Shown piece after piece: positions 1 through 64,000 of a stretch of 64,000 nucleotides of DNA. Each line of letters opens with the position of its first letter. Position 1 is the first letter of the stretch. Origin of the DNA: an uncultured bacterium (GTDB taxonomy: Bacteria > Verrucomicrobiota > Lentisphaeria > Victivallales > UBA1829); the NCBI GenBank assembly GCA_902762495.1, contig CACWOL010000013.1, forward strand, positions 1 through 64,000. The letters run 5' to 3'. Position numbers and translations under genes: made by a program. The notes under the pieces were generated by a model. It saw only the letters and a list, made by a program, of their open reading frames with translations, made no database searches and was not told the DNA's origin.

Positions 1-11
1 GTCACGCGATT

Positions 12-75
12 CTGCAACTTTTTCCTTTTCCTCCGACGAGCTGAGGGGCCCATTCTCGGAAAAGGAAAGTTGCAG
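12..75. repeat. Imperfect inverted repeat upstream of the DUF3791-like gene
   Basis: The arms at 12-31 and 58-75 are complementary over 18 bp (CTGCAACTTT..CCTTTTCC), with two extra T in the left arm and a 26-nt spacer. The right arm contains GGAAAG, the likely ribosome binding site of the ATG at 78. It may be an RNA hairpin that masks the ribosome binding site, or the end of a mobile or operator element. Only 11 bases lie upstream in the window, so its origin cannot be judged. Confidence 0.5.
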
Positions 76-77
76 TG

Positions 78-317
78 ATGACACAGGATATAACATACAA
101 GGATATAACATACAAGACATTATTGCAGATGAAATACGCTCGCGTCGTTGCGCTGTTTGCCGTGCAGCAGGGACTTTCCATGGAGGATGCTTTGGATTTC
201 TTCTACCATTCGGAGACCTATCAGGAACTCCGCGAAGGGATCGCCGATCTGCACTGCCGCAGCGACCAGTATGTCACCGACGAGCTGACATTGGAATACC
301 GGGACAGCCGCGGCTGA
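78..317 (+). CDS. DUF3791-like small protein
   Basis: A 79-residue protein of unknown biochemical role. The core (MKYARVVALFA, about residues 18-28, then DALDFFYHSETYQEL and DLHCRSDQYVTDELTLEY) matches from memory the small proteins annotated DUF3791, which commonly accompany DUF3990 genes. Start chosen at ATG 78 after GGAAAG; GTG 75 is possible, and homology begins near the ATG at 129. The N-terminus contains a perfect 15-bp tandem duplication (86-100 and 101-115) that repeats five codons (DITYK). No promoter of the local type precedes it, so it is probably the last gene of an operon beginning outside the window. Family call moderate; function unknown. Confidence 0.6.
   Translation: MTQDITYKDITYKTLLQMKYARVVALFAVQQGLSMEDALDFFYHSETYQELREGIADLHCRSDQYVTDELTLEYRDSRG
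86..115 (+). repeat. 15-bp perfect tandem duplication inside the DUF3791-like gene
   Basis: GGATATAACATACAA occurs twice head to tail (86-100, 101-115) and keeps the frame, duplicating five codons at the N-terminus. It looks like a recent slippage event. Confidence 0.85.
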
Positions 318-385
318 ACGTTCCGGTATTTCCGCGCGCCACCGCTCTTTTTTTTTCGCAATCCGCTGATTTTTTTTTATTTAGG

Positions 386-413
386 TTGTTTTTTCGTAAA
401 AGCATGATATAGT
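386..413 (+). promoter_or_regulatory. Promoter of first lipoprotein gene
   Basis: TTGTTT (386-391), 16-bp spacer, extended -10 TGaTATAGT (hexamer 408-413), 33 bp before the ATG at 447. Confidence 0.6.
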
Positions 414-446
414 ATGACAGCAATATACGCCATACGGAGCAATAAC

Positions 447-1646
447 ATGACCTCGATAAATACGCTCGTCCGACATCTTCTCTTCGCCGCGCTGTGCGCG
501 TCGCTTTGCGTCTGCGGCACGGGATGCCTCTCCGCGAGCGTCCTGAACAGCGAATTCGGCTCGAAACGCTCCACGTTCACCGATTACCGGTATGACATGT
601 CGCCCGACCACGACGAGATCATCCTCACGTGCAAACGGAACCGGGCATATAATTTCCTGCCGCTGTACGGGTCCAGGCACAGGAACGCCGCGTGGACCTG
701 GACTTCGACCTGGGAGAAGCGCATCCCGCTGGACCCCATGCCGGAGGGCCTGATACGGTGCAGCATGATCGTGGAGACCGATCCCGAAGCGGAGCGTCTC
801 CTGTGGGCGGACAATCACCCGACGGCCGTGATGGAGATCGAATCGCTCCCGCTCCGGGAGGGCGAAACGTTTTATCTGAAAATCCATCCCTACGACCGGG
901 AGAAACTGTCGAAACCGTTCCAGCTCCGCCTGGTCCCGAAGAAAGCCGATCCCGAAGAAGTCCCGACGGACGCTGACGAAACCGTTTCCGCGCCGGAAAA
1001 CGCTTCAGGGACCGCACCGGAAACCGCACCGGAAACGAAGACCGCCGCGCCTTCGCCGCCGGAATTCGAAAAGCGTCTCATGTTCCCGGTCTCCGTCTCG
1101 CTGGACGGCAGCCGCTATGAACTCCTGACCCTCGCACCGGAAAAGATGACGCCCGTCAATCCTTTCCGGACGATCCGGGAAGATCGGATCATGGCCATGG
1201 AGAAAAAACGGAAAGAAGCAGAACAGAAGAGAACGCAGGGGCAGAACGGAGAACGGGACGGAGCGCAGGAACAGAAGACCGGCTGGTCACCGCCTCTGGC
1301 TGTCGGGGTCGGAATTCTTACTGCAATGATAGTCAGTGATTCATGGAATTCCGAACGGGATCTTCTGGAAATCGAGGAGGAAAGCTGGGACTGTCAGGAG
1401 GCAAACCGGTTTCCCGGCCTTTATCCGTTCCGCGAAAACCAGGAAGAGGTCTGCATGATCGAGTACGAACGCGCGACAGGGGAACGTTTCCCCACCGTGG
1501 ACGCTGTTCTCTGGAAAACACTCTGTCTGCCATCCGCGATCGTCGGGGACGTAATCCTTTTGCCCGGCGGAATCGTCATTTACGGCAGCGCCGCCCTTTT
1601 CTTTACCCTGATGATCAAGGGGCTTTCCGAGGCGGGCGGACTCTGA
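447..1646 (+). CDS. Lipoprotein, YceK-like paralogue 1
   Basis: A 399-residue predicted lipoprotein. The N-terminal hydrophobic segment ends in GTGC, a lipobox (C at about residue 27), so it is probably anchored in an envelope membrane facing the periplasm. It shares with two neighbours a signature after the lipobox (Y.YDMSPD.DEIIL, then YNFLPLYG), the block MFPVSVSLDGSRYELLTL, and a C-terminal CLPSAIVGDVILLPGG. The last resembles the 'DLPFSLVADTLLLPY' end of the YceK/YidQ (DUF1375) lipoproteins. A Pro/Ala/Thr and then Lys/Glu-rich insertion (about residues 175-290) makes it the longest of the three. Start at ATG 447, after ACGGAG; 414 lacks a site. It is followed after 55 bp by paralogue 2, probably in one transcript. 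Function unknown. Confidence 0.6.
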   Translation: MTSINTLVRHLLFAALCASLCVCGTGCLSASVLNSEFGSKRSTFTDYRYDMSPDHDEIILTCKRNRAYNFLPLYGSRHRNAAWTWTSTWEKRIPLDPMPEGLIRCSMIVETDPEAERLLWADNHPTAVMEIESLPLREGETFYLKIHPYDREKLSKPFQLRLVPKKADPEEVPTDADETVSAPENASGTAPETAPETKTAAPSPPEFEKRLMFPVSVSLDGSRYELLTLAPEKMTPVNPFRTIREDRIMAMEKKRKEAEQKRTQGQNGERDGAQEQKTGWSPPLAVGVGILTAMIVSDSWNSERDLLEIEEESWDCQEANRFPGLYPFRENQEEVCMIEYERATGERFPTVDAVLWKTLCLPSAIVGDVILLPGGIVIYGSAALFFTLMIKGLSEAGGL

Positions 1647-1701
1647 CCCGGATTATCGTGGTGCGATGATGATAACGACCTGATCCTCGGAGCGAAACGA
1701 A

Positions 1702-2604
1702 ATGAACCGAAAAAAGACGCTGATTCGCAATCTCCTCCTCGCCGTGCTGTGCGCGGCGGCAGGGTTCCTCTGCACCGGGTGCTGCATGATGTCGGTCATT
1801 CAGAATCTCGGCACGACCCGAACGAATTTCAGCGAATACCGCTATGAGATGTCGCCCGGCCGCGACGAGATCATTCTCACGGGCAAGCGGACGAAGGAAT
1901 ACAACTATCTGCCGTTTTACGGGGCGCTTCACGAAGCGCCGGCATGGACTTCGGTCAAAAACTATGAGAAACGCATCCCGTTGAATCCCCTGCCGAAAGA
2001 CCTGGTCCGGTGCAATATGGTCGTGGAGACCGCCCCTGATGCGCCGCGCGCAAAGGTCATGCCGCTTTATCCTCTGCCGCCCGGCGTCTATGGGGATGAC
2101 AAGGAAAAACTGTCTCCTGATGAGGTAACGGATCCTTCCGTTGTTCAGTTCGAGTTCGAGGCGTTCATCGACGAATTTCCGGTCGGCGAGGACGAGACGA
2201 TTCATCTCCGCGTTCATCCCAATGACCTGCCGTACCTGTCCCGGCCCTTCCGGCTCATCGTATGGCATCGGGGCGAAGAGGAACTCCCGGAGGGAAAAAG
2301 AGGCGGTTGGGATCGGTACCGCATGTTCCCTTATGCCATGAACGGCAACCGTTATGAACTTCTGTGCAGTAATGAACTCATGCCGTTCGACGAGGAATGG
2401 CTTCGGGAAATGAAGCAGGATTACTGGCGTCCCCTGGCGATGAAGGAAATCGCGGGCTATGGAGGCGGCGAGTCCAGCGGGTCCCCGTCGTTCGGGGTGA
2501 TCTGCTGGAAGGTCCTGTGGTTCCCGTCGGCGGTCGTCGGGGATGTGATTTTGATCCCGGTTTCCATTCCAATCTTGCTCCTGGTGGTCGCGTTCGGCTC
2601 GTAA
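1702..2604 (+). CDS. Lipoprotein, YceK-like paralogue 2
   Basis: A 300-residue predicted lipoprotein and second member of the local family. The signal peptide ends in the cysteine pair of CTGCCMM. It has the shared blocks YRYEMSPGRDEIILTGKR, YNYLPFYG, RMFPYAMNGNRYELL, and the C-terminal CWKVLWFPSAVVGDVIL followed by a hydrophobic tail. It lacks the long charged insertion of paralogue 1. The start at 1702 follows CGGAG. It lies directly downstream of paralogue 1 and upstream of the RelB gene, which has its own promoter. Role unknown; the resemblance to YceK/YidQ is limited to the C-terminal motif and the lipoprotein context. Confidence 0.6.
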   Translation: MNRKKTLIRNLLLAVLCAAAGFLCTGCCMMSVIQNLGTTRTNFSEYRYEMSPGRDEIILTGKRTKEYNYLPFYGALHEAPAWTSVKNYEKRIPLNPLPKDLVRCNMVVETAPDAPRAKVMPLYPLPPGVYGDDKEKLSPDEVTDPSVVQFEFEAFIDEFPVGEDETIHLRVHPNDLPYLSRPFRLIVWHRGEEELPEGKRGGWDRYRMFPYAMNGNRYELLCSNELMPFDEEWLREMKQDYWRPLAMKEIAGYGGGESSGSPSFGVICWKVLWFPSAVVGDVILIPVSIPILLLVVAFGS

Positions 2605-2708
2605 ATAGCTGGCGTCATGAACGTCCCGATCACGACCGATGCCCTGCGCAAGATTCGCAAAACGAGGTTATTTGTTTGAGTTATTTCTTGCAACGCAAAG
2701 AATTCTAT

Positions 2709-2736
2709 TTGCATTTTCAGGAAGATATGCTATATT
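2709..2736 (+). promoter_or_regulatory. Promoter of relB-type toxin-antitoxin operon
   Basis: TTGCAT (2709-2714), 16-bp spacer, extended -10 TGcTATATT (hexamer 2731-2736), followed by GGAGGT at 2751 and ATG 2761. Confidence 0.7.
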
Positions 2737-2760
2737 GCAATAAGAACTCAGGAGGTTTTT

Positions 2761-3033
2761 ATGGCAACGACCAATTTGTGCATCAGGATCGACATCGAAA
2801 CGAAAAAACAGGCGGAGGAGCTGTTCGGCAACCTCGGTATGAGCGTGTCGACGGCGTTCAGCATTTTCGTGAAGCAGGCGCTCCGTGTACGAGGCATCCC
2901 CTTCGCCATTACGGAAGACGTTTCCGAGGCGGACGACTATTCCGCGCTTCAGGAGGCCCGGAAGATCGCGCGGAACCCGAAAATCAAAGGCTACACGGAC
3001 GTCGAAGAGGCGCTCCGGGCGCTCAAATCATGA
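2761..3033 (+). CDS. RelB/DinJ-family antitoxin
   Basis: A 90-residue antitoxin of a type II toxin-antitoxin pair. The N-terminal half has the ribbon-helix-helix pattern of DinJ/RelB (TNLCIRIDIETKKQAEELF, then LGMSVSTAFSIFVKQAL), which would bind operator DNA as a dimer. The C-terminal half (ALQEARKIARNPKIKGYTD) should wrap the toxin. An unusually strong ribosome binding site (GGAGGT, 4-5 nt before the ATG) suits an antitoxin that must be made in excess. Its stop codon overlaps the toxin start (ATGA at 3030). Such pairs normally repress their own promoter. It sits between two copies of the YceK-like lipoprotein family. Confidence 0.88.
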   Translation: MATTNLCIRIDIETKKQAEELFGNLGMSVSTAFSIFVKQALRVRGIPFAITEDVSEADDYSALQEARKIARNPKIKGYTDVEEALRALKS

Positions 3034-3305
3034 AATACACGATCAAATGGACCTCGCGTTTCAAAAAGGAGTACAAGCTCCTGATGAAACGAGGAGAAGA
3101 CATTCAGGCGCTCGACAATGTCATCCGGCTCTTGGCCGACGGCGTCAAACTGCCGCCGGAATGTCGTGACCATGTGCTGTCAGGTCGGTATGCCGGCCTT
3201 CATGAGTGTCATGTCCGCCCCGACCTGCTTCTCGTGTACGATATTGACGAAGGTGTTCTTGTGCTGACACTGTTCCGCACCGGTTCCCACAGCGATTTGT
3301 TCTGA
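3030..3305 (+). CDS. YafQ/RelE-family mRNA interferase toxin
   Basis: A 91-residue toxin of the RelE superfamily, YafQ branch. In this family it cleaves mRNA in the ribosomal A site. The catalytic set known from E. coli YafQ is conserved: H48 (RDHVL), H61 and D65 (ECHVRPD) and H87 (GSHSDLF). It therefore looks intact and active. It is translationally coupled to the antitoxin by an ATGA overlap. The next gene starts 23 bp downstream, so a small membrane protein and the third lipoprotein may be read from the same promoter. Confidence 0.88.
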   Translation: MKYTIKWTSRFKKEYKLLMKRGEDIQALDNVIRLLADGVKLPPECRDHVLSGRYAGLHECHVRPDLLLVYDIDEGVLVLTLFRTGSHSDLF

Positions 3306-3328
3306 CCATTACAGCGAGGGTTTCGTTT

Positions 3329-3700
3329 ATGAACATTCTGAACCGAATTAAGAACTTTCATCCCGGTCCCGTCTGCAAATCGGTGGTTCTCTTCGTCGTC
3401 CTGTTAAGTCTTGCGCTCATTTTCTGGTTCCTTTTGCTCGAACACAACACAAGCAACACCTCCTTTTTCTGGGTAAACGTCATTGACATCTCCTGGTCTT
3501 TGCTTTTTCTTGCCTCCTGGATCCAACTGATACGTGTTGACAAGATATTCAAACGAAACTACCCGAACAAACCGGGCTCGGGCTTCTTCGTGAAACCGAC
3601 GCATCCGGTCAAAAGAGCCATGATGGTGTTTTTTACGACACTGGCGGTGATCCTTCTGCTCTCGTCTTGTGCCATCTGGTGCGCCGCTGCTGTCCAATGA
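3329..3700 (+). CDS. Small membrane protein of unknown function
   Basis: A 123-residue protein with about three predicted membrane segments (residues about 17-36, 48-66 and 95-118), separated by a basic loop containing a Pro/Gly-rich stretch (NYPNKPGSGFF). The start at 3329 follows AGCGAGGG. The stop overlaps the start of the next lipoprotein (ATGA at 3697), so the two are probably co-translated and may act together in the envelope. No family recognised. It could be immunity-like or a lipoprotein partner; the sequence does not decide this. Confidence 0.55.
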   Translation: MNILNRIKNFHPGPVCKSVVLFVVLLSLALIFWFLLLEHNTSNTSFFWVNVIDISWSLLFLASWIQLIRVDKIFKRNYPNKPGSGFFVKPTHPVKRAMMVFFTTLAVILLLSSCAIWCAAAVQ

Positions 3701-4650
3701 GAACGAAAATGAAGGAATCCCTTTTCCCAAACCGTTTGCGGCGGTTCCTCCTGCCGCTCGTGGCTGTCTGCGTCCTGATGCTGTTTTGCACCGGGTGCGT
3801 GACCCGTTCGGTCATTTACGAACTCGGCACGACCAATACGGAGTTCACCGATCACATCTACATGATCTCCCCCGACCGCGACGGGATCATCGTCCGGAGC
3901 AAGAGGACGATCAAGTACAACTGGCTGCCGTTCTACGGATCGTTTCATCACACCCCTGCCCGGACTTCGGTTTCGGATTGGGAAGCGTACATCCCGCTTT
4001 CCCCTCCGCCGGAAAACCTCTCGCGATGCAGTCTGATCGTGGAAACTGCGCCGGACGCGCCGGAGCCCGACTATCTGGCGCCTGTCTCCCGGTCGGAATT
4101 CGCTTACGCGATCCGGGAAAATTGCGAGTCCCTCTGCGCCGGCGGACAGCTCGAATTCGAGATTCCCGTCAATGAACTCCCGCTTCGCGAAGGCGACACG
4201 CTCCGGCTTCGGGTACAGCCACGACATTTGCCGTACCTGTCCCAGCCGTTCCGCATCCGGCTGGTCCGCCCCTACACAAAAGAGGACTGGTACCTGAACA
4301 ACAGCGAACAGTATTTCATGTTTCCGGTCGCCTTGGACGGCAGCCGTTACGAGCTCCTGACCGTACTCCGGCCGTGGGACGAATACCACAACAGCGCCGG
4401 GACACGGGAATGGATCGACAGTATTTACCCGTTCCGGGAGAGCCAGCGGGAGGAGATCATGCGGGAATACAGCTACAACGACCCCTACGACGATTACCAA
4501 CTGAGTACGGACGGAGAACCGTCTTTCGGCGTCATCTGCTGGAAAGCCCTGTGGTTTCCCTCGGCGCTCGTCGTGGATACGGTTCTTCTTCCTTATTACG
4601 CAGTCATATGGGGCGTGGCGGAATTAATCCGCTTCCAACGCGGGTATTAG
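3697..4650 (+). CDS. Lipoprotein, YceK-like paralogue 3
   Basis: A 317-residue predicted lipoprotein and third member of the family. A hydrophobic signal ends in CTGC (lipobox). It carries YMISPDRDGIIVRSKR, YNWLPFYG, FMFPVALDGSRYELLTV and the C-terminal CWKALWFPSALVVDTVLLPYY, the closest of the three to the YceK/YidQ ending (VADTLLLPY). Start taken at 3697, overlapping the previous stop; the ATG at 3709 is an alternative, and 3667 would overlap the previous gene by 33 bp. The three copies diverge markedly and differ mainly in central insertions, pointing to old duplication and separate specialisation. Confidence 0.6.
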   Translation: MRTKMKESLFPNRLRRFLLPLVAVCVLMLFCTGCVTRSVIYELGTTNTEFTDHIYMISPDRDGIIVRSKRTIKYNWLPFYGSFHHTPARTSVSDWEAYIPLSPPPENLSRCSLIVETAPDAPEPDYLAPVSRSEFAYAIRENCESLCAGGQLEFEIPVNELPLREGDTLRLRVQPRHLPYLSQPFRIRLVRPYTKEDWYLNNSEQYFMFPVALDGSRYELLTVLRPWDEYHNSAGTREWIDSIYPFRESQREEIMREYSYNDPYDDYQLSTDGEPSFGVICWKALWFPSALVVDTVLLPYYAVIWGVAELIRFQRGY

Positions 4651-4673
4651 AGTGTTTTTTCTTTTTTTCCGGC

Positions 4674-4701
4674 TTGACTTTTGAAAAACAGCACGTATAT
4701 T
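4674..4701 (+). promoter_or_regulatory. Promoter of the PIN toxin-antitoxin operon
   Basis: TTGACT (4674-4679), 16-bp spacer, TATATT (4696-4701). The GAGAGGG ribosome binding site and ATG 4741 follow. Confidence 0.7.
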
Positions 4702-4740
4702 AAGTTTTGCAGAATACGTGCAACAACATGGAGAGGGATT

Positions 4741-5013
4741 ATGCCCAGGACAAGAAAACTCACTTTGACGGCTACGCCGGAGATCATCGCGCTGGCGGAG
4801 GAACAGGCCAGAAACGAGGGCACAAGCATTTCTTCGATGTTCTCCAATTTCATCATGGCGAAATCCAGGATGAGCGGAAAACACGAAAGCCCGCGCGACC
4901 GGAAGATCGGTCCGGTCACGAAATCCCTGACGGGGATCGTCAAGCTTCCGGACGACTTTGATGAAAAAGATTTCATGGGGCAGGTCTTTGCTGAAAAATA
5001 CGGACTGAAATGA
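4741..5013 (+). CDS. Antitoxin, DUF6364-like
   Basis: A 90-residue protein. The N-terminal RKLTLTATPEIIALAEEQA followed by EGTSISSMFSNF is the pattern of the DUF6364/ribbon-helix-helix antitoxins that pair with PIN toxins. The C-terminal part (TKSLTGIVKLPDDFDEKDF) has the form of the toxin-binding tail. The start at 4741 follows GAGAGGG; an in-frame ATG at 4681 lies inside the promoter and is rejected. The stop overlaps the toxin start (ATGA at 5010). It probably autoregulates the promoter at 4674. Confidence 0.75.
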   Translation: MPRTRKLTLTATPEIIALAEEQARNEGTSISSMFSNFIMAKSRMSGKHESPRDRKIGPVTKSLTGIVKLPDDFDEKDFMGQVFAEKYGLK

Positions 5014-5417
5014 AACTTTTTCTGGACACCAACGTCATCATTGACGTGATCGCGTCGCGCGAACCTTTCGTTGAAGATTCCCGCAAAGTCCTTTCTCTCT
5101 GCGAACGGGGAAAAGCGGAGGGCGTCATGTCCGCCCTTACCCTCTGCACGATCTCGTATGTGCTGCGCAAATGCGCCGCGCCCGGAACGCTTCGTCGCCA
5201 GATCCGGGATTTGCGGAATCTGCTTCCTCCGGTCGACCTCACGACACAGCTTCTGGACAGGGCCATTTCATCGACGATCACCGACTTCGAAGATGCCGTG
5301 CAGTTCTACTCGGCGGTTTACTGCGACGCGGACTGCATTATCACGAGAAACGCTAAGGATTTCCCGCAGGACGGCATCCCAGTCCTGTCTCCAACCGCCT
5401 TTTTGAATCTGAAATAA
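5010..5417 (+). CDS. PIN-domain ribonuclease toxin (VapC-like)
   Basis: A 135-residue PIN-domain protein, the probable RNase toxin of the upstream antitoxin. The pattern fits the PIN_3 branch: LFLDTNVIIDVIASREPF at the N-terminus with D6 as first metal ligand, SALTLCTISYVLRK, then TDFEDAVQF and CDADCIITRNAKDF. It lacks the glutamate usual in classical VapC at the second position, which is normal for this branch. It is the last gene before the ribosomal operon, whose own promoter starts about 100 bp downstream. Confidence 0.82.
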   Translation: MKLFLDTNVIIDVIASREPFVEDSRKVLSLCERGKAEGVMSALTLCTISYVLRKCAAPGTLRRQIRDLRNLLPPVDLTTQLLDRAISSTITDFEDAVQFYSAVYCDADCIITRNAKDFPQDGIPVLSPTAFLNLK

Positions 5418-5514
5418 TCCGGTCCGCGACGTAGCAAAACAAGACAACATTTCCGAATTATTTCGATTTTAACAAAGATTTTCAGAAAAAAAAGCGAAAA
5501 AAAGGTGAGAGGGT

Positions 5515-5543
5515 TTGAAAAAGACGGAGGCGGGGTGTATAGT
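5515..5543 (+). promoter_or_regulatory. Promoter of the rpmJ-rplQ operon
   Basis: TTGAAA (5515-5520), 17-bp spacer, TG-preceded TATAGT (5538-5543). Transcription would start near 5550, leaving a leader of about 140 nt. Confidence 0.7.
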
Positions 5544-5561
5544 ATTAGCTCATTTGTGTAT

Positions 5562-5587
5562 CGCGGCAAATTGTGGTGATTGCCGCG
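5562..5587 (+). promoter_or_regulatory. Leader hairpin of the ribosomal operon
   Basis: A perfect 8-bp stem CGCGGCAA/TTGCCGCG (5562-5569 and 5580-5587) with a 10-nt loop, lying just after the predicted transcription start. Ribosomal protein operons are often controlled by binding of one of their own products to such leaders. That role is an inference here. Confidence 0.55.
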
Positions 5588-5691
5588 CATTCCATAGCAC
5601 AAACCGCACGTATGACAGTACAGACCGGAGCATGATCCCCGGGCCGCATTGTCATGGACTCGAACAATACAAGATAAATCGGAGTACGAAA

Positions 5692-5808
5692 ATGAAAGTC
5701 ACTTCGTCCATCAAGCGCAGATGTGAAAACTGCCAGATCATCAAGCGCAAAGGCGTGGTCCGCGTGGTCTGCTCCCGCAACCCCCGCCACAAACAGAAAC
5801 AAGGCTAA
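5692..5808 (+). CDS. rpmJ: Ribosomal protein L36
   Basis: A 38-residue large-subunit protein bL36. It carries the zinc ribbon C11-x2-C14 ... C27-x4-H32 of the zinc-binding form, and a basic C-terminus ([10 protein letters not shown]). The start at 5692 follows CGGAG; an upstream in-frame ATG is not needed. It opens the cluster; infA, map and secY, which often precede it in other bacteria, are absent. Confidence 0.95.
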
Positions 5809-5826
5809 GCCCGGAGACAACGAACC

Positions 5827-6270
5827 ATGCCCAGAATTTTAGGTGTAGACATCCCGATGAACAAGCGCGTGAAATATGCGCTTCAGGCCATTTACGGTAT
5901 CGGTCCCGCGATCGCGGAAGAGATCATCGTCAAGGCGAACATCGACCCCAACCTGAAAGCCAGCCAGCTTTCCGACGAAAACATTTCGGCGATCACCACT
6001 CTGCTTCAGAACGACTACACGGTGGAAGGCGACCTCCGCCGTGAGATCATGATCAACGTCCGCCGCCTCCAGGCGATCGGATGCTATCGCGGCCTCCGCC
6101 ACAAGAAAGGCCTGCCGACCCGCGGCCAGCGTACGCGCACCAACGCCCGTACCCGCAAAGGCAAACGCGTTACCGTCGGCGCCATCCGCGACAAAACGCA
6201 GCGCCGCACCGCCGCCTCCGACAAGGCCGCGGCCGCCGAAGCCGCTGCGGGCAAAGCCGCCAAGAAGTGA
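5827..6270 (+). CDS. rpsM: Ribosomal protein S13
   Basis: A 147-residue small-subunit head protein uS13. The family opening MPRILGVDIPMNKRV, the helix-hairpin-helix YGIGPAIAEEI and the basic GLPTRGQRTRTNARTRKG are all present. It is longer than the usual 120-125 residues because of an Ala/Lys-rich tail (after RDKTQRR). Ribosome binding site CGGAG; 18 bp after rpmJ. Confidence 0.96.
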   Translation: MPRILGVDIPMNKRVKYALQAIYGIGPAIAEEIIVKANIDPNLKASQLSDENISAITTLLQNDYTVEGDLRREIMINVRRLQAIGCYRGLRHKKGLPTRGQRTRTNARTRKGKRVTVGAIRDKTQRRTAASDKAAAAEAAAGKAAKK

Positions 6271-6318
6271 TCCGCGTGAGATCAGCAAACGAATCAACGA
6301 AAAGGTCATCGATCTACT

Positions 6319-6777
6319 ATGTCTGACGAAATCAAAGAAACCGCAGCTGCGACTCAGGCTGCTGCCGAAGCCGAAGCTCCGGCCGCCGAGGCCGCCGCGG
6401 CCGACAACAAGCGCAAGAAAACCGGCCGTTACATTCCCAACGGCATCGCTTTCATCCATGCCACGTTCAACAACACGAAAGTGGCGTTCACGGACCTTCA
6501 CGGCAACGTGATCGCGTGGTCCTCCTCCGGCAAGAACGGCTTCAAGGGCTCCCGCAAGAGCACCGCGTACGCCGCCCAGGTCGTCGCCGCCGACGCCGCC
6601 AAGAAGGCGCAGGCCTTCGGCATGAAGGACGTCGAAGTCCGCATCAAAGGACCGGGCGCCGGCCGTGAATCCGCCGTCCGAGGCATCGCCTCCACCGGCA
6701 TGGAAGTCAGCTGCATCAAGGACATCACCCCGGTCCCGCACAACGGCTGCCGTCCCCCGAAGCGCCGCCGCAACTGA
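6319..6777 (+). CDS. rpsK: Ribosomal protein S11
   Basis: A 152-residue uS11. The core starts at about residue 38 ([19 protein letters not shown]) and ends with the conserved [17 protein letters not shown]. In front of it is an extra 35-residue Ala/Glu-rich leader ([20 protein letters not shown]), not part of the usual 128-residue protein. rpsD, which normally follows rpsK in the alpha operon, is missing; rpoA comes next. Confidence 0.96.
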
Positions 6778-6874
6778 CGGTTCTTCCGTTATTCTGTCCG
6801 GGCCGGACTTCCGGCCGCCCAGTTTAACCCCGAACCGATAACCCAGTCAACTCAATTACCGGAGGTACTTCAAT

Positions 6875-7903
6875 ATGGCTTCTGTACTCACATTCCCGAT
6901 GCCGCATGGAATCGTCGTGGACGAAGAGACCGCTTCGAACACCTACGCCAAGTTCACCGCCGCTCCCTTCCAGAGCGGATTCGGTCACACCATCGGCAAC
7001 GCCCTCCGCCGGGTGCTTCTCTCCTCCCTCGAGGGTGCGGCGATCTCCGCGGTCCGTTTCGACGGCACCACGCACGAGTTCTCCACGCTTCCGCACGTGA
7101 TCGAGGACGTCACCGAGATCATCCTCAACCTGAAGAAGGTCAAACTCAATCTGAACTCCGATCAGGTCAAGGTCCTCGAGATCCGCAAGAAGAAAGCCGG
7201 CCCGGTCACCGCCGCCGACATCATCACGGAAGGCACCGTCGAGGTCCTCAACCCCGACCAGCTCATCTGCACGCTTGACAAGGATTTCCCGTTCCACTGC
7301 GAACTCGAGGTCTCCAAAGGCCGCGGTTGGCAGCCCGCCGAACGCAACAAGCGCCCCGATCATCCGCTCGGGACCATCGCGATCGACTGCCTCTTCAGCC
7401 CGATCACCTACGTCCGTTACCAGGTCAGCGCCACCCGCGTCGGCGAAGAGACCGAAATGGACAGCCTCACGATCGAGATCCACACGGACGGCCGCGTGAC
7501 CCCGAACGACGCCTTGGAAAAGGCCGCGAGAATCCTCAAGGACCATCTCCGCCCGTTCCTCGGCAGCCACGCCGCCGATTCCGACATCTACAATCCGATC
7601 TCCGAAGAGGATATGAAGCGCTTCAAGCTGCTCACCCAGGACGTCGACGTCCTCGAGCTCAGCGTCCGCGCCCAGAACTGCCTCAACAACGCGGACATCA
7701 AGCTTCTCGGCGAACTCTGCCTCAAGACGGAATCCAAGATGCTCAAGTACCGCAACTTCGGCAAGAAATCCCTCGACGAGATCAAGGAAAAGCTTGCCAC
7801 GTTGAACCTCTCCCTCGGAATGACTCTCTCCGAAGAACTCGAAACCGCCATTCTCGCCGAGGCCGAACGCGCCAAGGCCGTGAAGAACAAAGCGGGAGAC
7901 TAA
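6875..7903 (+). CDS. rpoA: RNA polymerase alpha subunit
   Basis: A 342-residue RNA polymerase subunit that nucleates core assembly. The N-terminal dimerisation domain is marked by FTAAPFQSGFGHTIGNALRR (about residues 27-46). The C-terminal domain has VLELSVRAQNCLNNADI and YRNFGKKSLDEIKEKL, used for UP-element and activator contacts. A strong GGAGGT precedes the ATG at 6875. The 97-bp gap after rpsK holds a small GC-rich hairpin (GGCCGG/CCGGCC) that could pause or attenuate transcription. Confidence 0.97.
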   Translation: MASVLTFPMPHGIVVDEETASNTYAKFTAAPFQSGFGHTIGNALRRVLLSSLEGAAISAVRFDGTTHEFSTLPHVIEDVTEIILNLKKVKLNLNSDQVKVLEIRKKKAGPVTAADIITEGTVEVLNPDQLICTLDKDFPFHCELEVSKGRGWQPAERNKRPDHPLGTIAIDCLFSPITYVRYQVSATRVGEETEMDSLTIEIHTDGRVTPNDALEKAARILKDHLRPFLGSHAADSDIYNPISEEDMKRFKLLTQDVDVLELSVRAQNCLNNADIKLLGELCLKTESKMLKYRNFGKKSLDEIKEKLATLNLSLGMTLSEELETAILAEAERAKAVKNKAGD

Positions 7904-7907
7904 TATC

Positions 7908-8354
7908 ATGCGTCACCTCGTACATACTGCCAAACTCAACCGCAACTGCGGCCACCGCAAGGCCATGCTTGTCAACCTCGCATGCAGCCTGATCGAACAC
8001 GAATCCATCCAGACCACCACGATCCGCGCGAAGGAACTCCGCCGCTTCGTGGAACGTCTCATCACCATGGCGAAGGCCGGCGGCGATCACAAGCGCCGTC
8101 TCGCTTACGCCAAGCTGAAAATCAACACCCCGTCCGAATTCGCCCAGACCAAGAAGCTCGTCCTCGCGAAGCTCTTCGACGAACTCGGACCCCGCTTCGC
8201 CGACCGTCAGGGCGGATACACCCGTATCATCCACATGCCGGCCCGCAGAGGCGACTCCGCTCCCATGTGCCTGATCCAGCTCCTCAACGAGCCCGTCAAG
8301 GCCAAAGCGAAGAAGGAAGAAGCCCCCAAGGCCGAAGAAGCCAAGGCCGAGTGA
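7908..8354 (+). CDS. rplQ: Ribosomal protein L17
   Basis: A 148-residue bL17. The conserved N-terminus reads RHLVHTAKLNRNCGHRKAML and is followed by NLACSLIEHESIQTT. The family core ends near residue 127; the remaining Lys/Ala/Glu tail (VKAKAKKEEAPKAEEAKAE) is an extension like those on S13 and S11 here. It begins 4 bp after rpoA and ends the operon, with a terminator about 75 bp downstream. Confidence 0.96.
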   Translation: MRHLVHTAKLNRNCGHRKAMLVNLACSLIEHESIQTTTIRAKELRRFVERLITMAKAGGDHKRRLAYAKLKINTPSEFAQTKKLVLAKLFDELGPRFADRQGGYTRIIHMPARRGDSAPMCLIQLLNEPVKAKAKKEEAPKAEEAKAE

Positions 8355-8429
8355 GTTTTCACTTGATTTGACCGGATGGGCGGTCCGCCGCCCGTTCGGA
8401 ATAAGCATTCCTTTCAGGATGCGATTCCA

Positions 8430-8455
8430 AGTCCTCCATTCGGGGGGCTTTTTTT
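8430..8455 (+). terminator. Terminator of the rpmJ-rplQ operon
   Basis: 8-bp stem AGTCCTCC/GGGGGGCT (two G-U pairs) with loop ATTC, followed by seven T. Confidence 0.75.
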
Positions 8456-8510
8456 ATAGTTGTGTCCGGCACTCCCTCGACTGAAAAGCCCTGAAAAAAC
8501 TGTTCCCGCC

Positions 8511-8539
8511 TTGAAAAAAAGCAAAACCTCTGCTATATT
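8511..8539 (+). promoter_or_regulatory. Promoter of the DUF3990 cassette
   Basis: TTGAAA (8511-8516), 17-bp spacer, extended -10 TGcTATATT (hexamer 8534-8539). The following bases repeat 14 of 15 positions found at the same place in the ribosomal operon promoter. Confidence 0.7.
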
Positions 8540-8573
8540 AGCTCATTCGTGAAACGGAACGGAGGATTCCACG

Positions 8574-9050
8574 ATGATTTTGTACCACGGAAGCAATATG
8601 GCTGTTGAAAAGCCGCGCCTGATGCCTGCAAAGCGGTTGCTCGACTTCGGGGCGGCGTTTTACCTGACGAGCGACTTCGAACAAGCTCGCAAGTGGGCCA
8701 TGCACACCGTGAAGATCCGGGAAACGGGAAGCGCCATTGTCTCGGCTTTCGAGTTCGACGATTCGGCGCTTTCGACTTTGAGAATCCTGAAGTTCGATTC
8801 TCCGGATCTTGACTGGCTGCATTTCGTCGCCGCGAACCGTACCGGGAATACGATGAATGATCAATACGACCTTATTATCGGTCCCGTGGCAAACGACCAG
8901 GCGATCCGGACCGTCAACGATTACCTGAAAGGCTATTTCACAGAGGACATCGCCATCCGGATCCTTCAACCTCAAAAGCTGAAAGATCAGTATGCTTTCA
9001 AAACGGATGCGGCTCTGGCCTGTCTTCATTTCAAGGAGGTGATCCGATGA
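8574..9050 (+). CDS. DUF3990-family protein, putative ADP-ribosyltransferase-like toxin
   Basis: A 158-residue protein. The opening LYHGSNMAVEKPRL, then DFGAAFYLTSDFEQARKWA and YDLIIGPVANDQ, is the DUF3990 pattern, which as I recall is grouped with the ADP-ribosyltransferase fold (H-G ... F-Y-x-T ... acidic third motif). A modifying or toxic activity is plausible but not shown. A very good ribosome binding site (GGAGG) precedes ATG 8574. Gene 2 overlaps its stop (ATGA at 9047) and gene 3 starts 2 bp after gene 2, giving a tight three-gene operon typical of toxin-antitoxin or effector-immunity units. Confidence 0.7.
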   Translation: MILYHGSNMAVEKPRLMPAKRLLDFGAAFYLTSDFEQARKWAMHTVKIRETGSAIVSAFEFDDSALSTLRILKFDSPDLDWLHFVAANRTGNTMNDQYDLIIGPVANDQAIRTVNDYLKGYFTEDIAIRILQPQKLKDQYAFKTDAALACLHFKEVIR

Positions 9051-9292
9051 AAAAGCTTGACCCGGCTATTACGGACTATTACGACACCGAGGTCGTCAGG
9101 ATGATTTCTGAGAAGTACGGCTACTCTCCGATGGAGGCGCTGCGCCAGTTCGTATTCTCCCGGACGCATGCGCTGCTTGAGGACGAAGAAACGGGCATGA
9201 CATCCTTCGGCGCGGGAGCCGTATTCGAGATATGGGAAGCGGAGAAGATCACAGGAAATCCCGGGAATTCCGTCTACATCTGGGGAGAGTGA
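9047..9292 (+). CDS. Small partner protein of the DUF3990 cassette
   Basis: An 81-residue acidic protein with no recognised enzymatic motif. Patterns are MISEKYGYSPMEALRQFVFS, then LLEDEETGM and IWEAEKITGNPGNSVYIWG. Comparable small genes lie beside DUF3791/DUF3990 genes in gut bacteria as I recall, so it is probably a regular part of the cassette. It overlaps the upstream gene by 4 bp. It might be the antitoxin or an adaptor. Confidence 0.6.
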   Translation: MKKLDPAITDYYDTEVVRMISEKYGYSPMEALRQFVFSRTHALLEDEETGMTSFGAGAVFEIWEAEKITGNPGNSVYIWGE

Positions 9293-9294
9293 AA

Positions 9295-9504
9295 ATGACT
9301 GAGGAAATGGCGTTCTTCATTTATCTGCTCGAACACTATGCGGCGTATCGAAATGCTGGGACCGGGGATATTCTGAAGGAATGGGACCGGAAGCAGATCA
9401 CGCAGACGATCTATGACAACTACTGGGGCTATCATACCGAACGCATCGAAAACGCCTTTGCTGACATCGACAGCAGGCTTCAAACGGGAAAAGCCGCCTG
9501 GTGA
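9295..9504 (+). CDS. DUF3791 protein
   Basis: A 69-residue protein: EMAFFIYLLEHYAAYRNAG, DILKEWDRKQITQTIYDNY and YHTERIENAFADID match the DUF3791 family well. The start at 9295 is 2 bp after the previous stop with GGGGAGAG in front. All-helical by appearance, it is a candidate antitoxin or partner of the DUF3990 protein. A related DUF3791-like gene sits at the left edge of the window. Confidence 0.75.
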   Translation: MTEEMAFFIYLLEHYAAYRNAGTGDILKEWDRKQITQTIYDNYWGYHTERIENAFADIDSRLQTGKAAW

Positions 9505-9547
9505 CTTTTCCTCTCACGGCAAAGGATAGCCATACGCGGAAACGGCG

Positions 9548-10501
9548 TCACGGCTGAGGGACGGCGTTGTCCAGCACCTCGAGCATCTTTTTCGCGTCGG
9601 CGTTGCCGTTCTTCGCCGCCTCGCGGAACCACTTCTCGGCTTCCGCCATGTCTTTCTTCACGCCCATGCCGTTGTAATAGCAGATGCCGAGGTTGTACTG
9701 CGCCTCGGCATCGCCCTGTTCGGCGGCGGACAGGTTCTTTTCGTATGCAAGGATCGCGTCCAGCATCTCTTGCGACTTCGACGCAAAATAATGAACTTCA
9801 TCTTCCTCGTCCTTTATTTCAGCGGCGCGGCGGAAACACTCCCTGGCTTTGTCCCAGTCCATGTCCACGCCGATGCCGTCCAGATAGCATTCGCCGAGGC
9901 GGCACAACGCGAACTGGTCGTCCTGTTCGGCGGCTTTCCGCCACCATTTGACCGCTTCGACGACGTCCTCCTCCACGCCCATGCCGTCATAATAGCACAG
10001 TCCGAGCTGGGCTTGCGCCTCGGCATGCCCCTGTTCGGCGGCTTTGCGATACCATTTGACAGCCTCCGCCTCGTTCTCTTCCATATCGGTCCCCCAGAAA
10101 CAGTGTTCGGCGAATTGGTACTGCGCCTCGGCGTCACCCTGTTCGGCGGCCTGCCGGATCGCTTCACGTTCGCGCAGTTTCTCCATCCGTTTCACGGAAT
10201 CGGGATGCCCCTGCCCGGCGGCCTTGCCCCACCAGCGGAACGCCTCGTCCCAGTCCATCGGCACGCCCTCGGCTTTCGCATAACACCATCCGAGCTGGAA
10301 TTGCGCGTCCGCGTCGTTCATGGCCGCAGCGGCGCGGTAGTGTTCCACCGCCTTCGCGTAATCCCGCGCGTAATAGGCGTCCACACCCTTCTGATACTCG
10401 GATTTCACGCGCTCTTTCCCGCAGCCTGCGAGCATGGCGGCGGCGAGCAGGACCGCAAAGGCTCCCGCGAATAATCCGTGTCTTTTTCCGTTCGTTTCCA
10501 T
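9548..10501 (-). CDS. Sel1-repeat lipoprotein
   Basis: A 317-residue protein. The signal peptide ends in the lipobox LAGC (C about residue 27), then come about six Sel1/TPR-like repeats (for example AEAQYNLGICYYNGMGV, AEAVKWYRKAAEQGHAEAQ). Such solenoids bind partner proteins; the lipid anchor puts it in the envelope. An extra 37 residues upstream of this start have no signal character, so ATG 10501 is chosen (CCGGAG upstream). The repeats are similar in DNA as well as protein, so copy number may vary between strains. Confidence 0.82.
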   Translation of the reverse strand: METNGKRHGLFAGAFAVLLAAAMLAGCGKERVKSEYQKGVDAYYARDYAKAVEHYRAAAAMNDADAQFQLGWCYAKAEGVPMDWDEAFRWWGKAAGQGHPDSVKRMEKLREREAIRQAAEQGDAEAQYQFAEHCFWGTDMEENEAEAVKWYRKAAEQGHAEAQAQLGLCYYDGMGVEEDVVEAVKWWRKAAEQDDQFALCRLGECYLDGIGVDMDWDKARECFRRAAEIKDEEDEVHYFASKSQEMLDAILAYEKNLSAAEQGDAEAQYNLGICYYNGMGVKKDMAEAEKWFREAAKNGNADAKKMLEVLDNAVPQP

Positions 10502-10590
10502 GGTCGTTCTGACGCTCCGGTTTGGGTTGAAAAGAGGGCGTTTTCTGCCGTGATTGTTTTGTTGCGCCCGTTTCCCCGGCGCCCACTGAT

Positions 10591-10619
10591 AATATATTAC
10601 TGCGATCCTCAAAAATCAA
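10591..10619 (-). promoter_or_regulatory. Promoter of the Sel1-repeat lipoprotein
   Basis: On the minus strand TTGATT (10614-10619), 17-bp spacer, TATATT (10591-10596). Confidence 0.6.
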
Positions 10620-10655
10620 GAGAATTTCCGATGATAATAAAAAAATGAGCAACAG

Positions 10656-11150
10656 TCACGTTGTCAGGGCGACCAGGATCGAGAACATCAGCCACGTGCC
10701 GAACACGAGGATGTTCAGGGCGCGGAGCCAGAGTTTTTTCTCGTACCGGACGAAGAGGGCCAGAGCGACGCACGTCAGGAAGACAAAGGGTTTCCACGGC
10801 AGGATCAGCGCCATCATCAGCCCGAAACACAGCAGCATCACGCCCGCCGTAATGAGAAGCGTCCAGTCCTCGGTGAACATCACCTCGAAAAGGAAGTAGA
10901 AAAAGATGTACTGGACGAGGACTGGCACGTCCCGGTTCAGTTCGATCCCGACCGACAGCAGCAGGACCGCCAGGATCAAAACGAGGATCCCCTTGATGAC
11001 ATTCCGGCGGAGTTTCCGGCGTCTGTGCATCTCGTTCTGCTGTGCCTCATTCAGCCGCGGCTCTTCAGTCTTCTGCGCGGAAAGGTCGTGCCCCGGGATG
11101 TACTCGGAGATGTCAAGTCCAGAGGGATGCTGTTCTTCTCGGTCTGACAT
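10656..11150 (-). CDS. Membrane protein at the end of the thiamine operon
   Basis: A 164-residue protein with a charged cytoplasmic N-terminus (about 50 residues, ending in RRRKLRRN) and about four membrane segments (VIKGILVLILAVLLLSVG; YIFFYFLFEV; LLITAGVMLLCFGLMMALI; ALNILVFGTWLMFSILVAL). No family recognised. It starts 36 bp after thiD on the same strand behind AAAGGAA, so it probably belongs to the TPP-riboswitch operon. A role in thiamine or precursor handling is only suggested by position. Confidence 0.6.
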   Translation of the reverse strand: MSDREEQHPSGLDISEYIPGHDLSAQKTEEPRLNEAQQNEMHRRRKLRRNVIKGILVLILAVLLLSVGIELNRDVPVLVQYIFFYFLFEVMFTEDWTLLITAGVMLLCFGLMMALILPWKPFVFLTCVALALFVRYEKKLWLRALNILVFGTWLMFSILVALTT

Positions 11151-11186
11151 TGATATTTCCTTTCGTTGCGGGGCGTTTTCAGGGGG

Positions 11187-11966
11187 TCAGCGGAAATCGA
11201 CGGGACTGTTGCCGTGTCCGAGCGAAAGCCCGCGTTCAAGGGCGTCGGAGAGGCGGTCCTTGGCACGCCGGATGCTTTCGAGCATGGGCAGGCCGGACGC
11301 CAAGCCGCACGCGATGGAGCTGGACAGCAGGCAGCCCGTGCCGTGATTGCCGCACGGCGGCGCGACGCGGGTCGGAAGCCACACGCCTTCGCCTTCCGCA
11401 GGTAGGAAAAAATCGTCGAACGAGCCGTCTGAGCGGTGTCCGCCCTTCAGCAGGACGGCGGGGCGGAAACGTTTCACGAGCTCGCTCGCGGCGGATTCGA
11501 TCCCGGCAGGCGTGGCGAGTTCCGCCGGGTCGCGGCCGAGTAGCTTTGCGGCTTCCGGCAGGTTCGGCGTGAGGAGCGACACGCACGGCGCGAGGAATTC
11601 GACAGCTTCGACCGTGCCGAGCGCGGCACCGCTGGTGGACGCGAGCACAGGATCGAACACGACGTTCGTGCCCCCGAACTCCCGCAGGAGGTCAGCCGTG
11701 ACGCGGGCGTGGTCCGCGCCCGGCATCGCGCCGATCTTCACGGCGTCGGGCCGGATGTCCGACAACACGGCGCGAAGTTGCCGCGCCAGAAAATCCGGAT
11801 CGATGACCTGCACCCCGGTCACGCCCCGCGTGTTTTGCACGGTGAGCGCGGTCGGAACCGCCATCCCGTAATGGCCGTGCGCGGTGATGGCGCGAAGGTC
11901 CGCCTGGATTCCGGCGCCGCCGCTCGGGTCGGATGCCGCTATGCTCAATACAACTTTCACTTTCAT
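11187..11966 (-). CDS. thiD: Hydroxymethylpyrimidine (phosphate) kinase
   Basis: A 259-residue ribokinase-family enzyme phosphorylating HMP and HMP-P to HMP-PP, the pyrimidine substrate of ThiE. Motifs: IAASDPSGGAGIQADLRAI at the N-terminus, GVQVIDPDFLARQL, VVFDPVLASTSG, VLLKGGHRSD and the anion-hole GTGCLLSSSIA. Start at ATG 11966, which overlaps the stop of the upstream thiE fusion (ATGA), so translation is coupled. Fourth gene of the thiC-led operon. Confidence 0.93.
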   Translation of the reverse strand: MKVKVVLSIAASDPSGGAGIQADLRAITAHGHYGMAVPTALTVQNTRGVTGVQVIDPDFLARQLRAVLSDIRPDAVKIGAMPGADHARVTADLLREFGGTNVVFDPVLASTSGAALGTVEAVEFLAPCVSLLTPNLPEAAKLLGRDPAELATPAGIESAASELVKRFRPAVLLKGGHRSDGSFDDFFLPAEGEGVWLPTRVAPPCGNHGTGCLLSSSIACGLASGLPMLESIRRAKDRLSDALERGLSLGHGNSPVDFR

Positions 11967-13231
11967 GACATGAACCACTCGTCAAGGCGTTTCAGTACGA
12001 GGTCGGCACAGGTGAACTCCGCCCCGAAGAAGAACATGTCCGGCACGCCCGCCGTGCGGAGTCCGCACGAATGCGCGGTTTCGATACAGAACGGCGCATC
12101 GTCGAAGAGCCAGGTCTCGCGCCTGCGCGTACCGAGGCGTTCGAGCGCAATCCAGTAGAACGCCGGATCCTTCTTGTCGAGACCGGTCTCGCCGGTCGTG
12201 ATGATGTCGACGAAGAGGTCGAGCAAATCATGTTTTGCGAGAATGGCTTCGACCGCCTTTCGGTCGCTGGCGGTGCCGATGACCATGCGGTATCCGCAAC
12301 GTCCGGCCTCGCGCAGAAATTCCTCCGCGCCGGGTTTGAGCTGACACGCCATGTAACGCGCGTTCAGCAGGTCGAGCAGGCCCTGCAGGGTCTGTTCCGG
12401 CGTGAGCTTCAGTCCGTATTCCACCTGAAGATACGCAGCGCCGGTGACCAGGTCGGCGCAGTTCGCGAGCTTGTCGTCCAGGTCTGGACGAGGTTCGGCG
12501 CCGTTCGCGCGAAGGAAATCCTGCGCGAGCCCGAGCCAGACCTGCATGGAGTCGAGCACGGTGCCGTCGAAATCGAGGATCATGCCGGTCTCGTCCGGGA
12601 GCGTGAAATCCGCACGCTCCACGAGCGATTTAAGCTCGCGCGCCGCCGCCTTCACGTCCGGCGCGCCGAAGACGGCGGACACGACCGAGATGCCCGCGAT
12701 GCCGCTGTGTTCGAGCTGGAGCAGATTGCCCGCGTGGATGCCGCCGATGGCGACCGCGGGGATGTCCACCGCGCCGCAGATCGCCCGGAGCGCGGTATGC
12801 GTCACGCACGTGGCATCGAGCTTGGTCGAGGTCGGGAAGACCGCCCCGACGCCGATGTAGTCCGCGCCGTCCTGCTCCGCCTTGAGCGCCTCCGCCACGG
12901 TGGCGGCGGAAACGCCCAGGATCGCGTCGGGCCCGAGCGCGCGCCGCGCCTCGCGGGCGGCGGTATCGCTCTGCCCCACGTGCAGGCCGTCCGCGCCGAT
13001 CGCCAGCGCGAGTTCGAGCGAATCGTTCACGATGAACGGCACATCGAACTCGCGGCAGAGCGACTGGATCGCGAGCGCATCGGCCTTGGCGGCCTCGAAC
13101 GATGCGCCTTTCGCGCGATGCTGGATGCAGGTCGCGCCGCCCTCGAGAGCGAGGCGGACGCGTTCGACGAGATTCGGGCCGTCGTCGGTGATGGCGTAGA
13201 GTTTGAGGTAATCAGGCCTGACGGACTTCAT
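11963..13231 (-). CDS. thiE: Thiamine-phosphate synthase fused to HAD phosphatase
   Basis: A 422-residue two-domain protein. Residues about 1-212 are thiamine-phosphate synthase (LYAITDDG; CIQHRAKGAS; ADGLHVGQSDTA; IGVGAVFPTSTK; AIGGI), which joins HMP-PP and thiazole phosphate. Residues about 215-422 are a HAD hydrolase with motif I D220-F-D222-G-T, motif II GTASD, lysine in DKKDP and motif IV FDDAP. HAD phosphatases that remove the phosphate of thiamine monophosphate are known in bacteria and plants, so the second domain may turn ThMP into thiamine. Start at ATG 13231; ATG 13246 is possible. It overlaps the upstream thiM end and the downstream thiD start. Confidence 0.9.
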   Translation of the reverse strand: MKSVRPDYLKLYAITDDGPNLVERVRLALEGGATCIQHRAKGASFEAAKADALAIQSLCREFDVPFIVNDSLELALAIGADGLHVGQSDTAAREARRALGPDAILGVSAATVAEALKAEQDGADYIGVGAVFPTSTKLDATCVTHTALRAICGAVDIPAVAIGGIHAGNLLQLEHSGIAGISVVSAVFGAPDVKAAARELKSLVERADFTLPDETGMILDFDGTVLDSMQVWLGLAQDFLRANGAEPRPDLDDKLANCADLVTGAAYLQVEYGLKLTPEQTLQGLLDLLNARYMACQLKPGAEEFLREAGRCGYRMVIGTASDRKAVEAILAKHDLLDLFVDIITTGETGLDKKDPAFYWIALERLGTRRRETWLFDDAPFCIETAHSCGLRTAGVPDMFFFGAEFTCADLVLKRLDEWFMS

Positions 13232-14039
13232 AATCGAGCCTTTCATGGAGCGCGGTCACGTCCAGGTTGCCGACGGCGTCAAAGAGGCGAACGGCGAACG
13301 TGCCGCAACCTTCGCCCGGCTTCAGGGATTCGTAGGCGATCTCGCCGCAGACGCCGTAGGCCGCGAGCGCGGCGGCGACCGCCTCGAACAGGAATTTCGG
13401 TTCGGCTCCGGCGTAGGCCGCGGCCAGGGCGGACAGCATGCAGCCGGACCCGGTGACCTTCGTCATGATCTCGTGGCCGCCGCGGATGACCGCGACGCGT
13501 CCGTCCGTGCCGCTGACGAGGTCGATCGCGCCGGTCACGGCAAACACGCAGTTGTACTTGGCGGCGAGCGCGCGGACATCCTCCACTGCGCGGTCGAGCG
13601 TTTCCTCGGTGATCGCGTCGTCCGCCGAAGCGTCGACGCCGTGCGTGTTGCTCTTCAGTCCGAGCAGAGCGTTCGCCTCGGAACGGTTGCAGCGCACCAC
13701 GGAGACGCCGCGTTTCAGGATCTCGTGCGAAAGCTCATCGCGGGACGGCGCGCACCCGGTTCCGACGGGATCGAGCAGGATCGGGATGCCGCGGCAGAGC
13801 GCGACTTCCTGCGCGCCGCGGATGGCGTCGCGGAAGGTGGGCGTGAACGTGCCGATGTTGATGGAAAGCGCGTCGGCCACCTCTGTGAACTCAATCGCGC
13901 CGACCGGATCGTCCGCCATGACGGGCGAGGCTCCGGCGGCGAGCAGCATATTGGCGCAGCCGTTCGTGGTGACGGCGTTCGCGAAGCATTCGACGAGCGG
14001 GTGTTTTTCACGAACCTTAGAAAAACAGCGGATCAACAT
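13212..14039 (-). CDS. thiM: Hydroxyethylthiazole kinase
   Basis: A 275-residue enzyme phosphorylating the thiazole alcohol, a salvage step. Markers: PLVECFANAVTTNGCANMLL with the substrate loop GASPVMADDP, ILLDPVGTGCAPSRDE, VVRCNRSEANALLG, and the catalytic/anion-hole VTGSGCMLSALAAA. Start ATG 14039 behind GAGGTGA; GTG 14048 is less likely. With no thiG/thiH/thiS visible, the operon fits de novo pyrimidine synthesis with salvaged thiazole. Thiazole synthesis genes could lie elsewhere. Confidence 0.94.
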   Translation of the reverse strand: MLIRCFSKVREKHPLVECFANAVTTNGCANMLLAAGASPVMADDPVGAIEFTEVADALSINIGTFTPTFRDAIRGAQEVALCRGIPILLDPVGTGCAPSRDELSHEILKRGVSVVRCNRSEANALLGLKSNTHGVDASADDAITEETLDRAVEDVRALAAKYNCVFAVTGAIDLVSGTDGRVAVIRGGHEIMTKVTGSGCMLSALAAAYAGAEPKFLFEAVAAALAAYGVCGEIAYESLKPGEGCGTFAVRLFDAVGNLDVTALHERLDYEVRQA

Positions 14040-14049
14040 GGTCTTCACC

Positions 14050-15357
14050 TCATTTATTCATTTCTTTGAGCTTGTTCGAGAGACGGACGGAGCAGAAATC
14101 CGGGCCGCACATCGTGCAGTATTTGCCGGACGCGGCGTCCTCGGCGCAATGGCTCTCCTGAAGCGCGGCGCGGCGGTATTCGCGGGCGCGGTCCGGGTCG
14201 AGCGCGAAACTGAACTGGCGTTCCCAGTCGAAATCGGCGCGGGCGTCGGAAATCGCGTCGTCGCGTTCCTGCGCATGGGGCCTGCCGAGCGCGACGTCGG
14301 CGGCATGGGCGGCGATCTTGAACGCCACAACGCCGCGGCGCACGTCCTCGGTGTCCGGGAGACCGAGGTGTTCTTTCGGGGTCACATAGCAGAGCATGGC
14401 CGCGCCCCAGTACGCGCCGGCGAGGCCACCCATCGCGGCGACCATGTGGTCATAGCCGGGCGCGCAGTCGGTGACGACCGGACCGAGGATGTAGAACGGC
14501 GCGTCGCCGCAAACCTTCTGCTCGCGCTTCATGTTCATCTCGATCTGGTTGAACGGCACATGGCCGGGACCTTCGACCATCGCCTGAACGTTCGCGGCAC
14601 GGCAGCGCTGCACCAGCTCGCCGATCACATCGAGCTCGCCGAACTGCGCCTCGTCGGAAGCGTCGGCGATGCAGCCGGGCCGGAGCCCGTCGCCGAGGGA
14701 AAGCGTCACCTCGTAGTCGCGGCAGATTTTCAGAATATCATCGAACGCTTCGTAGAAGGGATTCTCCATCTTGTGGTCGCCGATCCAGGCGGCGATGAGC
14801 GCGCCGCCGCGGCTTACAATGCCGAGCTTGCGTTTCAGCGCGGCGGGGATGTGCTTCGCGAGAAGGCCGGCGTGGATGGTCATGTAGTCGACGCCCTGTT
14901 TCGCCTGGTCCTCGACGACCTCCAGGATCGTGTCGCGGTCGAACTTGCCGGCGCCCGCGCGGGCGGCGATCTCGTAGACCGGCACGGTGCCGACCGGGAT
15001 CGGGGACAGTTTGATGAGCTCCTTGCGGAAGAGCGCCAGGTCGCCGCGCGTGCTGAGGTCCATGATGGTGTCCGCGCCGTATTTGAGGGAGACGTCGAGC
15101 TTTTCGAACTCGTTTTTCGGGCAGCTGGAGGTCTGGGAGTTGCCGATGTTGGAATTGATCTTGGTGCGCAGGGCGCGGCCGATGCCCATCGGCTTCAGGC
15201 TGGTGTGGTTCACGTTCGCGGGGATCACGATCGTGCCGGCGGCGACGCCGTCGCGGATGAACTCCGGCGAAAGATATTCAGAGGCGGCCACCGCCGCCAT
15301 TTCGGGTGTTACAACGCCCTGTTTCGCGGCGTCCATCTGGGTCTTTTCTGCTTTCAT
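14050..15357 (-). CDS. thiC: Phosphomethylpyrimidine synthase
   Basis: A 435-residue radical-SAM enzyme converting aminoimidazole ribotide to HMP-P. Visible motifs: INSNIGNSQTSS, GADTIMDLSTRGD, YMTIHAGL, SLGDGLRPGCIADASDEAQ, EGPGHVPFNQIEMN and the C-terminal iron-sulfur motif C-x2-C-x4-C (YCTMCGPDFCS). Start at ATG 15357 with AAGGAG; an in-frame ATG at 15396 falls in the riboswitch region and is rejected. First gene of the thiamine operon, just downstream of a TPP riboswitch. Confidence 0.96.
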   Translation of the reverse strand: MKAEKTQMDAAKQGVVTPEMAAVAASEYLSPEFIRDGVAAGTIVIPANVNHTSLKPMGIGRALRTKINSNIGNSQTSSCPKNEFEKLDVSLKYGADTIMDLSTRGDLALFRKELIKLSPIPVGTVPVYEIAARAGAGKFDRDTILEVVEDQAKQGVDYMTIHAGLLAKHIPAALKRKLGIVSRGGALIAAWIGDHKMENPFYEAFDDILKICRDYEVTLSLGDGLRPGCIADASDEAQFGELDVIGELVQRCRAANVQAMVEGPGHVPFNQIEMNMKREQKVCGDAPFYILGPVVTDCAPGYDHMVAAMGGLAGAYWGAAMLCYVTPKEHLGLPDTEDVRRGVVAFKIAAHAADVALGRPHAQERDDAISDARADFDWERQFSFALDPDRAREYRRAALQESHCAEDAASGKYCTMCGPDFCSVRLSNKLKEMNK

Positions 15358-15377
15358 GCTAGACTCCTTGTCGTTGT

Positions 15378-15511
15378 TGAGCAGGAAAGCATCCATCGGC
15401 TCATCCCTTCGCCGGCATGATCCGGATCAGGTCTCATGCGCCGTGCTCGGCGCATACGGGTCGAAGCCCTACGGCTTCCTCTCAGCCCGCCTCGGCGGAC
15501 TCCCCTGCTCA
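15378..15511 (-). promoter_or_regulatory. TPP riboswitch (THI element)
   Basis: On the minus strand the hallmarks appear in order: GGGGAG, GGCTGAGAGG, GACCC, then ACCTGATCCGGATCATGC and CGAAGGGA. An 8-bp helix, TGAGCAGG/CCTGCTCA (15504-15511 with 15378-15385), closes the whole element beyond the normal P1. The thiC ribosome binding site lies about 10 nt further on. When TPP binds, expression of the thi operon should fall. The element follows directly on the upstream gene's end. Confidence 0.95.
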
Positions 15512-15537
15512 GGTATATGTTAGTTGTTTGGTTAAGT

Positions 15538-17238
15538 TCAGTTCGTGACCGAGTCGGGCGACTCCTTCTGACGTTTCTGGAAAGTGCCGGGCTGCGGATA
15601 GAGGAGGCGTTCGTCGAGCGCGAAGATCCAGCCTTCCTCCTCGCCCGGTTCAAGATACGACTGGACGATCTTCCAGCCATGGTCGTAGAGATAGGACGCC
15701 TGGGAAATGCGCGGCCAGAGCAGTACGGCGTATTTCGAGCCGAACGCCTTGTAAACGTCCTCCGGGTAAGGGTCGCCGCCGAGGCCGGGCGTCGTCGAGG
15801 TCAGCAGCAGCGTGCGCCGCGGATCCTTCGAATACGAGAACATCGGATCCATGCCCCACTGCCACAGGTGGTCCGTATCGTTGTAGAAGAGCGCGGGGAA
15901 ATCGCTCCAGTCCAGGTTGACGACCGGACACCCCGCGGGCACGTTTTCCTTCAGGAACGAGGTTATCTTCGGCAAAGGCTGGACAATCACCTGGGGACAT
16001 TCCTTCCGGAAATAGTACGAGGAGTAAATGCCCAGGCCGACCGACAGAGCCGCCAGCAGGCCCGGCACGCCCCATTTGAACTTGTGCAGCGGGAGATGGA
16101 ATCCTTCGCGCGTCATGTGCTCCAAAAGGAGCAGGAAAGCGATCGCAACGAACGGACCGGCGTATTCCACCGTACGCACCGCCACAAAGATACCGGCCGC
16201 AAATCCGCCCGCAAGAACCGTAATCGCGACAATGTTCGGGTCGATCTTCCGGAAGCCTTTGCGTTCGAGCAGGCGGACGAACATCATCAGGATGCACCAG
16301 GCCATGAGGTAGAGCGGGGCGGCGGTCCTGTTGAATCCGAAGCGCGGCGCCAACATTTCGCTTGGCTTCGAAAGGCGGACGCCTGCCATCATCGGGGCGA
16401 TCAGGGCGTCCCACGACTGGACTTTCCAGATGACGAACGAATTCGGGAACTGCGGATGGAGCAGAAGGCCGAGCAGGACGCCGCCGAGCGACAGGACCGG
16501 AAGCCAGAACTCGCGCCAGCCGCCGCTTTTCAGCCGGGAAACGGCGAAGATCAGCGGGATAATCACAATGAAGTGCGGGTTCGAATAGCTCCATGCAAAG
16601 CAAAACGAGAGTACGCCGACCACGGCCAGACGGAACCGGAACGAACCTTTCGCCAGCAGTCCGGCCGTAAACGTCAGGAATGCGATGGACAGAATATGCG
16701 GACGTAGCACGGACAGGCGGAACGTGTAGTTCGGCACGATGACCGAGAAGAGCGGCGCGCCGAGCAGCAGATAGAGCGGACGCACGCCGAGCCGCCGGGC
16801 CGCGAAGAGACACCCCAGGATCGCCAGCGCGGAGTAGAACAGCGCGGCGACGTGGAACGGCGGATTCAAGGCCGAGCCGAACGCCTTTTCGATCGCGAAG
16901 ATGACGTTGATCCCGGCATGGTACAGCAGCTCCTTGTCCGCGAAACGGTCCTTCCATACGGACATCTGCGTCCAGGGGAACTCTTTCGCCGCATACACGC
17001 CCGGCCCGAGCTTCGCCATCATCGCATGGTACAGCGCGTCCTGCGAGTTCTCGCCCGTCTTCATCACGCAGATACGGAGTGCGCCCAGCCATACGAACGG
17101 GATCAGGAACGCGAACACGAGCATAATTCGTCCGGCACGGCCAATCCCGGTGCGCGGACGCACGGAAACTTCCGGAGCCGGAGCTTCGGTCTGCGGCGTC
17201 TCCGCCGTCAGCACCTGCGATTTGTTCTGCTGTTCCAC
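15538..17238 (-). CDS. GT-C-type polytopic membrane protein
   Basis: A 566-residue protein with about 10-11 membrane segments, resembling GT-C glycosyltransferases (lipid-linked sugar donors). The first extracytoplasmic loop (TGENSQDALYHAMMAKLGPG) carries acidic residues in the usual place. The last about 130 residues (after YYFRKECPQVIV) form a soluble periplasmic domain. Start read as GTG 17238 with no strong ribosome binding site; an internal ATG just before the first membrane segment is an alternative. No promoter of the local type was found. Donor and acceptor unknown. Confidence 0.6.
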   Translation of the reverse strand: MEQQNKSQVLTAETPQTEAPAPEVSVRPRTGIGRAGRIMLVFAFLIPFVWLGALRICVMKTGENSQDALYHAMMAKLGPGVYAAKEFPWTQMSVWKDRFADKELLYHAGINVIFAIEKAFGSALNPPFHVAALFYSALAILGCLFAARRLGVRPLYLLLGAPLFSVIVPNYTFRLSVLRPHILSIAFLTFTAGLLAKGSFRFRLAVVGVLSFCFAWSYSNPHFIVIIPLIFAVSRLKSGGWREFWLPVLSLGGVLLGLLLHPQFPNSFVIWKVQSWDALIAPMMAGVRLSKPSEMLAPRFGFNRTAAPLYLMAWCILMMFVRLLERKGFRKIDPNIVAITVLAGGFAAGIFVAVRTVEYAGPFVAIAFLLLLEHMTREGFHLPLHKFKWGVPGLLAALSVGLGIYSSYYFRKECPQVIVQPLPKITSFLKENVPAGCPVVNLDWSDFPALFYNDTDHLWQWGMDPMFSYSKDPRRTLLLTSTTPGLGGDPYPEDVYKAFGSKYAVLLWPRISQASYLYDHGWKIVQSYLEPGEEEGWIFALDERLLYPQPGTFQKRQKESPDSVTN

Positions 17239-17551
17239 GGGACAGGCCCTTCTTGTACGAATCTTTTTGAAAAATTATTGACGCCTAATGCGCAGATAAA
17301 ACACTATCCTAATAAGATACAACCGGAAACGCCGAACTTCAACCGGAAAGCGGAAGATATTCGTTCTTTTTTCCGAAAAAAAGCGGATATGCGGAGGAAT
17401 GGCCCCGGGATGTCCTCTTTAACTTAACCTTTTCAAAAAACATGGAGAAAAGTGCAAAAAACAGTCAAAACCATATTGAAAAAAACGTGAATCGATGTAA
17501 ATTACTTTTCAGCAAAACAAATCAATAACCTCCCTTTTTTGTTTTTCCGCA
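17239..17551. other. 313-bp divergent intergenic region
   Basis: AT-rich gap between the GT-C gene (minus) and the histidine kinase (plus). Apart from the plus-strand promoter at 17476-17503, no RNA gene, repeat or small ORF with a ribosome binding site is visible. No convincing minus-strand promoter was found. Confidence 0.6.
17476..17503 (+). promoter_or_regulatory. Promoter of the hybrid histidine kinase
   Basis: TTGAAA (17476-17481), 16-bp spacer, TG-preceded TAAATT (17498-17503), about 50 bp before ATG 17552. Confidence 0.5.
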
Positions 17552-20500
17552 ATGAAAACACATTTATCCGATATTACAGAACGCCTTCGGAATGAGCTTG
17601 ATCTGACATTCCATCATACCCAGCTTCCGCTCCTTTCCCTGATCCTGCTTCTGTTCGCCGCTGCGCCCGTCTTCGCGCAAGACATGGACGAAGATGAAGA
17701 AACGGAAATGGAAGAGATTGAAACAGAAGAAGAAGCGGAGACGGAAGAGAGCGAAAACGAAGAAGATTCCGGGGAAGCCGTTTCCGATGAGCAGTCGGGG
17801 CAAACGGAAACTCCCGCCCCCGCGGCGGAAGAGCGCACCCACTGCGTTCTGGTCCTTCTCCCGTTCACATCCTCCTACGCGGAGCATGTCTATGTCACGA
17901 ATGCCATATCGAAGCACATGGCATCGTTCGACGATTCCTATCTGGTCATGCAGAAGGAATTCGATATGCTGAACGCCTCGCAGGAGGAGCTCCAGAGCCG
18001 ATTCGACAGCCTGAAACCCCTTCTGGACAGCGGCGACGTGTCGGCCGTGGTCGGCATCGGTCAGGAGCTTCTGCCGCTTCTGTCCCGGAACGCCGATCAG
18101 ATCCCGGCGAAAACGGGGTTGATTCTCTTCACGGAACGGAAGCCTCTGGACAACGAGTTTGCGAAACATGAGAACACGTGCGGCGTGATCCTGGACAACC
18201 CGGTGAAAAAAACTCTCGACCTGATCTTCCATGTCTTCCCCGACACGAAACGCATCCTCCCGCTCGCAGGACGCACGGAGACAGGAAAACGGTTCATCGA
18301 CAGCGTAAAGGAAGCGCTGGCGCAATCGCATCCCGACACGGAATGCCTGATCATCGACAACAATACGGTGGACACGCCCGAAATGATCCGCCGCGTCTGT
18401 CAGTCCGGCAAGGAAAAGGACTCCGTCGTGCTGTTCCATTCCTGGTACGGGCTCAATGCCGTGAACATGGCGTCCCTGTCGTTCTTCCTGCAGCGTCTCT
18501 GCCTCAATCCCGACGTCCCGGTCTTCGCCGTCCATGATTCGATGTTCGCGTTTTCCGTCGCGGGCGGCACCGCATGCCCGACCGAAGCATCGGTCGACAA
18601 GCTGATCGCACTGCTCGACGACTGCGTGAAGCACAACGTGTCCGCGGGCGGCAAATGGGAAACGGTCGAAGCGAGGAGGGTCATCACCGCCAGCAGTTTC
18701 CAGCGGTTCGGCATCAGCAACCAGACCAACGTGGACAATCTGATGATAAAAATGGACTCTCAGTCGTTGTTCCGCCGGGAAAATGCCCGGACACTGGTCG
18801 CCGTAACGTTCTCCGCGGTCCTGATCCTGGCCTTGCTCGCCTATATCGCCGTATGGGACCACTACCGGCGCCGTCTGCTGAAACTCCTCCGTGCCGTGTT
18901 CAAACAGATCCCGAGCCGAATCGTCGTCGGCAGCCGCAACGGCATCGCGCACTTCATCCATGTGGGCAAGTTCGGCGAGGACAGCGGCGTCGTGCGGTTT
19001 CCCGTAAACGAGCTCCCGGAATACGCGGACGAAACGTTCCGGCACGCCTGGGAAGAGGTCTTCGCCACCGGCGAAACGCAGAAATTCCAGATGGCCACGG
19101 GCAGCCGGCACCGTTCCGTGGAAATGGCGCTGTTCGAGAACAAAGAAATATTCGGACGCGACACGGCGTTCTGGATCTCGCACGACGTCGAGGAACTTCT
19201 CCAGGCGCAGAACGAACTTCAGGCCGGCCTCGCCAGCCAGAAGAAGCTGAACGACCTCTTCGCCGCATCCCTGAAACTGCTCTCCGCCGATGCCACCGCC
19301 GTCGACATGACCAACGACGTCCTGTCGTTCATCGTCCGCAGCGTGAAGGAGCACATGAAGGCGGATTTCTGCTGCATCATGCGGTACAACTACGAAAAAA
19401 ACGGCATGGAGCTTTTCGTCGATGAAGCCTCCGACGGCCTGACGATCAACGAGAACAAACGCTTCATCCCGTTCCCGGCACAGAAAGACGACAAGGTGAT
19501 GGCCCGCCTGGAAAAGCATTTGCCCGTGGTCATCAACGATTTTGCCGCCTCGCTCTTCCTGAAGCCGGACGCGCCGGAGCAGACCGGAAGCAAACGTCCG
19601 AAAAAGTGCAGCATGTGCTTCTCGCCGATCTTCATCGACGGCAATCTCTGGGGACATCTCGCCTCCATTCACATGAAGGGGAAATACGATTTCTCCGACC
19701 TGTACCAGCAGTTCCTACAGGGCACCGCGCACGTCGTGGAGGCCATGCTCGAATACCGATTCATCCACTCCAGGCTCGAACGCGGCGAATACGAGAAGCA
19801 GCTCATCATGGAGAACCTGCCGCTGCCGCTCATCCTGCTCGACCGTAACCTGAACCTGATCCAGCGCAATTCCGCGGCGAAGAAGGATCATCTGCTCGGA
19901 TTCCCGGACGCGCTTCACGACAATCTCTGTCACACCGTCTTCTGCAAGGCGAAGAATCCGCCGGAGGACTGCCCGGTCCGCGGCGTCCTGGCCGATTTCA
20001 AGCCGCACGTGAAGGCGCTGGCTTTCAACGGCAAGGACTACCTGGTCAACGCCTACCCGATCATGATCGGCGGCGAGCTCGCGAACATTCTGCTGGCGTG
20101 GTTCGACGTGACCGCGGAAAACGAAAACCAGCGCAAACTGGAGGCCGCGCTTCGCGAGGCAAAGGACGCCAGCAAGGCAAAGAGCCTGTTCCTCGCCTCC
20201 ATGAGCCACGAGCTCCGCACGCCGCTGAACGCCGTGATCGGGTTCTGCGAGCTCCTGCAGAACAGCGCCCTGTCGCGCGAAAGCCAGCTCGAGTACCTCA
20301 AGTCCATCTCCGTGGCCGGACACACCCTGCTGGACCTCATCAGCAACATCCTCGACACCTGCAAGCTCGAAACCGAGCAGGTCGAGCTCCAGCACGAAAA
20401 GACCGACGTCCGCAAGATCGTCACCGACATGGTCAGCATGTTCAAATCGCTCGCGGAGAAAAAGCAGCTCGCGCAGCCGCTGGTGGTCCCGGACGACCTC

Positions 20501-21376
20501 CCGTACGTGGTGCTCGACCGCATGCGTCTGCGCCAGGTGCTGGTGAATCTCCTCGGAAACGCGTTCAAGTTCACGGACAAGGGCTACGTCGGCATCAAGG
20601 TAACTTGCAAGATATTGGAACAGGGGAAATGCCGCCTCGAAATCGCCATCCGCGACTCCGGCATCGGCATCGCTCCCGACAAGAAAGAGAAGATATTCGA
20701 ACCGTTCGTCCAGCAGGACGCCGTCCGCGACACGCACGTCTACAAGGGATCCGGACTCGGCCTCGCCATCTGCGACCGCTACATCAAGGCCATGGGCGGC
20801 AGGATCGACCTGGACAGCGACATCGGAAAAGGAAGCGTCTTCACCATCGTTTTCGAGCGCATCCCGTACATCATCCCGACCGAGGAGGAACGCGCCGCGG
20901 AGAAAAACGGCAGTCCCGCCGGGGAACAAATGCCCGCCAACACGTTCGGCGGGGCGGCGACGCCGCAGAAACCTACGCCGAAGGTCGACCTGCCCGGCTT
21001 CAACGCGCTCATCGTCGACGACGTGCCGATCAACCTGAAGGTCCTCGGCGCCATGCTGAAGGGATTCCACATCAACCTCGTTCAGGCGAACTCCGGCGCG
21101 GACGCTCTGGCGAAACTGCCGGATGCCAAGCCCGACCTGGTGCTGACCGACATGTGGATGCCCGGCATGTCCGGCGAAGAACTTGCACGGAATATCCGGA
21201 ACACGCCGAACGGCGACAAGATCGTCATCATGGCCGTGACCGCGGACGTCGAGAACCAGAACAACTTCGACATGTCCGTGTTCGACGGCATCCTCCTGAA
21301 GCCCGTCACGAAGGTATCCCTCGCGTTCGCGTTCCAAGAAATGCTCGACAAGGGCCGCATCGTGCCGAAGGACTGA
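17552..21376 (+). CDS. Hybrid sensor histidine kinase with periplasmic binding-protein-like domain
   Basis: A 1274-residue membrane sensor. Order: signal segment (to about 43); a very acidic Glu/Asp stretch (about 44-90); a periplasmic domain like ABC-type substrate-binding proteins (about 95-410); one membrane helix (about 415-436); a PAS-like region; a GAF domain (about 570-730, with CSMC); a PAS domain with a Cys cluster (NLCHTVFC...EDCPVRG); HisKA with H886 (SHELRTPLN); HATPase with NLLGNAFKF and GSGLGLAI; receiver with D1200 (LTDMWMPGMSG). It probably phosphorylates its own receiver and passes the signal to an unlinked partner. No response regulator lies next to it. ATG 17552 has no clear ribosome binding site. 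Confidence 0.88.
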   Translation: MKTHLSDITERLRNELDLTFHHTQLPLLSLILLLFAAAPVFAQDMDEDEETEMEEIETEEEAETEESENEEDSGEAVSDEQSGQTETPAPAAEERTHCVLVLLPFTSSYAEHVYVTNAISKHMASFDDSYLVMQKEFDMLNASQEELQSRFDSLKPLLDSGDVSAVVGIGQELLPLLSRNADQIPAKTGLILFTERKPLDNEFAKHENTCGVILDNPVKKTLDLIFHVFPDTKRILPLAGRTETGKRFIDSVKEALAQSHPDTECLIIDNNTVDTPEMIRRVCQSGKEKDSVVLFHSWYGLNAVNMASLSFFLQRLCLNPDVPVFAVHDSMFAFSVAGGTACPTEASVDKLIALLDDCVKHNVSAGGKWETVEARRVITASSFQRFGISNQTNVDNLMIKMDSQSLFRRENARTLVAVTFSAVLILALLAYIAVWDHYRRRLLKLLRAVFKQIPSRIVVGSRNGIAHFIHVGKFGEDSGVVRFPVNELPEYADETFRHAWEEVFATGETQKFQMATGSRHRSVEMALFENKEIFGRDTAFWISHDVEELLQAQNELQAGLASQKKLNDLFAASLKLLSADATAVDMTNDVLSFIVRSVKEHMKADFCCIMRYNYEKNGMELFVDEASDGLTINENKRFIPFPAQKDDKVMARLEKHLPVVINDFAASLFLKPDAPEQTGSKRPKKCSMCFSPIFIDGNLWGHLASIHMKGKYDFSDLYQQFLQGTAHVVEAMLEYRFIHSRLERGEYEKQLIMENLPLPLILLDRNLNLIQRNSAAKKDHLLGFPDALHDNLCHTVFCKAKNPPEDCPVRGVLADFKPHVKALAFNGKDYLVNAYPIMIGGELANILLAWFDVTAENENQRKLEAALREAKDASKAKSLFLASMSHELRTPLNAVIGFCELLQNSALSRESQLEYLKSISVAGHTLLDLISNILDTCKLETEQVELQHEKTDVRKIVTDMVSMFKSLAEKKQLAQPLVVPDDLPYVVLDRMRLRQVLVNLLGNAFKFTDKGYVGIKVTCKILEQGKCRLEIAIRDSGIGIAPDKKEKIFEPFVQQDAVRDTHVYKGSGLGLAICDRYIKAMGGRIDLDSDIGKGSVFTIVFERIPYIIPTEEERAAEKNGSPAGEQMPANTFGGAATPQKPTPKVDLPGFNALIVDDVPINLKVLGAMLKGFHINLVQANSGADALAKLPDAKPDLVLTDMWMPGMSGEELARNIRNTPNGDKIVIMAVTADVENQNNFDMSVFDGILLKPVTKVSLAFAFQEMLDKGRIVPKD

Positions 21377-21448
21377 CGGGGCGGCCCTGCCCCTACTCTA
21401 TTTTCCGCCGGGTTCAGCTACGTTTGAGCTGATCGGGGCATTCTTTGT

Positions 21449-21476
21449 TTGCATTTCCTTCCGCGCGTGCTATATT
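21449..21476 (+). promoter_or_regulatory. Promoter of dapL-rsmE
   Basis: TTGCAT (21449-21454), 16-bp spacer, extended -10 TGcTATATT (hexamer 21471-21476). Same sequence pattern as the relB promoter. Confidence 0.7.
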
Positions 21477-21519
21477 ATTGTTTACCTATTTTTCAGAACC
21501 AGAAAGGACTTTTTGCGCC

Positions 21520-22761
21520 ATGTCTCAGGAAAACTTCCTCCAGCAGAATTTCGCCGCCAGGATCGGCGGTTCCAACTTCGGCAAAGACACCAAGATCTAC
21601 AAGTTCGAGAAGATCAAACGCGCCAAACGCGCCGCCGCTGCGGAGAACCCCGGCGTCGAGCTGATCGACATGGGCGTGGGGGAACCTGACGACATGGCGT
21701 TCCCGTCTGTGGTCGCCCGCCTCGCGGAAGAAGCCGCGAAATGGGAAAACCGCACCTACGCCGACAACGGCTGCGCCGACTTCAAGGCCGCCGCCGCCCG
21801 CTATATGAAGGCGCTGTACGGCGTCGAGCTCGATCCGGACACGCAGATCGTCCACGCGATCGGCAGCAAGTCCGCCCTCACGCTCCTTCCCTCCTGCTTC
21901 ATCAACCCCGGCGACATCGCCGTCCTGACCGTCCCCGGCTACGGCGTGCTCGGCACATGGACCGAATACCTCGGCGGCGAAGTCGTCAAGCTCCCGCTCC
22001 TTGAGGAAAACGGATTCCTGCCCGACCTGGAATCCCTCACGGAAGACCAGCGCAAACGAGCCAAACTGCTCTACCTGAACTACCCGAACAACCCGACCGG
22101 CGCGTCCGCCACAGTCGAATTCTTCACGAAGGCGGTCGAGTTTGCCCGTCAGAACCATATCCTCATCGTGAGCGACGCCGCCTATGCGCCGCTGAACTTC
22201 ACCGGCAAGCCGCTGAGCATCCTCTCCATCCCCGGCGCGTTCGAGTGCTGCGTGGAGCTCCACAGCATGTCCAAGGGCTTCAATATGACCGGCTGGCGTC
22301 TCAGCTGGGTCTGCGGCAATCCGCTCGCCGTGAAGGCGTTCGCGACCGTGAAGGACAACGCCGACAGCGGCCAGTTCCTCGCGATCCAGAAGGCCGCCAT
22401 CGCCGCGCTCGACGACCAGGCCGCCATCACGCCCGCGATCTGCGAGAAATACCACCGCCGCCTCGCCAGCATGGTCGAAACGCTGAAGAAGCTCGGCTTC
22501 AACGCCAAGGTCCCCGCCGGCAGCTTCTACCTTTATGTGAAGGCTCCGAAGGCGACCGCGGACGGCACGCAGTTCGAAAACGGCGAGGCGTTCAGCCAGT
22601 GGCTCATCCGCAACAAGCTCATCAGCTCCGTGCCGTGGGACGACGCCGGACACTTCGTCCGCTTCAGCGCCACGTTCGTCGCGCGCGGCGGCATCGAGGA
22701 CGAAAAACGCGTCCTGAACGAGTTTGCGCGCCGTCTGGGCGACTGCAAGTTCGTTTTCTGA
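21520..22761 (+). CDS. dapL: LL-diaminopimelate aminotransferase
   Basis: A 413-residue class I aminotransferase that makes LL-diaminopimelate directly from tetrahydrodipicolinate, for lysine and peptidoglycan. The opening FAARIGGSNFGKDTKIYKFE and ELIDMGVGEPDD is characteristic of DapL. PLP-binding features are GSKSALTLLP, NYPNNPTGA, SDAAYAP and the lysine K252 in SMSKGFNMTGWR. This route is typical of Chlamydiae, Lentisphaerae and plants. Start at 21520 behind AGAAAGGA. rsmE follows after 40 bp with its own ribosome binding site. Confidence 0.92.
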   Translation: MSQENFLQQNFAARIGGSNFGKDTKIYKFEKIKRAKRAAAAENPGVELIDMGVGEPDDMAFPSVVARLAEEAAKWENRTYADNGCADFKAAAARYMKALYGVELDPDTQIVHAIGSKSALTLLPSCFINPGDIAVLTVPGYGVLGTWTEYLGGEVVKLPLLEENGFLPDLESLTEDQRKRAKLLYLNYPNNPTGASATVEFFTKAVEFARQNHILIVSDAAYAPLNFTGKPLSILSIPGAFECCVELHSMSKGFNMTGWRLSWVCGNPLAVKAFATVKDNADSGQFLAIQKAAIAALDDQAAITPAICEKYHRRLASMVETLKKLGFNAKVPAGSFYLYVKAPKATADGTQFENGEAFSQWLIRNKLISSVPWDDAGHFVRFSATFVARGGIEDEKRVLNEFARRLGDCKFVF

Positions 22762-22801
22762 TCCGCGATCCACGCTTTCCCAACAAGGAGCCGGTTTCCC
22801 G

Positions 22802-23509
22802 ATGCATGCGTTCCGTTTCGACGACCTCGCCTCGACTGAACCCGGCTCTTTTTTCCGCCTCGATTCGAGGGAGGAAGCCCACCTGTTCCGCATTCTCCGG
22901 GCGCGGCCCGGCGAAACGGTCGCGGTCCTGGACGGACACGGCACGCTCGGAACGGCGGTCGTCGAACAGGACCATCAGCTGAGGCTGGAATCCAAACACA
23001 CCGTGCAGCTGCCCGCGCGGCGTCTGCACCTCTACTTCGCCCCGCCGAAAAAACAGAAGCTCGACGCCTTGCTGAAACAGGCGGTCGAGCTCGGCGTGTA
23101 CGCGCTTGTGCCCGTTCTCTGCGAACGCTCCGTCGTTCAGCCGGGCGAAAACTCGGTCGCGGGACGCTGGATGGACCTTCTTTTCGAAGCATGCAAGCAG
23201 TCGGGCAACCCGTTCCTCCCTGAAGTCGCAAACCCGATGCCGTTCAAGGCGGCGCTCGCCCATGCCCGTGAGAACTGCAACATACTGATTACGGGATCCA
23301 ACCGGACGGGAGTCTTCCCCGAACTCGGCACAGCCTCGGACGTCGCGTTTTTCGTCGGGCCGGAGGGCGGATTTACGGACGCCGAAACGGACGCGATGTT
23401 CGCCGCCGGAGCAGCTCCGCTCAGAATCGGCGACTGGACGCTCCGCGTGGAGACGGCCGCGATCGCCGGATTGGGCGTACTGAACGTCCTCATGAACCGG
23501 GAGGCATAG
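22802..23509 (+). CDS. rsmE: 16S rRNA m3U1498 methyltransferase
   Basis: A 235-residue SPOUT-class methyltransferase acting on U1498 of 16S rRNA. An N-terminal PUA-like part (HLFRILRARPGETVAVLDG) precedes the knotted domain with KKQKLDALLKQAVELGV, the arginine region CERSVVQ, FFVGPEGGFTDAE and LRVETAAIAGL at the SAM pocket. Start ATG 22802 behind AAGGAG. Its last 20 bp overlap the convergent metallophosphoesterase gene. Confidence 0.92.
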   Translation: MHAFRFDDLASTEPGSFFRLDSREEAHLFRILRARPGETVAVLDGHGTLGTAVVEQDHQLRLESKHTVQLPARRLHLYFAPPKKQKLDALLKQAVELGVYALVPVLCERSVVQPGENSVAGRWMDLLFEACKQSGNPFLPEVANPMPFKAALAHARENCNILITGSNRTGVFPELGTASDVAFFVGPEGGFTDAETDAMFAAGAAPLRIGDWTLRVETAAIAGLGVLNVLMNREA

Positions 23510-24623
23510 CCTCCTTCGGCTTACGCAGAATAATCTCCGTGATCTCGGGCGGGACGTCAAGCCGGAACATGAACCCGTTCCAGAGGCCTGCGCCGTTGCT
23601 CACGTACAGCGTCATGTCGTCCACCTGATATTTGCCGGAGACGAACCCCTTGTTGGCGATCTTCACCAGCAGCGCGGGCAGTCCGGCGATCATGCCGCCG
23701 TGCGTGTGCCCGGAGAGCTGAAGCGAAACAGGATATTTCGCGTAGTCGCGAGCAAATCGCGGCTGGTGCGACAATAAAACGACCGGAGCACCCTCGGGAG
23801 CACCCTCAAATGTCTTGTCCAGATCGGGCGCCTCGCGTCCGATGAACCACTTGTTGCCGCGCATCAGATCCGGCAGACCGGCAATCACAAGCTGCGCGCC
23901 GTCCTTTTCGATCACGATGTGGCGGTTGAGCAGCGTCTCGATGCCGACCGAGTCAAGGAATTCGATCCACTCCTCGAACCCCCGGAAATACTCGTGGTTG
24001 CCGGGCGAGGAGTAGACGCCGTATTTCCCGTGCAGGTCGCCAAGCTGGTGCATGTTCGGTTTGATCTCGTCCGGCTTCAGGTCGCCCAGGTCGCCGCCCA
24101 GCAGGACCAGGTCGGGATGCACGGCGTTGGCGCGGCAGACGACGGTCCAGAGGTAGTTCGGCGAACTTGTCTTGCTGATATGGGTGTCGGTGATATACAC
24201 GATGCGGAAACCGTCGAACGCATCCGGCAAACCGGGGATCGCAATCTCCACGGGCTTGACCTTCGGCGGCGTCACGGCGCTGTATTCGCCCCACGCCGCC
24301 AGAAGACCGGAAAGGATCAGGATGACCGCGATACTGTATTTCTGGTTCGGAATGCGGCGTTTTTTGAGGTGCATGACGAGAAGGACCATGTCCCGCAGGA
24401 AGAAGAACGGGGTAGAGAAAATGAGCACGCCCGAACACCATGCGACCAAAAGAAGCGCGATCCGCGGCAGGATCCCGGTGAAGATCACGAACTGAACCGC
24501 TATCGCGAAAAAGAACAGGCCCAGCGCGATAACGGCGCGGTATTTTCTTTTGACGGGCAGAGACAACCCGATGCTGCACGGCGCATAGGCGACGGCCAGA
24601 AGGAGCAAAGTGACCCAAAACAT
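23490..24623 (-). CDS. Membrane-anchored metallophosphoesterase
   Basis: A 377-residue protein with about four N-terminal membrane segments, then a calcineurin-like phosphoesterase domain with the full metal-binding set: YITDTHIS, GGDLGD, GNHEY, LSHQPRF and GHTHGG. Related to the YkuE/YaeI group, of which some members hydrolyse lipid-linked phosphates such as UDP-diacylglucosamine. The exact substrate cannot be told. Start at ATG 24623 behind CCGGAG; a TTG at 24650 is less likely. Convergent overlap of 20 bp with rsmE. Confidence 0.82.
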   Translation of the reverse strand: MFWVTLLLLAVAYAPCSIGLSLPVKRKYRAVIALGLFFFAIAVQFVIFTGILPRIALLLVAWCSGVLIFSTPFFFLRDMVLLVMHLKKRRIPNQKYSIAVILILSGLLAAWGEYSAVTPPKVKPVEIAIPGLPDAFDGFRIVYITDTHISKTSSPNYLWTVVCRANAVHPDLVLLGGDLGDLKPDEIKPNMHQLGDLHGKYGVYSSPGNHEYFRGFEEWIEFLDSVGIETLLNRHIVIEKDGAQLVIAGLPDLMRGNKWFIGREAPDLDKTFEGAPEGAPVVLLSHQPRFARDYAKYPVSLQLSGHTHGGMIAGLPALLVKIANKGFVSGKYQVDDMTLYVSNGAGLWNGFMFRLDVPPEITEIILRKPKEAMPPGS

Positions 24624-24721
24624 GAAAGACTCCGGATGCTTGTAAAACAAAAAACGGCGGCGGAATGAGCCGGAAAACGGAAATTTCTTTAATTTAGACG
24701 TGTTTTCCTTTTTTTCAAGGA

Positions 24722-24749
24722 TTGATTTTTCGATTTTTTATAGTATATT
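24722..24749 (+). promoter_or_regulatory. Promoter of the MBL-fold gene
   Basis: TTGATT (24722-24727), 16-bp spacer, TATATT (24744-24749). Confidence 0.65.
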
Positions 24750-24803
24750 GTTTGAAAAAACGTTTTTCGATAATCCCGCATGACCAGAATTACGAGGTGC
24801 GAT

Positions 24804-25664
24804 ATGAAATTGTTTACCGCAGTCGCCGCCATGCTGTGCGCCGGAGCCGCGGCGTTCGCGGCGGATTCCGCCGACGTAAAGGAATTTACGTTCGCCAACG
24901 ACGTGAAGGTGTACGCCATCCGCGACAAAGCCACGACGATGAAGTCCTCCCTTTTCAGCGACTATACCAAGACATCCTCCCTCAAGAAGGACAAGTTGAA
25001 ACCGGAGTATCCGGCATCCGTCAACTGCTTCGTGATGCGCTACAACTTCAAGACCTACCTGATCGACGCCGGAAACTTCGACCCGAAGGGCTCACTCGTC
25101 ACGAAGCTCGCCAGCATCAGCATCCGTCCGACCGCGGTCGACTACATCCTGCTCACCCATCTGCATCCGGACCACGTCGGCGGGCTCGTCGACAAGAACG
25201 GCAAGGCAGTCTTCCCGAACGCGAAAGTCTACATGTCCTACGAGGAATGGAAGCACTGGAACCCGATCATCGCCAAGCAGAAACCGACCGAACTGCTCCG
25301 CCAGTTCCGCGACGCCTACAACGGGCGTATCCAGACCCTGAATTTCGGCGAACCCATCGTGCCCGGCCTGTATGCCGTCAAGGCCGTCGGACACACGCCC
25401 GGCCATTGCTACTACCGTCAGGGCAAGCTCCGGTTCGTCGGCGACGTGGTGCACGCGGTCGATCTCCAGATCGAGCATCCCGAATACTGCGCTTCGTTCG
25501 ACGCCGACCAGAAACAGGCCTACCAGACCCGCGTGTCGTTCCTGGAGACCATGAGCAAGGAAGGCAACATCGTGTTCGGCGCGCATATCCCGTTCCCCGG
25601 CGCCGGTTACATCATGAAGGAAGAGAAAGGCTACAAATTCGATCCGTATCAGCCGAAAAAATAA
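24804..25664 (+). CDS. Secreted metallo-beta-lactamase-fold hydrolase
   Basis: A 286-residue protein. The signal peptide (KLFTAVAAMLCAGAAAFA, cleavage before ADSAD) sends it to the periplasm. The zinc motif THLHPDHVGG gives H119-x-H121-x-D123-H124; further ligands are in GHTPGHCY, FVGDVVHAVD and the C-terminal GAHIPFPG. This pattern fits the lactonase/AHL-hydrolase-like group rather than glyoxalase II. The substrate cannot be predicted. Start at 24804 behind GAGGTG; the upstream ATG at 24780 has no site. Confidence 0.82.
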   Translation: MKLFTAVAAMLCAGAAAFAADSADVKEFTFANDVKVYAIRDKATTMKSSLFSDYTKTSSLKKDKLKPEYPASVNCFVMRYNFKTYLIDAGNFDPKGSLVTKLASISIRPTAVDYILLTHLHPDHVGGLVDKNGKAVFPNAKVYMSYEEWKHWNPIIAKQKPTELLRQFRDAYNGRIQTLNFGEPIVPGLYAVKAVGHTPGHCYYRQGKLRFVGDVVHAVDLQIEHPEYCASFDADQKQAYQTRVSFLETMSKEGNIVFGAHIPFPGAGYIMKEEKGYKFDPYQPKK

Positions 25665-25761
25665 TGCGAAAACAGGCCGGTCCGGGCTTCAAAACCGACT
25701 GAAACCCCAGTTTTTTTTCCGAAAACCGCGTTTTTTTTCTGTTTTTTTGGCGATTTGCCAT

Positions 25762-25789
25762 TTGCATTTCTCAAGAAATCCGGTATAAT
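25762..25789 (+). promoter_or_regulatory. Promoter of the pseudopilin gene
   Basis: TTGCAT (25762-25767), 16-bp spacer, TATAAT (25784-25789). The predicted 5' end of the RNA carries a hairpin (TTCCCG/CGGGAA, 25806-25820) that could stabilise the message. Confidence 0.7.
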
Positions 25790-25888
25790 ATATAGTGTGC
25801 GCTATTTCCCGTCGCGGGAATGCGCCTGTCCTTCGAAACATACAAACATAACATACACAAAACAAACCAATCGAAAGGTAAGCTCAAA

Positions 25889-26791
25889 ATGAAACATTGC
25901 AAACAGGCGTTTACCCTCATTGAGCTGCTGGTCGTCATTTGTATCATCGCGATCCTGGCGTCCATGCTGCTGCCCGCTCTGCAGAGTGCGCGCGAGAGTG
26001 CCAGCACCGCGACCTGCATCAGCAACCTCGGTCAGTTCGCCAAGGCGTACCAGATGTATGCCACCAGCTACAACGACTTCATGCCCGCCCTCACGGACCC
26101 GCAGGGAACCAGCGGCAGCTGCGGATGGGAAGACGCCCTGATGCTGGCGATCGGCCAGGATCCGGCGAAGAACCCTCCCTTCAAGAAGGCTCTGTTCTGC
26201 GACGGCGACGCCTCCAGTGAAACCGCGTCTTCGGGCGGCAACAAGAAGTCCTACGCCCTCAACAACCTCAAGCAGGCCATTCATCCGTACATCCCGGATA
26301 CGCTCGGGAAAAAAGGCGTGATCGGTTTGAAGAAGAACGCCAACATGGGCTACATCAGCGGCAACAAGACGACCTCCGTCTACACCGCTTCCGACCTGAT
26401 CATCATCGGCGAATGCCCCACCGAAAGCAATACCATCGGCAATGCGAAATTCAGCGCCTCGGATGCGGCCAGCAACTCCGGCACCGCCAGCGCCATCCAT
26501 CAGCAGATCTGCATCAAGCCGAAGCGTTACACGACGCACAGCTCCGCCGGTGAGCTGTTCCTCGACGGCCATGCCAAGCACATGAGACCCCAGCAGACCC
26601 TTCCCTCGAAGGCAAAGGATGATGGAAAAACGCAGATCGACGGCAATTTCTTTATTGAGACCAAGACTTCCTACTCCGACGGCACCAAGAAGCTCGCTTC
26701 CACCGCCTGGGGAAGCTGGACGGACTGCCCGAATCGCAAAGTAGGAACTGATTGCGAAGGTGAATCCGCCGGCACCTGCAGAAAGAAATAA
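25889..26791 (+). CDS. Type II secretion/type IV pilin-like pseudopilin
   Basis: A 300-residue prepilin-like protein. A short leader (MKHCKQA) precedes FTLIELLVVICIIAILASML, the methylation and membrane helix motif. The residue before the cleavage site is Ala rather than the usual Gly. The rest is the large extracytoplasmic domain of the DUF1559-like group expanded in Lentisphaerae and Planctomycetes, with TCISNLGQFAKAYQMY and the late LFLDGHAKHM. Six or more Cys could form disulfides. Start at 25889; ribosome binding site GAAAGG. Probably a surface or secretion-system component; no other secretion genes adjoin it. Confidence 0.85.
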   Translation: MKHCKQAFTLIELLVVICIIAILASMLLPALQSARESASTATCISNLGQFAKAYQMYATSYNDFMPALTDPQGTSGSCGWEDALMLAIGQDPAKNPPFKKALFCDGDASSETASSGGNKKSYALNNLKQAIHPYIPDTLGKKGVIGLKKNANMGYISGNKTTSVYTASDLIIIGECPTESNTIGNAKFSASDAASNSGTASAIHQQICIKPKRYTTHSSAGELFLDGHAKHMRPQQTLPSKAKDDGKTQIDGNFFIETKTSYSDGTKKLASTAWGSWTDCPNRKVGTDCEGESAGTCRKK

Positions 26792-26860
26792 TATCTGAAT
26801 ATGCCTGACGGGATTCCGCGGTCGCGGCATCCCGCAGATAAAAAGCATTGACAGTCAGAT

Positions 26861-26893
26861 GGCTCCGAGTGTTTTCGGAGCCGTCTTTTTTTT
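26861..26893 (+). terminator. Terminator of the pseudopilin gene
   Basis: 8-bp stem GGCTCCGA/TCGGAGCC (26861-26868, 26875-26882) followed by a run of T. Confidence 0.85.
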
Positions 26894-26927
26894 CGAAAAA
26901 AGTGTAGGAAAAGGCGAAAAGAAAGGC

Positions 26928-26955
26928 TTGACTTTTCTTTGACGCATGATATAGT
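26928..26955 (+). promoter_or_regulatory. Promoter of the structured-leader operon
   Basis: TTGACT (26928-26933), 16-bp spacer, extended -10 TGaTATAGT (hexamer 26950-26955). Confidence 0.75.
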
Positions 26956-26961
26956 ATTGGA

Positions 26962-27096
26962 AATAAAGAATCCGGGGCGGCATGAAGCCGCTGTCGGGGA
27001 TGCAGAAGCATTCAGCCCCCCGGATTCCGCACGAAATTTCTTCACAACCGCCTCATGACGAGGCAATGTTTCCCCGAAAGGAACAAGGAGGCCAAC
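26962..27096 (+). ncRNA. Highly structured 5' leader, candidate riboswitch
   Basis: The 135-nt leader contains a perfect 10-bp helix GAATCCGGGG/CCCCGGATTC (26968-26977 with 27018-27027) closing two small hairpins, CGGC-ATGAA-GCCG (26978-26990) and ATGC-AGAA-GCAT (27000-27011), i.e. a three-way junction. A second GGGG (26996-26999) can compete for the C-run. Downstream, GCCTC (27050-27054) can pair either with GAGGC at 27060-27064 or with GAGGC at 27088-27092, which is part of the ribosome binding site AAGGAGG. This has the form of an aptamer plus translational switch. It matches no riboswitch class I know; the ligand is unknown. Confidence 0.55.
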
Positions 27097-27450
27097 ATGG
27101 CATGTTTCACCGCCCCTCTCGCCGCCGCAATCGCAGCCGGAGTCGCCCGCCGCACAGTCGCGCACCAGGAATCGTCCGAAACCATCAGCTGGGCCACGAA
27201 GCTGGGCTGGCTTGAAAAGCTCTCCTTCGGCGGATGCGCCCTGCTCGCATTCGAACACATCTGGCACGGCGAGATCATCTTCCAGTTCCCGTTCCTGACC
27301 GGAGTCCGCGACGGCAACACCGCGGAAGTCCTGCGCGAGATCGCGACGGTCGGCGGCGCCATGACGGCGCTCATCCTCGCCGTCTGGATCGGAATGCTGA
27401 TCGTCAGCTCCGCCATCGTCAAGCGCAAAACCGCTGTTGCGGAGGGATAA
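27097..27450 (+). CDS. 118-aa membrane protein under structured leader
   Basis: A 117-residue protein: short N-terminus MACFTAPLAAAIAAGVARR, a polar stretch, then two membrane segments (SFGGCALLAFEHIW and MTALILAVWIGMLIVSSAIV). The conserved-looking FEHIWHGEI has two His and a Glu at the membrane border, possibly a metal or haem site. I recall similar MACF-starting proteins in anaerobes but no function. The start is behind a strong AAGGAGG. It probably shares a transcript with the aldo/keto reductase 55 bp downstream, so a redox-linked role is possible. Confidence 0.6.
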   Translation: MACFTAPLAAAIAAGVARRTVAHQESSETISWATKLGWLEKLSFGGCALLAFEHIWHGEIIFQFPFLTGVRDGNTAEVLREIATVGGAMTALILAVWIGMLIVSSAIVKRKTAVAEG

Positions 27451-27505
27451 CTTTTCCTTCGTCGTTCCCGGAACTTAAACCCCAATCATATCCGAGGTTT
27501 TGAAT

Positions 27506-28939
27506 ATGAATCGAAGAGAGTTTATCAAAGAGACCGCCGCGCTCACCGCGCTCGCCGCGATGTCCCGCCTCGCCGCGCAGACAGGCGTCGCTCCGGCAGA
27601 CGCGAAATCGTCCGAGCCTGCGAAAGACGCGGCCAAGAAGGTCACGCGCCGCAAATACAAGAAGACCGATCTCACGGTCCCGCTCCTCGGCTACGGCATG
27701 ATGCGCCTTCCCCAGAAGAACGGCAAGATTGACCGCGAGGAAGCGCAGAAGCTCGTCGACACGGCCATGGCCGCCGGGCTGAACTACTTCGACACCGCCC
27801 AGCCGTACCACAACGGCGAAAGCCAGCAGTTCCTCGGCGAGGCGATGAAGAAGTACGACCGCAAATCCTACATGATCGCCACCAAGCTCCCGCTCTGGTC
27901 GCTCCGCAGTCTCGCCGAGGCGGAGACCACGTTCAAGGGCCAGCTCGAAGCCTGCAAGACGGATTATTTCGACTTCTACCTGATGCACGCGTTCAACGCG
28001 AACAGCTTCCGCACCTTCGAGAATCTCAAGCTTTACGATTACTTCAAGAAGCAGAAAGACGCCGGAGTCATCAAGCATCTCGGCTTCTCCTTCCACGATT
28101 CCGCGCAGGCTCTCGAACCCATCGTCAACGCGCACGAATGGGATTTCGTTCAGATCCAGCTCAATTTCGTCGACTGGGACAATCAGACCAATGCCAAGCG
28201 CATGTACGAATTCCTGACCTCGAAGGACATCCCCGTCATCATCATGGAGCCGCTTCAGGGCGGCAAGCTCGCCACGCTTACCCCCGCGGCCGTCGAGGTC
28301 CTCAGAAAGGCCGATCCGAAGGCGTCCGCGGCGAAATGGGCGTTCCGTTACGCCGCCTCGCTCCCGAACGTCCTCACGGTCCTCAGCGGCATGACCACGA
28401 TGGAAGTGCTGAAGGAAAACATCGAGACCTTCACCGACTTCAAGCCGCTGACCGACGCCGAGCGCAAGGTCCTCGACGAGGCGCGCGACGTGTATCTGGG
28501 CGTCTCCAAGAGTCGCGTCCCCTGCACGACATGCAGATACTGCGTCAATGAATGCCCGGTCAAGATCGAGATTCCCGCAGTATTCACGGCTTGGAACGAC
28601 TTCTGCGAAAAGAAGGATGAGGCCGCGTTCAAGGAAGCCTACAATAAGCTTTCCGTCAAGGCGAGCGCCTGCATCGGGTGCCGCCGTTGCGTCAGAAGAT
28701 GCCCGCAGCAGATCGATATCCCGACCGAACTCCAAAAGATCGCACAGGCCGCGGGCGACAATGCCGGCGGAAACCGTCGCGGCGGTCGTCAGGGCGGCGC
28801 CGGTGGTCCCGGAGGCCAGCGTCCCGGCAGCGGCATGGGCGGCGGCTTCGGCGGAGGCCAGCGTCCCGGCGGCTTCGGAGGAGGCATGGGCGGCGGCATG
28901 GGCGGCTTCGGCGGCGGTCAGCGTCCCGGCGGCCGCTGA
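27506..28939 (+). CDS. Exported aldo/keto reductase with two 4Fe-4S clusters and Gly-rich tail
   Basis: A 477-residue protein. A twin-arginine-type leader (MNRREFIKETAAL) suggests export in folded form. The aldo/keto reductase barrel (about residues 45-330) has the tetrad positions in FDTAQPYHNG (D, Y), ATKLP (K) and LMHAF (H). A ferredoxin domain follows with CTTCRYCVNECP and CIGCRRCVRRCP, so two 4Fe-4S clusters. The last about 55 residues are Gly/Arg/Gln/Pro repeats (units such as GGGQRPGG), not part of the family. The start at 27506 follows GAGG. It likely passes electrons between clusters and an unknown substrate. Confidence 0.85.
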   Translation: MNRREFIKETAALTALAAMSRLAAQTGVAPADAKSSEPAKDAAKKVTRRKYKKTDLTVPLLGYGMMRLPQKNGKIDREEAQKLVDTAMAAGLNYFDTAQPYHNGESQQFLGEAMKKYDRKSYMIATKLPLWSLRSLAEAETTFKGQLEACKTDYFDFYLMHAFNANSFRTFENLKLYDYFKKQKDAGVIKHLGFSFHDSAQALEPIVNAHEWDFVQIQLNFVDWDNQTNAKRMYEFLTSKDIPVIIMEPLQGGKLATLTPAAVEVLRKADPKASAAKWAFRYAASLPNVLTVLSGMTTMEVLKENIETFTDFKPLTDAERKVLDEARDVYLGVSKSRVPCTTCRYCVNECPVKIEIPAVFTAWNDFCEKKDEAAFKEAYNKLSVKASACIGCRRCVRRCPQQIDIPTELQKIAQAAGDNAGGNRRGGRQGGAGGPGGQRPGSGMGGGFGGGQRPGGFGGGMGGGMGGFGGGQRPGGR

Positions 28940-29008
28940 TTCGCCTGCCAGCACGCATCTGCCCGACTTGCATTCTTCAGGTCGGCTGCCCTGCATCAAA
29001 AACCATCG

Positions 29009-29047
29009 AACGGACTCGGGCTTTTCCGCCCGGGTCCGTTGTTTTTT
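29009..29047 (+). terminator. Terminator after the aldo/keto reductase
   Basis: 13-bp stem AACGGACTCGGGC/GCCCGGGTCCGTT with a 6-nt loop, followed by TTGTTTTTT. Confidence 0.85.
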
Positions 29048-29089
29048 CCGCGCGCGTGTTCTTTTTGCCTTTTTTATCCGAAAGCATGC

Positions 29090-29118
29090 TTGATTTTGCG
29101 CCGGAACGACTGTATATT
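29090..29118 (+). promoter_or_regulatory. Promoter of thyX
   Basis: TTGATT (29090-29095), 17-bp spacer, TG-preceded TATATT (29113-29118). Confidence 0.7.
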
Positions 29119-29170
29119 GATGCGAACTCCATTTAATGAAACATAATCTCAAGCGGAAGGAACGACTGAA

Positions 29171-29872
29171 ATGGCTCTGACACACGTGAACGTGCCACCG
29201 GAAAATCATGTGAAAGTACTCGACGGACAAGGCTGGGTCGGGCTGATCGACACGCTCGGCACCGAGACCACGATCGTGAACGCCGCCCGCGTTTCGTTCG
29301 GAAAGATCCGTCAGGAGATGGACGAGCGCGACGTGGCGCTGCTGCACTACCTGATCGAGAACCGCCACACCAGCCCGCTCGAGCACATCGTGTTCACGTT
29401 CAGCGTGCATTGTCCGCTCTTCGTGCGCGGCCAGTGGCACCGTCACCGCACCTGGTCGTACAACGAGATCTCGCGCCGCTACACCGAAATCGACATGGAG
29501 TTCTACGTGCCGCCGAAACTCCGCAAGCAGGCCGAAAACAACCGTCAGGCATCCGTCGCCTGCGAGGACTTCGACGACGCCGCGCTCCGCGAGGTCATCC
29601 GCGCCCAGAACGAACAGTCCCTGAAGACGTACGAATCCCTCCTCGCCGCCGGCGTCTGCCGCGAACAGGCGCGCGGCGTGCTCTCCCAGAACATGATGGT
29701 CACGTTCTGGGGCACGGTCGACCTGAGCAACCTGATCCACTTCCTGGAACTGCGCGACAGCGAACACGCCCAGTGGGAAATCCGCGAATACGCGAAGGCG
29801 ATCAAGAAGCTCATCAAGCCCGTGGTCCCGCATGTGGCCGAATACTACGAATCCAAGGGCGAAGTCTGGTAA
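29171..29872 (+). CDS. thyX: Flavin-dependent thymidylate synthase
   Basis: A 233-residue enzyme methylating dUMP with methylene-tetrahydrofolate and FADH2. The ThyX signature R91-H-R-x2-S-x-N-E-x-S-x-R103 is intact (RHRTWSYNEISRR). Other family blocks are SPLEHIVFTFSVHCPLFVRGQ and LSNLIHFLELRDSEHAQWEI. Ribosome binding site AAGGAA. Use of ThyX implies that folate need not be regenerated through DHFR after this step. The next gene starts 25 bp downstream and may be co-transcribed. Confidence 0.96.
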   Translation: MALTHVNVPPENHVKVLDGQGWVGLIDTLGTETTIVNAARVSFGKIRQEMDERDVALLHYLIENRHTSPLEHIVFTFSVHCPLFVRGQWHRHRTWSYNEISRRYTEIDMEFYVPPKLRKQAENNRQASVACEDFDDAALREVIRAQNEQSLKTYESLLAAGVCREQARGVLSQNMMVTFWGTVDLSNLIHFLELRDSEHAQWEIREYAKAIKKLIKPVVPHVAEYYESKGEVW

Positions 29873-29897
29873 CGCCCGTTTTCCGCGTGGCGGCTGA

Positions 29898-31784
29898 ATG
29901 ACCGAGTATCTGGTGCATCTGTGCGGCGGAGTCCTTCCGGCCATGCTCGCGGCGCTCGCCTTCGCGGCGGGATTCGCGGGCACCGGATACGGATTCCTGC
30001 GCGTGTGCGGCCTCGGACGCGGCCTGATGCGCGGCCTGACGCTGTGGCTGGTCTCCCTCGCCGCCGGGTTCGCCGTTTGCGCGTTCTTCTGCGCCGCCGT
30101 CCTGATGAGCCTCGGCACGGGGACGTTCCCGTGTTCGATCTGCCTCTTTCCCGTGCTCGCCGGGATCGGATGCCTGATCCGCTTCAGAAAAGAAATCTTT
30201 CCCTCGTTTTCCGTTCAGGACCGGATGCCGTTCCCGGTCCTGATCGTCCTGGTCCCCCTGCTCTTCCTCTCCATCGGGGCATTCCAGTACCCGGCGAGCT
30301 GGGATGAATGCGTCTACCAGCTCGCCGTGCCGCAGCGATGGCTCGCGGACGGCCGCGTCCGGCTGTACCGCGACCTGCCGTATTCCGGCTTCCCGATGCT
30401 TCCGCAGTTCCTGTACGTGCCGATGATGAAGTTTGCCGGACTGGCGGCGGTCAAGTTCCTGCTGTTCGGCGGGGCTGCGTGCCTCTTCGCTTCGCTGGCG
30501 CTTCTGGCGTGCGGCGGCATCCGGCGCAACCTGATCGGCGCATGCGTTTTCGCCGGGTCGTTTCTGATCGCGCCGCTGACGGTGCATGTGATGATCTCCG
30601 GCTACGTCGAACCGATGATGGGTTCGATCCTGGCAGCCGGGCTCCTGCTCGCGGACGCCGCGCTGAAAGCCCCAGGAAAACGCTCCGGCTCGCCCGGATT
30701 CGCAGTCGCATGCGGGATTCTGGCCGGAGCGATGGCGGCGTTCAAGCTGACGGGCGGATTCGCCGGGGCGGCGCTTCTGCTGTATATCCTGTTGCGGAAA
30801 CGTAGCGGACACATACGATTCGCGATTCTGGCCGCGCTCGCGGGTACACTGTTCGCGTTGTTGTTCTACCAGCGTCCATGGATCACAACGGGTAATCCGT
30901 GTTATCCATACCTCGCCGGTATCTTCGGCACACCGGAGGCAATGACCTCCTCCTTCCACCATGAACTCGGCATGGCGAAGTTCGCCGATCGTTCCGTCGT
31001 GACGGTGATCCTGCTTCTGCCGGGGCTCACGTTTCCCGCGCTTTCCCGGATGTTCGACGGGGTGTACGGGCTTCAGACGCCCCTGTGGGCGTTCCTGGTC
31101 CTGGCCGCACTCTGGCGCCGCCCGAAACGCATTTGCGCGGCGCTCCTGCCGCTGCTCTTCCTCTTCGGCTTCTGGCTGCAGACATCGCCGCAGGCGCGCT
31201 TCCTGATTCCCGCGCTGGCGTTCCTCGCGCTCATCATGCGCGACGCCTTCCCGATCTTCCGGGGAGGCGCCGGACGGACCGTCCTGTGGACAGCGGTCGC
31301 GTTCTCCGTGTTTTCATTCCCGCCGTCCGTGATCTCCAGTTACGGTGCAAACCTGCGTGCGACGGCATCGGGCGGGGACGGTCGGCGCGACGTCCTGTAC
31401 GGACGCACCGGGGACAGCATGCTGCCTGCCGTGGACATCCTGCGCGACCGCCTCGCAAACGGCGGCAAATGCCTGCTGATTCTGGAGGAACGCACGTTGT
31501 ACTTCCCGCGCGGATGCGAGATCGGCACGCCATTTTTCCAGGACAAGTATTTCCCCGGCGGGAAGATCCCGGACGCGGACGGCCTGCTGAAACTGCTGGA
31601 CGACGGCGGATTCACCTGTCTGTACATACGGCCGCCGGAGCAAAACCCGGATTATCTACCGCAGGCCGCCGAACTCTGGGCGGACGACATGCACGCGGCG
31701 CTGGAAACACTGGTGAAACGCGGCGCTCTTCAACGCGAACCGATGCCCGGTGGCGCGAAGCTTTATACCCGAATCCGCCGCTGA
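29898..31784 (+). CDS. GT-C-type polytopic membrane protein
   Basis: A 628-residue protein with about 12 or more membrane segments and a C-terminal soluble portion (about the last 130 residues, from ATASGGDGRRDVLYG). The loop after the third helix pair (YPASWDECVYQLAVPQRWL) carries the acidic pair expected of GT-C glycosyltransferases that use polyprenyl-phosphate sugars. Sequence similarity to the other GT-C-like protein of this window (15538-17238) is not obvious, so they are probably distinct families. Start ATG 29898 lacks a strong ribosome binding site, suggesting coupling with thyX. Substrate unknown. Confidence 0.6.
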   Translation: MTEYLVHLCGGVLPAMLAALAFAAGFAGTGYGFLRVCGLGRGLMRGLTLWLVSLAAGFAVCAFFCAAVLMSLGTGTFPCSICLFPVLAGIGCLIRFRKEIFPSFSVQDRMPFPVLIVLVPLLFLSIGAFQYPASWDECVYQLAVPQRWLADGRVRLYRDLPYSGFPMLPQFLYVPMMKFAGLAAVKFLLFGGAACLFASLALLACGGIRRNLIGACVFAGSFLIAPLTVHVMISGYVEPMMGSILAAGLLLADAALKAPGKRSGSPGFAVACGILAGAMAAFKLTGGFAGAALLLYILLRKRSGHIRFAILAALAGTLFALLFYQRPWITTGNPCYPYLAGIFGTPEAMTSSFHHELGMAKFADRSVVTVILLLPGLTFPALSRMFDGVYGLQTPLWAFLVLAALWRRPKRICAALLPLLFLFGFWLQTSPQARFLIPALAFLALIMRDAFPIFRGGAGRTVLWTAVAFSVFSFPPSVISSYGANLRATASGGDGRRDVLYGRTGDSMLPAVDILRDRLANGGKCLLILEERTLYFPRGCEIGTPFFQDKYFPGGKIPDADGLLKLLDDGGFTCLYIRPPEQNPDYLPQAAELWADDMHAALETLVKRGALQREPMPGGAKLYTRIRR

Positions 31785-31805
31785 ATCCTTTTTTTTAGCA
31801 CGAAC

Positions 31806-33221
31806 TCACGTCGGACGGGAGCTCTTCGCGCACTTGCAGGAACGCCCCAGACCGACGGGATGCTTCGCACCGACGTTGGTGCGCTTGCCCTTCAGGCGGG
31901 CGCGGATTTCGTACACATAGTAGACTAGCAGCATCACGCCGGTGATGGTCCATGTGATGCCGGAGGCGAAGCACGCGCCGGTGTAGCCGAACCATTTCGC
32001 GAGGAAAAGCGCCGTGAAAATACGGCTGAGCGTCTCCATCGCGCCGCCGAGCAGCGGCACCAGCGAACACCCCATGCCCTGGAGCGTATTGCGGAAGATC
32101 AGGATCATGCCGAGCGAGATGTATGCGGGCGCGACCGTGAAGATGTACTGGCGCCCTGCCTTCAGGATCTCCGGTGACGCCTCGATATCCAGGAACATCT
32201 GAAGCAGTTGCGCGCTGAACACCATCATCAGGATCGCCCCAGCCACGGAAATGACCGCCGTGATCAGCCATCCGCTGCGCACGCCGACCAGGATGCGCCG
32301 GTAGTTGTTCGCGCCGCTGTTCTGCGCCGTGTACGCCGCCAGCGTCGTGCCGATCGCGAAGAACGGGATGCAGATCAGCCCCTCGAGGCGGCCCGCGGCG
32401 GTCGTCGCCGCCACCGTGCCCGACCCGAACTGGTTGAACGCGCTTTGCAGGATCACGCAGCCGAGCCCGGTCACGGAGAACTGGAGTGCCATCGGAACCG
32501 CCACGCGCAGATGCTCCCAGTAGAACCGCCAGTCGACGCGCCAGTCGGAACGTCCCGCGGGCAGGAGCTCCGGGAATTTCTTCAGGATGATCCCGAGGCA
32601 GATCAGGCCGGAAACGAGCTGCGAGAAGACGGTCGCGTACGCCGCGCCCGCCACGTCCAGGTTGAACTTGCAGACCAAGATCAGGTCGAGCCCGGCGTTC
32701 AGGAACGACGAGAACACGATCACGTACAGCGGACGCTTGCTGTCCCCCAGCGAACGCATCAGGAACGACATCAGCAGATAGAACGTCATGGACGGCGTGC
32801 CCGCCACGATGATCCGCAGATACTTCAGCGAATCTTCCAGAATGTTGTCCGGCGTCTTCATCATGACCAGAATCGGCCGCAGAAAAGCCAGAAACACCAG
32901 CGTGACCGCCGCCACCAGCGCGGAACAAAGCACAATCGACGCGCAGAACGAACGCCGCACGCCGGGCGCGTCCTTCGCGCCGAACCTCTGTCCCGTAATG
33001 ATCGTGAACCCGGCGGGAAGCCCCCAGAAGAACCCGAGCAGCATGAAGATGACCGATCCGGCGTTGCCGACCGCGGCGAGCTTGTCCGGGCCGCACCAGC
33101 GCCCCACGATCATCAGGTCGACCATGGTGTACAGCTGGTTGCAGGCGTTTCCGATCGCCAGAGGGATCGAAAAAAGCAGAATGATTTTCAGGGGATTTCC
33201 CCTCGTAAGGTCTTTTGCCAT
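31806..33221 (-). CDS. MATE-family efflux protein
   Basis: A 471-residue, 12-helix multidrug/toxin exporter driven by Na+ or H+. The opening LTRGNPLKIILLFSIPLAIG followed by YTMVDLMIVGRW and AAVGNAGSVIFMLLGFF is typical of the DinF/NorM group. A second repeat half begins near IPFFAIGTTLAAYTAQNSGA. A short Cys-containing tail (GRSCKCAKSS) is not part of the family. Start ATG 33221 behind GAGGGGG. Convergent with the upstream plus-strand GT-C gene, with 21 bp between stops and no stem-loop. Confidence 0.9.
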   Translation of the reverse strand: MAKDLTRGNPLKIILLFSIPLAIGNACNQLYTMVDLMIVGRWCGPDKLAAVGNAGSVIFMLLGFFWGLPAGFTIITGQRFGAKDAPGVRRSFCASIVLCSALVAAVTLVFLAFLRPILVMMKTPDNILEDSLKYLRIIVAGTPSMTFYLLMSFLMRSLGDSKRPLYVIVFSSFLNAGLDLILVCKFNLDVAGAAYATVFSQLVSGLICLGIILKKFPELLPAGRSDWRVDWRFYWEHLRVAVPMALQFSVTGLGCVILQSAFNQFGSGTVAATTAAGRLEGLICIPFFAIGTTLAAYTAQNSGANNYRRILVGVRSGWLITAVISVAGAILMMVFSAQLLQMFLDIEASPEILKAGRQYIFTVAPAYISLGMILIFRNTLQGMGCSLVPLLGGAMETLSRIFTALFLAKWFGYTGACFASGITWTITGVMLLVYYVYEIRARLKGKRTNVGAKHPVGLGRSCKCAKSSRPT

Positions 33222-33263
33222 GAATAGCCCCCTCGTATGTCTTTCGTAAACAGGGCAAATAAT

Positions 33264-33292
33264 AATATACTCTCGTTTTCAACGTTTTTCAA
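33264..33292 (-). promoter_or_regulatory. Promoter of the MATE gene
   Basis: Minus strand TTGAAA (33287-33292), 17-bp spacer, TATATT (33264-33269). Confidence 0.65.
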
Positions 33293-33387
33293 TCGAAAAA
33301 ACAAACATGTATGCAAATGTCCGGGGGCTATGCCGCCATGCGCAGGACGGGTTCCGCTGTTTTTTCCGGCTTTTCCCGGATGCCGTC

Positions 33388-33416
33388 TTGAAAAAAGCCC
33401 CGGATGATGGTATAGT
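33388..33416 (+). promoter_or_regulatory. Promoter of the CPA2 antiporter gene
   Basis: TTGAAA (33388-33393), 17-bp spacer, extended -10 TGgTATAGT (hexamer 33411-33416). Confidence 0.7.
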
Positions 33417-33474
33417 ACGGGGAAGCGAAAAAAGCTTTTTTCCGCCGCCCGAAAACCAGCAACACCGGAATACC

Positions 33475-34848
33475 ATGAACGACTCCTCCTTCCTGATCCT
33501 CTTCATCGCGCTGACCGCACTGATGGCGGTATTCCCGTTTCTGCTCCGCAAATACCATATCCCGAACGTGATCGCCCTGCTGGTAGTGGGCATGCTCATC
33601 GGCTCGAAAGGACTGCTCGGGTTCGACCTGGTGGCGGTACTCTCAAAATGGCTGAGTTTCCTCGGCACGCCGGGCGAGGAGGCGCAGACGGCGGCGAACA
33701 CGGCGCAACAGTTCAAGACGTTTGTGGATTCGCTCGGCTCGCTCGGGTTGATGTTCCTGATGGCGCTCGCCGGGATGGAGGCGGATTTCCACCTGATCCG
33801 GTCCGCGCGCAAAGCCGTGGCCATGCTGAGTGTCCTGACGTTTTTCATCCCCGCCGTGGCGGGCTACATGATCTACTGGCATTTCTGCCCGGACGAGCTC
33901 GCAGGCAAGGTGCTGTACGCCTCGCTTTTCGCCTCGCACTCGGTCGGCATCGTGTTCCCGGTCATCCGCGAACTGAAGCTGTCGCACACGCGGTTCGGCG
34001 CGGCGGTCCTGATCTCGACGGTCATCACGGACATCGCCTCGATCATCCTGCTGGCGGTCAGCGTGCAGCTCTTCCGGCAGTCGCAGAACATCTCGCACAT
34101 GGTCGGACGCGGCACGCTGTCGATCTTCGACCACATGGACACGCATCTGCTGGGGAACAGCTTCCTGCCGGTCTTCCTGCTGATCGTACTGGTGTACCTG
34201 GGGACGATGATCTTTATCACGAACTGCTTCGGACGCTGGGTGCTGTCGCACATCAAGCTCAATGACGACATCGTGATCACGCTCCTTCTGCTCATGATCC
34301 TCGTCACGGTCATCGTCGGCGAGCTCTTCGGCATCAACCTTGTGGTCGGCGCGTTCATCGCGGGCCTGGGGCTGGCGCGCGTGGTGCGCGAACGCGACCA
34401 GCTGCTGTTCAAGAGGTTCGAGAGCATCGGCTACGGGTTCCTGATCCCGTTCCTGTTCATCTCCATCGGCATGAAGACCGATTTCAGCGCGTTTTTCCAG
34501 ATGGGGAACATCGTGATCGTGCTGCTGACCGTGGTCGGGCTCATCGGCAGCAAGGTCGGCAGCGGATTCGCCGCCATGAAGCTCTCCGGCTACAGCCACA
34601 AGGCAAGCCTCGCCGCCGGACTCATGACCGTGCCGCAACTCTCCGCCACGCTCGCGGCCGCCGCCATCGGCAAGGACACGGGCATCCTCGACGACCGCTT
34701 CTTCAACGCCATCATCATCCTCTCCATCATCACCACGCTCCCGATCCCGTCGCTGGTCCGCGCCGTGCTGAACTACAAACGGAACGAGTTCGTCGAGCTG
34801 AGCGACTTCCAGGTGCCGAACGTCGTGAAGGACGACGAGCTGCTGTAA
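33475..34848 (+). CDS. CPA2-family cation/proton antiporter
   Basis: A 457-residue protein with about 12 membrane segments, of the monovalent cation:proton antiporter 2 family (KefB/GerN-like). Markers: ALTALMAVFPFLLRKYHIPN, LMFLMALAGMEADFHLIR (acidic residues in the ion path), ISTVITDIASIILLA with the conserved Asp, and FISIGMKTDFSAFF. No C-terminal TrkA-N/RCK domain, so it is the transport unit alone. Start at ATG 33475, preceded by CCGGAA. It would balance Na+/K+ and protons. Confidence 0.85.
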   Translation: MNDSSFLILFIALTALMAVFPFLLRKYHIPNVIALLVVGMLIGSKGLLGFDLVAVLSKWLSFLGTPGEEAQTAANTAQQFKTFVDSLGSLGLMFLMALAGMEADFHLIRSARKAVAMLSVLTFFIPAVAGYMIYWHFCPDELAGKVLYASLFASHSVGIVFPVIRELKLSHTRFGAAVLISTVITDIASIILLAVSVQLFRQSQNISHMVGRGTLSIFDHMDTHLLGNSFLPVFLLIVLVYLGTMIFITNCFGRWVLSHIKLNDDIVITLLLLMILVTVIVGELFGINLVVGAFIAGLGLARVVRERDQLLFKRFESIGYGFLIPFLFISIGMKTDFSAFFQMGNIVIVLLTVVGLIGSKVGSGFAAMKLSGYSHKASLAAGLMTVPQLSATLAAAAIGKDTGILDDRFFNAIIILSIITTLPIPSLVRAVLNYKRNEFVELSDFQVPNVVKDDELL

Positions 34849-34948
34849 CGGTCACAGGACCGCCCCGGTCGCCGTTTCCCCGGCTCTTCCGTCCCCGTCA
34901 AAACCGCCGGAACGCCAAAGAAAAGTATCATTTTGTGTCAAAGACGGT

Positions 34949-34977
34949 TTGACATCCGGGGAAAGACGTGCTATTAT
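34949..34977 (+). promoter_or_regulatory. Promoter of the EF-G-like gene
   Basis: Consensus TTGACA (34949-34954), 17-bp spacer, extended -10 TGcTATTAT (hexamer 34972-34977). The leader is about 130 nt with no clear structure. Confidence 0.7.
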
Positions 34978-35114
34978 TAGAGAATGAAAAAATACAGCCG
35001 CATCTGAAAGGGGTGTCGCACGGGTATTCTGTCCCTGCTGAGCTCCGTACATTTCGAGCTCGCGGCCGTTGCTTTCGGAAACAATTCAAACTCACATAAG
35101 GAGCACAAAACCCA

Positions 35115-37145
35115 ATGAAGATCACCAATCCCGCGCAGATCCGCAACTTCGTCGTCGCCGGTCACAACGGCTGCGGCAAAACCACGCTTTGCGACCTCAT
35201 GCTGTTCAAGGCGGGCGCAGTCGACCGCCTCGGCTCCGTCGACGCCAAGACCAGCGTTTCCGACTTCACCCCCGACGAGCAGGACAAGCGTTCCAGCATC
35301 TACGCCTCGTTCATGCACTGCGACTGGAAGGACCACAAGCTCTTCCTGACCGACACTCCCGGCTACGGCGAGTTCGTCGGCGAAGTCATTTCCTCGTTCC
35401 GTTCCTGCGGATTCGCCGTGATTGTCCTCGACGGCGTCGACGGCATCCAGATCGGCACCACCCGCGCATGGGCCTTCTCCCGCGACTTCCTGCTCCCGCG
35501 CATGTTCTTCGTGAACCGCCTCGACCGCGAGCGCGCCAGCTTCGACACCATTCTGGAGCACCTCCAGGAAGCCTACGGCAAGACCGTCTGCGTCCCGATG
35601 ACCCTCCCCGTCGGCAAGGAAGGCAGTTTCTCCAAGGTCATCAGCGTGCTCGACACGCCGGACAGCGAGATCCCGGCCGACCTGAAGGACGCCGTGGAAG
35701 AATACCGCACCATGCTGAAGGACGCCGCCGCGGAATCCGATGAAGCGCTCATGGAACGCTACCTCGAAGGCGAAGAGCTCACCGGCGAGGAGATCGCCAA
35801 GGGCCTCCACAAGGCCATCTTCTCCGGCAGCCTCGTCCCCGTGTTCGCCGGCTCCACCGCCAAGGACATCGGCGTCACCGAGCTCATGGACGGCGTCGTC
35901 TCCCTCATGCCGAACCCGCTCGAACGCGTCCGCAAGGCCGAAGACGGCACCGAGATCGTCCCGGCGGAAGACGGCCCCGCGGCAGCCTACGTTTTCAAGA
36001 GTGCCCTCGACCCCTTCATCGGCCAGATGGCATACCTCCGCGTCCTCACCGGCAAGATCGCGTGCAACACCGATATGCTGAACCTCAGCAAGGGCACCAA
36101 GGAGCGCGTCGGCCAGCTCGTCCTGCTTCAGGGCAAGAACCAGATCCCGGTCGAGGAAGTCTGCCCCGGCTGCATCGTCGGCGTCGCCAAGCTCAAAGGT
36201 ACCACCACCGGCGACACCCTCGGCGCCACCAAGGATAACCACGCCATGCCGCGCCAGGTCTATCCGAAGCCCGTCATCTCCTTCGCCCTGTACGCCACCA
36301 AGAGCGGCGACGAAGACAAGATCATCCAGGGCCTCCAGCGCCTCTCCGAGTGCGACCCGACCCTCTATATCGAACGCAACGACGAGACCCACGAATCCCT
36401 CCTCAAGGGCATGGGCGAACAGCACATCAACATCGCCATCAAGAACCTCAAGGCGACCGCAAAGGTCGACGTCCGCCTCGAGCTCCCGAAGATCGCCTAC
36501 CGCGAGACCATCCAGGGCCGCGGCGAAGCCGCCTACCGCCACAAAAAGCAGTCCGGCGGCCACGGCCAGTTCGCCGAAGTGCACCTCCGCATGGAACCCT
36601 TCGAGGGCGGCTATGAATTCGTCAACGCCATCGTCGGCGGCGCCATCCCGAAGAACTTCATCCCCGCGGTCGAAAAGGGCATTCACGAGGCCATGGAACG
36701 CGGCCCGCTCGCAGGCTGCGTGGTCGAAAACATGCGCGTGACCGTGTTCGACGGCAAGTACCACGAAGTCGACTCCTCCGAAATGGCGTTCAAGATCGCC
36801 ACCCGCCGCGCCTTCAAGGACGCCATGGCGAAGTCCCGTCCGGCCCTGCTCGAGCCCATCATGAACATCAAGGTCATGATCCCCGACGCCTTCACCGGCG
36901 ACGTCAACGGCGCCCTCAACCACAAGCGCGGCCGCATCCTCGGCATGAGCATGCAGGACGGACTCCAGGTCCTCGAGGCCGAAGTCCCCGAAGCCGAAAT
37001 CCAGAAGTTCGCCACCGAGCTCCGTTCCATGACCCAGGGCCAGGGCTCCTACGAAGTCGATTTCGCGCGCTACGAGACCGTCCCGCCGAACGTCATGAAC
37101 GACATCATCAGCAAGTTCCACGACGATTCCGAAGAGGACGAATAA
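35115..37145 (+). CDS. Elongation factor G-like GTPase
   Basis: A 676-residue translational GTPase of the EF-G-like (FusA2/TM_1651) group rather than canonical EF-G. G1 is GHNGCGKTTL (about residues 16-25), G3 DTPGYGEF, and G4 reads NRLDRE where most GTPases have NKxD. Domains II-V follow, with QSGGHGQFAEVHLRMEP in domain IV and IMNIKVMIPDAFTGDV with GRILGM in domain V. The family is often linked to tetracycline-resistance-like or unknown ribosome functions. The gene has its own strong promoter and terminator. Start behind AAGGAG. Confidence 0.88.
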   Translation: MKITNPAQIRNFVVAGHNGCGKTTLCDLMLFKAGAVDRLGSVDAKTSVSDFTPDEQDKRSSIYASFMHCDWKDHKLFLTDTPGYGEFVGEVISSFRSCGFAVIVLDGVDGIQIGTTRAWAFSRDFLLPRMFFVNRLDRERASFDTILEHLQEAYGKTVCVPMTLPVGKEGSFSKVISVLDTPDSEIPADLKDAVEEYRTMLKDAAAESDEALMERYLEGEELTGEEIAKGLHKAIFSGSLVPVFAGSTAKDIGVTELMDGVVSLMPNPLERVRKAEDGTEIVPAEDGPAAAYVFKSALDPFIGQMAYLRVLTGKIACNTDMLNLSKGTKERVGQLVLLQGKNQIPVEEVCPGCIVGVAKLKGTTTGDTLGATKDNHAMPRQVYPKPVISFALYATKSGDEDKIIQGLQRLSECDPTLYIERNDETHESLLKGMGEQHINIAIKNLKATAKVDVRLELPKIAYRETIQGRGEAAYRHKKQSGGHGQFAEVHLRMEPFEGGYEFVNAIVGGAIPKNFIPAVEKGIHEAMERGPLAGCVVENMRVTVFDGKYHEVDSSEMAFKIATRRAFKDAMAKSRPALLEPIMNIKVMIPDAFTGDVNGALNHKRGRILGMSMQDGLQVLEAEVPEAEIQKFATELRSMTQGQGSYEVDFARYETVPPNVMNDIISKFHDDSEEDE

Positions 37146-37173
37146 GCCTCGCAGTTTCTGAATTGAACTTCAG

Positions 37174-37206
37174 CGCGTCCGGGGTTTCCGCCCCGGACGC
37201 GTTTTT
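37174..37206 (+). terminator. Terminator after the EF-G-like gene
   Basis: 11-bp perfect stem CGCGTCCGGGG/CCCCGGACGCG, 6-nt loop, then TTTTT. Confidence 0.9.
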
Positions 37207-37250
37207 CGTTTCGACGCAACGTTAATATCCTGATAAAGTTTTGCCGTCTC

Positions 37251-37279
37251 TTGACTTTTTCCCGCGCGAATGGTATATT
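37251..37279 (+). promoter_or_regulatory. Promoter of the GH95 gene
   Basis: TTGACT (37251-37256), 17-bp spacer, extended -10 TGgTATATT (hexamer 37274-37279). Confidence 0.75.
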
Positions 37280-37324
37280 CTACTGAAAATGAGATATCCA
37301 CCCGCTGAAAAAGGATCCCGGACC

Positions 37325-39835
37325 ATGAAAAAGACACTGCTCGCCGCGTTCGCATTCCTCGCCGTTTTTTATACCGCCTCGGCAAAAGATCTCCTGCTCC
37401 GGCAGGACGCCCCCGCGAAGGACTGGGAGTCGCAGTATTTCCCGATCGGAAACGGCTCGCTCGGGGCGATGCTGAACGGCGGCATTACGGAAGATATTCT
37501 TCAACTGAACCTTGATTCGCTGTGGAGCGGGCGGCGTGAAGTGGACAAAAGGGACGACGACCCGGACGTGAACTACGCCGACATGGGCAATTACCTGCCG
37601 CTCGGCACGATGATCGTGAAGTTCGACGGTTTGCGGCAGTCCGAGGCGAAAAACTACACCCGCACGCTCAATATCTCGGACGCGGTCCACACGGTCGAAT
37701 TCGAGACGTCCGGCGGCAGACAGACCCGCGAAGCGTTCGCGAGTTACCCGGACAAGGTGATCGTGTACCGCGTGACCTCGGCGACGCCGTTTTCCGGGAG
37801 CATGGAGTACCACGACGGACGCGAGGGGCTGAAGCTCTCCGGGACGACGCACGTGGGCTATTGGCTCAAGGAGGGATACTGGGAGGATATTCCCTGGAAT
37901 CATTACGCGAAAGATGACAAGCTCGTCGTCCCCGCGCCAATCTACCGGGACGGAGGGATGCTGTTCGCCGGCCTGATCCCGCACGACCTGAAGGATCAGA
38001 ACGTGCTGGAGCATTACCGCGACCATACGTTCAAAACCGACAGTTGGGGCGGCATGCGCTATCAGGTCCGGGCGAAGCTCCTGGCCGACGGCACGGTCGA
38101 GGCCGCGCAGAACCGCCTTGTGTTCCGCGGCTGCCGCACCCTCACGCTCCTCTTTTCCGCCGAATCCGACTACCTCATGCCGCTCGACTTCGACCACTGG
38201 GCGATCGATTACAAGTTTCTGTCGGGACGCAGCATGTCGTTTCTGGAAAGCATCATGTCGAACGGCGGGTATTCGGTCACGGCCACGCCCAAACTTCAGG
38301 CGCCGCAGAAACGCGTCGACGCCGCCGAAAAACTCGGGTACGACGAGCTGAAGAAACGCCACGTCGCCGACCACAGATCGCTCTTCGACCGTGTGAAGCT
38401 TGATCTGGGCGGCGACCTCGCGCTCGAACGTCTTACGCTCGCCGAACGCGTGAAACGGTGCCGTGAGGGAAAGACCGACCCCGCGCTCGTCGCGCTGATG
38501 TTCCAGTACGGCCGCTACCTGCTGATCGCGTCCAGCCGCCCCGGCTCGCTCCCGGCGAATCTGCAGGGCATCTGGAACAACTCGAACACGCCAGCCTGGC
38601 ACAGCGACTATCACACGAACATCAACCTCCAGATGAACTACTGGGGCGCGGAGCCCGCGAACCTGGCCGAATGTCACGAGCCGCTGTTCGATCTGCTCTT
38701 CGCGTCGGTCGAGGGCGCGTATTGGGACACCCGGACCGCGTTCCCCGATATCCCAAACGAAAAACTGAATCACGGCTTCACGTTCCGCACCAGCATGAAC
38801 ATCTACGGCAGGGGCGGCTGGCGCTGGAACTGGCCGAGCTCGGCGTGGTTCGCCCAGCATTTCTACCGGCACTGGCAGTACGGCCGCGACATCAATTTCC
38901 TATATTATGAAGCCTGGCCGTACTACATGGGCGTGGCGGAATTCTGGTTCCGCCGCCTCAAGAAACGCGACGACGGCACGCTGGTCGTCCCGCAGGGCTG
39001 GTCGCCCGAACACGGCCCGACGGAGGACGGCGTGACGCACGACCAGCAGATCGTGACGGAGTTCTTCGACCAGTATATCGACATCATTACCCGGCTGAAG
39101 ATCGGCAAGGTATACCGCTATCCGGATCAGAATGTGGAGCACGCCAGGGATGTCCGGGAGCATCTGCTCGGAAACAAGATCGGATCCTGGGGCCAGCTTC
39201 AGGAATGGGAGACCGACCGCGACGTGAAGGGCGACGAACACCGCCACACCTCGCACCTCTTCGCCGTCTATCCCGGCAGCTCCATTGACGCCGTGAAGAC
39301 GCCGGAGCTCTTCAAAGCCGCCCGGGTCTCGCTCGAAGGACGCGCCCTGACCGGAGACGCCCGGCGTTCGTGGACGTGGCCGTGGCGGGCCGCATTGTGG
39401 GCGCGGCTCGGCGACGGGAAGCAGGCGACCGACATGGTCAACAGCCTCCTGCGCTACAACACGCTCGAAAACCTCTTCACCACGCATCCGCCGTTCCAGA
39501 TCGACGGCAACCTGGGGATCGTCGGCGCGATGTGCGAGATGTTCGTGCAGAACGATTCCGGCGGCGTCTTCCTGCTCCCGGTCGACCTGCCCGAGTGGCC
39601 CGACGGCTCCTTCAGCGGCCTGCGCGTGTACGGCGGATTCGTCGTCTCCGCCCAGTGGAAACAGGGCAGGCTCGTCCGGGCGGAGATCAAGGCGGTCCGT
39701 TCCGACACGCTCAAACTCCGCACGCGCACCCCGATGGTCTGGAGTCAGGTCTGGCCCCAATACCGCCTGGTCGAGGGCACGGAGTTCACGATCCCGATGC
39801 GCGTGGGCGAAACCGCCGTCCTGACCGCGCCGTGA
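37325..39835 (+). CDS. Glycoside hydrolase family 95 (alpha-L-fucosidase/galactosidase)
   Basis: An 836-residue exported enzyme (signal KKTLLAAFAFLAVFYTASA). GH95 enzymes remove alpha-1,2-linked L-fucose or L-galactose by inversion. The catalytic apparatus known from Bifidobacterium AfcA is conserved: N432 and N434 (HTNINLQMNYW), E562 (WSPEHGP) and D727 (FQIDGN). The N-terminal beta-sandwich starts at IGNGSLGAMLNGG. It acts in the periplasm or outside on host mucin or plant xyloglucan side chains. Start at 37325 behind AAGGAT; the upstream in-frame start at 37241 precedes the promoter. It stands alone without transporter or sensor neighbours. Confidence 0.93.
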   Translation: MKKTLLAAFAFLAVFYTASAKDLLLRQDAPAKDWESQYFPIGNGSLGAMLNGGITEDILQLNLDSLWSGRREVDKRDDDPDVNYADMGNYLPLGTMIVKFDGLRQSEAKNYTRTLNISDAVHTVEFETSGGRQTREAFASYPDKVIVYRVTSATPFSGSMEYHDGREGLKLSGTTHVGYWLKEGYWEDIPWNHYAKDDKLVVPAPIYRDGGMLFAGLIPHDLKDQNVLEHYRDHTFKTDSWGGMRYQVRAKLLADGTVEAAQNRLVFRGCRTLTLLFSAESDYLMPLDFDHWAIDYKFLSGRSMSFLESIMSNGGYSVTATPKLQAPQKRVDAAEKLGYDELKKRHVADHRSLFDRVKLDLGGDLALERLTLAERVKRCREGKTDPALVALMFQYGRYLLIASSRPGSLPANLQGIWNNSNTPAWHSDYHTNINLQMNYWGAEPANLAECHEPLFDLLFASVEGAYWDTRTAFPDIPNEKLNHGFTFRTSMNIYGRGGWRWNWPSSAWFAQHFYRHWQYGRDINFLYYEAWPYYMGVAEFWFRRLKKRDDGTLVVPQGWSPEHGPTEDGVTHDQQIVTEFFDQYIDIITRLKIGKVYRYPDQNVEHARDVREHLLGNKIGSWGQLQEWETDRDVKGDEHRHTSHLFAVYPGSSIDAVKTPELFKAARVSLEGRALTGDARRSWTWPWRAALWARLGDGKQATDMVNSLLRYNTLENLFTTHPPFQIDGNLGIVGAMCEMFVQNDSGGVFLLPVDLPEWPDGSFSGLRVYGGFVVSAQWKQGRLVRAEIKAVRSDTLKLRTRTPMVWSQVWPQYRLVEGTEFTIPMRVGETAVLTAP

Positions 39836-39837
39836 AC

Positions 39838-39865
39838 TTGACTTTTCCGTCCGTCCGGCTATAGT
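39838..39865 (+). promoter_or_regulatory. Promoter of the M20 peptidase gene
   Basis: TTGACT (39838-39843), 16-bp spacer, TATAGT (39860-39865). The -35 begins 2 bp after the GH95 stop. Confidence 0.7.
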
Positions 39866-39902
39866 ATTGTGACATCTTTTCATCGCAACCCCGGAGCATC
39901 CC

Positions 39903-40973
39903 ATGAACGACTATATCGCCCTGCTTGAATCCCTCATCCGCACGCGTCCCGTCACGACCGACCCGGAGCGCGTGAACGCCGCGACCGCCGTCATGCGCGA
40001 CTACCTCGCATCGCGTGGAATTTTCTGCCGCACGGAGGAGTTCGACGGACGGCAGATCCTGTACGCGTCGAACCGCGCATCCGGCACGCCGGAGATCATC
40101 CTGAACTCGCACATGGACGTGGTCCCGGCTTTGGACGAACAGTTCGAACCGGTGATCCGCGACGGCATCCTGTACGGGCGCGGGGCGTGCGACTGCCTCG
40201 GCAACGCGGTCTGCCTGACCGAAATCCTGCTGAAGACGAACACGCACGTCGCGGCGGTCTTTTCCGCCGACGAGGAGACCGGCGGCAGGACCACGAAGCA
40301 CATGGTCGACCTCGGATACAAGGCGAAACACGCCGTCCTGATCCTGGATTCCGGCGACGATCCGACTATCATCTACGAGCAGAAGGGCGTACTAGTGGTG
40401 CACCTGACCGCGAAGGGGCGCGACGGCCACGCGGCGTACCCGTGGAAATACGACAACCCGATCGACAAGCTCATGGCGGGATACGCGAGGTTCCGCGCGA
40501 AATGGGAGAACCCGACCTCGGAAACCGACTGGCGGAACAGCATGGCGGCGTGCATGATGTCCGCCGGATCCGCGCCGAACCAGATCCCCGCCGAGGCGAC
40601 CATGACCATCAATTTCCGGCTCGTCGACGAGGCGTCCCGCGACGTGATCCTGCGCGACCTGAAGGAAACGACCGGATGCGAGGTCACGCTCGGCGAAGAC
40701 ATCCCGCCGGTCCTGTTCGACAAGGACGATCCGGTGTTCCTGCTGCTTCAGCGCGTGCTCTCCGACGAGGTCGAAGGCGGAAAGGAAATCCCGCTGGCGC
40801 GCATCTGCGGCGCGACCGATTCGCGGCACTGGAGCAGGCTCGGGATTCCGGTCCCCGTGCTCGGCGTGCGCGGCGGCAACGAGCATTCCGCGGGCGAGTA
40901 CGTGGAGCTGGATTCCATCAGTCGCTACGCGGACGGCATCGTGAAATTCGCGGACGAGCTCGCGGCGAAGTGA
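39903..40973 (+). CDS. M20-family metallopeptidase (ArgE/DapE-like)
   Basis: A 356-residue zinc-dependent amidohydrolase. The metal-binding motifs are NSHMDVVPA (H, D), YGRGACDCLG (bridging D), SADEETGG (catalytic and ligand Glu), and the C-terminal HSAGEYVELDSI; GRDGHAAYPWK marks the lid domain. Substrates in the family are N-acyl amino acids, succinyl-DAP or dipeptides. Because DapL makes DapE unnecessary here, a deacylase or peptidase role is more likely. Ribosome binding site CGGAG. Cytoplasmic, no signal peptide. Confidence 0.85.
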   Translation: MNDYIALLESLIRTRPVTTDPERVNAATAVMRDYLASRGIFCRTEEFDGRQILYASNRASGTPEIILNSHMDVVPALDEQFEPVIRDGILYGRGACDCLGNAVCLTEILLKTNTHVAAVFSADEETGGRTTKHMVDLGYKAKHAVLILDSGDDPTIIYEQKGVLVVHLTAKGRDGHAAYPWKYDNPIDKLMAGYARFRAKWENPTSETDWRNSMAACMMSAGSAPNQIPAEATMTINFRLVDEASRDVILRDLKETTGCEVTLGEDIPPVLFDKDDPVFLLLQRVLSDEVEGGKEIPLARICGATDSRHWSRLGIPVPVLGVRGGNEHSAGEYVELDSISRYADGIVKFADELAAK

Positions 40974-40995
40974 ATCCGCCTCACAGACCGAAGGC

Positions 40996-41045
40996 AAAAA
41001 GAAACGGGCGCATCTCCCATGCCGGAGGCGCGCCCGATCTTTTTA
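40996..41045. terminator. Bidirectional terminator between M20 peptidase and tyrA
   Basis: Stem CGGGCGC/GCGCCCG (41005-41011, 41030-41036) with an inner CTCC/GGAG helix. T-rich ends lie on both strands (CTTTTT after 41038 on plus; TTTCTTTTTG on minus), serving both convergent genes. Confidence 0.8.
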
Positions 41046-41061
41046 GCTTGGTGCAGGCGGT

Positions 41062-41967
41062 TTATTTGTTTCGCATGTGCTTCACGAGCCAGGCGTCGCG
41101 GAGTTCCTTCCCGCGGGCGAACTCGCGTTGGAAGGCGTCGTAGTCGCCGGACGCGATCTCGCCGCGCAGGACGTCGAGCTTCTTCTGGAAATTGTCGAGC
41201 GCGGTCAGGATGGCGGGAGTGTTGAACTCAATGATCTCGCGCCACATGACCGGGTTGCTGGACGCGATGCGGCTGGTGTCGCGGAAACCGCCCGCGCAGC
41301 CGGCGTCGCGGAGCATTTTCTCGCGCGGGTCCTCGCTGCCGAGGATGGTGAGCGCAAGCGCGGACGCCACGATGTGCTGGACGTGGCTGGTGTGCGCCAC
41401 GAGGTCGTCGTGTTCCTTCGGGTCGATGCGGATCACGTTCGTCTTCACCGCGCGCCAGAAACCGGCGACGGTCTCGACGTCCGCGTCTTTTGCGTTCGAG
41501 GCGGGGCAGAGAAAGACATCCGCGCCGCGGAACATCGTGGGGAACGCGTGGACGTGCCCGGAGTATTCGGTACCGGCCATCGGGTGTCCGCCGACGAACA
41601 CGACGCCGCGCGGCACCACGGTGCGTTCCGCCACGTTCAGGATCGCGCCCTTCACGCTGCCCATGTCCGTCACGACGGTGCCCGGCCGCCAGAGGTGCGC
41701 GTATTCGGTGAGGTAGCGGACGATCACGGGGAGCGGGAGCGAGAGGAACGTGACGTCGGCCTGCGGGATGACCTCTGCGGGATCGTCCGAGGCGAAGTCC
41801 GCCGCGTGCTCGGCCAGCGCCCATTCGCGGGCGGCGGCGTTGCGCGTGCAGCAGAGACGCCGGATGCCGGGCACGCCGTTGAGCGCGAGCCCGAAGGACG
41901 CCCCGAGGAGGCCGAAGCCGATAATCGCGACGTTCGTCGTCACGCCGGAAGAATTATTCGTTGACAT
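41062..41967 (-). CDS. tyrA: Prephenate dehydrogenase
   Basis: A 301-residue NAD(P)-dependent enzyme of tyrosine synthesis. The Rossmann start NVAIIGFGLLGASFGLAL, then LPLPVIVRYL, VTDMGSVKGAIL and the substrate-binding VGGHPMAGTEYSG are typical. A helical dimerisation domain follows (EHDDLVAHTSHVQHIVASAL). No ACT or chorismate mutase domain. Start at ATG 41967, overlapping the cupin gene by 14 bp; longer in-frame upstream sequence is a shadow of that gene. Fits with the aromatic/arylacetate genes at 49-57 kb. Confidence 0.88.
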   Translation of the reverse strand: MSTNNSSGVTTNVAIIGFGLLGASFGLALNGVPGIRRLCCTRNAAAREWALAEHAADFASDDPAEVIPQADVTFLSLPLPVIVRYLTEYAHLWRPGTVVTDMGSVKGAILNVAERTVVPRGVVFVGGHPMAGTEYSGHVHAFPTMFRGADVFLCPASNAKDADVETVAGFWRAVKTNVIRIDPKEHDDLVAHTSHVQHIVASALALTILGSEDPREKMLRDAGCAGGFRDTSRIASSNPVMWREIIEFNTPAILTALDNFQKKLDVLRGEIASGDYDAFQREFARGKELRDAWLVKHMRNK

Positions 41968-42313
41968 AGCGAATGATGCAGGCCAGGATTTCGAGCGTGT
42001 CGGTGCCTTCGCAGGCCACGGAGTGCCCCTCGCCGGACCGCGTGATGACGGAGTCGCCGACAGACGCGATGACCTCCGTGCCGTTGTCGTCGATGCGCGC
42101 CTGCCCGGCGAGGATGTAGAATATCTCCTCCTCGTTTTCGTGGACGTGCCAGCCGATGGAGCATCCGGGCCGGAGGACCAGGCGGGAGTACATGCGGGCG
42201 GGGGAGCCCATTTCGACGCCGGGCTTCCAGACGTGTTCGATGGTGACGGAGCCATCGCCGCCGCGCATGGCGGGGCGGACTTCGGACGTAAAAGCGGCAT
42301 GTTGTTTGAACAT
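41954..42313 (-). CDS. Cupin-domain protein
   Basis: A 119-residue single-domain cupin. Motif 1 is GWHVHENEEEIFYILAG (H, H, E metal ligands), and motif 2 contains GDSVITRSGEGHSV with the final His. Small cupins of this type bind a metal and serve as sugar isomerases, dioxygenases or sensors; the role here is unknown. Start at ATG 42313 behind AAGGAT. It overlaps the tyrA start, so the two are translationally coupled and may be linked in aromatic metabolism. Confidence 0.82.
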   Translation of the reverse strand: MFKQHAAFTSEVRPAMRGGDGSVTIEHVWKPGVEMGSPARMYSRLVLRPGCSIGWHVHENEEEIFYILAGQARIDDNGTEVIASVGDSVITRSGEGHSVACEGTDTLEILACIIRYVNE

Positions 42314-42361
42314 GGCGGAATCCTTGAAGGTTATGTTTTTTCGGTACAAATCAGACCTTAA

Positions 42362-42390
42362 ACTATAGCACAAAAGGGAAGCGTTTCCAA
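42362..42390 (-). promoter_or_regulatory. Promoter of cupin-tyrA
   Basis: Minus strand TTGGAA (42385-42390), 17-bp spacer, extended -10 TGcTATAGT (hexamer 42362-42367). Confidence 0.65.
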
Positions 42391-42452
42391 ACGGAAAACG
42401 GAAAAAAACATGCGAAAGGACGAAAAAACAGCGGAAAATAACGCGAAAAGGC

Positions 42453-42481
42453 TTGAAAGTTGCGTTTTTGCGTGATAGATT
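42453..42481 (+). promoter_or_regulatory. Promoter of the secreted 225-aa protein gene
   Basis: TTGAAA (42453-42458), 17-bp spacer, TGa-preceded TAGATT (42476-42481). The -10 assignment is less certain than most. Confidence 0.45.
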
Positions 42482-42552
42482 ATTATAATTACGGTATCCA
42501 AAGTATCTGTTTCCGGCAGACGCAAATCATCCGGACTGAAAGGAATCCAGCC

Positions 42553-43230
42553 ATGCTCAAACATATCGCGATCTTCGCCGCCGCCATGCTCGTTTCACTC
42601 ACGGCATTCGCCGGCAAGCCCTACTCCGTCCTCGTCTTCGAAGACCTCTCCCGCCCCGCATCCTCCGACCAGCAGGACAACCGCACGGTCTCGCTTCTGA
42701 TCGAATACCTGAAGTCCGAGCTCGCCACGCACTCGCAGATCGCGCTGTGCAACGCCGAGGCCGTGGAAAAGACGATGAAGGATTTCCGCATCAAGCACAG
42801 ATCCGGCACCACGCTCTCCGAGCAGGAGATCAAGGACATCCTCACCAGCGCCAAGGGCGACTATCTGGCGTTCGTCTGCATCCTCCCCGGGAAGGACAAG
42901 GACACGAAGGACGTCACCGTGAACGTGTACGACAAGACCGGCAAGAAATACGATCCGCTGGCCGTGCCCATCACCTCCATCCGCGAAAGCGACCTGCCCG
43001 CGGTCGTCCTTTCCACCGGCATCGCCCGCCTCATCCGCGGCGAAAGCCCCGTGGACCGTCTCTCCTTCGAGCGTGAAAAACAGCTCCTCGCCGAGACCGC
43101 CGAGGACCGCGAACGCGAAATCGCCGAAAACAAGGAAAAAGCCGCCGCGCGTTCCCGCGAAATCCAGCTCCGCGAAGAAGCCGCGAAGCAGCAGTACGAG
43201 GACATCACGAAGAAGGACGAGACGAAATAA
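42553..43230 (+). CDS. Secreted protein of unknown function
   Basis: A 225-residue protein with a signal peptide (LKHIAIFAAAMLVSLTAFA). The mature part (KPYSVLVFEDLSR; LLIEYLKSELATHSQIALC; GDYLAFVCILPGKD) looks like the alpha/beta domain seen in CsgG- or TolB-like proteins that begin with a 'vlvFEd(l)s' strand. The last about 55 residues form a highly charged helix or coiled coil (REKQLLAETAEDREREIAENK). Possibly an envelope assembly factor. folB follows after 15 bp, probably in the same transcript. Confidence 0.6.
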   Translation: MLKHIAIFAAAMLVSLTAFAGKPYSVLVFEDLSRPASSDQQDNRTVSLLIEYLKSELATHSQIALCNAEAVEKTMKDFRIKHRSGTTLSEQEIKDILTSAKGDYLAFVCILPGKDKDTKDVTVNVYDKTGKKYDPLAVPITSIRESDLPAVVLSTGIARLIRGESPVDRLSFEREKQLLAETAEDREREIAENKEKAAARSREIQLREEAAKQQYEDITKKDETK

Positions 43231-43245
43231 CCGTCTTTCCTCAGA

Positions 43246-43602
43246 ATGGACAAGATCATTCTGAAAGGTCTGCCCGTCGGCTGCGTGATCGGGACGCTTC
43301 CCGCCGAACGCACCGCGCCGCAGACTCTTTTTTTCGACCTCGAACTGTGCGGAAACTTTTCCCGTGCAGGAAGGACCGACGACCTCAATGACGCCGTCGA
43401 CTACACCGCGGTCGAACGCTGCTTGAAGGAGTACGCCGCCGGAACGTCGTTTTACCTGCTCGAACGCCTTGCCTACGCGTGCGGACAAAGACTGCTGGAC
43501 GAGTTCCCGCTTCTGGACCGCGTTACCCTCAGGATCCGCAAGCCGGACGCCCCGGTGGAATCGGAATCCGTCGAGCTGGAAGTCACGCTCGCACGCAGTT
43601 GA
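43246..43602 (+). CDS. folB: Dihydroneopterin aldolase
   Basis: A 118-residue FolB, cleaving dihydroneopterin to hydroxymethyl-dihydropterin in folate synthesis. Motifs: KIILKGLPVGCVIGTLPAER with the catalytic-region Glu, DDLNDAVDYTAVERCLK, FYLLERLAYACGQRLL and the C-terminal VTLRIRKPDAP. Start at 43246 with a weak ribosome binding site, 15 bp after the preceding gene, so likely translated from the same RNA. Confidence 0.9.
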   Translation: MDKIILKGLPVGCVIGTLPAERTAPQTLFFDLELCGNFSRAGRTDDLNDAVDYTAVERCLKEYAAGTSFYLLERLAYACGQRLLDEFPLLDRVTLRIRKPDAPVESESVELEVTLARS

Positions 43603-43619
43603 TTGCTCCTGTTAAAACT

Positions 43620-43656
43620 AAAACTCCGCAAGGCTTTGCTGACCCTGCGGAGTTTT
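43620..43656. terminator. Bidirectional terminator between folB and tonB
   Basis: 10-bp stem AAACTCCGCA/TGCGGAGTTT with a 15-nt loop. T run on plus; TTTTAGTTTTA on minus. Confidence 0.75.
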
Positions 43657-43681
43657 TCATGCACTCGAAAACGAGGCGGGA

Positions 43682-44611
43682 TCAGCGGATGTCGAGCGTC
43701 ACGCGGATCGTCGCCGCCTGAGGCGGCGCGGGGACGACTTTCAAATTCGCCAGAAGCTGTTTGACCGCGTCGTCGATCTTCTTGTTGCCGGACTGCGAAA
43801 CGAAGACGGCGTTGGTGACCTCGCCTTTCTTGCTGATGGTGAGGTCGATGACAGGCCAGTTGGATATCTTGCCGCCGAGCTCGATATTGGACGGGGAAAC
43901 GGCACTCCATTTCGGGCGGATGTACGCGTTCAGCGTTTCGTAGTAGTCGCGCATTTCCTTGGTCGCCAGGATGCCTTCCTGTCCGGGATTCGTCGTGCCG
44001 TAGCGGCCCTGCTGCGTCCCGGCGGCGGCACGGATATCGGCGATGGCACGCTGACGCGCCTCGGCTTCGGCCTTCGCCCTGGCCTCGGCAGCCTCGCGCG
44101 CCTTGCGTTCGGCATTGATCTGAGCCTGCGTCTTAGTAGTGTTTTTCGGCTTGATGATATCCTCCGGCTTCAGCAGGTTCGACTTCGGCGGATTCTTCGT
44201 CTGGGTCTTCGGCGGATTCTCGACTTTCGGCGGCTTGACGTTCGGTTTCGTGTCGGTTTTCTGCTTCGGCGGCGGCTCTTCGACAGGCACTTTCGTTTCG
44301 GTCTTCTGTTTCGGCGGCGGATTCTCGACTTTCGGCGGCGGAGGCGGGATGTCCGGCGGCAGATCGTCGACTTTCTGCGGATCGGGAGGAAGATCGAGCA
44401 CCGGCTCCGGCTCGGACGTTTTAGATGACGGCGCATCAGCGGCCGCTCCGGCGTCCGGGGAGTCCCCGAGGGGAAGATCGGCGAGCCCGACCTTCATCAC
44501 GATAACCGGGGGAATGCAGAGTGCCGAGCCGTGCATCAGCAGCACGCCGGTAAGAATCCTCCGGGCCCGTTTCTGATTGAAATAGGGGTCTTTGTCGAAC
44601 TTGCCGCCCAT
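43682..44611 (-). CDS. TonB/TolA-like energy transducer
   Basis: A 309-residue protein. One membrane helix (about residues 19-40) is followed by a long Pro/Lys-rich spacer (repeats such as PPPKQKTETK and PPKVENPPK), an Ala/Glu/Arg coiled segment, and a C-terminal TonB-type domain (GGKISNWPVIDLTISKKG; NKKIDDAVKQLL). With the exbB/exbD genes upstream it forms a proton-driven complex spanning the periplasm. The Ala-rich middle recalls TolA, so TonB or TolA identity is open. No outer-membrane receptor lies nearby. TAATG overlap with exbD. Confidence 0.85.
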   Translation of the reverse strand: MGGKFDKDPYFNQKRARRILTGVLLMHGSALCIPPVIVMKVGLADLPLGDSPDAGAAADAPSSKTSEPEPVLDLPPDPQKVDDLPPDIPPPPPKVENPPPKQKTETKVPVEEPPPKQKTDTKPNVKPPKVENPPKTQTKNPPKSNLLKPEDIIKPKNTTKTQAQINAERKAREAAEARAKAEAEARQRAIADIRAAAGTQQGRYGTTNPGQEGILATKEMRDYYETLNAYIRPKWSAVSPSNIELGGKISNWPVIDLTISKKGEVTNAVFVSQSGNKKIDDAVKQLLANLKVVPAPPQAATIRVTLDIR

Positions 44612-45027
44612 TATTGCGCCTCCTCCTGCATCACAAGGTTGACGTTGCGGAATCCGGACGCGCGGATGAGCTTCATGATGTTCATCACGACGCCGTATCT
44701 GAGGTCGCGGTCGCCCCGCAGGAAAATGGCGGTCTCGCGTCCGCTCTGTTGTTCGATCTGGGACAGGACGACCTGGAGCTCGGCCTCGGTAACAGTGCGC
44801 CGGTCATAGACGATGGAGCCATCGGCCTTCACGTTGATGATCTTGGAGTCGTTGTCCGGCTTGATGGGGTCGGCGTTCATCTCCGGCGGCGTGACGTCGA
44901 CGGAGTACTCCAGCAGGGGTGCGGTGATCATGAAGATGATCAGCAGGAAAAAGAGCGTGTCGATCAGGTTCGTGAGGTTGATCTGATCGTAAATCGGAAC
45001 TTGCAGCGATCTGCGTTTCGGGGGCAT
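44611..45027 (-). CDS. exbD: Biopolymer transporter ExbD/TolR
   Basis: A 138-residue motor protein. The cytoplasmic start QVPIYDQINLTNLIDTLFFL contains the essential membrane Asp in LIDTLFFLLIIFM; the periplasmic part (TAIFLRGDRDLRYGVVMNIM) is the usual dimerisation fold. With ExbB it converts the proton gradient into movement of the TonB/TolA partner encoded next. 14 bp after exbB. Confidence 0.9.
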   Translation of the reverse strand: MPPKRRSLQVPIYDQINLTNLIDTLFFLLIIFMITAPLLEYSVDVTPPEMNADPIKPDNDSKIINVKADGSIVYDRRTVTEAELQVVLSQIEQQSGRETAIFLRGDRDLRYGVVMNIMKLIRASGFRNVNLVMQEEAQ

Positions 45028-45041
45028 GGCCGGGCGCTCCG

Positions 45042-45785
45042 TTATTCCTGGCCCCCGGCCGCGGCGCGGTAGGAGTCGAGCTGTTCGATCTTGAACTTGG
45101 CGTAGACTTCGTCGACGAAGGAATCGAGGTGGACCGTGATGTCCTTGACCTTGGACGAGATGATGTTCAGGCCGACCATGGACGGCAGCGCCACGAAGAG
45201 CGCGATCACGGTGGTGAGCAGGGCGCCGGACACGCCGGGAGCGAGCGTCTGGACGTCGGCGCGCCCCACCTGCGCGAGCCTCGTGAACGCGACCGTGATG
45301 CCCCAGACCGTGCCGAACAGGCCGAGGAACGGGCTTCCGCTGACCGCTGTGGCCAGGACCATAGTCTTGCTCTGCAGGATGACGAGCTGGTCCTCGACCG
45401 CCTGGTTCATGGCCGAGCGCATCACTTCCAGCTCATCGTCGCTCATGGCGCGGCGTCCGCCGCCGGGCTGTTCGAGGTGGAACGACTCGATACGTTCGCA
45501 GGCGGCGAGGTAGACCGCCGCGGCCGGCGAGTTGGACTCGGCGGCTTTTTCCTTCAGTCCGAGCGGATTTCGTTTTTCGCGGAACGCCCGCAGGAACGCC
45601 TGGCTTTTCTTCATGGCGGAGATCAGGCTGCCGGCTTTTTCCAGCATGATGTACCAGACCGCGATGGAAATGATGAGAAGCAGAACGCAAATCCCCTGCC
45701 CGAGGCCGTCGCTTTCCTTGAAAGCATAGGCGATGCCGTTTGACGCGAGGAGAGGGGGAACAGAAAAAAAGATACTGGAAAACAT
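45042..45785 (-). CDS. exbB: Biopolymer transporter ExbB/TolQ
   Basis: A 247-residue inner-membrane protein forming the pentameric proton channel around ExbD. Three membrane segments: LGQGICVLLLIISIAVWYIM, VSGSPFLGLFGTVWGITVAF and GALLTTVIALFVALPSMVGLN, the last two with the family's conserved Gly/Pro/Thr pattern. Start at ATG 45785 behind GAGGTG. First gene of exbB-exbD-tonB; divergent from the ROK kinase gene across 130 bp that holds facing promoters. Confidence 0.92.
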   Translation of the reverse strand: MFSSIFFSVPPLLASNGIAYAFKESDGLGQGICVLLLIISIAVWYIMLEKAGSLISAMKKSQAFLRAFREKRNPLGLKEKAAESNSPAAAVYLAACERIESFHLEQPGGGRRAMSDDELEVMRSAMNQAVEDQLVILQSKTMVLATAVSGSPFLGLFGTVWGITVAFTRLAQVGRADVQTLAPGVSGALLTTVIALFVALPSMVGLNIISSKVKDITVHLDSFVDEVYAKFKIEQLDSYRAAAGGQE

Positions 45786-45835
45786 GAAAGACACCTCATT
45801 TTCGGGAAAAAATCTTAAAAACTTTATAAATTACT

Positions 45836-45864
45836 TTGCCAAGACCGATTTTTCAATGTATATT
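45836..45864 (+). promoter_or_regulatory. Promoter of the ROK kinase gene
   Basis: TTGCCA (45836-45841), 17-bp spacer, TG-preceded TATATT (45859-45864). A weaker minus-strand promoter for exbB (TTGAAA at 45851-45856, TAATTT at 45828-45833) overlaps it. Confidence 0.6.
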
Positions 45865-45915
45865 GTATCTGTTTTTCTGTTTTTTTCGCATTTTTTCCGG
45901 AAGGAGACCAAAATC

Positions 45916-46917
45916 ATGGCAAAACCATTCCCGATCCTCGGTTTCGACGTCGGCGGCACGAAGGTCGCCGTTTCGCTCGTCCTCAGCGACGGAACGCTCG
46001 TCGCGTCCAGCCGCGTCCCGAACAAGGAACGCGAACCGGACGACGTCCTGCCCGCGATGGTTTCCGCTGGCAAATCCCTGCTCGCAGACGCCGGAATGAC
46101 CCGTGACGACCTGAAGGCGGTCGGCGTCTGCACGCCCTCGCCTCTCGACTTCAAGAACGGGATCGTGATGGCTCCTTCGAACATGAAGCTGTGGAAGCAC
46201 GTCCCCATCCGCGACTACCTGTCCGAAGCGTTCGGGGTACGCGCCTTCTTCGATAACGACTCCAATGCATCCGGCCTGGCCGAATGGCTTTTCGGTTCCG
46301 GGATCGGTTCGCAGGACATGCTGTACCTTTCCATCAGCACGGGCATCGGCGCGGGCGTCATTGCAAACGGCCGCCTCGTGCGAGGCGCCACCTGCGATGC
46401 CGGCGAGGTCGGGCACATGGTCCTCGACGTGAACGGACCGCTCTGCAACTGCGGACTGCGCGGCTGCTGGGAAGCGTATTCCGGCGGGCGCGCCATCGCC
46501 CAACGCGTGCAGCGCGAACTCGCGAACAGCCCGAACAGCACCGTCGTGCGCCTCGCGGGCAGCATCGAAAACATCGACATGAAGACGATTTCCGATGCCG
46601 TCGAGGCGAACGACCCGTACGCCTGCGCCGTCTGGGACGAGATGATGGAACGCCACGCCCAGGCGATCGGCATGCTCCACAATATCTTCAACCCCTCGAT
46701 CATCGCCCTCGGCACCATCGCCATCCAGTGCGGCGACCTCTTCATGAAGCCGCTCCTCGAACGCGTCAAGAAGTACGGCTGGAAGCAGCCCCGCGAGGCG
46801 TGCTCCATCATGCCCGGCAAGCTCGGAAGCAAGCTCGGCGAATACGCCGGAGCGGCCGTCGCGCTCTACGCGCTCCACGAGATCGGCGAGTGGGACCTGC
46901 CCTGGCAGAACAACTGA
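45916..46917 (+). CDS. ROK-family sugar kinase (glucokinase-like)
   Basis: A 333-residue kinase. The ATP loop is LGFDVGGTKVAVSLV, the catalytic Asp is in FFDNDSNASGLAEW, and the ROK zinc motif reads CNCGLRGCWEAYSGG. No helix-turn-helix domain, so it is an enzyme rather than a repressor. The most likely activity is ATP:glucose phosphorylation, but N-acetylmannosamine or fructose are possible. Ribosome binding site AAGGAG. It heads a possible operon with the small membrane protein, hldA and maf, at gaps of 14 and 13 bp and an overlap. Confidence 0.88.
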   Translation: MAKPFPILGFDVGGTKVAVSLVLSDGTLVASSRVPNKEREPDDVLPAMVSAGKSLLADAGMTRDDLKAVGVCTPSPLDFKNGIVMAPSNMKLWKHVPIRDYLSEAFGVRAFFDNDSNASGLAEWLFGSGIGSQDMLYLSISTGIGAGVIANGRLVRGATCDAGEVGHMVLDVNGPLCNCGLRGCWEAYSGGRAIAQRVQRELANSPNSTVVRLAGSIENIDMKTISDAVEANDPYACAVWDEMMERHAQAIGMLHNIFNPSIIALGTIAIQCGDLFMKPLLERVKKYGWKQPREACSIMPGKLGSKLGEYAGAAVALYALHEIGEWDLPWQNN

Positions 46918-46931
46918 ACGGCATTTCCTCC

Positions 46932-47414
46932 ATGAGCAAAGTCAATATCAAAAAATACTACTCCACGAAACGCAAACGCGACGTCGTGACCGGCGCCGCC
47001 ATCGTCCTGTTCGGAGTCCTGATCCTGTTCCAGCTCTATATCACGATCGTCTTCCCGCTTCAGCTGCGCCACCAGAAATTCCTGGTCCTCGAAATGGAGA
47101 AGGACGAGATGTACGAGCAGATCGACCGCATCCGCGACGCCATCCGAGCCACGAGGGGAAAGGATTTCGCCCAGAAAGGCGAAATCAAGCTCGTCGAAGG
47201 CATCCTGGACCAGTTCGCGCTCCATGTGCGTGAAAACGGCAAGGAAATGAACCTGGAGCAGGTGAGCGAACTGCGGAACGTGCTGTCGCGCTACGAACTG
47301 ACCGTGATGACCTGGAAGGAGAAAAAAACGGACAACTACCACATCCGCCAGGACGTGCTCGACACGGTCCCCCACGCCCAATCGATCGAAACCAGTATCC
47401 TGAACACACATTGA
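46932..47414 (+). CDS. Single-pass membrane protein with coiled coil
   Basis: A 160-residue protein: basic N-terminus (KVNIKKYYSTKRKRD), one membrane helix (VVTGAAIVLFGVLILFQLYITIV, reading about residues 18-40), then a charged, mostly helical periplasmic region (KFLVLEMEKDEMYEQIDRIR). The layout recalls FtsB/FtsL or LPS-assembly accessory proteins but no family is recognised. Located 14 bp after the ROK kinase and 13 bp before hldA. Confidence 0.55.
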   Translation: MSKVNIKKYYSTKRKRDVVTGAAIVLFGVLILFQLYITIVFPLQLRHQKFLVLEMEKDEMYEQIDRIRDAIRATRGKDFAQKGEIKLVEGILDQFALHVRENGKEMNLEQVSELRNVLSRYELTVMTWKEKKTDNYHIRQDVLDTVPHAQSIETSILNTH

Positions 47415-47427
47415 GGTCATTTTCAAT

Positions 47428-48474
47428 ATGCTCCCGATGATTTCCCCCGAACGTTTCTCCACGCTCGTCAATGCCTCCAAACCGCTCCGCATCGCCGTAC
47501 TCGGCGACCTCATGCTCGACACCTACATCTCCGGCAGCGCCTCGCGCCTCTCCCAGGAAGCCCCCGTACCCGTGCTCCGCGTCCGCAGCAAGAGCATCCG
47601 CCTCGGCGGCGCGGCAAACGTGATGCGCAACCTGAAGGCGCTTTCGCCCGAGGCGAAGATTTTCGCGTTCGGCATCGTCGGCGTCGACGAGCCCGGCGAA
47701 AAACTCCGCGCCCTGCTCGCCGGAGCCCGCATCAATACGAACGGGATCGTCGGCGTCCCCGGCCGCGTGACCATCGAGAAACAGCGCGTGATCGCCGGAA
47801 ACCAGCAGATCGTCCGCATGGACTTCGAGGAGACCGCGCCCGTCGACACCGAGATCCGCGACAAACTCATCGAAACCCTGACCAAGAAGATTCGCCTGCA
47901 CGAGCTCGACGCCGTCGTCATCGAGGACTACGCCAAGGGGCTGATCGGACAGGAAATGCTCGAGGCGATCGTCGCGACCGCCTCCCACGAGGGTATTTTC
48001 ACCTCGCTTGATCCGCACCCCGGCAACCCGGTCCGGGCCAGGGGCATTTCCCTCATGACCCCGAACCGCGCCGAGGCGTTCGCGCTCGCCGGGATGTACC
48101 ACACCGACCCCGCCGACGATCCGGCGAAGGACACCGCGTTGCAGTCCGTCGCGGCGAAGATACGCAAGGAATGGGCTCCCGACATCCTGCTCATCACGCT
48201 GGGGCATCAGGGCATGGCGCTGTACTCCGAGAAGGAGCCGCGCGGATTCACGATCCCGACCATCGCGCGTGAAGTCTTCGACGTCTCCGGCGCAGGCGAC
48301 ACCGTCATTTCCGCGTTCACGCTGTACCACGCCGCAGGCGCGACCGACCGCGAAGCCGCCCTTATCTCAAACCAGGCGGCGGGCATCGTCGTCGGAAAAG
48401 CCGGCACCGCCACGACCGATCCGACGGAGATCGCCGCGTCGTTCAAGCTGGAAGCGGAGAAACGCAATGCCTGA
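47428..48474 (+). CDS. hldA: D-glycero-beta-D-manno-heptose-7-phosphate kinase
   Basis: A 348-residue PfkB-family kinase, equivalent to the N-terminal half of HldE (RfaE1). It makes heptose-1,7-bisphosphate for ADP-heptose. Motifs: IAVLGDLMLDTYISGSASRL, RLGGAANVMRNLKAL, VVIEDYAKGLIG, and the catalytic DVSGAGDTVISAF. The nucleotidyltransferase half is not fused and not found here. The heptosyltransferase at 58982 uses the final product, so LPS with a heptose core is expected. Start at 47428; ATG 47437 is an alternative. Confidence 0.9.
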   Translation: MLPMISPERFSTLVNASKPLRIAVLGDLMLDTYISGSASRLSQEAPVPVLRVRSKSIRLGGAANVMRNLKALSPEAKIFAFGIVGVDEPGEKLRALLAGARINTNGIVGVPGRVTIEKQRVIAGNQQIVRMDFEETAPVDTEIRDKLIETLTKKIRLHELDAVVIEDYAKGLIGQEMLEAIVATASHEGIFTSLDPHPGNPVRARGISLMTPNRAEAFALAGMYHTDPADDPAKDTALQSVAAKIRKEWAPDILLITLGHQGMALYSEKEPRGFTIPTIAREVFDVSGAGDTVISAFTLYHAAGATDREAALISNQAAGIVVGKAGTATTDPTEIAASFKLEAEKRNA

Positions 48475-49057
48475 TATGCCGGACGGAACCGGCTCCGTTC
48501 AACGCCCAATCATCCTTGCCTCCGCCTCGCCGCGCAGGTCCGCCCTGCTCCGGGAAGCCGGTCCAACGTTCGCATCCATGCGGATCATGACCTCGGACGT
48601 GGAGGAGGGAAACGACCCGCTGGAGAACGCCATGCGAAAAGCAGAGGCGGTCGCCAAGCTGAATCCGCAGGCGCTCGTGATCGGCGCGGACACCGTGATC
48701 CGGTTCGAGGGCGAAACGATCGGCAAGCCCGCCGACCTCGAAGACGCGAAACGGATCCTCGCAAGGCTTTCCGGCCGCACGCACGATGTGGCGACCGGGG
48801 TCTGCGTCCGCTGCGTCGAGGCCGGCATTTTGGTTCGTTTCGAAGAGGCCACGCATGTAAGATTCCGCACCCTGACGCACGAAATCATCGACAAATATGT
48901 GCAGGACGTCAATGTGCTGGACAAAGCCGGGGCGTACGCGATCCAGGAGCACGGCGAGGACATCATCGAATCCATCGACGGCTCGCTCACGAACGTGATC
49001 GGGCTCCCCGTGGAACGTCTGAAAGAGACGTTCGAATATCTGCTGAAGCTCGCCTGA
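48467..49057 (+). CDS. maf: Maf-family nucleoside triphosphate pyrophosphatase
   Basis: A 196-residue Maf protein, hydrolysing non-canonical or excess nucleoside triphosphates (dTTP/UTP or modified bases). Motifs: IILASASPRRSALLREAG, VIGADTVIRFEGETIGKP, LSGRTHDVATGVCV, and DKAGAYAIQEHGEDIIESID. Overlaps the end of hldA by 8 bp, indicating coupling. Start at 48467; the ATG at 48476 is also possible. Confidence 0.9.
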   Translation: MPDMPDGTGSVQRPIILASASPRRSALLREAGPTFASMRIMTSDVEEGNDPLENAMRKAEAVAKLNPQALVIGADTVIRFEGETIGKPADLEDAKRILARLSGRTHDVATGVCVRCVEAGILVRFEEATHVRFRTLTHEIIDKYVQDVNVLDKAGAYAIQEHGEDIIESIDGSLTNVIGLPVERLKETFEYLLKLA

Positions 49058-49093
49058 CCGCTTCCCCCTCAAGCCTTTTTTGAGTTCCAGCTA

Positions 49094-49121
49094 TTGAAAA
49101 ATCGCGTTCGTGCGTTATATT
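49094..49121 (+). promoter_or_regulatory. Promoter of iorAB
   Basis: TTGAAA (49094-49099), 16-bp spacer, TATATT (49116-49121). Confidence 0.65.
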
Positions 49122-49188
49122 TAGATAGTCTTTTTCACAAAACAAATACCTCCCTGTCAGGGGGAATCCACAGCAATCAGAGCATACC

Positions 49189-50790
49189 ATGGCTGACAAA
49201 AAAATGATCTTGAGCGGCGACGGCGCGATCGCCTACGGCGCGAAAGCGTGCGGCGTGACGCTTGGCGCGGGCTATCCCGGCACGCCGTCCACGGAAATCC
49301 TTGAAACCCTCACATCCATCGGCGGGGCGGCCCAATGGTCGCCCAACGAGAAAGTCGCGCTCGAAGTCGCGACGGGCGTCTCGCTCGGCAACGGCCGCGC
49401 GTTGGTGACTATGAAGCATGTCGGGCTGAACGTGGCGGCCGATCCGCTGTTCACGCTGACCTACATGGGCGTCAACGGCGGCCTCGTCATCGTCTCCGCG
49501 GACGATCCGGGCATGGTCTCGAGCCAGAACGAGCAGGACAACCGCAATTACGCGAAGTTCGCGCAGATGCCGATGCTGGAGCCGTCCTCCAGCCAGGAAG
49601 CCTACGACCTGACCATCCGCGCGTTCGAGCTCTCCGAAAAGTTCAAGGTGCCGGTCCTGCTCCGCATGACCACCCGCGTCTGCCACTCCATGGGCCCCGT
49701 CGAGCTCTGGAAGGCCCCCGAGGCGTTCCGGCCGGCCCCGTACAGGGCCGACGCCACGACGAAGGTCATGATCCCGGCCTACGCCCGCCGCGCCCACGTC
49801 CGCCTCATCCAGGTGATGAAGGACCTCGCGGCGTATAACGAATCCTCCGATCTGCACGCGGTCCTCAACGCCGGTTCCTCCGAGCTCGGCGTCCTCAGCT
49901 CCGGCGTGAGCGTCCAGCATGTGCTGGAGGCCGCCCCGGATGCCTCCGTGCTCCAGCTGAAAATGACCTGGCCGCTCCCGATGGACGCCATCCGCAAGTT
50001 CGCGGGGGGCGTCAAGCGCTTCGTCGTCGTCGAGGAAGGCAGCCGCTTCCTGGAGGAGAATCTCCGCGCCGCCGGGATCCCGGTCGAGGGCAAGGAAGAC
50101 GTGTTCGAATGCGGCGAGCTCTCCGTGGGGCGCGTGAAACAACTCCTCGCGCACGACACCACGCCGCCCCCCGCGGGCGCTCCGGGCCGTCCCCCGGCGC
50201 TCTGCCCCGGCTGTCCGCACCGCAAGACGTTCGAACTGCTCAGCGACCTGAAGCTGACCGTGCTGGGCGACATCGGCTGCTACACGCTCGGCGTGCTCCC
50301 GCCGTTCAATGCCATGGACGCCTCCGAATGCATGGGCGCGAGCATCGGCATGGGCCTCGGTCTCAGGCGTTCGCTCGGCAATACGCCCGAAGCACGCCGC
50401 GTGGTCAGCGTCATCGGCGACAGCACGTTCCTGCACAGCGGCCTGACCGGCGTCGTCGACATGGTCTACAATAAGCCCGCGACCGGTCACGTGGTCCTGT
50501 TGCTCGACAACGGCACGACCGCCATGACCGGACTCCAGGAACACGCCGCCACCGGCTACCACCTGGACAAGACTCCGGCGGTTCCGATCAAGCTCGAAGA
50601 CGTCTGCCGTTCGCTCGGCGTCGACCACGTCGACGTCGTGGACCCCGTCGGCGACAACGACGGCTACCGCGCGCTCCTGCAGGAACGTCTGGCGTCCAAC
50701 GACGCCACGGTCATCATCGTGCGCCGTCCCTGCCTGATGCAAATGAAAAAGATGGCGAAAATGGCCAATCATACCGAGGTGAAAAAATGA
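49189..50790 (+). CDS. iorA: Indolepyruvate ferredoxin oxidoreductase, alpha subunit, lacking the ferredoxin domain
   Basis: A 533-residue thiamine-diphosphate enzyme subunit that, with IorB, oxidises arylpyruvates to aryl-acetyl-CoA with reduction of ferredoxin. The pyrimidine-binding half (GYPGTPSTEILETL; NEKVALEVATGVSLGN) and the pyrophosphate-binding half (LCPGCPHRKTFELL around C339; GDIGCYTLGVLPP; VIGDSTFLHSGLTG) are complete. Archaeal and most bacterial IorA end in two 4Fe-4S motifs; here the protein stops after VIIVRRPCLMQMKKMAKMA with none. Electrons must use another route. No strong ribosome binding site. Overlaps iorB by 4 bp. Confidence 0.92.
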   Translation: MADKKMILSGDGAIAYGAKACGVTLGAGYPGTPSTEILETLTSIGGAAQWSPNEKVALEVATGVSLGNGRALVTMKHVGLNVAADPLFTLTYMGVNGGLVIVSADDPGMVSSQNEQDNRNYAKFAQMPMLEPSSSQEAYDLTIRAFELSEKFKVPVLLRMTTRVCHSMGPVELWKAPEAFRPAPYRADATTKVMIPAYARRAHVRLIQVMKDLAAYNESSDLHAVLNAGSSELGVLSSGVSVQHVLEAAPDASVLQLKMTWPLPMDAIRKFAGGVKRFVVVEEGSRFLEENLRAAGIPVEGKEDVFECGELSVGRVKQLLAHDTTPPPAGAPGRPPALCPGCPHRKTFELLSDLKLTVLGDIGCYTLGVLPPFNAMDASECMGASIGMGLGLRRSLGNTPEARRVVSVIGDSTFLHSGLTGVVDMVYNKPATGHVVLLLDNGTTAMTGLQEHAATGYHLDKTPAVPIKLEDVCRSLGVDHVDVVDPVGDNDGYRALLQERLASNDATVIIVRRPCLMQMKKMAKMANHTEVKK

Positions 50791-51257
50791 GTCGTGACAT
50801 TACCAACGTCCTGTTCGTCGGCATCGGCGGCCAGGGTATCATCCGCGCATCCGATATGCTCACCGAAGCGGCTTTCCGCCTCGGATTCGACGTCAAAAAA
50901 AGCGAACTCCACGGCATGAGCCAGCGCGGCGGCTCCGTCTCCAGCGACGTCCGCTTCGGCAAGAAAGTCCTCAGCCCGATGGTCCCGGTCGGCATGACCG
51001 ACTACCTCGTGGCCGTCTCCGAAGACCAGATCGAAGTCGCCCGCCCGTATCTGAACGACGCCACGGTCATTGTGCGCCCGTCCGACCTGTCCGCCGACGA
51101 CGCGAAGTCCCGCATGGCGAACATCGCGATGCTGGGCGTGCTGAACCGCTACCTCAAATTCCCCGCGGACCTGTGGGAGGCCCTGATCCGCGAGAACTTC
51201 GCCGGCCCGGTCGGCGAGGCGAACGTCCAGGCGTTCCGCCGCGGCGCGAACATCTGA
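50787..51257 (+). CDS. iorB: Indolepyruvate ferredoxin oxidoreductase, beta subunit
   Basis: A 156-residue gamma-domain-type subunit (NVLFVGIGGQGIIRASDML; SELHGMSQRGGSVSSDVRFG). This is shorter than the usual about 190-200 residues: the C-terminal helical part is reduced after GVLNRYLKFPADLWEAL. Coupled to iorA by ATGA. A bidirectional terminator follows at 51288, so paaK-ACT, the usual partners, form a separate unit beyond an inserted gene pair. Confidence 0.92.
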   Translation: MSRDITNVLFVGIGGQGIIRASDMLTEAAFRLGFDVKKSELHGMSQRGGSVSSDVRFGKKVLSPMVPVGMTDYLVAVSEDQIEVARPYLNDATVIVRPSDLSADDAKSRMANIAMLGVLNRYLKFPADLWEALIRENFAGPVGEANVQAFRRGANI

Positions 51258-51287
51258 CCCGCGCGGCACAAATCCAAAGCAAAACGA

Positions 51288-51325
51288 AGTCCCCGAAGCC
51301 GCAACAGGCTCCGGGGACTCTTTTG
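51288..51325. terminator. Bidirectional terminator between iorB and the secretin-like gene
   Basis: 13-position stem AGTCCCCGAAGCC/GGCTCCGGGGACT with one mismatch, loop GCAACA, followed by CTTTTG on plus and CGTTTTG on minus. Confidence 0.75.
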
Positions 51326-51343
51326 TTCTCGGCGAGACGGGTT

Positions 51344-52880
51344 TTATTCGATCGTCTTCGAATCCAGGCCGAACTGCTCGAACCCGAGGTTGGTGATCGG
51401 ATGTTCGATGCCGTGGATCAGATCGTTCTCCGTCGCGTTCAGCTCGTCGTGGAGCGATTCCGGCACGTTGTCGGACGGCTGGGCATATTCGGCGTGCACG
51501 GAGAGGATCAGCTCGGTCTCGCGGGCGGATTCGGATTCCGAGGAGAACGCCCAGCCGAGGATCGGGATGTCCTTCAGGATCGGGATGCCGGACACGCTGC
51601 GGACAATCTGCTTGCGCTTGATGCCGCCGATCACGAAGTCGCGCGCCTCGTACCCCAGGTGGATTTCCGTCTCGAAATCGGACTTGCTGAGGCGGGGCGT
51701 GCCGTCGCTGTTCCAGCCGAGCAGGCTCACGCCGGAGACCTTGATCGGCAGGACGGACGCTTTTTCGGCCACGACCGGGGTGACCTCCATGCTGAACTTG
51801 AAGCCTTCGGACGCCTTCGTGTTCTGGCGATTGCCATGTTCGATCGGAACGTCCGCGCCCGCGGGAAGTTTCGGCTTGCCGTCGATCAGGATGCCGTCGT
51901 TGATGGAGGTGTCATCCGACCTTCGCGCGCCCGGTGGAGGTCAGGAAGTCAAAATACTTCGTGTTCCACTTCGGATTGAAGTTGAAGAAGTCGGTGCGGC
52001 TGCTGTGGGAGCCGTCGATGCCGCCCGCGAACGTCCGCGCCCAGTTGTTGCGGTAGCGGCCGCCGACGGAGAAGAAGTCGATCCCGTCGTTGTTCTTCCA
52101 GCTCTGGAAGTCGACGCCGAGTTTGTCGTCGTTCTCCGTGCTGACCTCGTAGAGGCAGTACGAGAGGCGGATTTCCGGCATCGGCTTGTCATACGATTCC
52201 AGCTGCTCCTTGATGCCGTTCCAGCTCCAGTAGGACGAGGCGACGAAGAGAGCGTTCAGGCCGCCGTCGACGACCAGTTTGTCCACGCCGTGCGAGAATT
52301 CGACGTCCTCGGTGGTCGCGCCGACTCTCAGAAGCATTTCGCGGAGGTTGGCGGCAGTGTTCGCTTTCGGGAAGTAGAGGAACAGGCCCTTGCCCGTGAT
52401 GAGCTCCATGCCGGGCTGATCCAGACCCGCGATGATCTCGTCGATGCTGTCGCCTTTTCCGCGGTTCTCAAACCGGTAGTCCTCGGCGGAAACCAGCACG
52501 ATGCCGCGTCCGTCATTGTACCTGACGGCGTCAACCGCAACGGGGTTTCCCACGACCTGTGTGGCATTCACCACGCCCTGAATATAGCCTCGGATCGTAT
52601 AGGGATTGGTGTGTTTCAGCTCGTACAGCTTCGTGATGACGAAGGGGTCGGTATTGCCGCGGATGAAATGAACGGCATCTTCGCCGTCCTTCAGGTCCAC
52701 GCGGATCTGCGTCTGGACGGTGCTGCTGCCGTAGCCTTCCGTGGGGGCGTTGTTGTACGCCTGGGGCGAGCCGGGAATCCCGTGCGGGGTGAAATCGACC
52801 GACACATCATCATCGGAAAACACGGAGACGGCTGCGAGGAGAAACGCAGTTGCGAAAAGATGTTTCATCATGGTTTTCAT
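51344..52880 (-). pseudogene. Secretin-like protein, frameshifted
   Basis: Two reading frames together encode one protein of about 510 residues. The first frame (52880 to the TGA at 51912) has a signal peptide (MKHLFATAFLLAAVSVFS), then repeats like the N-domains of type II/III secretins (KLYELKHTNPYTIRGYIQGV). The second frame (from about 51916 to 51344) holds the secretin C-terminus (VSGIPILKDIPILGWAF, then ETELILSVHAEY). A one-base shift near 51914-51930 breaks it after TSTGRAK. Either true decay, a sequencing error or recoding; no slippery site is obvious. Start 52880 behind AAAGGAG, 20 bp after its paralogue. Confidence 0.75.
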
Positions 52881-52900
52881 GGTTCATGCTCCTTTCCCGA

Positions 52901-54336
52901 TCAGCGGTCGGGACCGAAATCGGATTCGACGATAGGTTCGGCAGCCAGGATCGGGCCGTCCGGGTGAACGAGCGAGGCTTCGGCGGTCACGACGACGTAG
53001 GTCCGCTCCCTGATGCTGGTGGTGGTGCCGAAGAGGTATTTCAGCACGGGGATCTTCACCAGGAACGGGATGCCTACGGTCTGCTCCACGTCGTTTTCGC
53101 GGACATAGGACGCCAGGAGCTTTTCGGTCTTGAACCCGAGCGTAAGCTCGCCGGAGGCTGTGGCGACGTCGCCGAGTTCGTCGCCGCGGTTGCTCCGCTC
53201 CGTCACGCTCTTCGACGCGAGCTTGTAGGCGAACACGACCCCGCCGTCGGACGTTTCATAATATTCCTGCGTGGAGGGGATACGGCCCCTCAGCGCGGCC
53301 TGTTCCTCCCTTGCAGCGTCGAAACAGATGACCGGGTTGATCACGGAGAGCGTGATGCTGCTGTCGCCGCCCGTGACCACGCTCATGCGGTCGTCGTCGT
53401 CCTTCGCGATATTCTCATAGCCGGGCACGAGGCTGGCTTTGTAGATTTTCGGCAGGTGCTGGTTCTGCTCTTCCGTCTCGTAGACCGGCGTATTCACGAA
53501 CGTGAGTTCGGCTTCCGCGGCGAGTTTCGCGTTGCCGGACTGCTGAAGCACGCGGATGAAGCTCAGATCGAACTTCGGCGCGGTAAAGAATCCGCCGTAC
53601 CCCCAGCCCGAGGAGAAATCTTTCGTGAGGTCAACCAGCTGAGTCGCCCCGCCGACGAGATTCCAGACCGCCTCGTTGGAGAAGATCTTCCCGGTGTCGA
53701 ATCCGGCGGAAAAGATGTCGAGGCCGGGGCCGTTCTTCCATGCCAGGTAGTCCAGCCCGATGTCGCGCAGCTTGCTTTCGCGGATCTCGTAGTATTTGAG
53801 CTTGAGGTTGACCTGCGGAAGCGGCCGGTCCAGATACTTGATCCAGTTGAGCGCGGCCATCGCGGCGGCCCGGTCGTCCTTCCAGTAGATCGTGTTCGTG
53901 TCCTCGTTCAGGTAGATCGTGCCTTCCGGGCTCCTCAACCCGGCGTTGATGATGCGGAGCATCTCGGTCCCGAGGCGGTAGTTCGGGTGATAGGTCACCC
54001 GGGTGACGCCGGTCCCCTCGATGATGGAGCCGTATTCGTCCGGCTTGCCAGGCACGTCCAGTCCGGCGATCAGCGCGTCCACGTAGGGGATGAAGTCTTC
54101 TCCGGTCGAGACAAGCAGATAGTGCTTGTCGGCATTGTTGTTGTTCACACGGTCCACCAGCGAAAACGCATTGTAGCGGGTGATTGCGGCGAGGATGAAC
54201 GGGCGGACGTCGGGCGGCTTCGTGTATTTCAGCTCATAGAGCCTGCTGGCGAAGCGGACCTGGGCGTAAGGATCAACAAAGCAAAATGTTTCAGGCAGTT
54301 TGCGTTTGTCTTTCGAGTGGATTGTGGGTCTTTCAT
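52901..54336 (-). CDS. Secretin-like paralogue with disrupted 5' end
   Basis: About 460-475 residues of a second secretin-like protein: RLYELKYTKPPDVRPFI aligns with the neighbour, and the C-terminus has VGIPFLVKIPVLKYLFG and RERTYVVVTAEASLV. The main frame stays open to 54514, but its only upstream initiators are TTG/GTG codons without ribosome binding sites or a signal peptide. A good start (AAGGATT, 7 nt, ATG 54336) reads MKDPQSTRKTNANCLKHFA in another frame. The N-terminal signal and first domain therefore appear lost or shifted near 54270-54300. The coordinates use that ATG; the true start is uncertain and it may be a pseudogene. Confidence 0.55.
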
Positions 54337-54617
54337 TTGTAGCAATCCTTATGGTGAGGGGTATTGGGGATTGCACAGGAAAGATCAGGAAGCCGGATAC
54401 GGATGAACGTCTCCAAGCCACCCGTATCTTCCCCGGCAAAGGGTTAGCGGGCGGCTCGTCAAATAATAATATCAATCGCGATGAACGCAAAAAGGCTGAT
54501 CTGAGCGGAAACAATGCGGGATCTCACGGCGGAGCGGGCCCCGTCATGTCTGCCGAGATCATCTGTAGTGTGAGAAACCATATCAGCCTCTGTTTGCAGT
54601 AAAAGTTATAAGCATAT
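54337..54617 (-). other. Long leader of the secretin-like operon
   Basis: About 280 bp between the minus-strand promoter and the ATG at 54336. It stays open in the frame of the gene (no stops from 54514) but lacks a credible start. It may be the remnant of a deleted signal-peptide region. No RNA structure stands out. Confidence 0.4.
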
Positions 54618-54645
54618 AAAATAGCATGCATTATGAAAAAGTCAA
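54618..54645 (-). promoter_or_regulatory. Promoter of the secretin-like gene pair
   Basis: Minus strand TTGACT (54640-54645), 16-bp spacer, extended -10 TGcTATTTT (hexamer 54618-54623). Confidence 0.6.
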
Positions 54646-54774
54646 GTCGGGAATCATGAAACATAACCGAAAAAGACGTGAAATGCAACTTCGCGGAAAA
54701 TACAGCTTTCGTCCTTTTTTTAAGTTTCAAATCATAAAACGCGAGTTTTTTTATCCTTTTTCGCGTGAGCCGCC

Positions 54775-54803
54775 TTGATAATAGTACGCGCGAGGGGTAT
54801 ATT
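54775..54803 (+). promoter_or_regulatory. Promoter of paaK-ACT
   Basis: TTGATA (54775-54780), 17-bp spacer, TATATT (54798-54803). Divergent from the secretin-like promoter about 130 bp away. Confidence 0.65.
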
Positions 54804-54892
54804 ATTAGTCAAAACTTCAGGCAGAAATATGGAACCGCCATATCTTCGTACGGTCCGCCCTGAAGAACAAAAAACTAACCCAAGGCACCATC

Positions 54893-56221
54893 ATGAAACC
54901 CACCCAGGCAGTCCCGATGAATCCCATCAGCGCGATGGACTTCATCCCGCAGGAACAGCTTCATTCGCTCCAGCTCGCACGCCTCCGCGAAATGGTCGAC
55001 CTCGCCTACGCCAACGTCCCGCTCTTCAAGGCGCGTCTGGACGAGCGCGGCATCAAACCCGACGACATCCAGAAGCTCGAGGACATCCGGCTGCTTCCGT
55101 TTACGGTGAAGGCCGACCTCCGCGACACCTATCCCTTCGGCCTCTTCGCCTCGCCGATGAAGGACATCGTGCGCCTCCATGCGTCCAGCGGCACAACCGG
55201 CAAGCCCATCGTGGTGGCGTATACCCGCCAGGACCTCGACGTGTGGTCGACCGCCGTCGCGCGCGCCCTCGCCGCGGTCGGCGTCCATGAAGGCGACATC
55301 GCGCAGGTCTCCTACGGCTACGGCCTCTTCACCGGCGGCCTCGGCGCGCACAGCGGATTCGAGAAGATCGGCGCGACCGTGATCCCGGCGTCCGGCGGCA
55401 ATACAGAACGCCAGGTAATGCTGATGAAGGATTTTGGCGTGACCTGCGTGGCATGCACCCCGAGCTACTTCCTGCACATGATCGAGACCGCCGAAAAAAT
55501 GGGCATCGACATGCGCGAACTCCCCGTCCGCCTCGGCATCTTCGGCGCGGAACCCTGGACCGAAGCCATGCGCGCCCAGATCGAGAAGAAGTCCGGCATC
55601 AAAGCGTATGACATCTACGGCCTCTCCGAGATCGTCGGACCCGGCGTCGGCTGCTCCTGCCCCGAACAGGAAGGCCTCCACATCTTCGAAGACTTCTTCT
55701 ATCCCGAGATCATCGACCCCGCCACCGGCGAAGTCCTCCCGGACGGCCAGGAAGGCGAACTCGTCCTCACCACGCTGGCGAAGCACGCCATGCCCATGAT
55801 CCGCTACCGCACCCGCGACATCACCAGCATCATGACCTCGAAATGCGCCTGCGGACGCACCATCCGCCGCATCAGCAAGATCGGCCGCCGCAGCGACGAC
55901 ATGTTCATCATCCGCGGCGTGAACGTCTTCCCGACCCAGATCGAGACCGCGATCATGAGCGTGGAATCGGTCCTGCCCGTGTACCAGATCATCCTGACCC
56001 GCGACCACGGCCTGGACAACATCGAGGTCGATATCGAGGTCAACGAGGCCATCTTCCACGACCGCGTGTCCGCCATCGAGGACATCCGCCACACCATCGG
56101 CCACGCCATCGAACGCATCCTCGGCATCCGCGTCTTCGTCAAGATGTGCGCCCCGAACTCCATCCCGAGAAGCGAAGGCAAGGCCAAACGCGTGATCGAC
56201 CGCCGCAACCTCAACGCATAA
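54893..56221 (+). CDS. paaK: Phenylacetate-CoA ligase
   Basis: A 442-residue adenylate-forming ligase that activates aryl-acetates with CoA. Motifs: LHASSGTTGKPIVVAYT (P-loop-like), YGYGLFTGGLG, GAEPWTEAMR, DIYGLSEIVGPG, MIRYRTRDIT and the hinge region GRSDDMFIIRGVNVFPTQIE. It pairs with IorAB: together they allow arylacetate to arylpyruvate (reductive aromatic amino acid synthesis) or the reverse in fermentation. The ACT gene follows after 16 bp. Ribosome binding site CAAGG. Confidence 0.93.
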   Translation: MKPTQAVPMNPISAMDFIPQEQLHSLQLARLREMVDLAYANVPLFKARLDERGIKPDDIQKLEDIRLLPFTVKADLRDTYPFGLFASPMKDIVRLHASSGTTGKPIVVAYTRQDLDVWSTAVARALAAVGVHEGDIAQVSYGYGLFTGGLGAHSGFEKIGATVIPASGGNTERQVMLMKDFGVTCVACTPSYFLHMIETAEKMGIDMRELPVRLGIFGAEPWTEAMRAQIEKKSGIKAYDIYGLSEIVGPGVGCSCPEQEGLHIFEDFFYPEIIDPATGEVLPDGQEGELVLTTLAKHAMPMIRYRTRDITSIMTSKCACGRTIRRISKIGRRSDDMFIIRGVNVFPTQIETAIMSVESVLPVYQIILTRDHGLDNIEVDIEVNEAIFHDRVSAIEDIRHTIGHAIERILGIRVFVKMCAPNSIPRSEGKAKRVIDRRNLNA

Positions 56222-56237
56222 CACAGGAGACGTCAGC

Positions 56238-56675
56238 ATGAAACTCAAACAGATTTCTCTCTTCGTCGAGAACAAGCCCGGCACGGTCAACGCCGCGCTG
56301 AAACTCCTGGCCGACAACGGGGTCAACATCTCCACGCTCTCGCTCAGCGACAGCAAATTCTTCGGCGTGCTGCGTCTCCTGATCCGCGACTGGGAAAAGG
56401 CGCGCGACCTCCTCGAAGCGCACAATTTCGCCGTCAAGATCACCGACGTCGTCGCGATCGAAGTCGACCACGCCGCCGGCAGCCTCTCCAAGATCCTCGA
56501 AGTCCTCGACCGGCATCAGGTCAACATCGAATACCTGTACGCCTTCGCCGCCGGACTCCACGGCAAGGCCGCCATCATCTTCCGGTTCGCCGACCCCGAC
56601 GACGCCATCGAAAAGATCAAGAGCGAACTCAAGATCGTCGAACCTCTCGATCTCTTCCGCGAGATCCCGAATTGA
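56238..56675 (+). CDS. ACT-domain protein
   Basis: A 145-residue protein made of two ACT domains (KQISLFVENKPGTVNAALKL at the start; DHAAGSLSKILEVLDRHQVN near residue 75). ACT domains bind amino acids. This tandem-ACT family is regularly next to iorA/iorB/paaK, where it probably senses an aromatic or branched amino acid for the pathway. Ribosome binding site AGGAGA. The last base of its stop overlaps the next gene's ATG. Confidence 0.88.
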   Translation: MKLKQISLFVENKPGTVNAALKLLADNGVNISTLSLSDSKFFGVLRLLIRDWEKARDLLEAHNFAVKITDVVAIEVDHAAGSLSKILEVLDRHQVNIEYLYAFAAGLHGKAAIIFRFADPDDAIEKIKSELKIVEPLDLFREIPN

Positions 56676-57853
56676 TGGAATTGTCCGTTCCGGTTTCGCG
56701 TATCGCGTTCGGAGGTGACGGCGTGGGCCGGCTCCCGGACGGCAAGGTCTGTTTCATCCCGGGCGCTCTGCCCGGGGAAACGGTCCGCGCGGAAATCACC
56801 CATGAGGCGAAGTCGTTTTCGCGCGCCGGAGTTCTGGACGTGCTGACGGCTTCGCCCGAACGCGTCAAGCCGGACTGCCCGCTCGCCGGAACCTGTCCCG
56901 GCTGCGTGTACCGTCATGTCTCCTACGACTGCGAACTGGAATGGAAGGACCGTCAGTTTCACGATTTCCTCACGCGCGGCAATCCCGCCGGAAAAGACAT
57001 CCGGTTTCTGCCGCCGCTGGGCGCGCCGTCCCGCAACGGCTGCCGGAACAAACTGACATTTGTCTGCGAAAACGGCGCGTTCTGTTACCGCGGACTCGAC
57101 AACATAACGGCGGTCCCCGTGCAGGACTGCCTGCTCGGACACCCCGCCATCCGCGAACTCCTCAAGACCGCCGAACCCGGCGCGGACGGACAGAAACGCA
57201 CGTTCCGCCGGACGCTTCACGACGGCGCACTGGACTCCGGTTCGGAGGAATGGAAAACGATCACGCATCTGACGGAACAGCTCGGTCCGTACGGGGAGTT
57301 CCGCGTGCCGAAGACTTCGTTCTTCCAGGTCAACCCGGACATGTCGCCGAAGCTGGCGGAACGCGTGCTTACATTATTGAAAGATACTGAAACACAGCAG
57401 TTTCTCGAGCTTTACTGCGGCATCGGCGTCTTCTCCATCCTCGCGGCGGAAGCGATCCCCGGACTCACGGCGCGCGCGGTCGAGCTGGACAAAGCGGCGA
57501 TCGACGCGGCGAAATTCAATGCCGCGCGGCATGGCGTCGCCGAGCGCTGCACGTTTCTGGCGGCGGACGCGGGCGAAGCGTTCCATACGCTGGTATCCTC
57601 CTGCGATCCGGCGAAGTGTTGCGTCCTCGTGGATCCGCCGAGAACGGGTCTCCCGGGCTCTCTGACGCGCGAAATCGGGGAATTCGGCCCGGAGACTGTC
57701 CTGTATGTTTCCTGCGGCCCTGACACGCTCCGGCGCGATGCCGACCGTCTCGCTAAACACGGCTACGTCATTCAGACGGCCGGCATGATCGACATGTTCC
57801 CCGCCACCGGCCACTTCGAGTCCGTTACGCTTTTCCGGAGGTGTGCATCATGA
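56675..57853 (+). CDS. RNA (uracil-5-)-methyltransferase, RlmD/TrmA-like
   Basis: A 392-residue m5U methyltransferase of rRNA or tRNA. An N-terminal TRAM-like domain (FGGDGVGRLPDGKVCFIPGALPG reads across residues about 11-33) precedes the iron-sulfur cysteines C-x5-C-x2-C (CPLAGTCPGC). The SAM fold shows FLELYCGIGVFSILAAEA, and the catalytic parts are VDPPRTGLPG and VLYVSCGPDTLRRD with the active Cys. It starts at the stop of the ACT gene (TGATG) and overlaps radC by 4 bp, so it belongs to the same transcript. Confidence 0.85.
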   Translation: MELSVPVSRIAFGGDGVGRLPDGKVCFIPGALPGETVRAEITHEAKSFSRAGVLDVLTASPERVKPDCPLAGTCPGCVYRHVSYDCELEWKDRQFHDFLTRGNPAGKDIRFLPPLGAPSRNGCRNKLTFVCENGAFCYRGLDNITAVPVQDCLLGHPAIRELLKTAEPGADGQKRTFRRTLHDGALDSGSEEWKTITHLTEQLGPYGEFRVPKTSFFQVNPDMSPKLAERVLTLLKDTETQQFLELYCGIGVFSILAAEAIPGLTARAVELDKAAIDAAKFNAARHGVAERCTFLAADAGEAFHTLVSSCDPAKCCVLVDPPRTGLPGSLTREIGEFGPETVLYVSCGPDTLRRDADRLAKHGYVIQTAGMIDMFPATGHFESVTLFRRCAS

Positions 57854-58572
57854 CGCCGGAAGACAGATTCGGGCACAGACAGCGCCTGCGCGAGAAGTTC
57901 GAGAAGCACGAACAAGATGCGTTTCTCGACTACGAACTGCTGGAACTGATCCTGACGTATTCCATCCCGCGCCGTGACGTGAAACCTATCGCAAAGGAAC
58001 TGATGAACCGGTTCCACACGTTCCCCGGCGTCATGGATGCCAGCCCCGAGGATCTGGCGCAGGTGCCCGGCCTCGGTCAGAACTCCGTCACGCTGCTGAA
58101 ACTGATCCGCTGCGCGAACGTGCGGTATCTGGCGCGGACGATGGAGTCGCTGCCGCTGCTGGATTCGCCGCGCATCTTCGCCGACTACGCCCGCATGCGG
58201 CTCGGCGACAAAAACAACGAAGTCACCCTCATTTTCTACCTGAACACGCAGAACCGCCTGATCCGCTGCGACGCGCCGGGTTCCGGCTCGGTCGACGCCG
58301 TGAGCATCTACCCGTCCGAAGTCGCGAAAACCGCCCTGCTCTGCGGCGCGCGTTCGGTCGTCCTCTGCCACAACCATCCCGGCGGAAACTTCATGCCGTC
58401 CCGCGATGACGATGCCATCACGTTCAGCATCTGCAAGGCGCTCACCGCGCTCGGGCTCGTCCTGCTGGACCATGTGATCGTGTCGCGGTTCGGGTTCTAC
58501 AGCTACCGCGAGCACGAACATGAACGCGGACGCGCCAATCTGCTGTCGAAACTGGAAGGAGATTGCACATGA
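57850..58572 (+). CDS. radC: RadC/YicR-family JAB-domain protein
   Basis: A 240-residue protein. A helix-hairpin-helix part (DASPEDLAQVPGLGQNSVTLLKLI) is followed by a JAB/MPN metalloenzyme-like domain with the zinc motif VLCHNHPGGNFMPSRDD and the catalytic-region Glu near the domain start. Despite its name it is not a proven repair enzyme; function remains unclear. Start 57850 behind GGAGGTG. It overlaps acpS by 4 bp. Confidence 0.9.
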   Translation: MTPEDRFGHRQRLREKFEKHEQDAFLDYELLELILTYSIPRRDVKPIAKELMNRFHTFPGVMDASPEDLAQVPGLGQNSVTLLKLIRCANVRYLARTMESLPLLDSPRIFADYARMRLGDKNNEVTLIFYLNTQNRLIRCDAPGSGSVDAVSIYPSEVAKTALLCGARSVVLCHNHPGGNFMPSRDDDAITFSICKALTALGLVLLDHVIVSRFGFYSYREHEHERGRANLLSKLEGDCT

Positions 58573-58985
58573 TTTTCGGAATCGGAACGGACATCGCCGA
58601 CTGCGTCCGCGTGGGCTCCATCTACGCGAAGCACGGCCACCATTTCGTCAAAAATATCCTCACGCCTGCCGAACTCGAACGCATGGCGGAGCTGAAGGAC
58701 CCGAAGGAATATATCGCGGGACGCTGGGCGGCCAAGGAGGCATTCTCCAAGGCGCTCGGCACCGGCATGTGCGCGGAATGCGCCTTCGTGGAGATCGAGG
58801 TGCTGTCCGACGAACGCGGCAAGCCGTTCGTGAAGCTGTACGCCGCGACCGCCGAGACCGCGAAACGCCTCGGCATCACTCGCATCCACGTCTCCATCAG
58901 CCACGAACGCGAGCTCGCAACGGCATTCGTCGTGCTCGAAACGGCGGACGGCGCGGCACAGGACAACAAGGAGGCCAAACCATGA
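58569..58985 (+). CDS. acpS: Holo-[acyl-carrier-protein] synthase
   Basis: A 138-residue phosphopantetheinyl transferase that activates ACP for fatty acid synthesis. The family motifs are IFGIGTDIADCVRV (metal Asp), YIAGRWAAKEAFSKALGTG (metal Glu and CoA contact), and HVSISHERELATAFVVLE. Start at ATG 58569 behind GAAGGAGA, overlapping radC. The downstream heptosyltransferase overlaps it by 4 bp. Confidence 0.93.
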   Translation: MIFGIGTDIADCVRVGSIYAKHGHHFVKNILTPAELERMAELKDPKEYIAGRWAAKEAFSKALGTGMCAECAFVEIEVLSDERGKPFVKLYAATAETAKRLGITRIHVSISHERELATAFVVLETADGAAQDNKEAKP

Positions 58986-60031
58986 CCATCCGGCCCGAAC
59001 AATGGCGTGAAGGACTGCTCGTGCGTTCGCCGAACTGGCTCGGCGACCTCGTGATGACGTTTCCCGCGCTCATGCTCCTGAAACGCCTCCTCCCCGAATT
59101 CTGCTCCCTCTCCGTGATCTGTCCCGCCGGACTCGCGCCCGTGCTCGATGCGCTGGACGAGACAGTCGACGAGATCGTTCCCGTCGCCGATCCGCACGCA
59201 TTCCCGACGAAAAAAGAACTATTCCCGCTCGTACACCGGCATTTCGGCGCGGGCATCCTGTTCAACAACTCGCTCCGGGACGCCGTCGTGATGCGCCGTC
59301 TGGGCGTGAAGCCTCTCTACGGCGCGGCGGCGCGCGGACGCTCCATCCTGCTCCGCGAACCGATCACATTCCCCAAGCGCGTCTCCGGCCAGCTCAATCC
59401 GCCGCATCAGGCGAGACGCTGCCTTGAAGTCGCGAAGAAGCTCGGCATCGACGACTGGGACGGTGTCTCCATGCCCGCCATTCATCCTGATTTCGACGCT
59501 AAACGCTTTGAACTTGCGTTCGAACGCCCCTTCCCCGATGAGAAACACCCCGTTCTCGCAGTCGCGCCGGGGGCGGCGTTCGGCGACGCAAAACGCTGGG
59601 ACGCGAGCGCGTTCCACGCCGTGGCGGACCACTGGCAGAGGAAACGCAACGGATTCGTGATCCTGCTCGGGTCGAAGACGGAAGCGCCGATCTGCGACAA
59701 ATGCGCCGAGGGACTGACGCCAAGCCTGACGCTGAACCTTGCCGGGAAGACATCGCTCCACGCGCTCATGTTCATCCTGAAGCATGCCGCATACTGCGTC
59801 GCGAACGACAGCGGCATCATGCACCTCGCCGCCGCCATAGGCACGCCGGGCACCGCCGTCTTCGGCTCCACCGACATGGCCGCCACAGGGCCGCTTTCCC
59901 CGAAATGGAACGTCCTGTACCGGAAGGAATCCTGCTCGCCGTGTTTCAAGCACGTCTGCCCGCTCGGCACGCGCGCCTGCATGCAGGCGATCAAGGTCGC
60001 CGATGTGCTGAAGACCCTCCCGAAGCCCTGA
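58982..60031 (+). CDS. waaF: Lipopolysaccharide heptosyltransferase II-like
   Basis: A 349-residue GT9 glycosyltransferase adding heptose from ADP-heptose to the LPS inner core. Motifs: LLVRSPNWLGDLVMTFPAL, the donor-site LAVAPGAAFGDAKRW, LLGSKTEAPICDKCAEG, and VANDSGIMHLAAAIGTPGTAVFGSTD. The C-terminus carries a Cys-rich segment (ESCSPCFKHVCPLGTRACM) seen in WaaF homologues. It complements hldA at 47 kb. Last gene of the paaK-led run; no terminator hairpin follows. Confidence 0.88.
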   Translation: MTIRPEQWREGLLVRSPNWLGDLVMTFPALMLLKRLLPEFCSLSVICPAGLAPVLDALDETVDEIVPVADPHAFPTKKELFPLVHRHFGAGILFNNSLRDAVVMRRLGVKPLYGAAARGRSILLREPITFPKRVSGQLNPPHQARRCLEVAKKLGIDDWDGVSMPAIHPDFDAKRFELAFERPFPDEKHPVLAVAPGAAFGDAKRWDASAFHAVADHWQRKRNGFVILLGSKTEAPICDKCAEGLTPSLTLNLAGKTSLHALMFILKHAAYCVANDSGIMHLAAAIGTPGTAVFGSTDMAATGPLSPKWNVLYRKESCSPCFKHVCPLGTRACMQAIKVADVLKTLPKP

Positions 60032-60048
60032 AACAGGATACGTCTGCC

Positions 60049-60711
60049 TTATATCCTCTTCCCCCAGAAAGCGTATAATGTTTCGTCGTTCATGATGACG
60101 TCAAGGTTATCATTGAGCACGTCGAGCGCTTTCTGATAATCGGAAGCGGATAGTACGGAACGGATCCATTCGGGGGATAACAGCTCCATTTCCGTCGAGA
60201 TATACACGATCCATTCCGCATGGGCAAAACTCAGATTCTCCTTCAGCTCGGAGAACAGGGCGTCCGGGCTGAACTCAGGAATGCCCGGCGACAGCCGGAA
60301 CAGCACGTCAAGCACGCTTTCCACCGAGTTGCAACCGGACGGATAAAGACCGTGATCGCCGTTTCCTTCCAGTAAAAACGATGATGTCGCTTTCCGGAAA
60401 AGATTGTGGAATGCGGAAACGACCGGAGCGATCAAATCATCCTCTTTCAACCGTTCACAGTTGTCCTCGATCCAAACGGAAAAGTGTTCGAGGAAATCGC
60501 ATGCATCCGCCTGATTTTCGATGTAAGCACAAGCGAGAGGGATATAATAGCCCACCTCTTCGTAAGTCCCGGCGGGCAGCTTCCCCTGAAAAAGACAATC
60601 GAAGTCACGCCAGTCAAGCTCCGTATCCTTTTTCGACAGGATCCCGGCCAGTTCCTCCTGCGAGAAATCACTCATCGGATCGCTCAGGCGCACTGGCTTT
60701 TTGTATTTCAT
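60049..60711 (-). CDS. Unknown cytoplasmic protein
   Basis: A 220-residue acidic protein without signal peptide or membrane segment. Features: repeated aromatic/acidic helices (ELDWRDFDCLFQGKLPAG; YYIPLACAYIENQADACDF; LSFAHAEWIVYISTEMELL), looking all-helical. No family recognised; the size and composition resemble immunity or SMI1/KNR4-type partners, but no toxin adjoins it. Base composition is visibly lower in GC than the core genes, a sign of acquisition. Start ATG 60711 behind GGGAGA. Confidence 0.6.
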   Translation of the reverse strand: MKYKKPVRLSDPMSDFSQEELAGILSKKDTELDWRDFDCLFQGKLPAGTYEEVGYYIPLACAYIENQADACDFLEHFSVWIEDNCERLKEDDLIAPVVSAFHNLFRKATSSFLLEGNGDHGLYPSGCNSVESVLDVLFRLSPGIPEFSPDALFSELKENLSFAHAEWIVYISTEMELLSPEWIRSVLSASDYQKALDVLNDNLDVIMNDETLYAFWGKRI

Positions 60712-60747
60712 GATCGTCTCCCGTTTTGATGGTTTGTTTTTACCATT

Positions 60748-60775
60748 ACTATAGCTGTCGTCAATCTGATTTCAA
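60748..60775 (-). promoter_or_regulatory. Promoter of the unknown 220-aa protein gene
   Basis: Minus strand TTGAAA (60770-60775), 16-bp spacer, TATAGT (60748-60753). Confidence 0.6.
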
Positions 60776-60831
60776 GCCGAAATACGCTTTTTTCATGTGC
60801 TTTAGAAAAAAGCGGACAGCGGTTGCAACTC

Positions 60832-61491
60832 TCAGTTGCCCTGTACGATTCTCACTTTCGCCCAGGCGAAAAGCTGTCTTGAGGCGGAGGAGAAATCAAC
60901 GGGAGTACCGTTTTTCATGACAAGATATGACTGGACGATCTCTTTGTCGGCGGCGGATGCATGCTGTAAAAGCTCATCCAGGCGGGAGCAGTATATCCCG
61001 ATACGGCGGTATGTGGTCGCGCGAATGGCAAAAATCGCCGTCTTATACAGGTCGCGGAGGATGGCTTCATCCTTTTCGTAAAGCATGTTGTGGACGCAGG
61101 CGTGGTAAACGCCGCAGGCTCCGGTCAGAATCGCGCGGTCGATATCGCCGGGTTTGACGACCGCAAGCACGTCGTCCAGACTGCCGATCAGAGGTTTCGT
61201 GTCGCGGCAGAACTGGAACAGCTCCGAGGGTTCCCAGTGCAGGAGTTCCTCTTTGCCGGACAGGAACCCGCAGACCAGCTCCCTGTGGTCGAGCAAAACC
61301 AGCATGGCGTCATAGGACGCGATATCCTCCGGGGTCAGCGCGTCCAGGATCACGACCGGGTCGATGTCACTGGATTCCGTCGCTTCACCGCGGGCATAGC
61401 TCCCCTGAAGCCCGGCGAACCACACGCGTTCCCCGAACGTCTTCCGCAGAGACTGCGCAAAGCGTTCCAGCCAGGATTCAAGGTCGATCAT
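60832..61491 (-). CDS. Nucleotidyltransferase-domain protein
   Basis: A 219-residue protein with a polymerase-beta-type nucleotidyltransferase core: the motif GSYARGEATESSDIDPVVI (G-S, then D-x-D) sits at about residues 29-47, followed by a helical C-terminal domain (LTGACGVYHACVHNMLYEKD). It resembles aminoglycoside nucleotidyltransferases and MNT antitoxin-type enzymes. Substrate unknown. It follows the MarR gene by 21 bp on the same strand with GGAGGA, so it is likely the target of that regulator. A drug-modifying role is a reasonable guess. Confidence 0.75.
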   Translation of the reverse strand: MIDLESWLERFAQSLRKTFGERVWFAGLQGSYARGEATESSDIDPVVILDALTPEDIASYDAMLVLLDHRELVCGFLSGKEELLHWEPSELFQFCRDTKPLIGSLDDVLAVVKPGDIDRAILTGACGVYHACVHNMLYEKDEAILRDLYKTAIFAIRATTYRRIGIYCSRLDELLQHASAADKEIVQSYLVMKNGTPVDFSSASRQLFAWAKVRIVQGN

Positions 61492-61512
61492 AACGTCCTC
61501 CGTTCGGGTGGC

Positions 61513-62007
61513 TCAGTCCTCTTTTTCGAATTCCGCGGCCTGTTCTTCGACTTCGGGCTGAAGCGTCTCGACCATCTGCTCCAGGACTTCCAGGAAGATC
61601 TGCTGTTTCTTCTCGTCGATGTTGCGGAAGAAATGATCCATGTAGTCGGTGAAATAGTTGTCGTGGCGGCGTTTCAGCGCGATGCCCTGTTTCGTGAGGG
61701 AGATATGGATTGCGCGGCGGTCTTCGCTGGACTGTTCACGCTGGACGATGCCGTCCTCCACGAGGGAGTCGATCGTCTGGGACACGGCGCCGGGGGTCAG
61801 GCCGAAGACTTCGGCGATGTCCTTCAGCATCGGGGGCTGGTCCATGTTGGCGAAAAGATAGCTGATGACGCGGATCTTGCCGAGCGTTATCTTCTTGTTG
61901 TTGAGCGTGTTTCCGGGCGCACCGAGAACGCGGAGCAAGTCGGTGATTTGAAAGAGGAGTTCCCAGGACATCTGGGGTGTGCGGCGGGAGGCGGGGGTGG
62001 CCGGCAT
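61513..62007 (-). CDS. MarR-family transcriptional regulator
   Basis: A 164-residue winged-helix repressor. The DNA-binding region (PMLKDIAEVFGLTPGAVSQ, then TIDSLVEDGIVQRE and the wing SSEDRRAIHISLTKQG) is typical, and flanking helices form the dimer. Start at ATG 62007, which has AAGGAG at proper distance; an in-frame ATG at 62028 lies upstream of that site and is rejected. Its promoter is overlapped by a palindrome, so autorepression relieved by a small ligand is expected. Confidence 0.9.
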   Translation of the reverse strand: MPATPASRRTPQMSWELLFQITDLLRVLGAPGNTLNNKKITLGKIRVISYLFANMDQPPMLKDIAEVFGLTPGAVSQTIDSLVEDGIVQREQSSEDRRAIHISLTKQGIALKRRHDNYFTDYMDHFFRNIDEKKQQIFLEVLEQMVETLQPEVEEQAAEFEKED

Positions 62008-62059
62008 ATTGTTTATTCTCCTTACCATTTAAGGCGTATGATTGTTTTAACAGGGGAAA

Positions 62060-62101
62060 TATGTTGGTATTATACTATACAACATAAAAATGAAAAAGCA
62101 A
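62060..62101 (-). promoter_or_regulatory. Promoter and palindromic operator of the marR operon
   Basis: Minus-strand TTGCTT (62096-62101), 17-bp spacer, TATAGT (62073-62078). A palindrome at 62060-62086 (arms TATGTTGGTAT and ATACAACATA, differing by one base) covers the -10, a fitting MarR site. Confidence 0.75.
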
Positions 62102-62179
62102 GCCGGAAGTCTGAAAAATGCAATATATATAGAAAATGCCCGAAATGCCACGAAGAACATGCGAACGGATAAAGAAAAA

Positions 62180-63055
62180 TCAGCCGCGTCCGAGCGAGTT
62201 TTCCCCGCCTGCGAACTGGTCCAGACCGTAATCGGCGGCCGCCGAGGACTTCCAGCCGCGCTGCCGCGCCGCCTCGTACAGCAGGATGGTCGCGGCGGTC
62301 GCCACGTTCAGGGAATCCATCAGCCCGAGCATCGGGATCACGACCTTCTGATCGGCGGAATCCATCCAGTACGGGGTCAGGCCGAACTGCTCCGCGCCGA
62401 CCACAATCGCCACGCCGTGCGCCATGTCCGCATCCGTGAAATTCTGCTTGGTGTGCGGCGTGGCGGCGAGCGTGCGGATGCCGAAGGAACGGAGCCAGGC
62501 GAGGCATTCCTCGGAGGTGGCCTCGGCAAGCGGGACGGAGAAGATCGCGCCGGTGCTGGCGCGAATCACGTTCGGATTGTAGAAGTCGGTCTGCTTGTTG
62601 CAGACGATCATGGCAGTGGCGCCGACGGCATCCGCGCTGCGGAGCATGGAGCCGAGGTTGCCGGGCTTTTCGATGGTCTCCGCCACGAGGTAAAGGCCGT
62701 TTTTCACCTTCGGGATGTCGGCGAGCGTCTTGCGTTTGACCTCGATCACGGCGATCAGCCCCTCGGGACGGTCGCGGTAGGCAAGCTTGCGGAGGATGTC
62801 CTCGGTGCAGCGGTAGAGCGACGCGCCGTGCGCGGCGAGGGAATCCAGCAGCGCGTCTTCGTTTTCGCCGAGGAAGAGCTCGGGGCAGTAGAAGACCTCG
62901 TGGAACTTCAGGCCAATGGCGTCCGCGCGGAAGAGTTCGCGGTAGCCCTCAAGCAGCGTCACGCCCTGCGCGTCGCGTTCCTTGCGTTCGCGCAGGGATG
63001 CGGCGTATTTGACCTTCGGGTTCTTCAGACTGGTGAGGAGTTCGTCGTGCCGCAT
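62180..63055 (-). CDS. SpoU/TrmH-family rRNA methyltransferase
   Basis: A 291-residue 2'-O-ribose methyltransferase. The N-terminal substrate-binding part (NPKVKYAASLRERKERDAQG, then LLEGYREL) precedes the knotted catalytic domain: VAETIEKPGNLGSMLRSADA (motif 1 with the catalytic Arg), IVVGAEQFGLTPYW and IPMLGLMDSLNVATAATILL (SAM loop). The rRNA or tRNA target is not predictable. 30 bp after the aminotransferase on the same strand. Confidence 0.9.
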   Translation of the reverse strand: MRHDELLTSLKNPKVKYAASLRERKERDAQGVTLLEGYRELFRADAIGLKFHEVFYCPELFLGENEDALLDSLAAHGASLYRCTEDILRKLAYRDRPEGLIAVIEVKRKTLADIPKVKNGLYLVAETIEKPGNLGSMLRSADAVGATAMIVCNKQTDFYNPNVIRASTGAIFSVPLAEATSEECLAWLRSFGIRTLAATPHTKQNFTDADMAHGVAIVVGAEQFGLTPYWMDSADQKVVIPMLGLMDSLNVATAATILLYEAARQRGWKSSAAADYGLDQFAGGENSLGRG

Positions 63056-63085
63056 GAGTGCTGCCGGGGTGGGGTCGTGCCGTTG

Positions 63086-64000
63086 TCAGGCTTTTTTGTC
63101 CGCGAGGAGCTTGCGAACGCCGGCGAGTTTCACGCAGACGCAGAAGAGCTCGATGGCGGTCTTCAGTTCGTCGAGCGGGGGATAGGACGGCGCGATGCGG
63201 ATGTTGCGGTCGAGCGGATCATGGTGCAGCGGGAACGTCGAGCCGGGGCCGGTCAGTTTGACGCCGGCTTCTTTCGCGAGCTCGATGACGGCTGTCGCGC
63301 AGCCGGGGATGGTGTCGAGGGCGATGAAGTAGCCGCCCTTCGGACGGATCCAGGAGGCAAGCCCGGTCTCGCCGAGTTCGCGTTCGAGCGTATTGAGCAC
63401 GAGGTCGAATTTCGGGCGGAGTTCGCGCGCCAGGACGCGCATGTGTTCGCGGACGCCCTCGGCGCTCTTCAGATAACGCACGGTGCGGAGCTGGTTGAGC
63501 TTGTCCGGGCCGATGGTCTGGATGCTCATGTGATGCTTCAGTTCAGCGAAGTTGCCGGGTCCGGTGGCGAGCAGCGCCACGCCCGCGCCGGGGAACGTGA
63601 TCTTCGAGGTGGAGAAGAAGTAGTAGACGCGTTCGGGATTGCCCGCGGCCTCGGCGCTCGCGAAGATGTCCTTCAGATGGCATTCCTCGTAGATGTGATG
63701 CACGCCGTAGGCGTTGTCCCAGAATATGCGGAAATCGGGCGCGGCGGTGTGCATGGAGGCGAGGCGGTCGACGGTCTCGTCCGAGTAGCACACGCCCTGC
63801 GGATTGGAGTACAGCGGGACGCACCAGATGCCCTTCACAGCGGGGTCGGAACCGGCGAGCTTCTCGACCATGAACATGTCGGGGCCTTCGGGCGTCATCG
63901 GGACCGGGATCATTTCGATGCCGAGGTCCTCGCAGATCGCGAAATGGCGGTCGTAGCCGGGACACGGACAGAGGAATTTGACGGCGGGGAGGCGTCCCCA
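63086..64000 (-). CDS. Aspartate aminotransferase, type Ic (5' end cut by window)
   Basis: The last about 304 residues of a PLP-dependent aminotransferase; the frame continues beyond 64000 (AVKFLCPCPGYDRHFAICED comes just before the internal Met at 63913). Such sequences belong to the MocR-like type Ic aspartate aminotransferases known from Corynebacterium. The PLP lysine is in FFSTSKITFPGAG, the substrate-side motifs are VPLYSNPQGVCYSDE and FWDNAYGVHHIY, and the carboxylate-binding Arg is in NIRIAPSYP. It provides aspartate/glutamate interconversion. Confidence 0.85.
   Translation of the reverse strand, partial: WGRLPAVKFLCPCPGYDRHFAICEDLGIEMIPVPMTPEGPDMFMVEKLAGSDPAVKGIWCVPLYSNPQGVCYSDETVDRLASMHTAAPDFRIFWDNAYGVHHIYEECHLKDIFASAEAAGNPERVYYFFSTSKITFPGAGVALLATGPGNFAELKHHMSIQTIGPDKLNQLRTVRYLKSAEGVREHMRVLARELRPKFDLVLNTLERELGETGLASWIRPKGGYFIALDTIPGCATAVIELAKEAGVKLTGPGSTFPLHHDPLDRNIRIAPSYPPLDELKTAIELFCVCVKLAGVRKLLADKKA

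Follow-up and report, generated by a model that had tools for sequence, protein, structure and literature searches.

We favour, with modest confidence, an explanation in which positions 26962-27096 of the window (the whole 64,000-nt stretch of DNA analyzed here) are the leader of an operon for a small membrane protein and an Fe-S aldo/keto reductase, and form part of a family of attenuation RNAs that has not been described before and is probably read by the protein DUF3842 (PF12953). The elements of this account that were computed are a hairpin array, its covariation, its overlap with terminators, its target genes, and its co-occurrence with DUF3842.

Results

Architecture of the window leader

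The features of the leader and of the two genes that follow it are collected in Table 1. Its outermost element is a 10-bp helix, P1, in which GAATCCGGGG at 26968-26977 is fully complementary to CCCCGGATTC at 27018-27027, and the hairpins H1 and H2 lie inside it. Downstream, the GCCTC at 27050-27054 has two possible partners, either the GAGGC at 27060-27064 or the GAGGC at 27088-27092, the latter overlapping the Shine-Dalgarno (SD) sequence of the gene that starts at 27097. An earlier note on this DNA had described this helix, its two hairpins, and both pairings of the GCCTC, and we found all of them where it had placed them.

A promoter with an extended -10 element lies at 26928-26957 (the search gave two such sites compared with 0.3 expected), so that transcription is expected to start immediately 5' of P1 and the first hairpin. 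The extended -10 sequence TGATATAGTAT is found upstream of all 17 homologues in the genus. The leader also starts a separate transcript, since the gene on its 5' side (25877-26791) has its own terminator (26857-26886). That gene encodes a type IV pilin-like or DUF1559-related protein.

Table 1. Features of the leader and of the genes downstream, in coordinates of the window
Feature	Position	Strand	Remarks
Promoter	26928-26957	+	-35 TTGACT at 26928-26933; extended -10 TGATATAGTAT at 26947-26957; 10/12 matches
Outer helix P1	26968-27027	+	26968-26977 with 27018-27027; closes a three-way junction that contains H1 and H2
H1	26978-26990	+	GCGGC-ATGAA-GCCGC; pentaloop ATGAA at 26982-26986; 4 bp inside P1, extendable by 26977 and 26991
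H2	26998-27013	+	GGATGC-AGAA-GCATTC; tetraloop AGAA at 27004-27007; covariation
H3	27050-27064	+	GCCTC-ATGAC-GAGGC; 5' arm has an alternative partner in the SD region, 27088-27092; covariation
H4	27068-27084	+	GTTTCC-CCGAAA-GGAAC; position kept in genus leaders and clostridial arrays
Shine-Dalgarno	27085-27091	+	AAGGAGG; read from sequence
Regulated gene (MACF start)	27097-27450	+	117-aa small membrane protein; invariant EHxxHGE
Second gene	27506-28939	+	Aldo/keto reductase with two 4Fe-4S motifs; PF00248, E = 8.7e-45; Fer4_10, E = 5.4e-8

The 71-nt core (26962-27032) has a folding energy of -35.0 kcal/mol compared with -21.6 +/- 3.0 kcal/mol for dinucleotide shuffles (z = -4.5), and the 201-nt window leader contains two NGAA-loop hairpins with stems of at least 5 bp, against 0.06 expected in shuffles (p = 0.003). 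Leaders generally carry one to four such hairpins each, compared with 0.01-0.06 in shuffles. At minimum energy, the window RNA retains the 10-bp helix but folds the P1 interior differently, with pair probabilities of only 0.01-0.04 for H1 and H2, and these two hairpins therefore rest on comparative evidence. When considered in isolation, H3 is ahead of the SD pairing in the window by approximately 4 kcal/mol, with probabilities of roughly 1.0 and 0.001, respectively. Given the rearranged P1 interior and the strong advantage of H3 over the SD pairing, energy alone is not proof of a switch. The comparative support is far stronger than these single-sequence fold and shuffle statistics.

Relatives of the leader in the genus

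The window's genome also holds a paralogue of the gene at 27097, and genes of this type, which we refer to as MACF, are present in one or two copies in 11 of the 13 genomes of the window's genus of rumen Lentisphaerae. The genus has two arrays, one located 5' of MACF and a partner protein and the other, that of the window, 5' of MACF and the Fe-S aldo/keto reductase. Sixteen genus leaders could be aligned from the extended -10 through the start codon; H1, H2, H3, and H4 are kept in these leaders with compensatory changes in their stems, and the H2 core GC-AGAA-GC is nearly invariant. In relatives from the genus, H1 and H2 are flanked by imperfect helices related to P1 (mean z = -2.8 for the 11 that could be tested). 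Neither the outer helix nor the three-way junction was seen in clostridial arrays, and both were observed only in the window's genus. For the second G-run that the earlier note had proposed as a competitor for the same C-run, inspection of the genus leaders by eye showed no conservation.

In one species of the genus (G024; L008/L029), a long unrelated structured stretch replaces the MACF leader, and the H1-H2 array is absent; H3/H4-like hairpins may be its sole remnant. This genome has MACF, and DUF3842 is absent within 4 kb upstream of it.

The same hairpin array in other phyla

A covariance model built from the genus leaders (R1) matches clostridial loci directly 5' of the homologous gene (for example, L065 at E = 5.6e-7, the E-values of all these models being rough), and the clostridial leaders, when inspected by eye, contain hairpin arrays with NGAA or NNGAA loops. 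A second model (R2), trained on the genus leaders and five clostridial leaders, detected the untrained loci L161, L158, L164, L085, L093, L192, L191, and L187, all at the expected places. A third model (R3) was used to scan 147 and 295 whole genomes from two clostridial orders, many of them incomplete metagenome assemblies, and gave 19 matches, 11 of which were untrained. Matches that fell within coding sequences or next to unrelated genes (L063 495-594, L069 1381-1508) were attributed to chance, as were weak R1 matches in other genera of the window's family (L108-L127). The match at L165 was misaligned and was removed from the alignment (A6).

Compensatory changes in homologous leaders, which the earlier note had suggested looking for, were found in an alignment of 26 sequences, in which 17 of the 19 modelled pairs change on both sides and 90.8% of cells are paired. 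The covariation score is 0.712, whereas sliding the partners gave 0.09-0.14 and shuffling gave 0.315. The figures for the modelled pairs are inflated because the alignment had been fitted to the structure, but both controls are still far lower. Both-sided changes occur at 5/5 pairs of H1, 6/7 of H2, and 6/7 of H3, whereas H4 was left out of the models. In addition, a scan recommended by the earlier note found no Rfam 15 family above its gathering threshold over the array in the window or in 30 relative loci. The stretch is almost certainly a conserved cis-acting structured RNA.

The core comprises a maximum of four hairpins (H1-H4), in which the NGAA or NNGAA loops are conserved and the stems covary. 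The structured leader proposed in the earlier note is upheld, but at its core lie GAA-loop hairpins in an array rather than a compact three-way junction. The loops of H2 and H4 drift in some arrays (TGAA, ACAA, CGAG). At L175, L179, and L218, which are among the ECF-S arrays, ACAA replaces AGAA in some or all hairpins, and the array loop may drift along with its cognate factor. L088 carries an additional duplicated H1-like hairpin with TGAA loops 5' of H2 (4001 minus 183 to minus 125), which suggests that array length is variable.

Overlap with the expression platform

A terminator-like stem and T-run lie downstream in 30 of the 34 clostridial arrays. In most clostridial arrays, the 3' arm of H3 is also the 5' arm of the terminator, which often starts within the H3 loop (GAAGGTATGC...), and H4 is situated inside the terminator. 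H3 and the terminator are mutually exclusive as a result of this shared arm, which is the anatomy of an antiterminator. Two exclusive structures, one of them an intrinsic terminator, define a transcription attenuator, and this arrangement is present in most clostridial arrays but not in the window, L061, or L065. Control by attenuation in Clostridia is very likely.

No terminator was found in L061, L065, or the Lentisphaerae leaders, including that of the window. The competition between H3 and SD sequestration is the only comparable one in the window, which makes a translational platform there plausible, and we propose translational control through this competition tentatively. The GCCTC/SD switch, which the earlier note had presented as the platform, can form in 12 of the 16 genus leaders, but the GAGG is gone and SD sequestration is lost in the other four (L004, L005, L006, L017), and Clostridia use an intrinsic terminator instead. 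Of the riboswitch layout that it described, what survives is a structured leader close to the promoter, conserved and with a hairpin that can compete with an expression-platform pairing, its three-way junction being a genus-level feature.

Genes downstream of the arrays

The 117-aa MACF protein has no Pfam or NCBIfam match, and its EHxxHGE motif could bind a metal. The aldo/keto reductase gene adjoins MACF in several Clostridia as well. NCBIfam models identified larE, larB, and larC 3' of clostridial arrays, usually after MACF and a second small membrane protein. MACF (27097-27450 in the window; L043 4001-4375) and the MTLL...FEYAE...DPKG family (L043 4414-4731) form a conserved pair that precedes larE-larB-larC in Clostridia, Spirochaetes, and Elusimicrobia; no Pfam or NCBIfam model covers either family.

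Other arrays lie 5' of transport genes. The array at L165 precedes CbiM/NikM with CbiQ, that at L191 precedes a FecCD permease, and those at L181, L185, L187, L192, L217, and L218 precede an ECF-S component (PF12822, tested for L217, L218, and L175, with the remaining ECF-S loci assigned by likeness). At L219, the gene downstream encodes a solute-binding protein whose matches to the NikA and Opp4A models fall short of the cut-offs, and at L227 it encodes another ABC solute-binding protein, named by eye. The 11 untrained matches of the genome scans are accounted for by genes of lar operons (L221-L226, L228), ECF-S components (L217, L218), and the proteins at L219 and L227. It is highly probable that the common theme is synthesis of the nickel-pincer nucleotide (NPN) together with uptake of nickel or related metals, with such metals as the presumed cargo of the ECF-S and FecCD components and of the solute-binding proteins. 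This theme comes from the relatives, and the earlier note could not have seen it.

Co-occurrence with DUF3842

Among 60 informative MACF loci, a DUF3842 gene is adjacent in 11/11 with an array and in 0/49 without one (Fisher test, 3e-12 without phylogenetic correction). In the R3 scans, DUF3842 is encoded in 10/10 matched genomes of the 147 and in 9/9 of the 295, compared with base rates of 58/147 and 90/295 (148/442), for hypergeometric probabilities of 5.5e-5 and 1.7e-5, respectively; these co-occurrence tests are uncorrected for shared ancestry and gene transfer, and the models were partly trained on loci adjacent to DUF3842. Eight of the 19 array genomes are training loci, and the untrained genomes alone give 3/3 (chance 0.06) and 8/8 (chance 6e-5). 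Five untrained matches are unlinked to DUF3842, and all five are in DUF3842-positive genomes (chance 0.0055).

Read-through is not what links the two, since DUF3842 is divergent from the array in L226 and is on a separate contig in G135, G126, G142, G409, and G390. In the cases that we read (for example, L065), the DUF3842 gene ends 5' of a separate promoter that starts the array, a layout that suits a regulator encoded next to its target. The window's genome has DUF3842 adjacent to the paralogous array (L209). Approximately half of DUF3842 genes have no adjacent array, and there may be other reasons for the shared occurrence of lar genes and DUF3842. DUF3842 has no recognisable RNA-binding domain, a profile search of the PDB gave no credible relative, and an AlphaFold model from 16 sequences was too poor to define a fold (pLDDT 55; no Foldseek match at E < 0.001). 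On balance, we lean toward DUF3842 as the protein that reads the array. The fuller proposal, that it represents a new class of antiterminators which bind RNA, sense nickel or NPN, and control cofactor synthesis and nickel import in Clostridia and Lentisphaerae by reading arrays of NGAA-loop hairpins, stands at about even chances.

Discussion

Our results suggest a model in which a trans-acting factor, most likely DUF3842, would recognise the NGAA or NNGAA loops of tandem hairpins (H1-H2 and H3-H4) in a manner that depends on nickel or NPN status. In Clostridia, this recognition would stabilise H3 and make its 3' arm unavailable to the terminator, which would allow transcription of the lar and nickel-uptake genes. 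The terminator is missing in the window's genus, where H3 would instead consume the GCCTC arm that could otherwise pair with the SD sequence, giving translational control. In this scheme we infer the binding of DUF3842 to the RNA, the signal, the direction in which the signal acts, and the translational step in the window. Small-molecule sensing had been inferred in the earlier note, but a protein-read element fits at least as well, since the co-occurrence with DUF3842 is perfect, the hairpins are simple and repeated, and there is little conservation beyond the loops.

A true riboswitch would instead treat the paired hairpins as small tandem aptamers for Ni2+, NPN, or a precursor, with DUF3842 as a mere pathway partner. 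Such an RNA would account for the single metabolic theme of the targets, metal riboswitches exist, and the guanidine-II riboswitch has a similar form, consisting of two simple hairpins with conserved loops. However, conservation in the arrays is limited to the loops and closing pairs with no multi-element core, the GAA loops are not self-complementary, and the loop bases differ among targets. A riboswitch would also make a coincidence of both the 19/19 co-occurrence and the 11/11 adjacency of DUF3842, and we consider it unlikely, although it is the strongest of the alternatives. Guanidine-II (mini-ykkC) itself resembles the arrays in that two small conserved-loop hairpins lie 5' of small membrane-protein genes, and we considered it because of the ACGAA loops. 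It was rejected, as the H2 loops are AGAA, TGAA, or ACAA and the H1 loops ATGAA, ACGAA, or AAGAA rather than ACGR with a C-G closing pair; the arrays also precede lar and nickel-transport genes, not guanidine exporters. The NiCo (czcD) riboswitch shares the transition-metal theme, but it is a four-way junction rather than a hairpin array and is associated with efflux rather than with uptake and cofactor synthesis. The Moco RNA motif likewise uses one leader RNA for cofactor synthesis and metal transporter genes (PMC2408646), although its structure is unrelated and its cofactor different. None of these three RNAs is matched by the arrays in Rfam.

It is improbable that the arrays are non-switching elements of mRNA stability or processing, such as an RNase III site or a protective leader. 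The window leader lacks a terminator and its H3 is stable alone, and a stable 5' structure near the transcription start can protect an mRNA. Conversely, H3 and the terminator are exclusive in most clostridial arrays, and the arrays are confined to a few functionally related operons. A stability element could account for the window leader but not for arrays that carry a terminator.

We regard it as still less probable that the reader is another operon product (MACF or a Lar enzyme), an unidentified regulator, or a small RNA with CUUC loops. Autoregulation is common, and the GAAG carried by the array loops could pair with a CUUC-bearing RNA. However, arrays are also found 5' of operons without MACF (L158, L164, L225), and the stretches read at L165, L191, L217-L219, and L227 contain no lar genes, so that no one target gene is shared by every array.

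Finally, the arrays are most unlikely to be targets of an ANTAR-domain antiterminator of the EutV, NasR, or AmiR type, which we rejected as the general factor on the basis of the loop consensus and missing proteins: dual hairpins a few nucleotides apart beside a terminator are the ANTAR layout, but in ANTAR targets both hairpins have six-nucleotide loops in which the first base is A and the fourth is G (PMC3369931), unlike the NGAA/NNGAA arrays, and an ANTAR protein (PF03861), although present in 11/14 and 14/22 of the clostridial genomes tested, is missing in the other 3/14 and 8/22 and in all genomes of the window's family (0/36). ANTAR targets nonetheless resemble the arrays in general form, with paired short hairpins whose loops are conserved and which are likely protein-read, and with a hairpin that shares bases with an intrinsic terminator, as in most clostridial arrays but not in the window. 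The arrays differ in having 4- or 5-nt loops and two hairpin pairs, the second of which spans the terminator.

A search of the open-licence literature found no description of RNA-level control of NPN synthesis or of a function for DUF3842, and we know of none. For both, the analysis offers a testable hypothesis, consisting of a previously undescribed family of RNAs whose switch is defined, a candidate regulator that can be named, and a list of targets. The results also tie MACF and its partner, a pair of uncharacterised small membrane proteins, to lar genes of gut and rumen bacteria, a connection relevant to the questions of which enzymes use the NPN cofactor and how its nickel is supplied. 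LarC is encoded in the window's genome, where it appears as two adjoining matches (G000:C12 9783-11084), as it also does in G025, and larC is possibly split or frameshifted in these two genomes.
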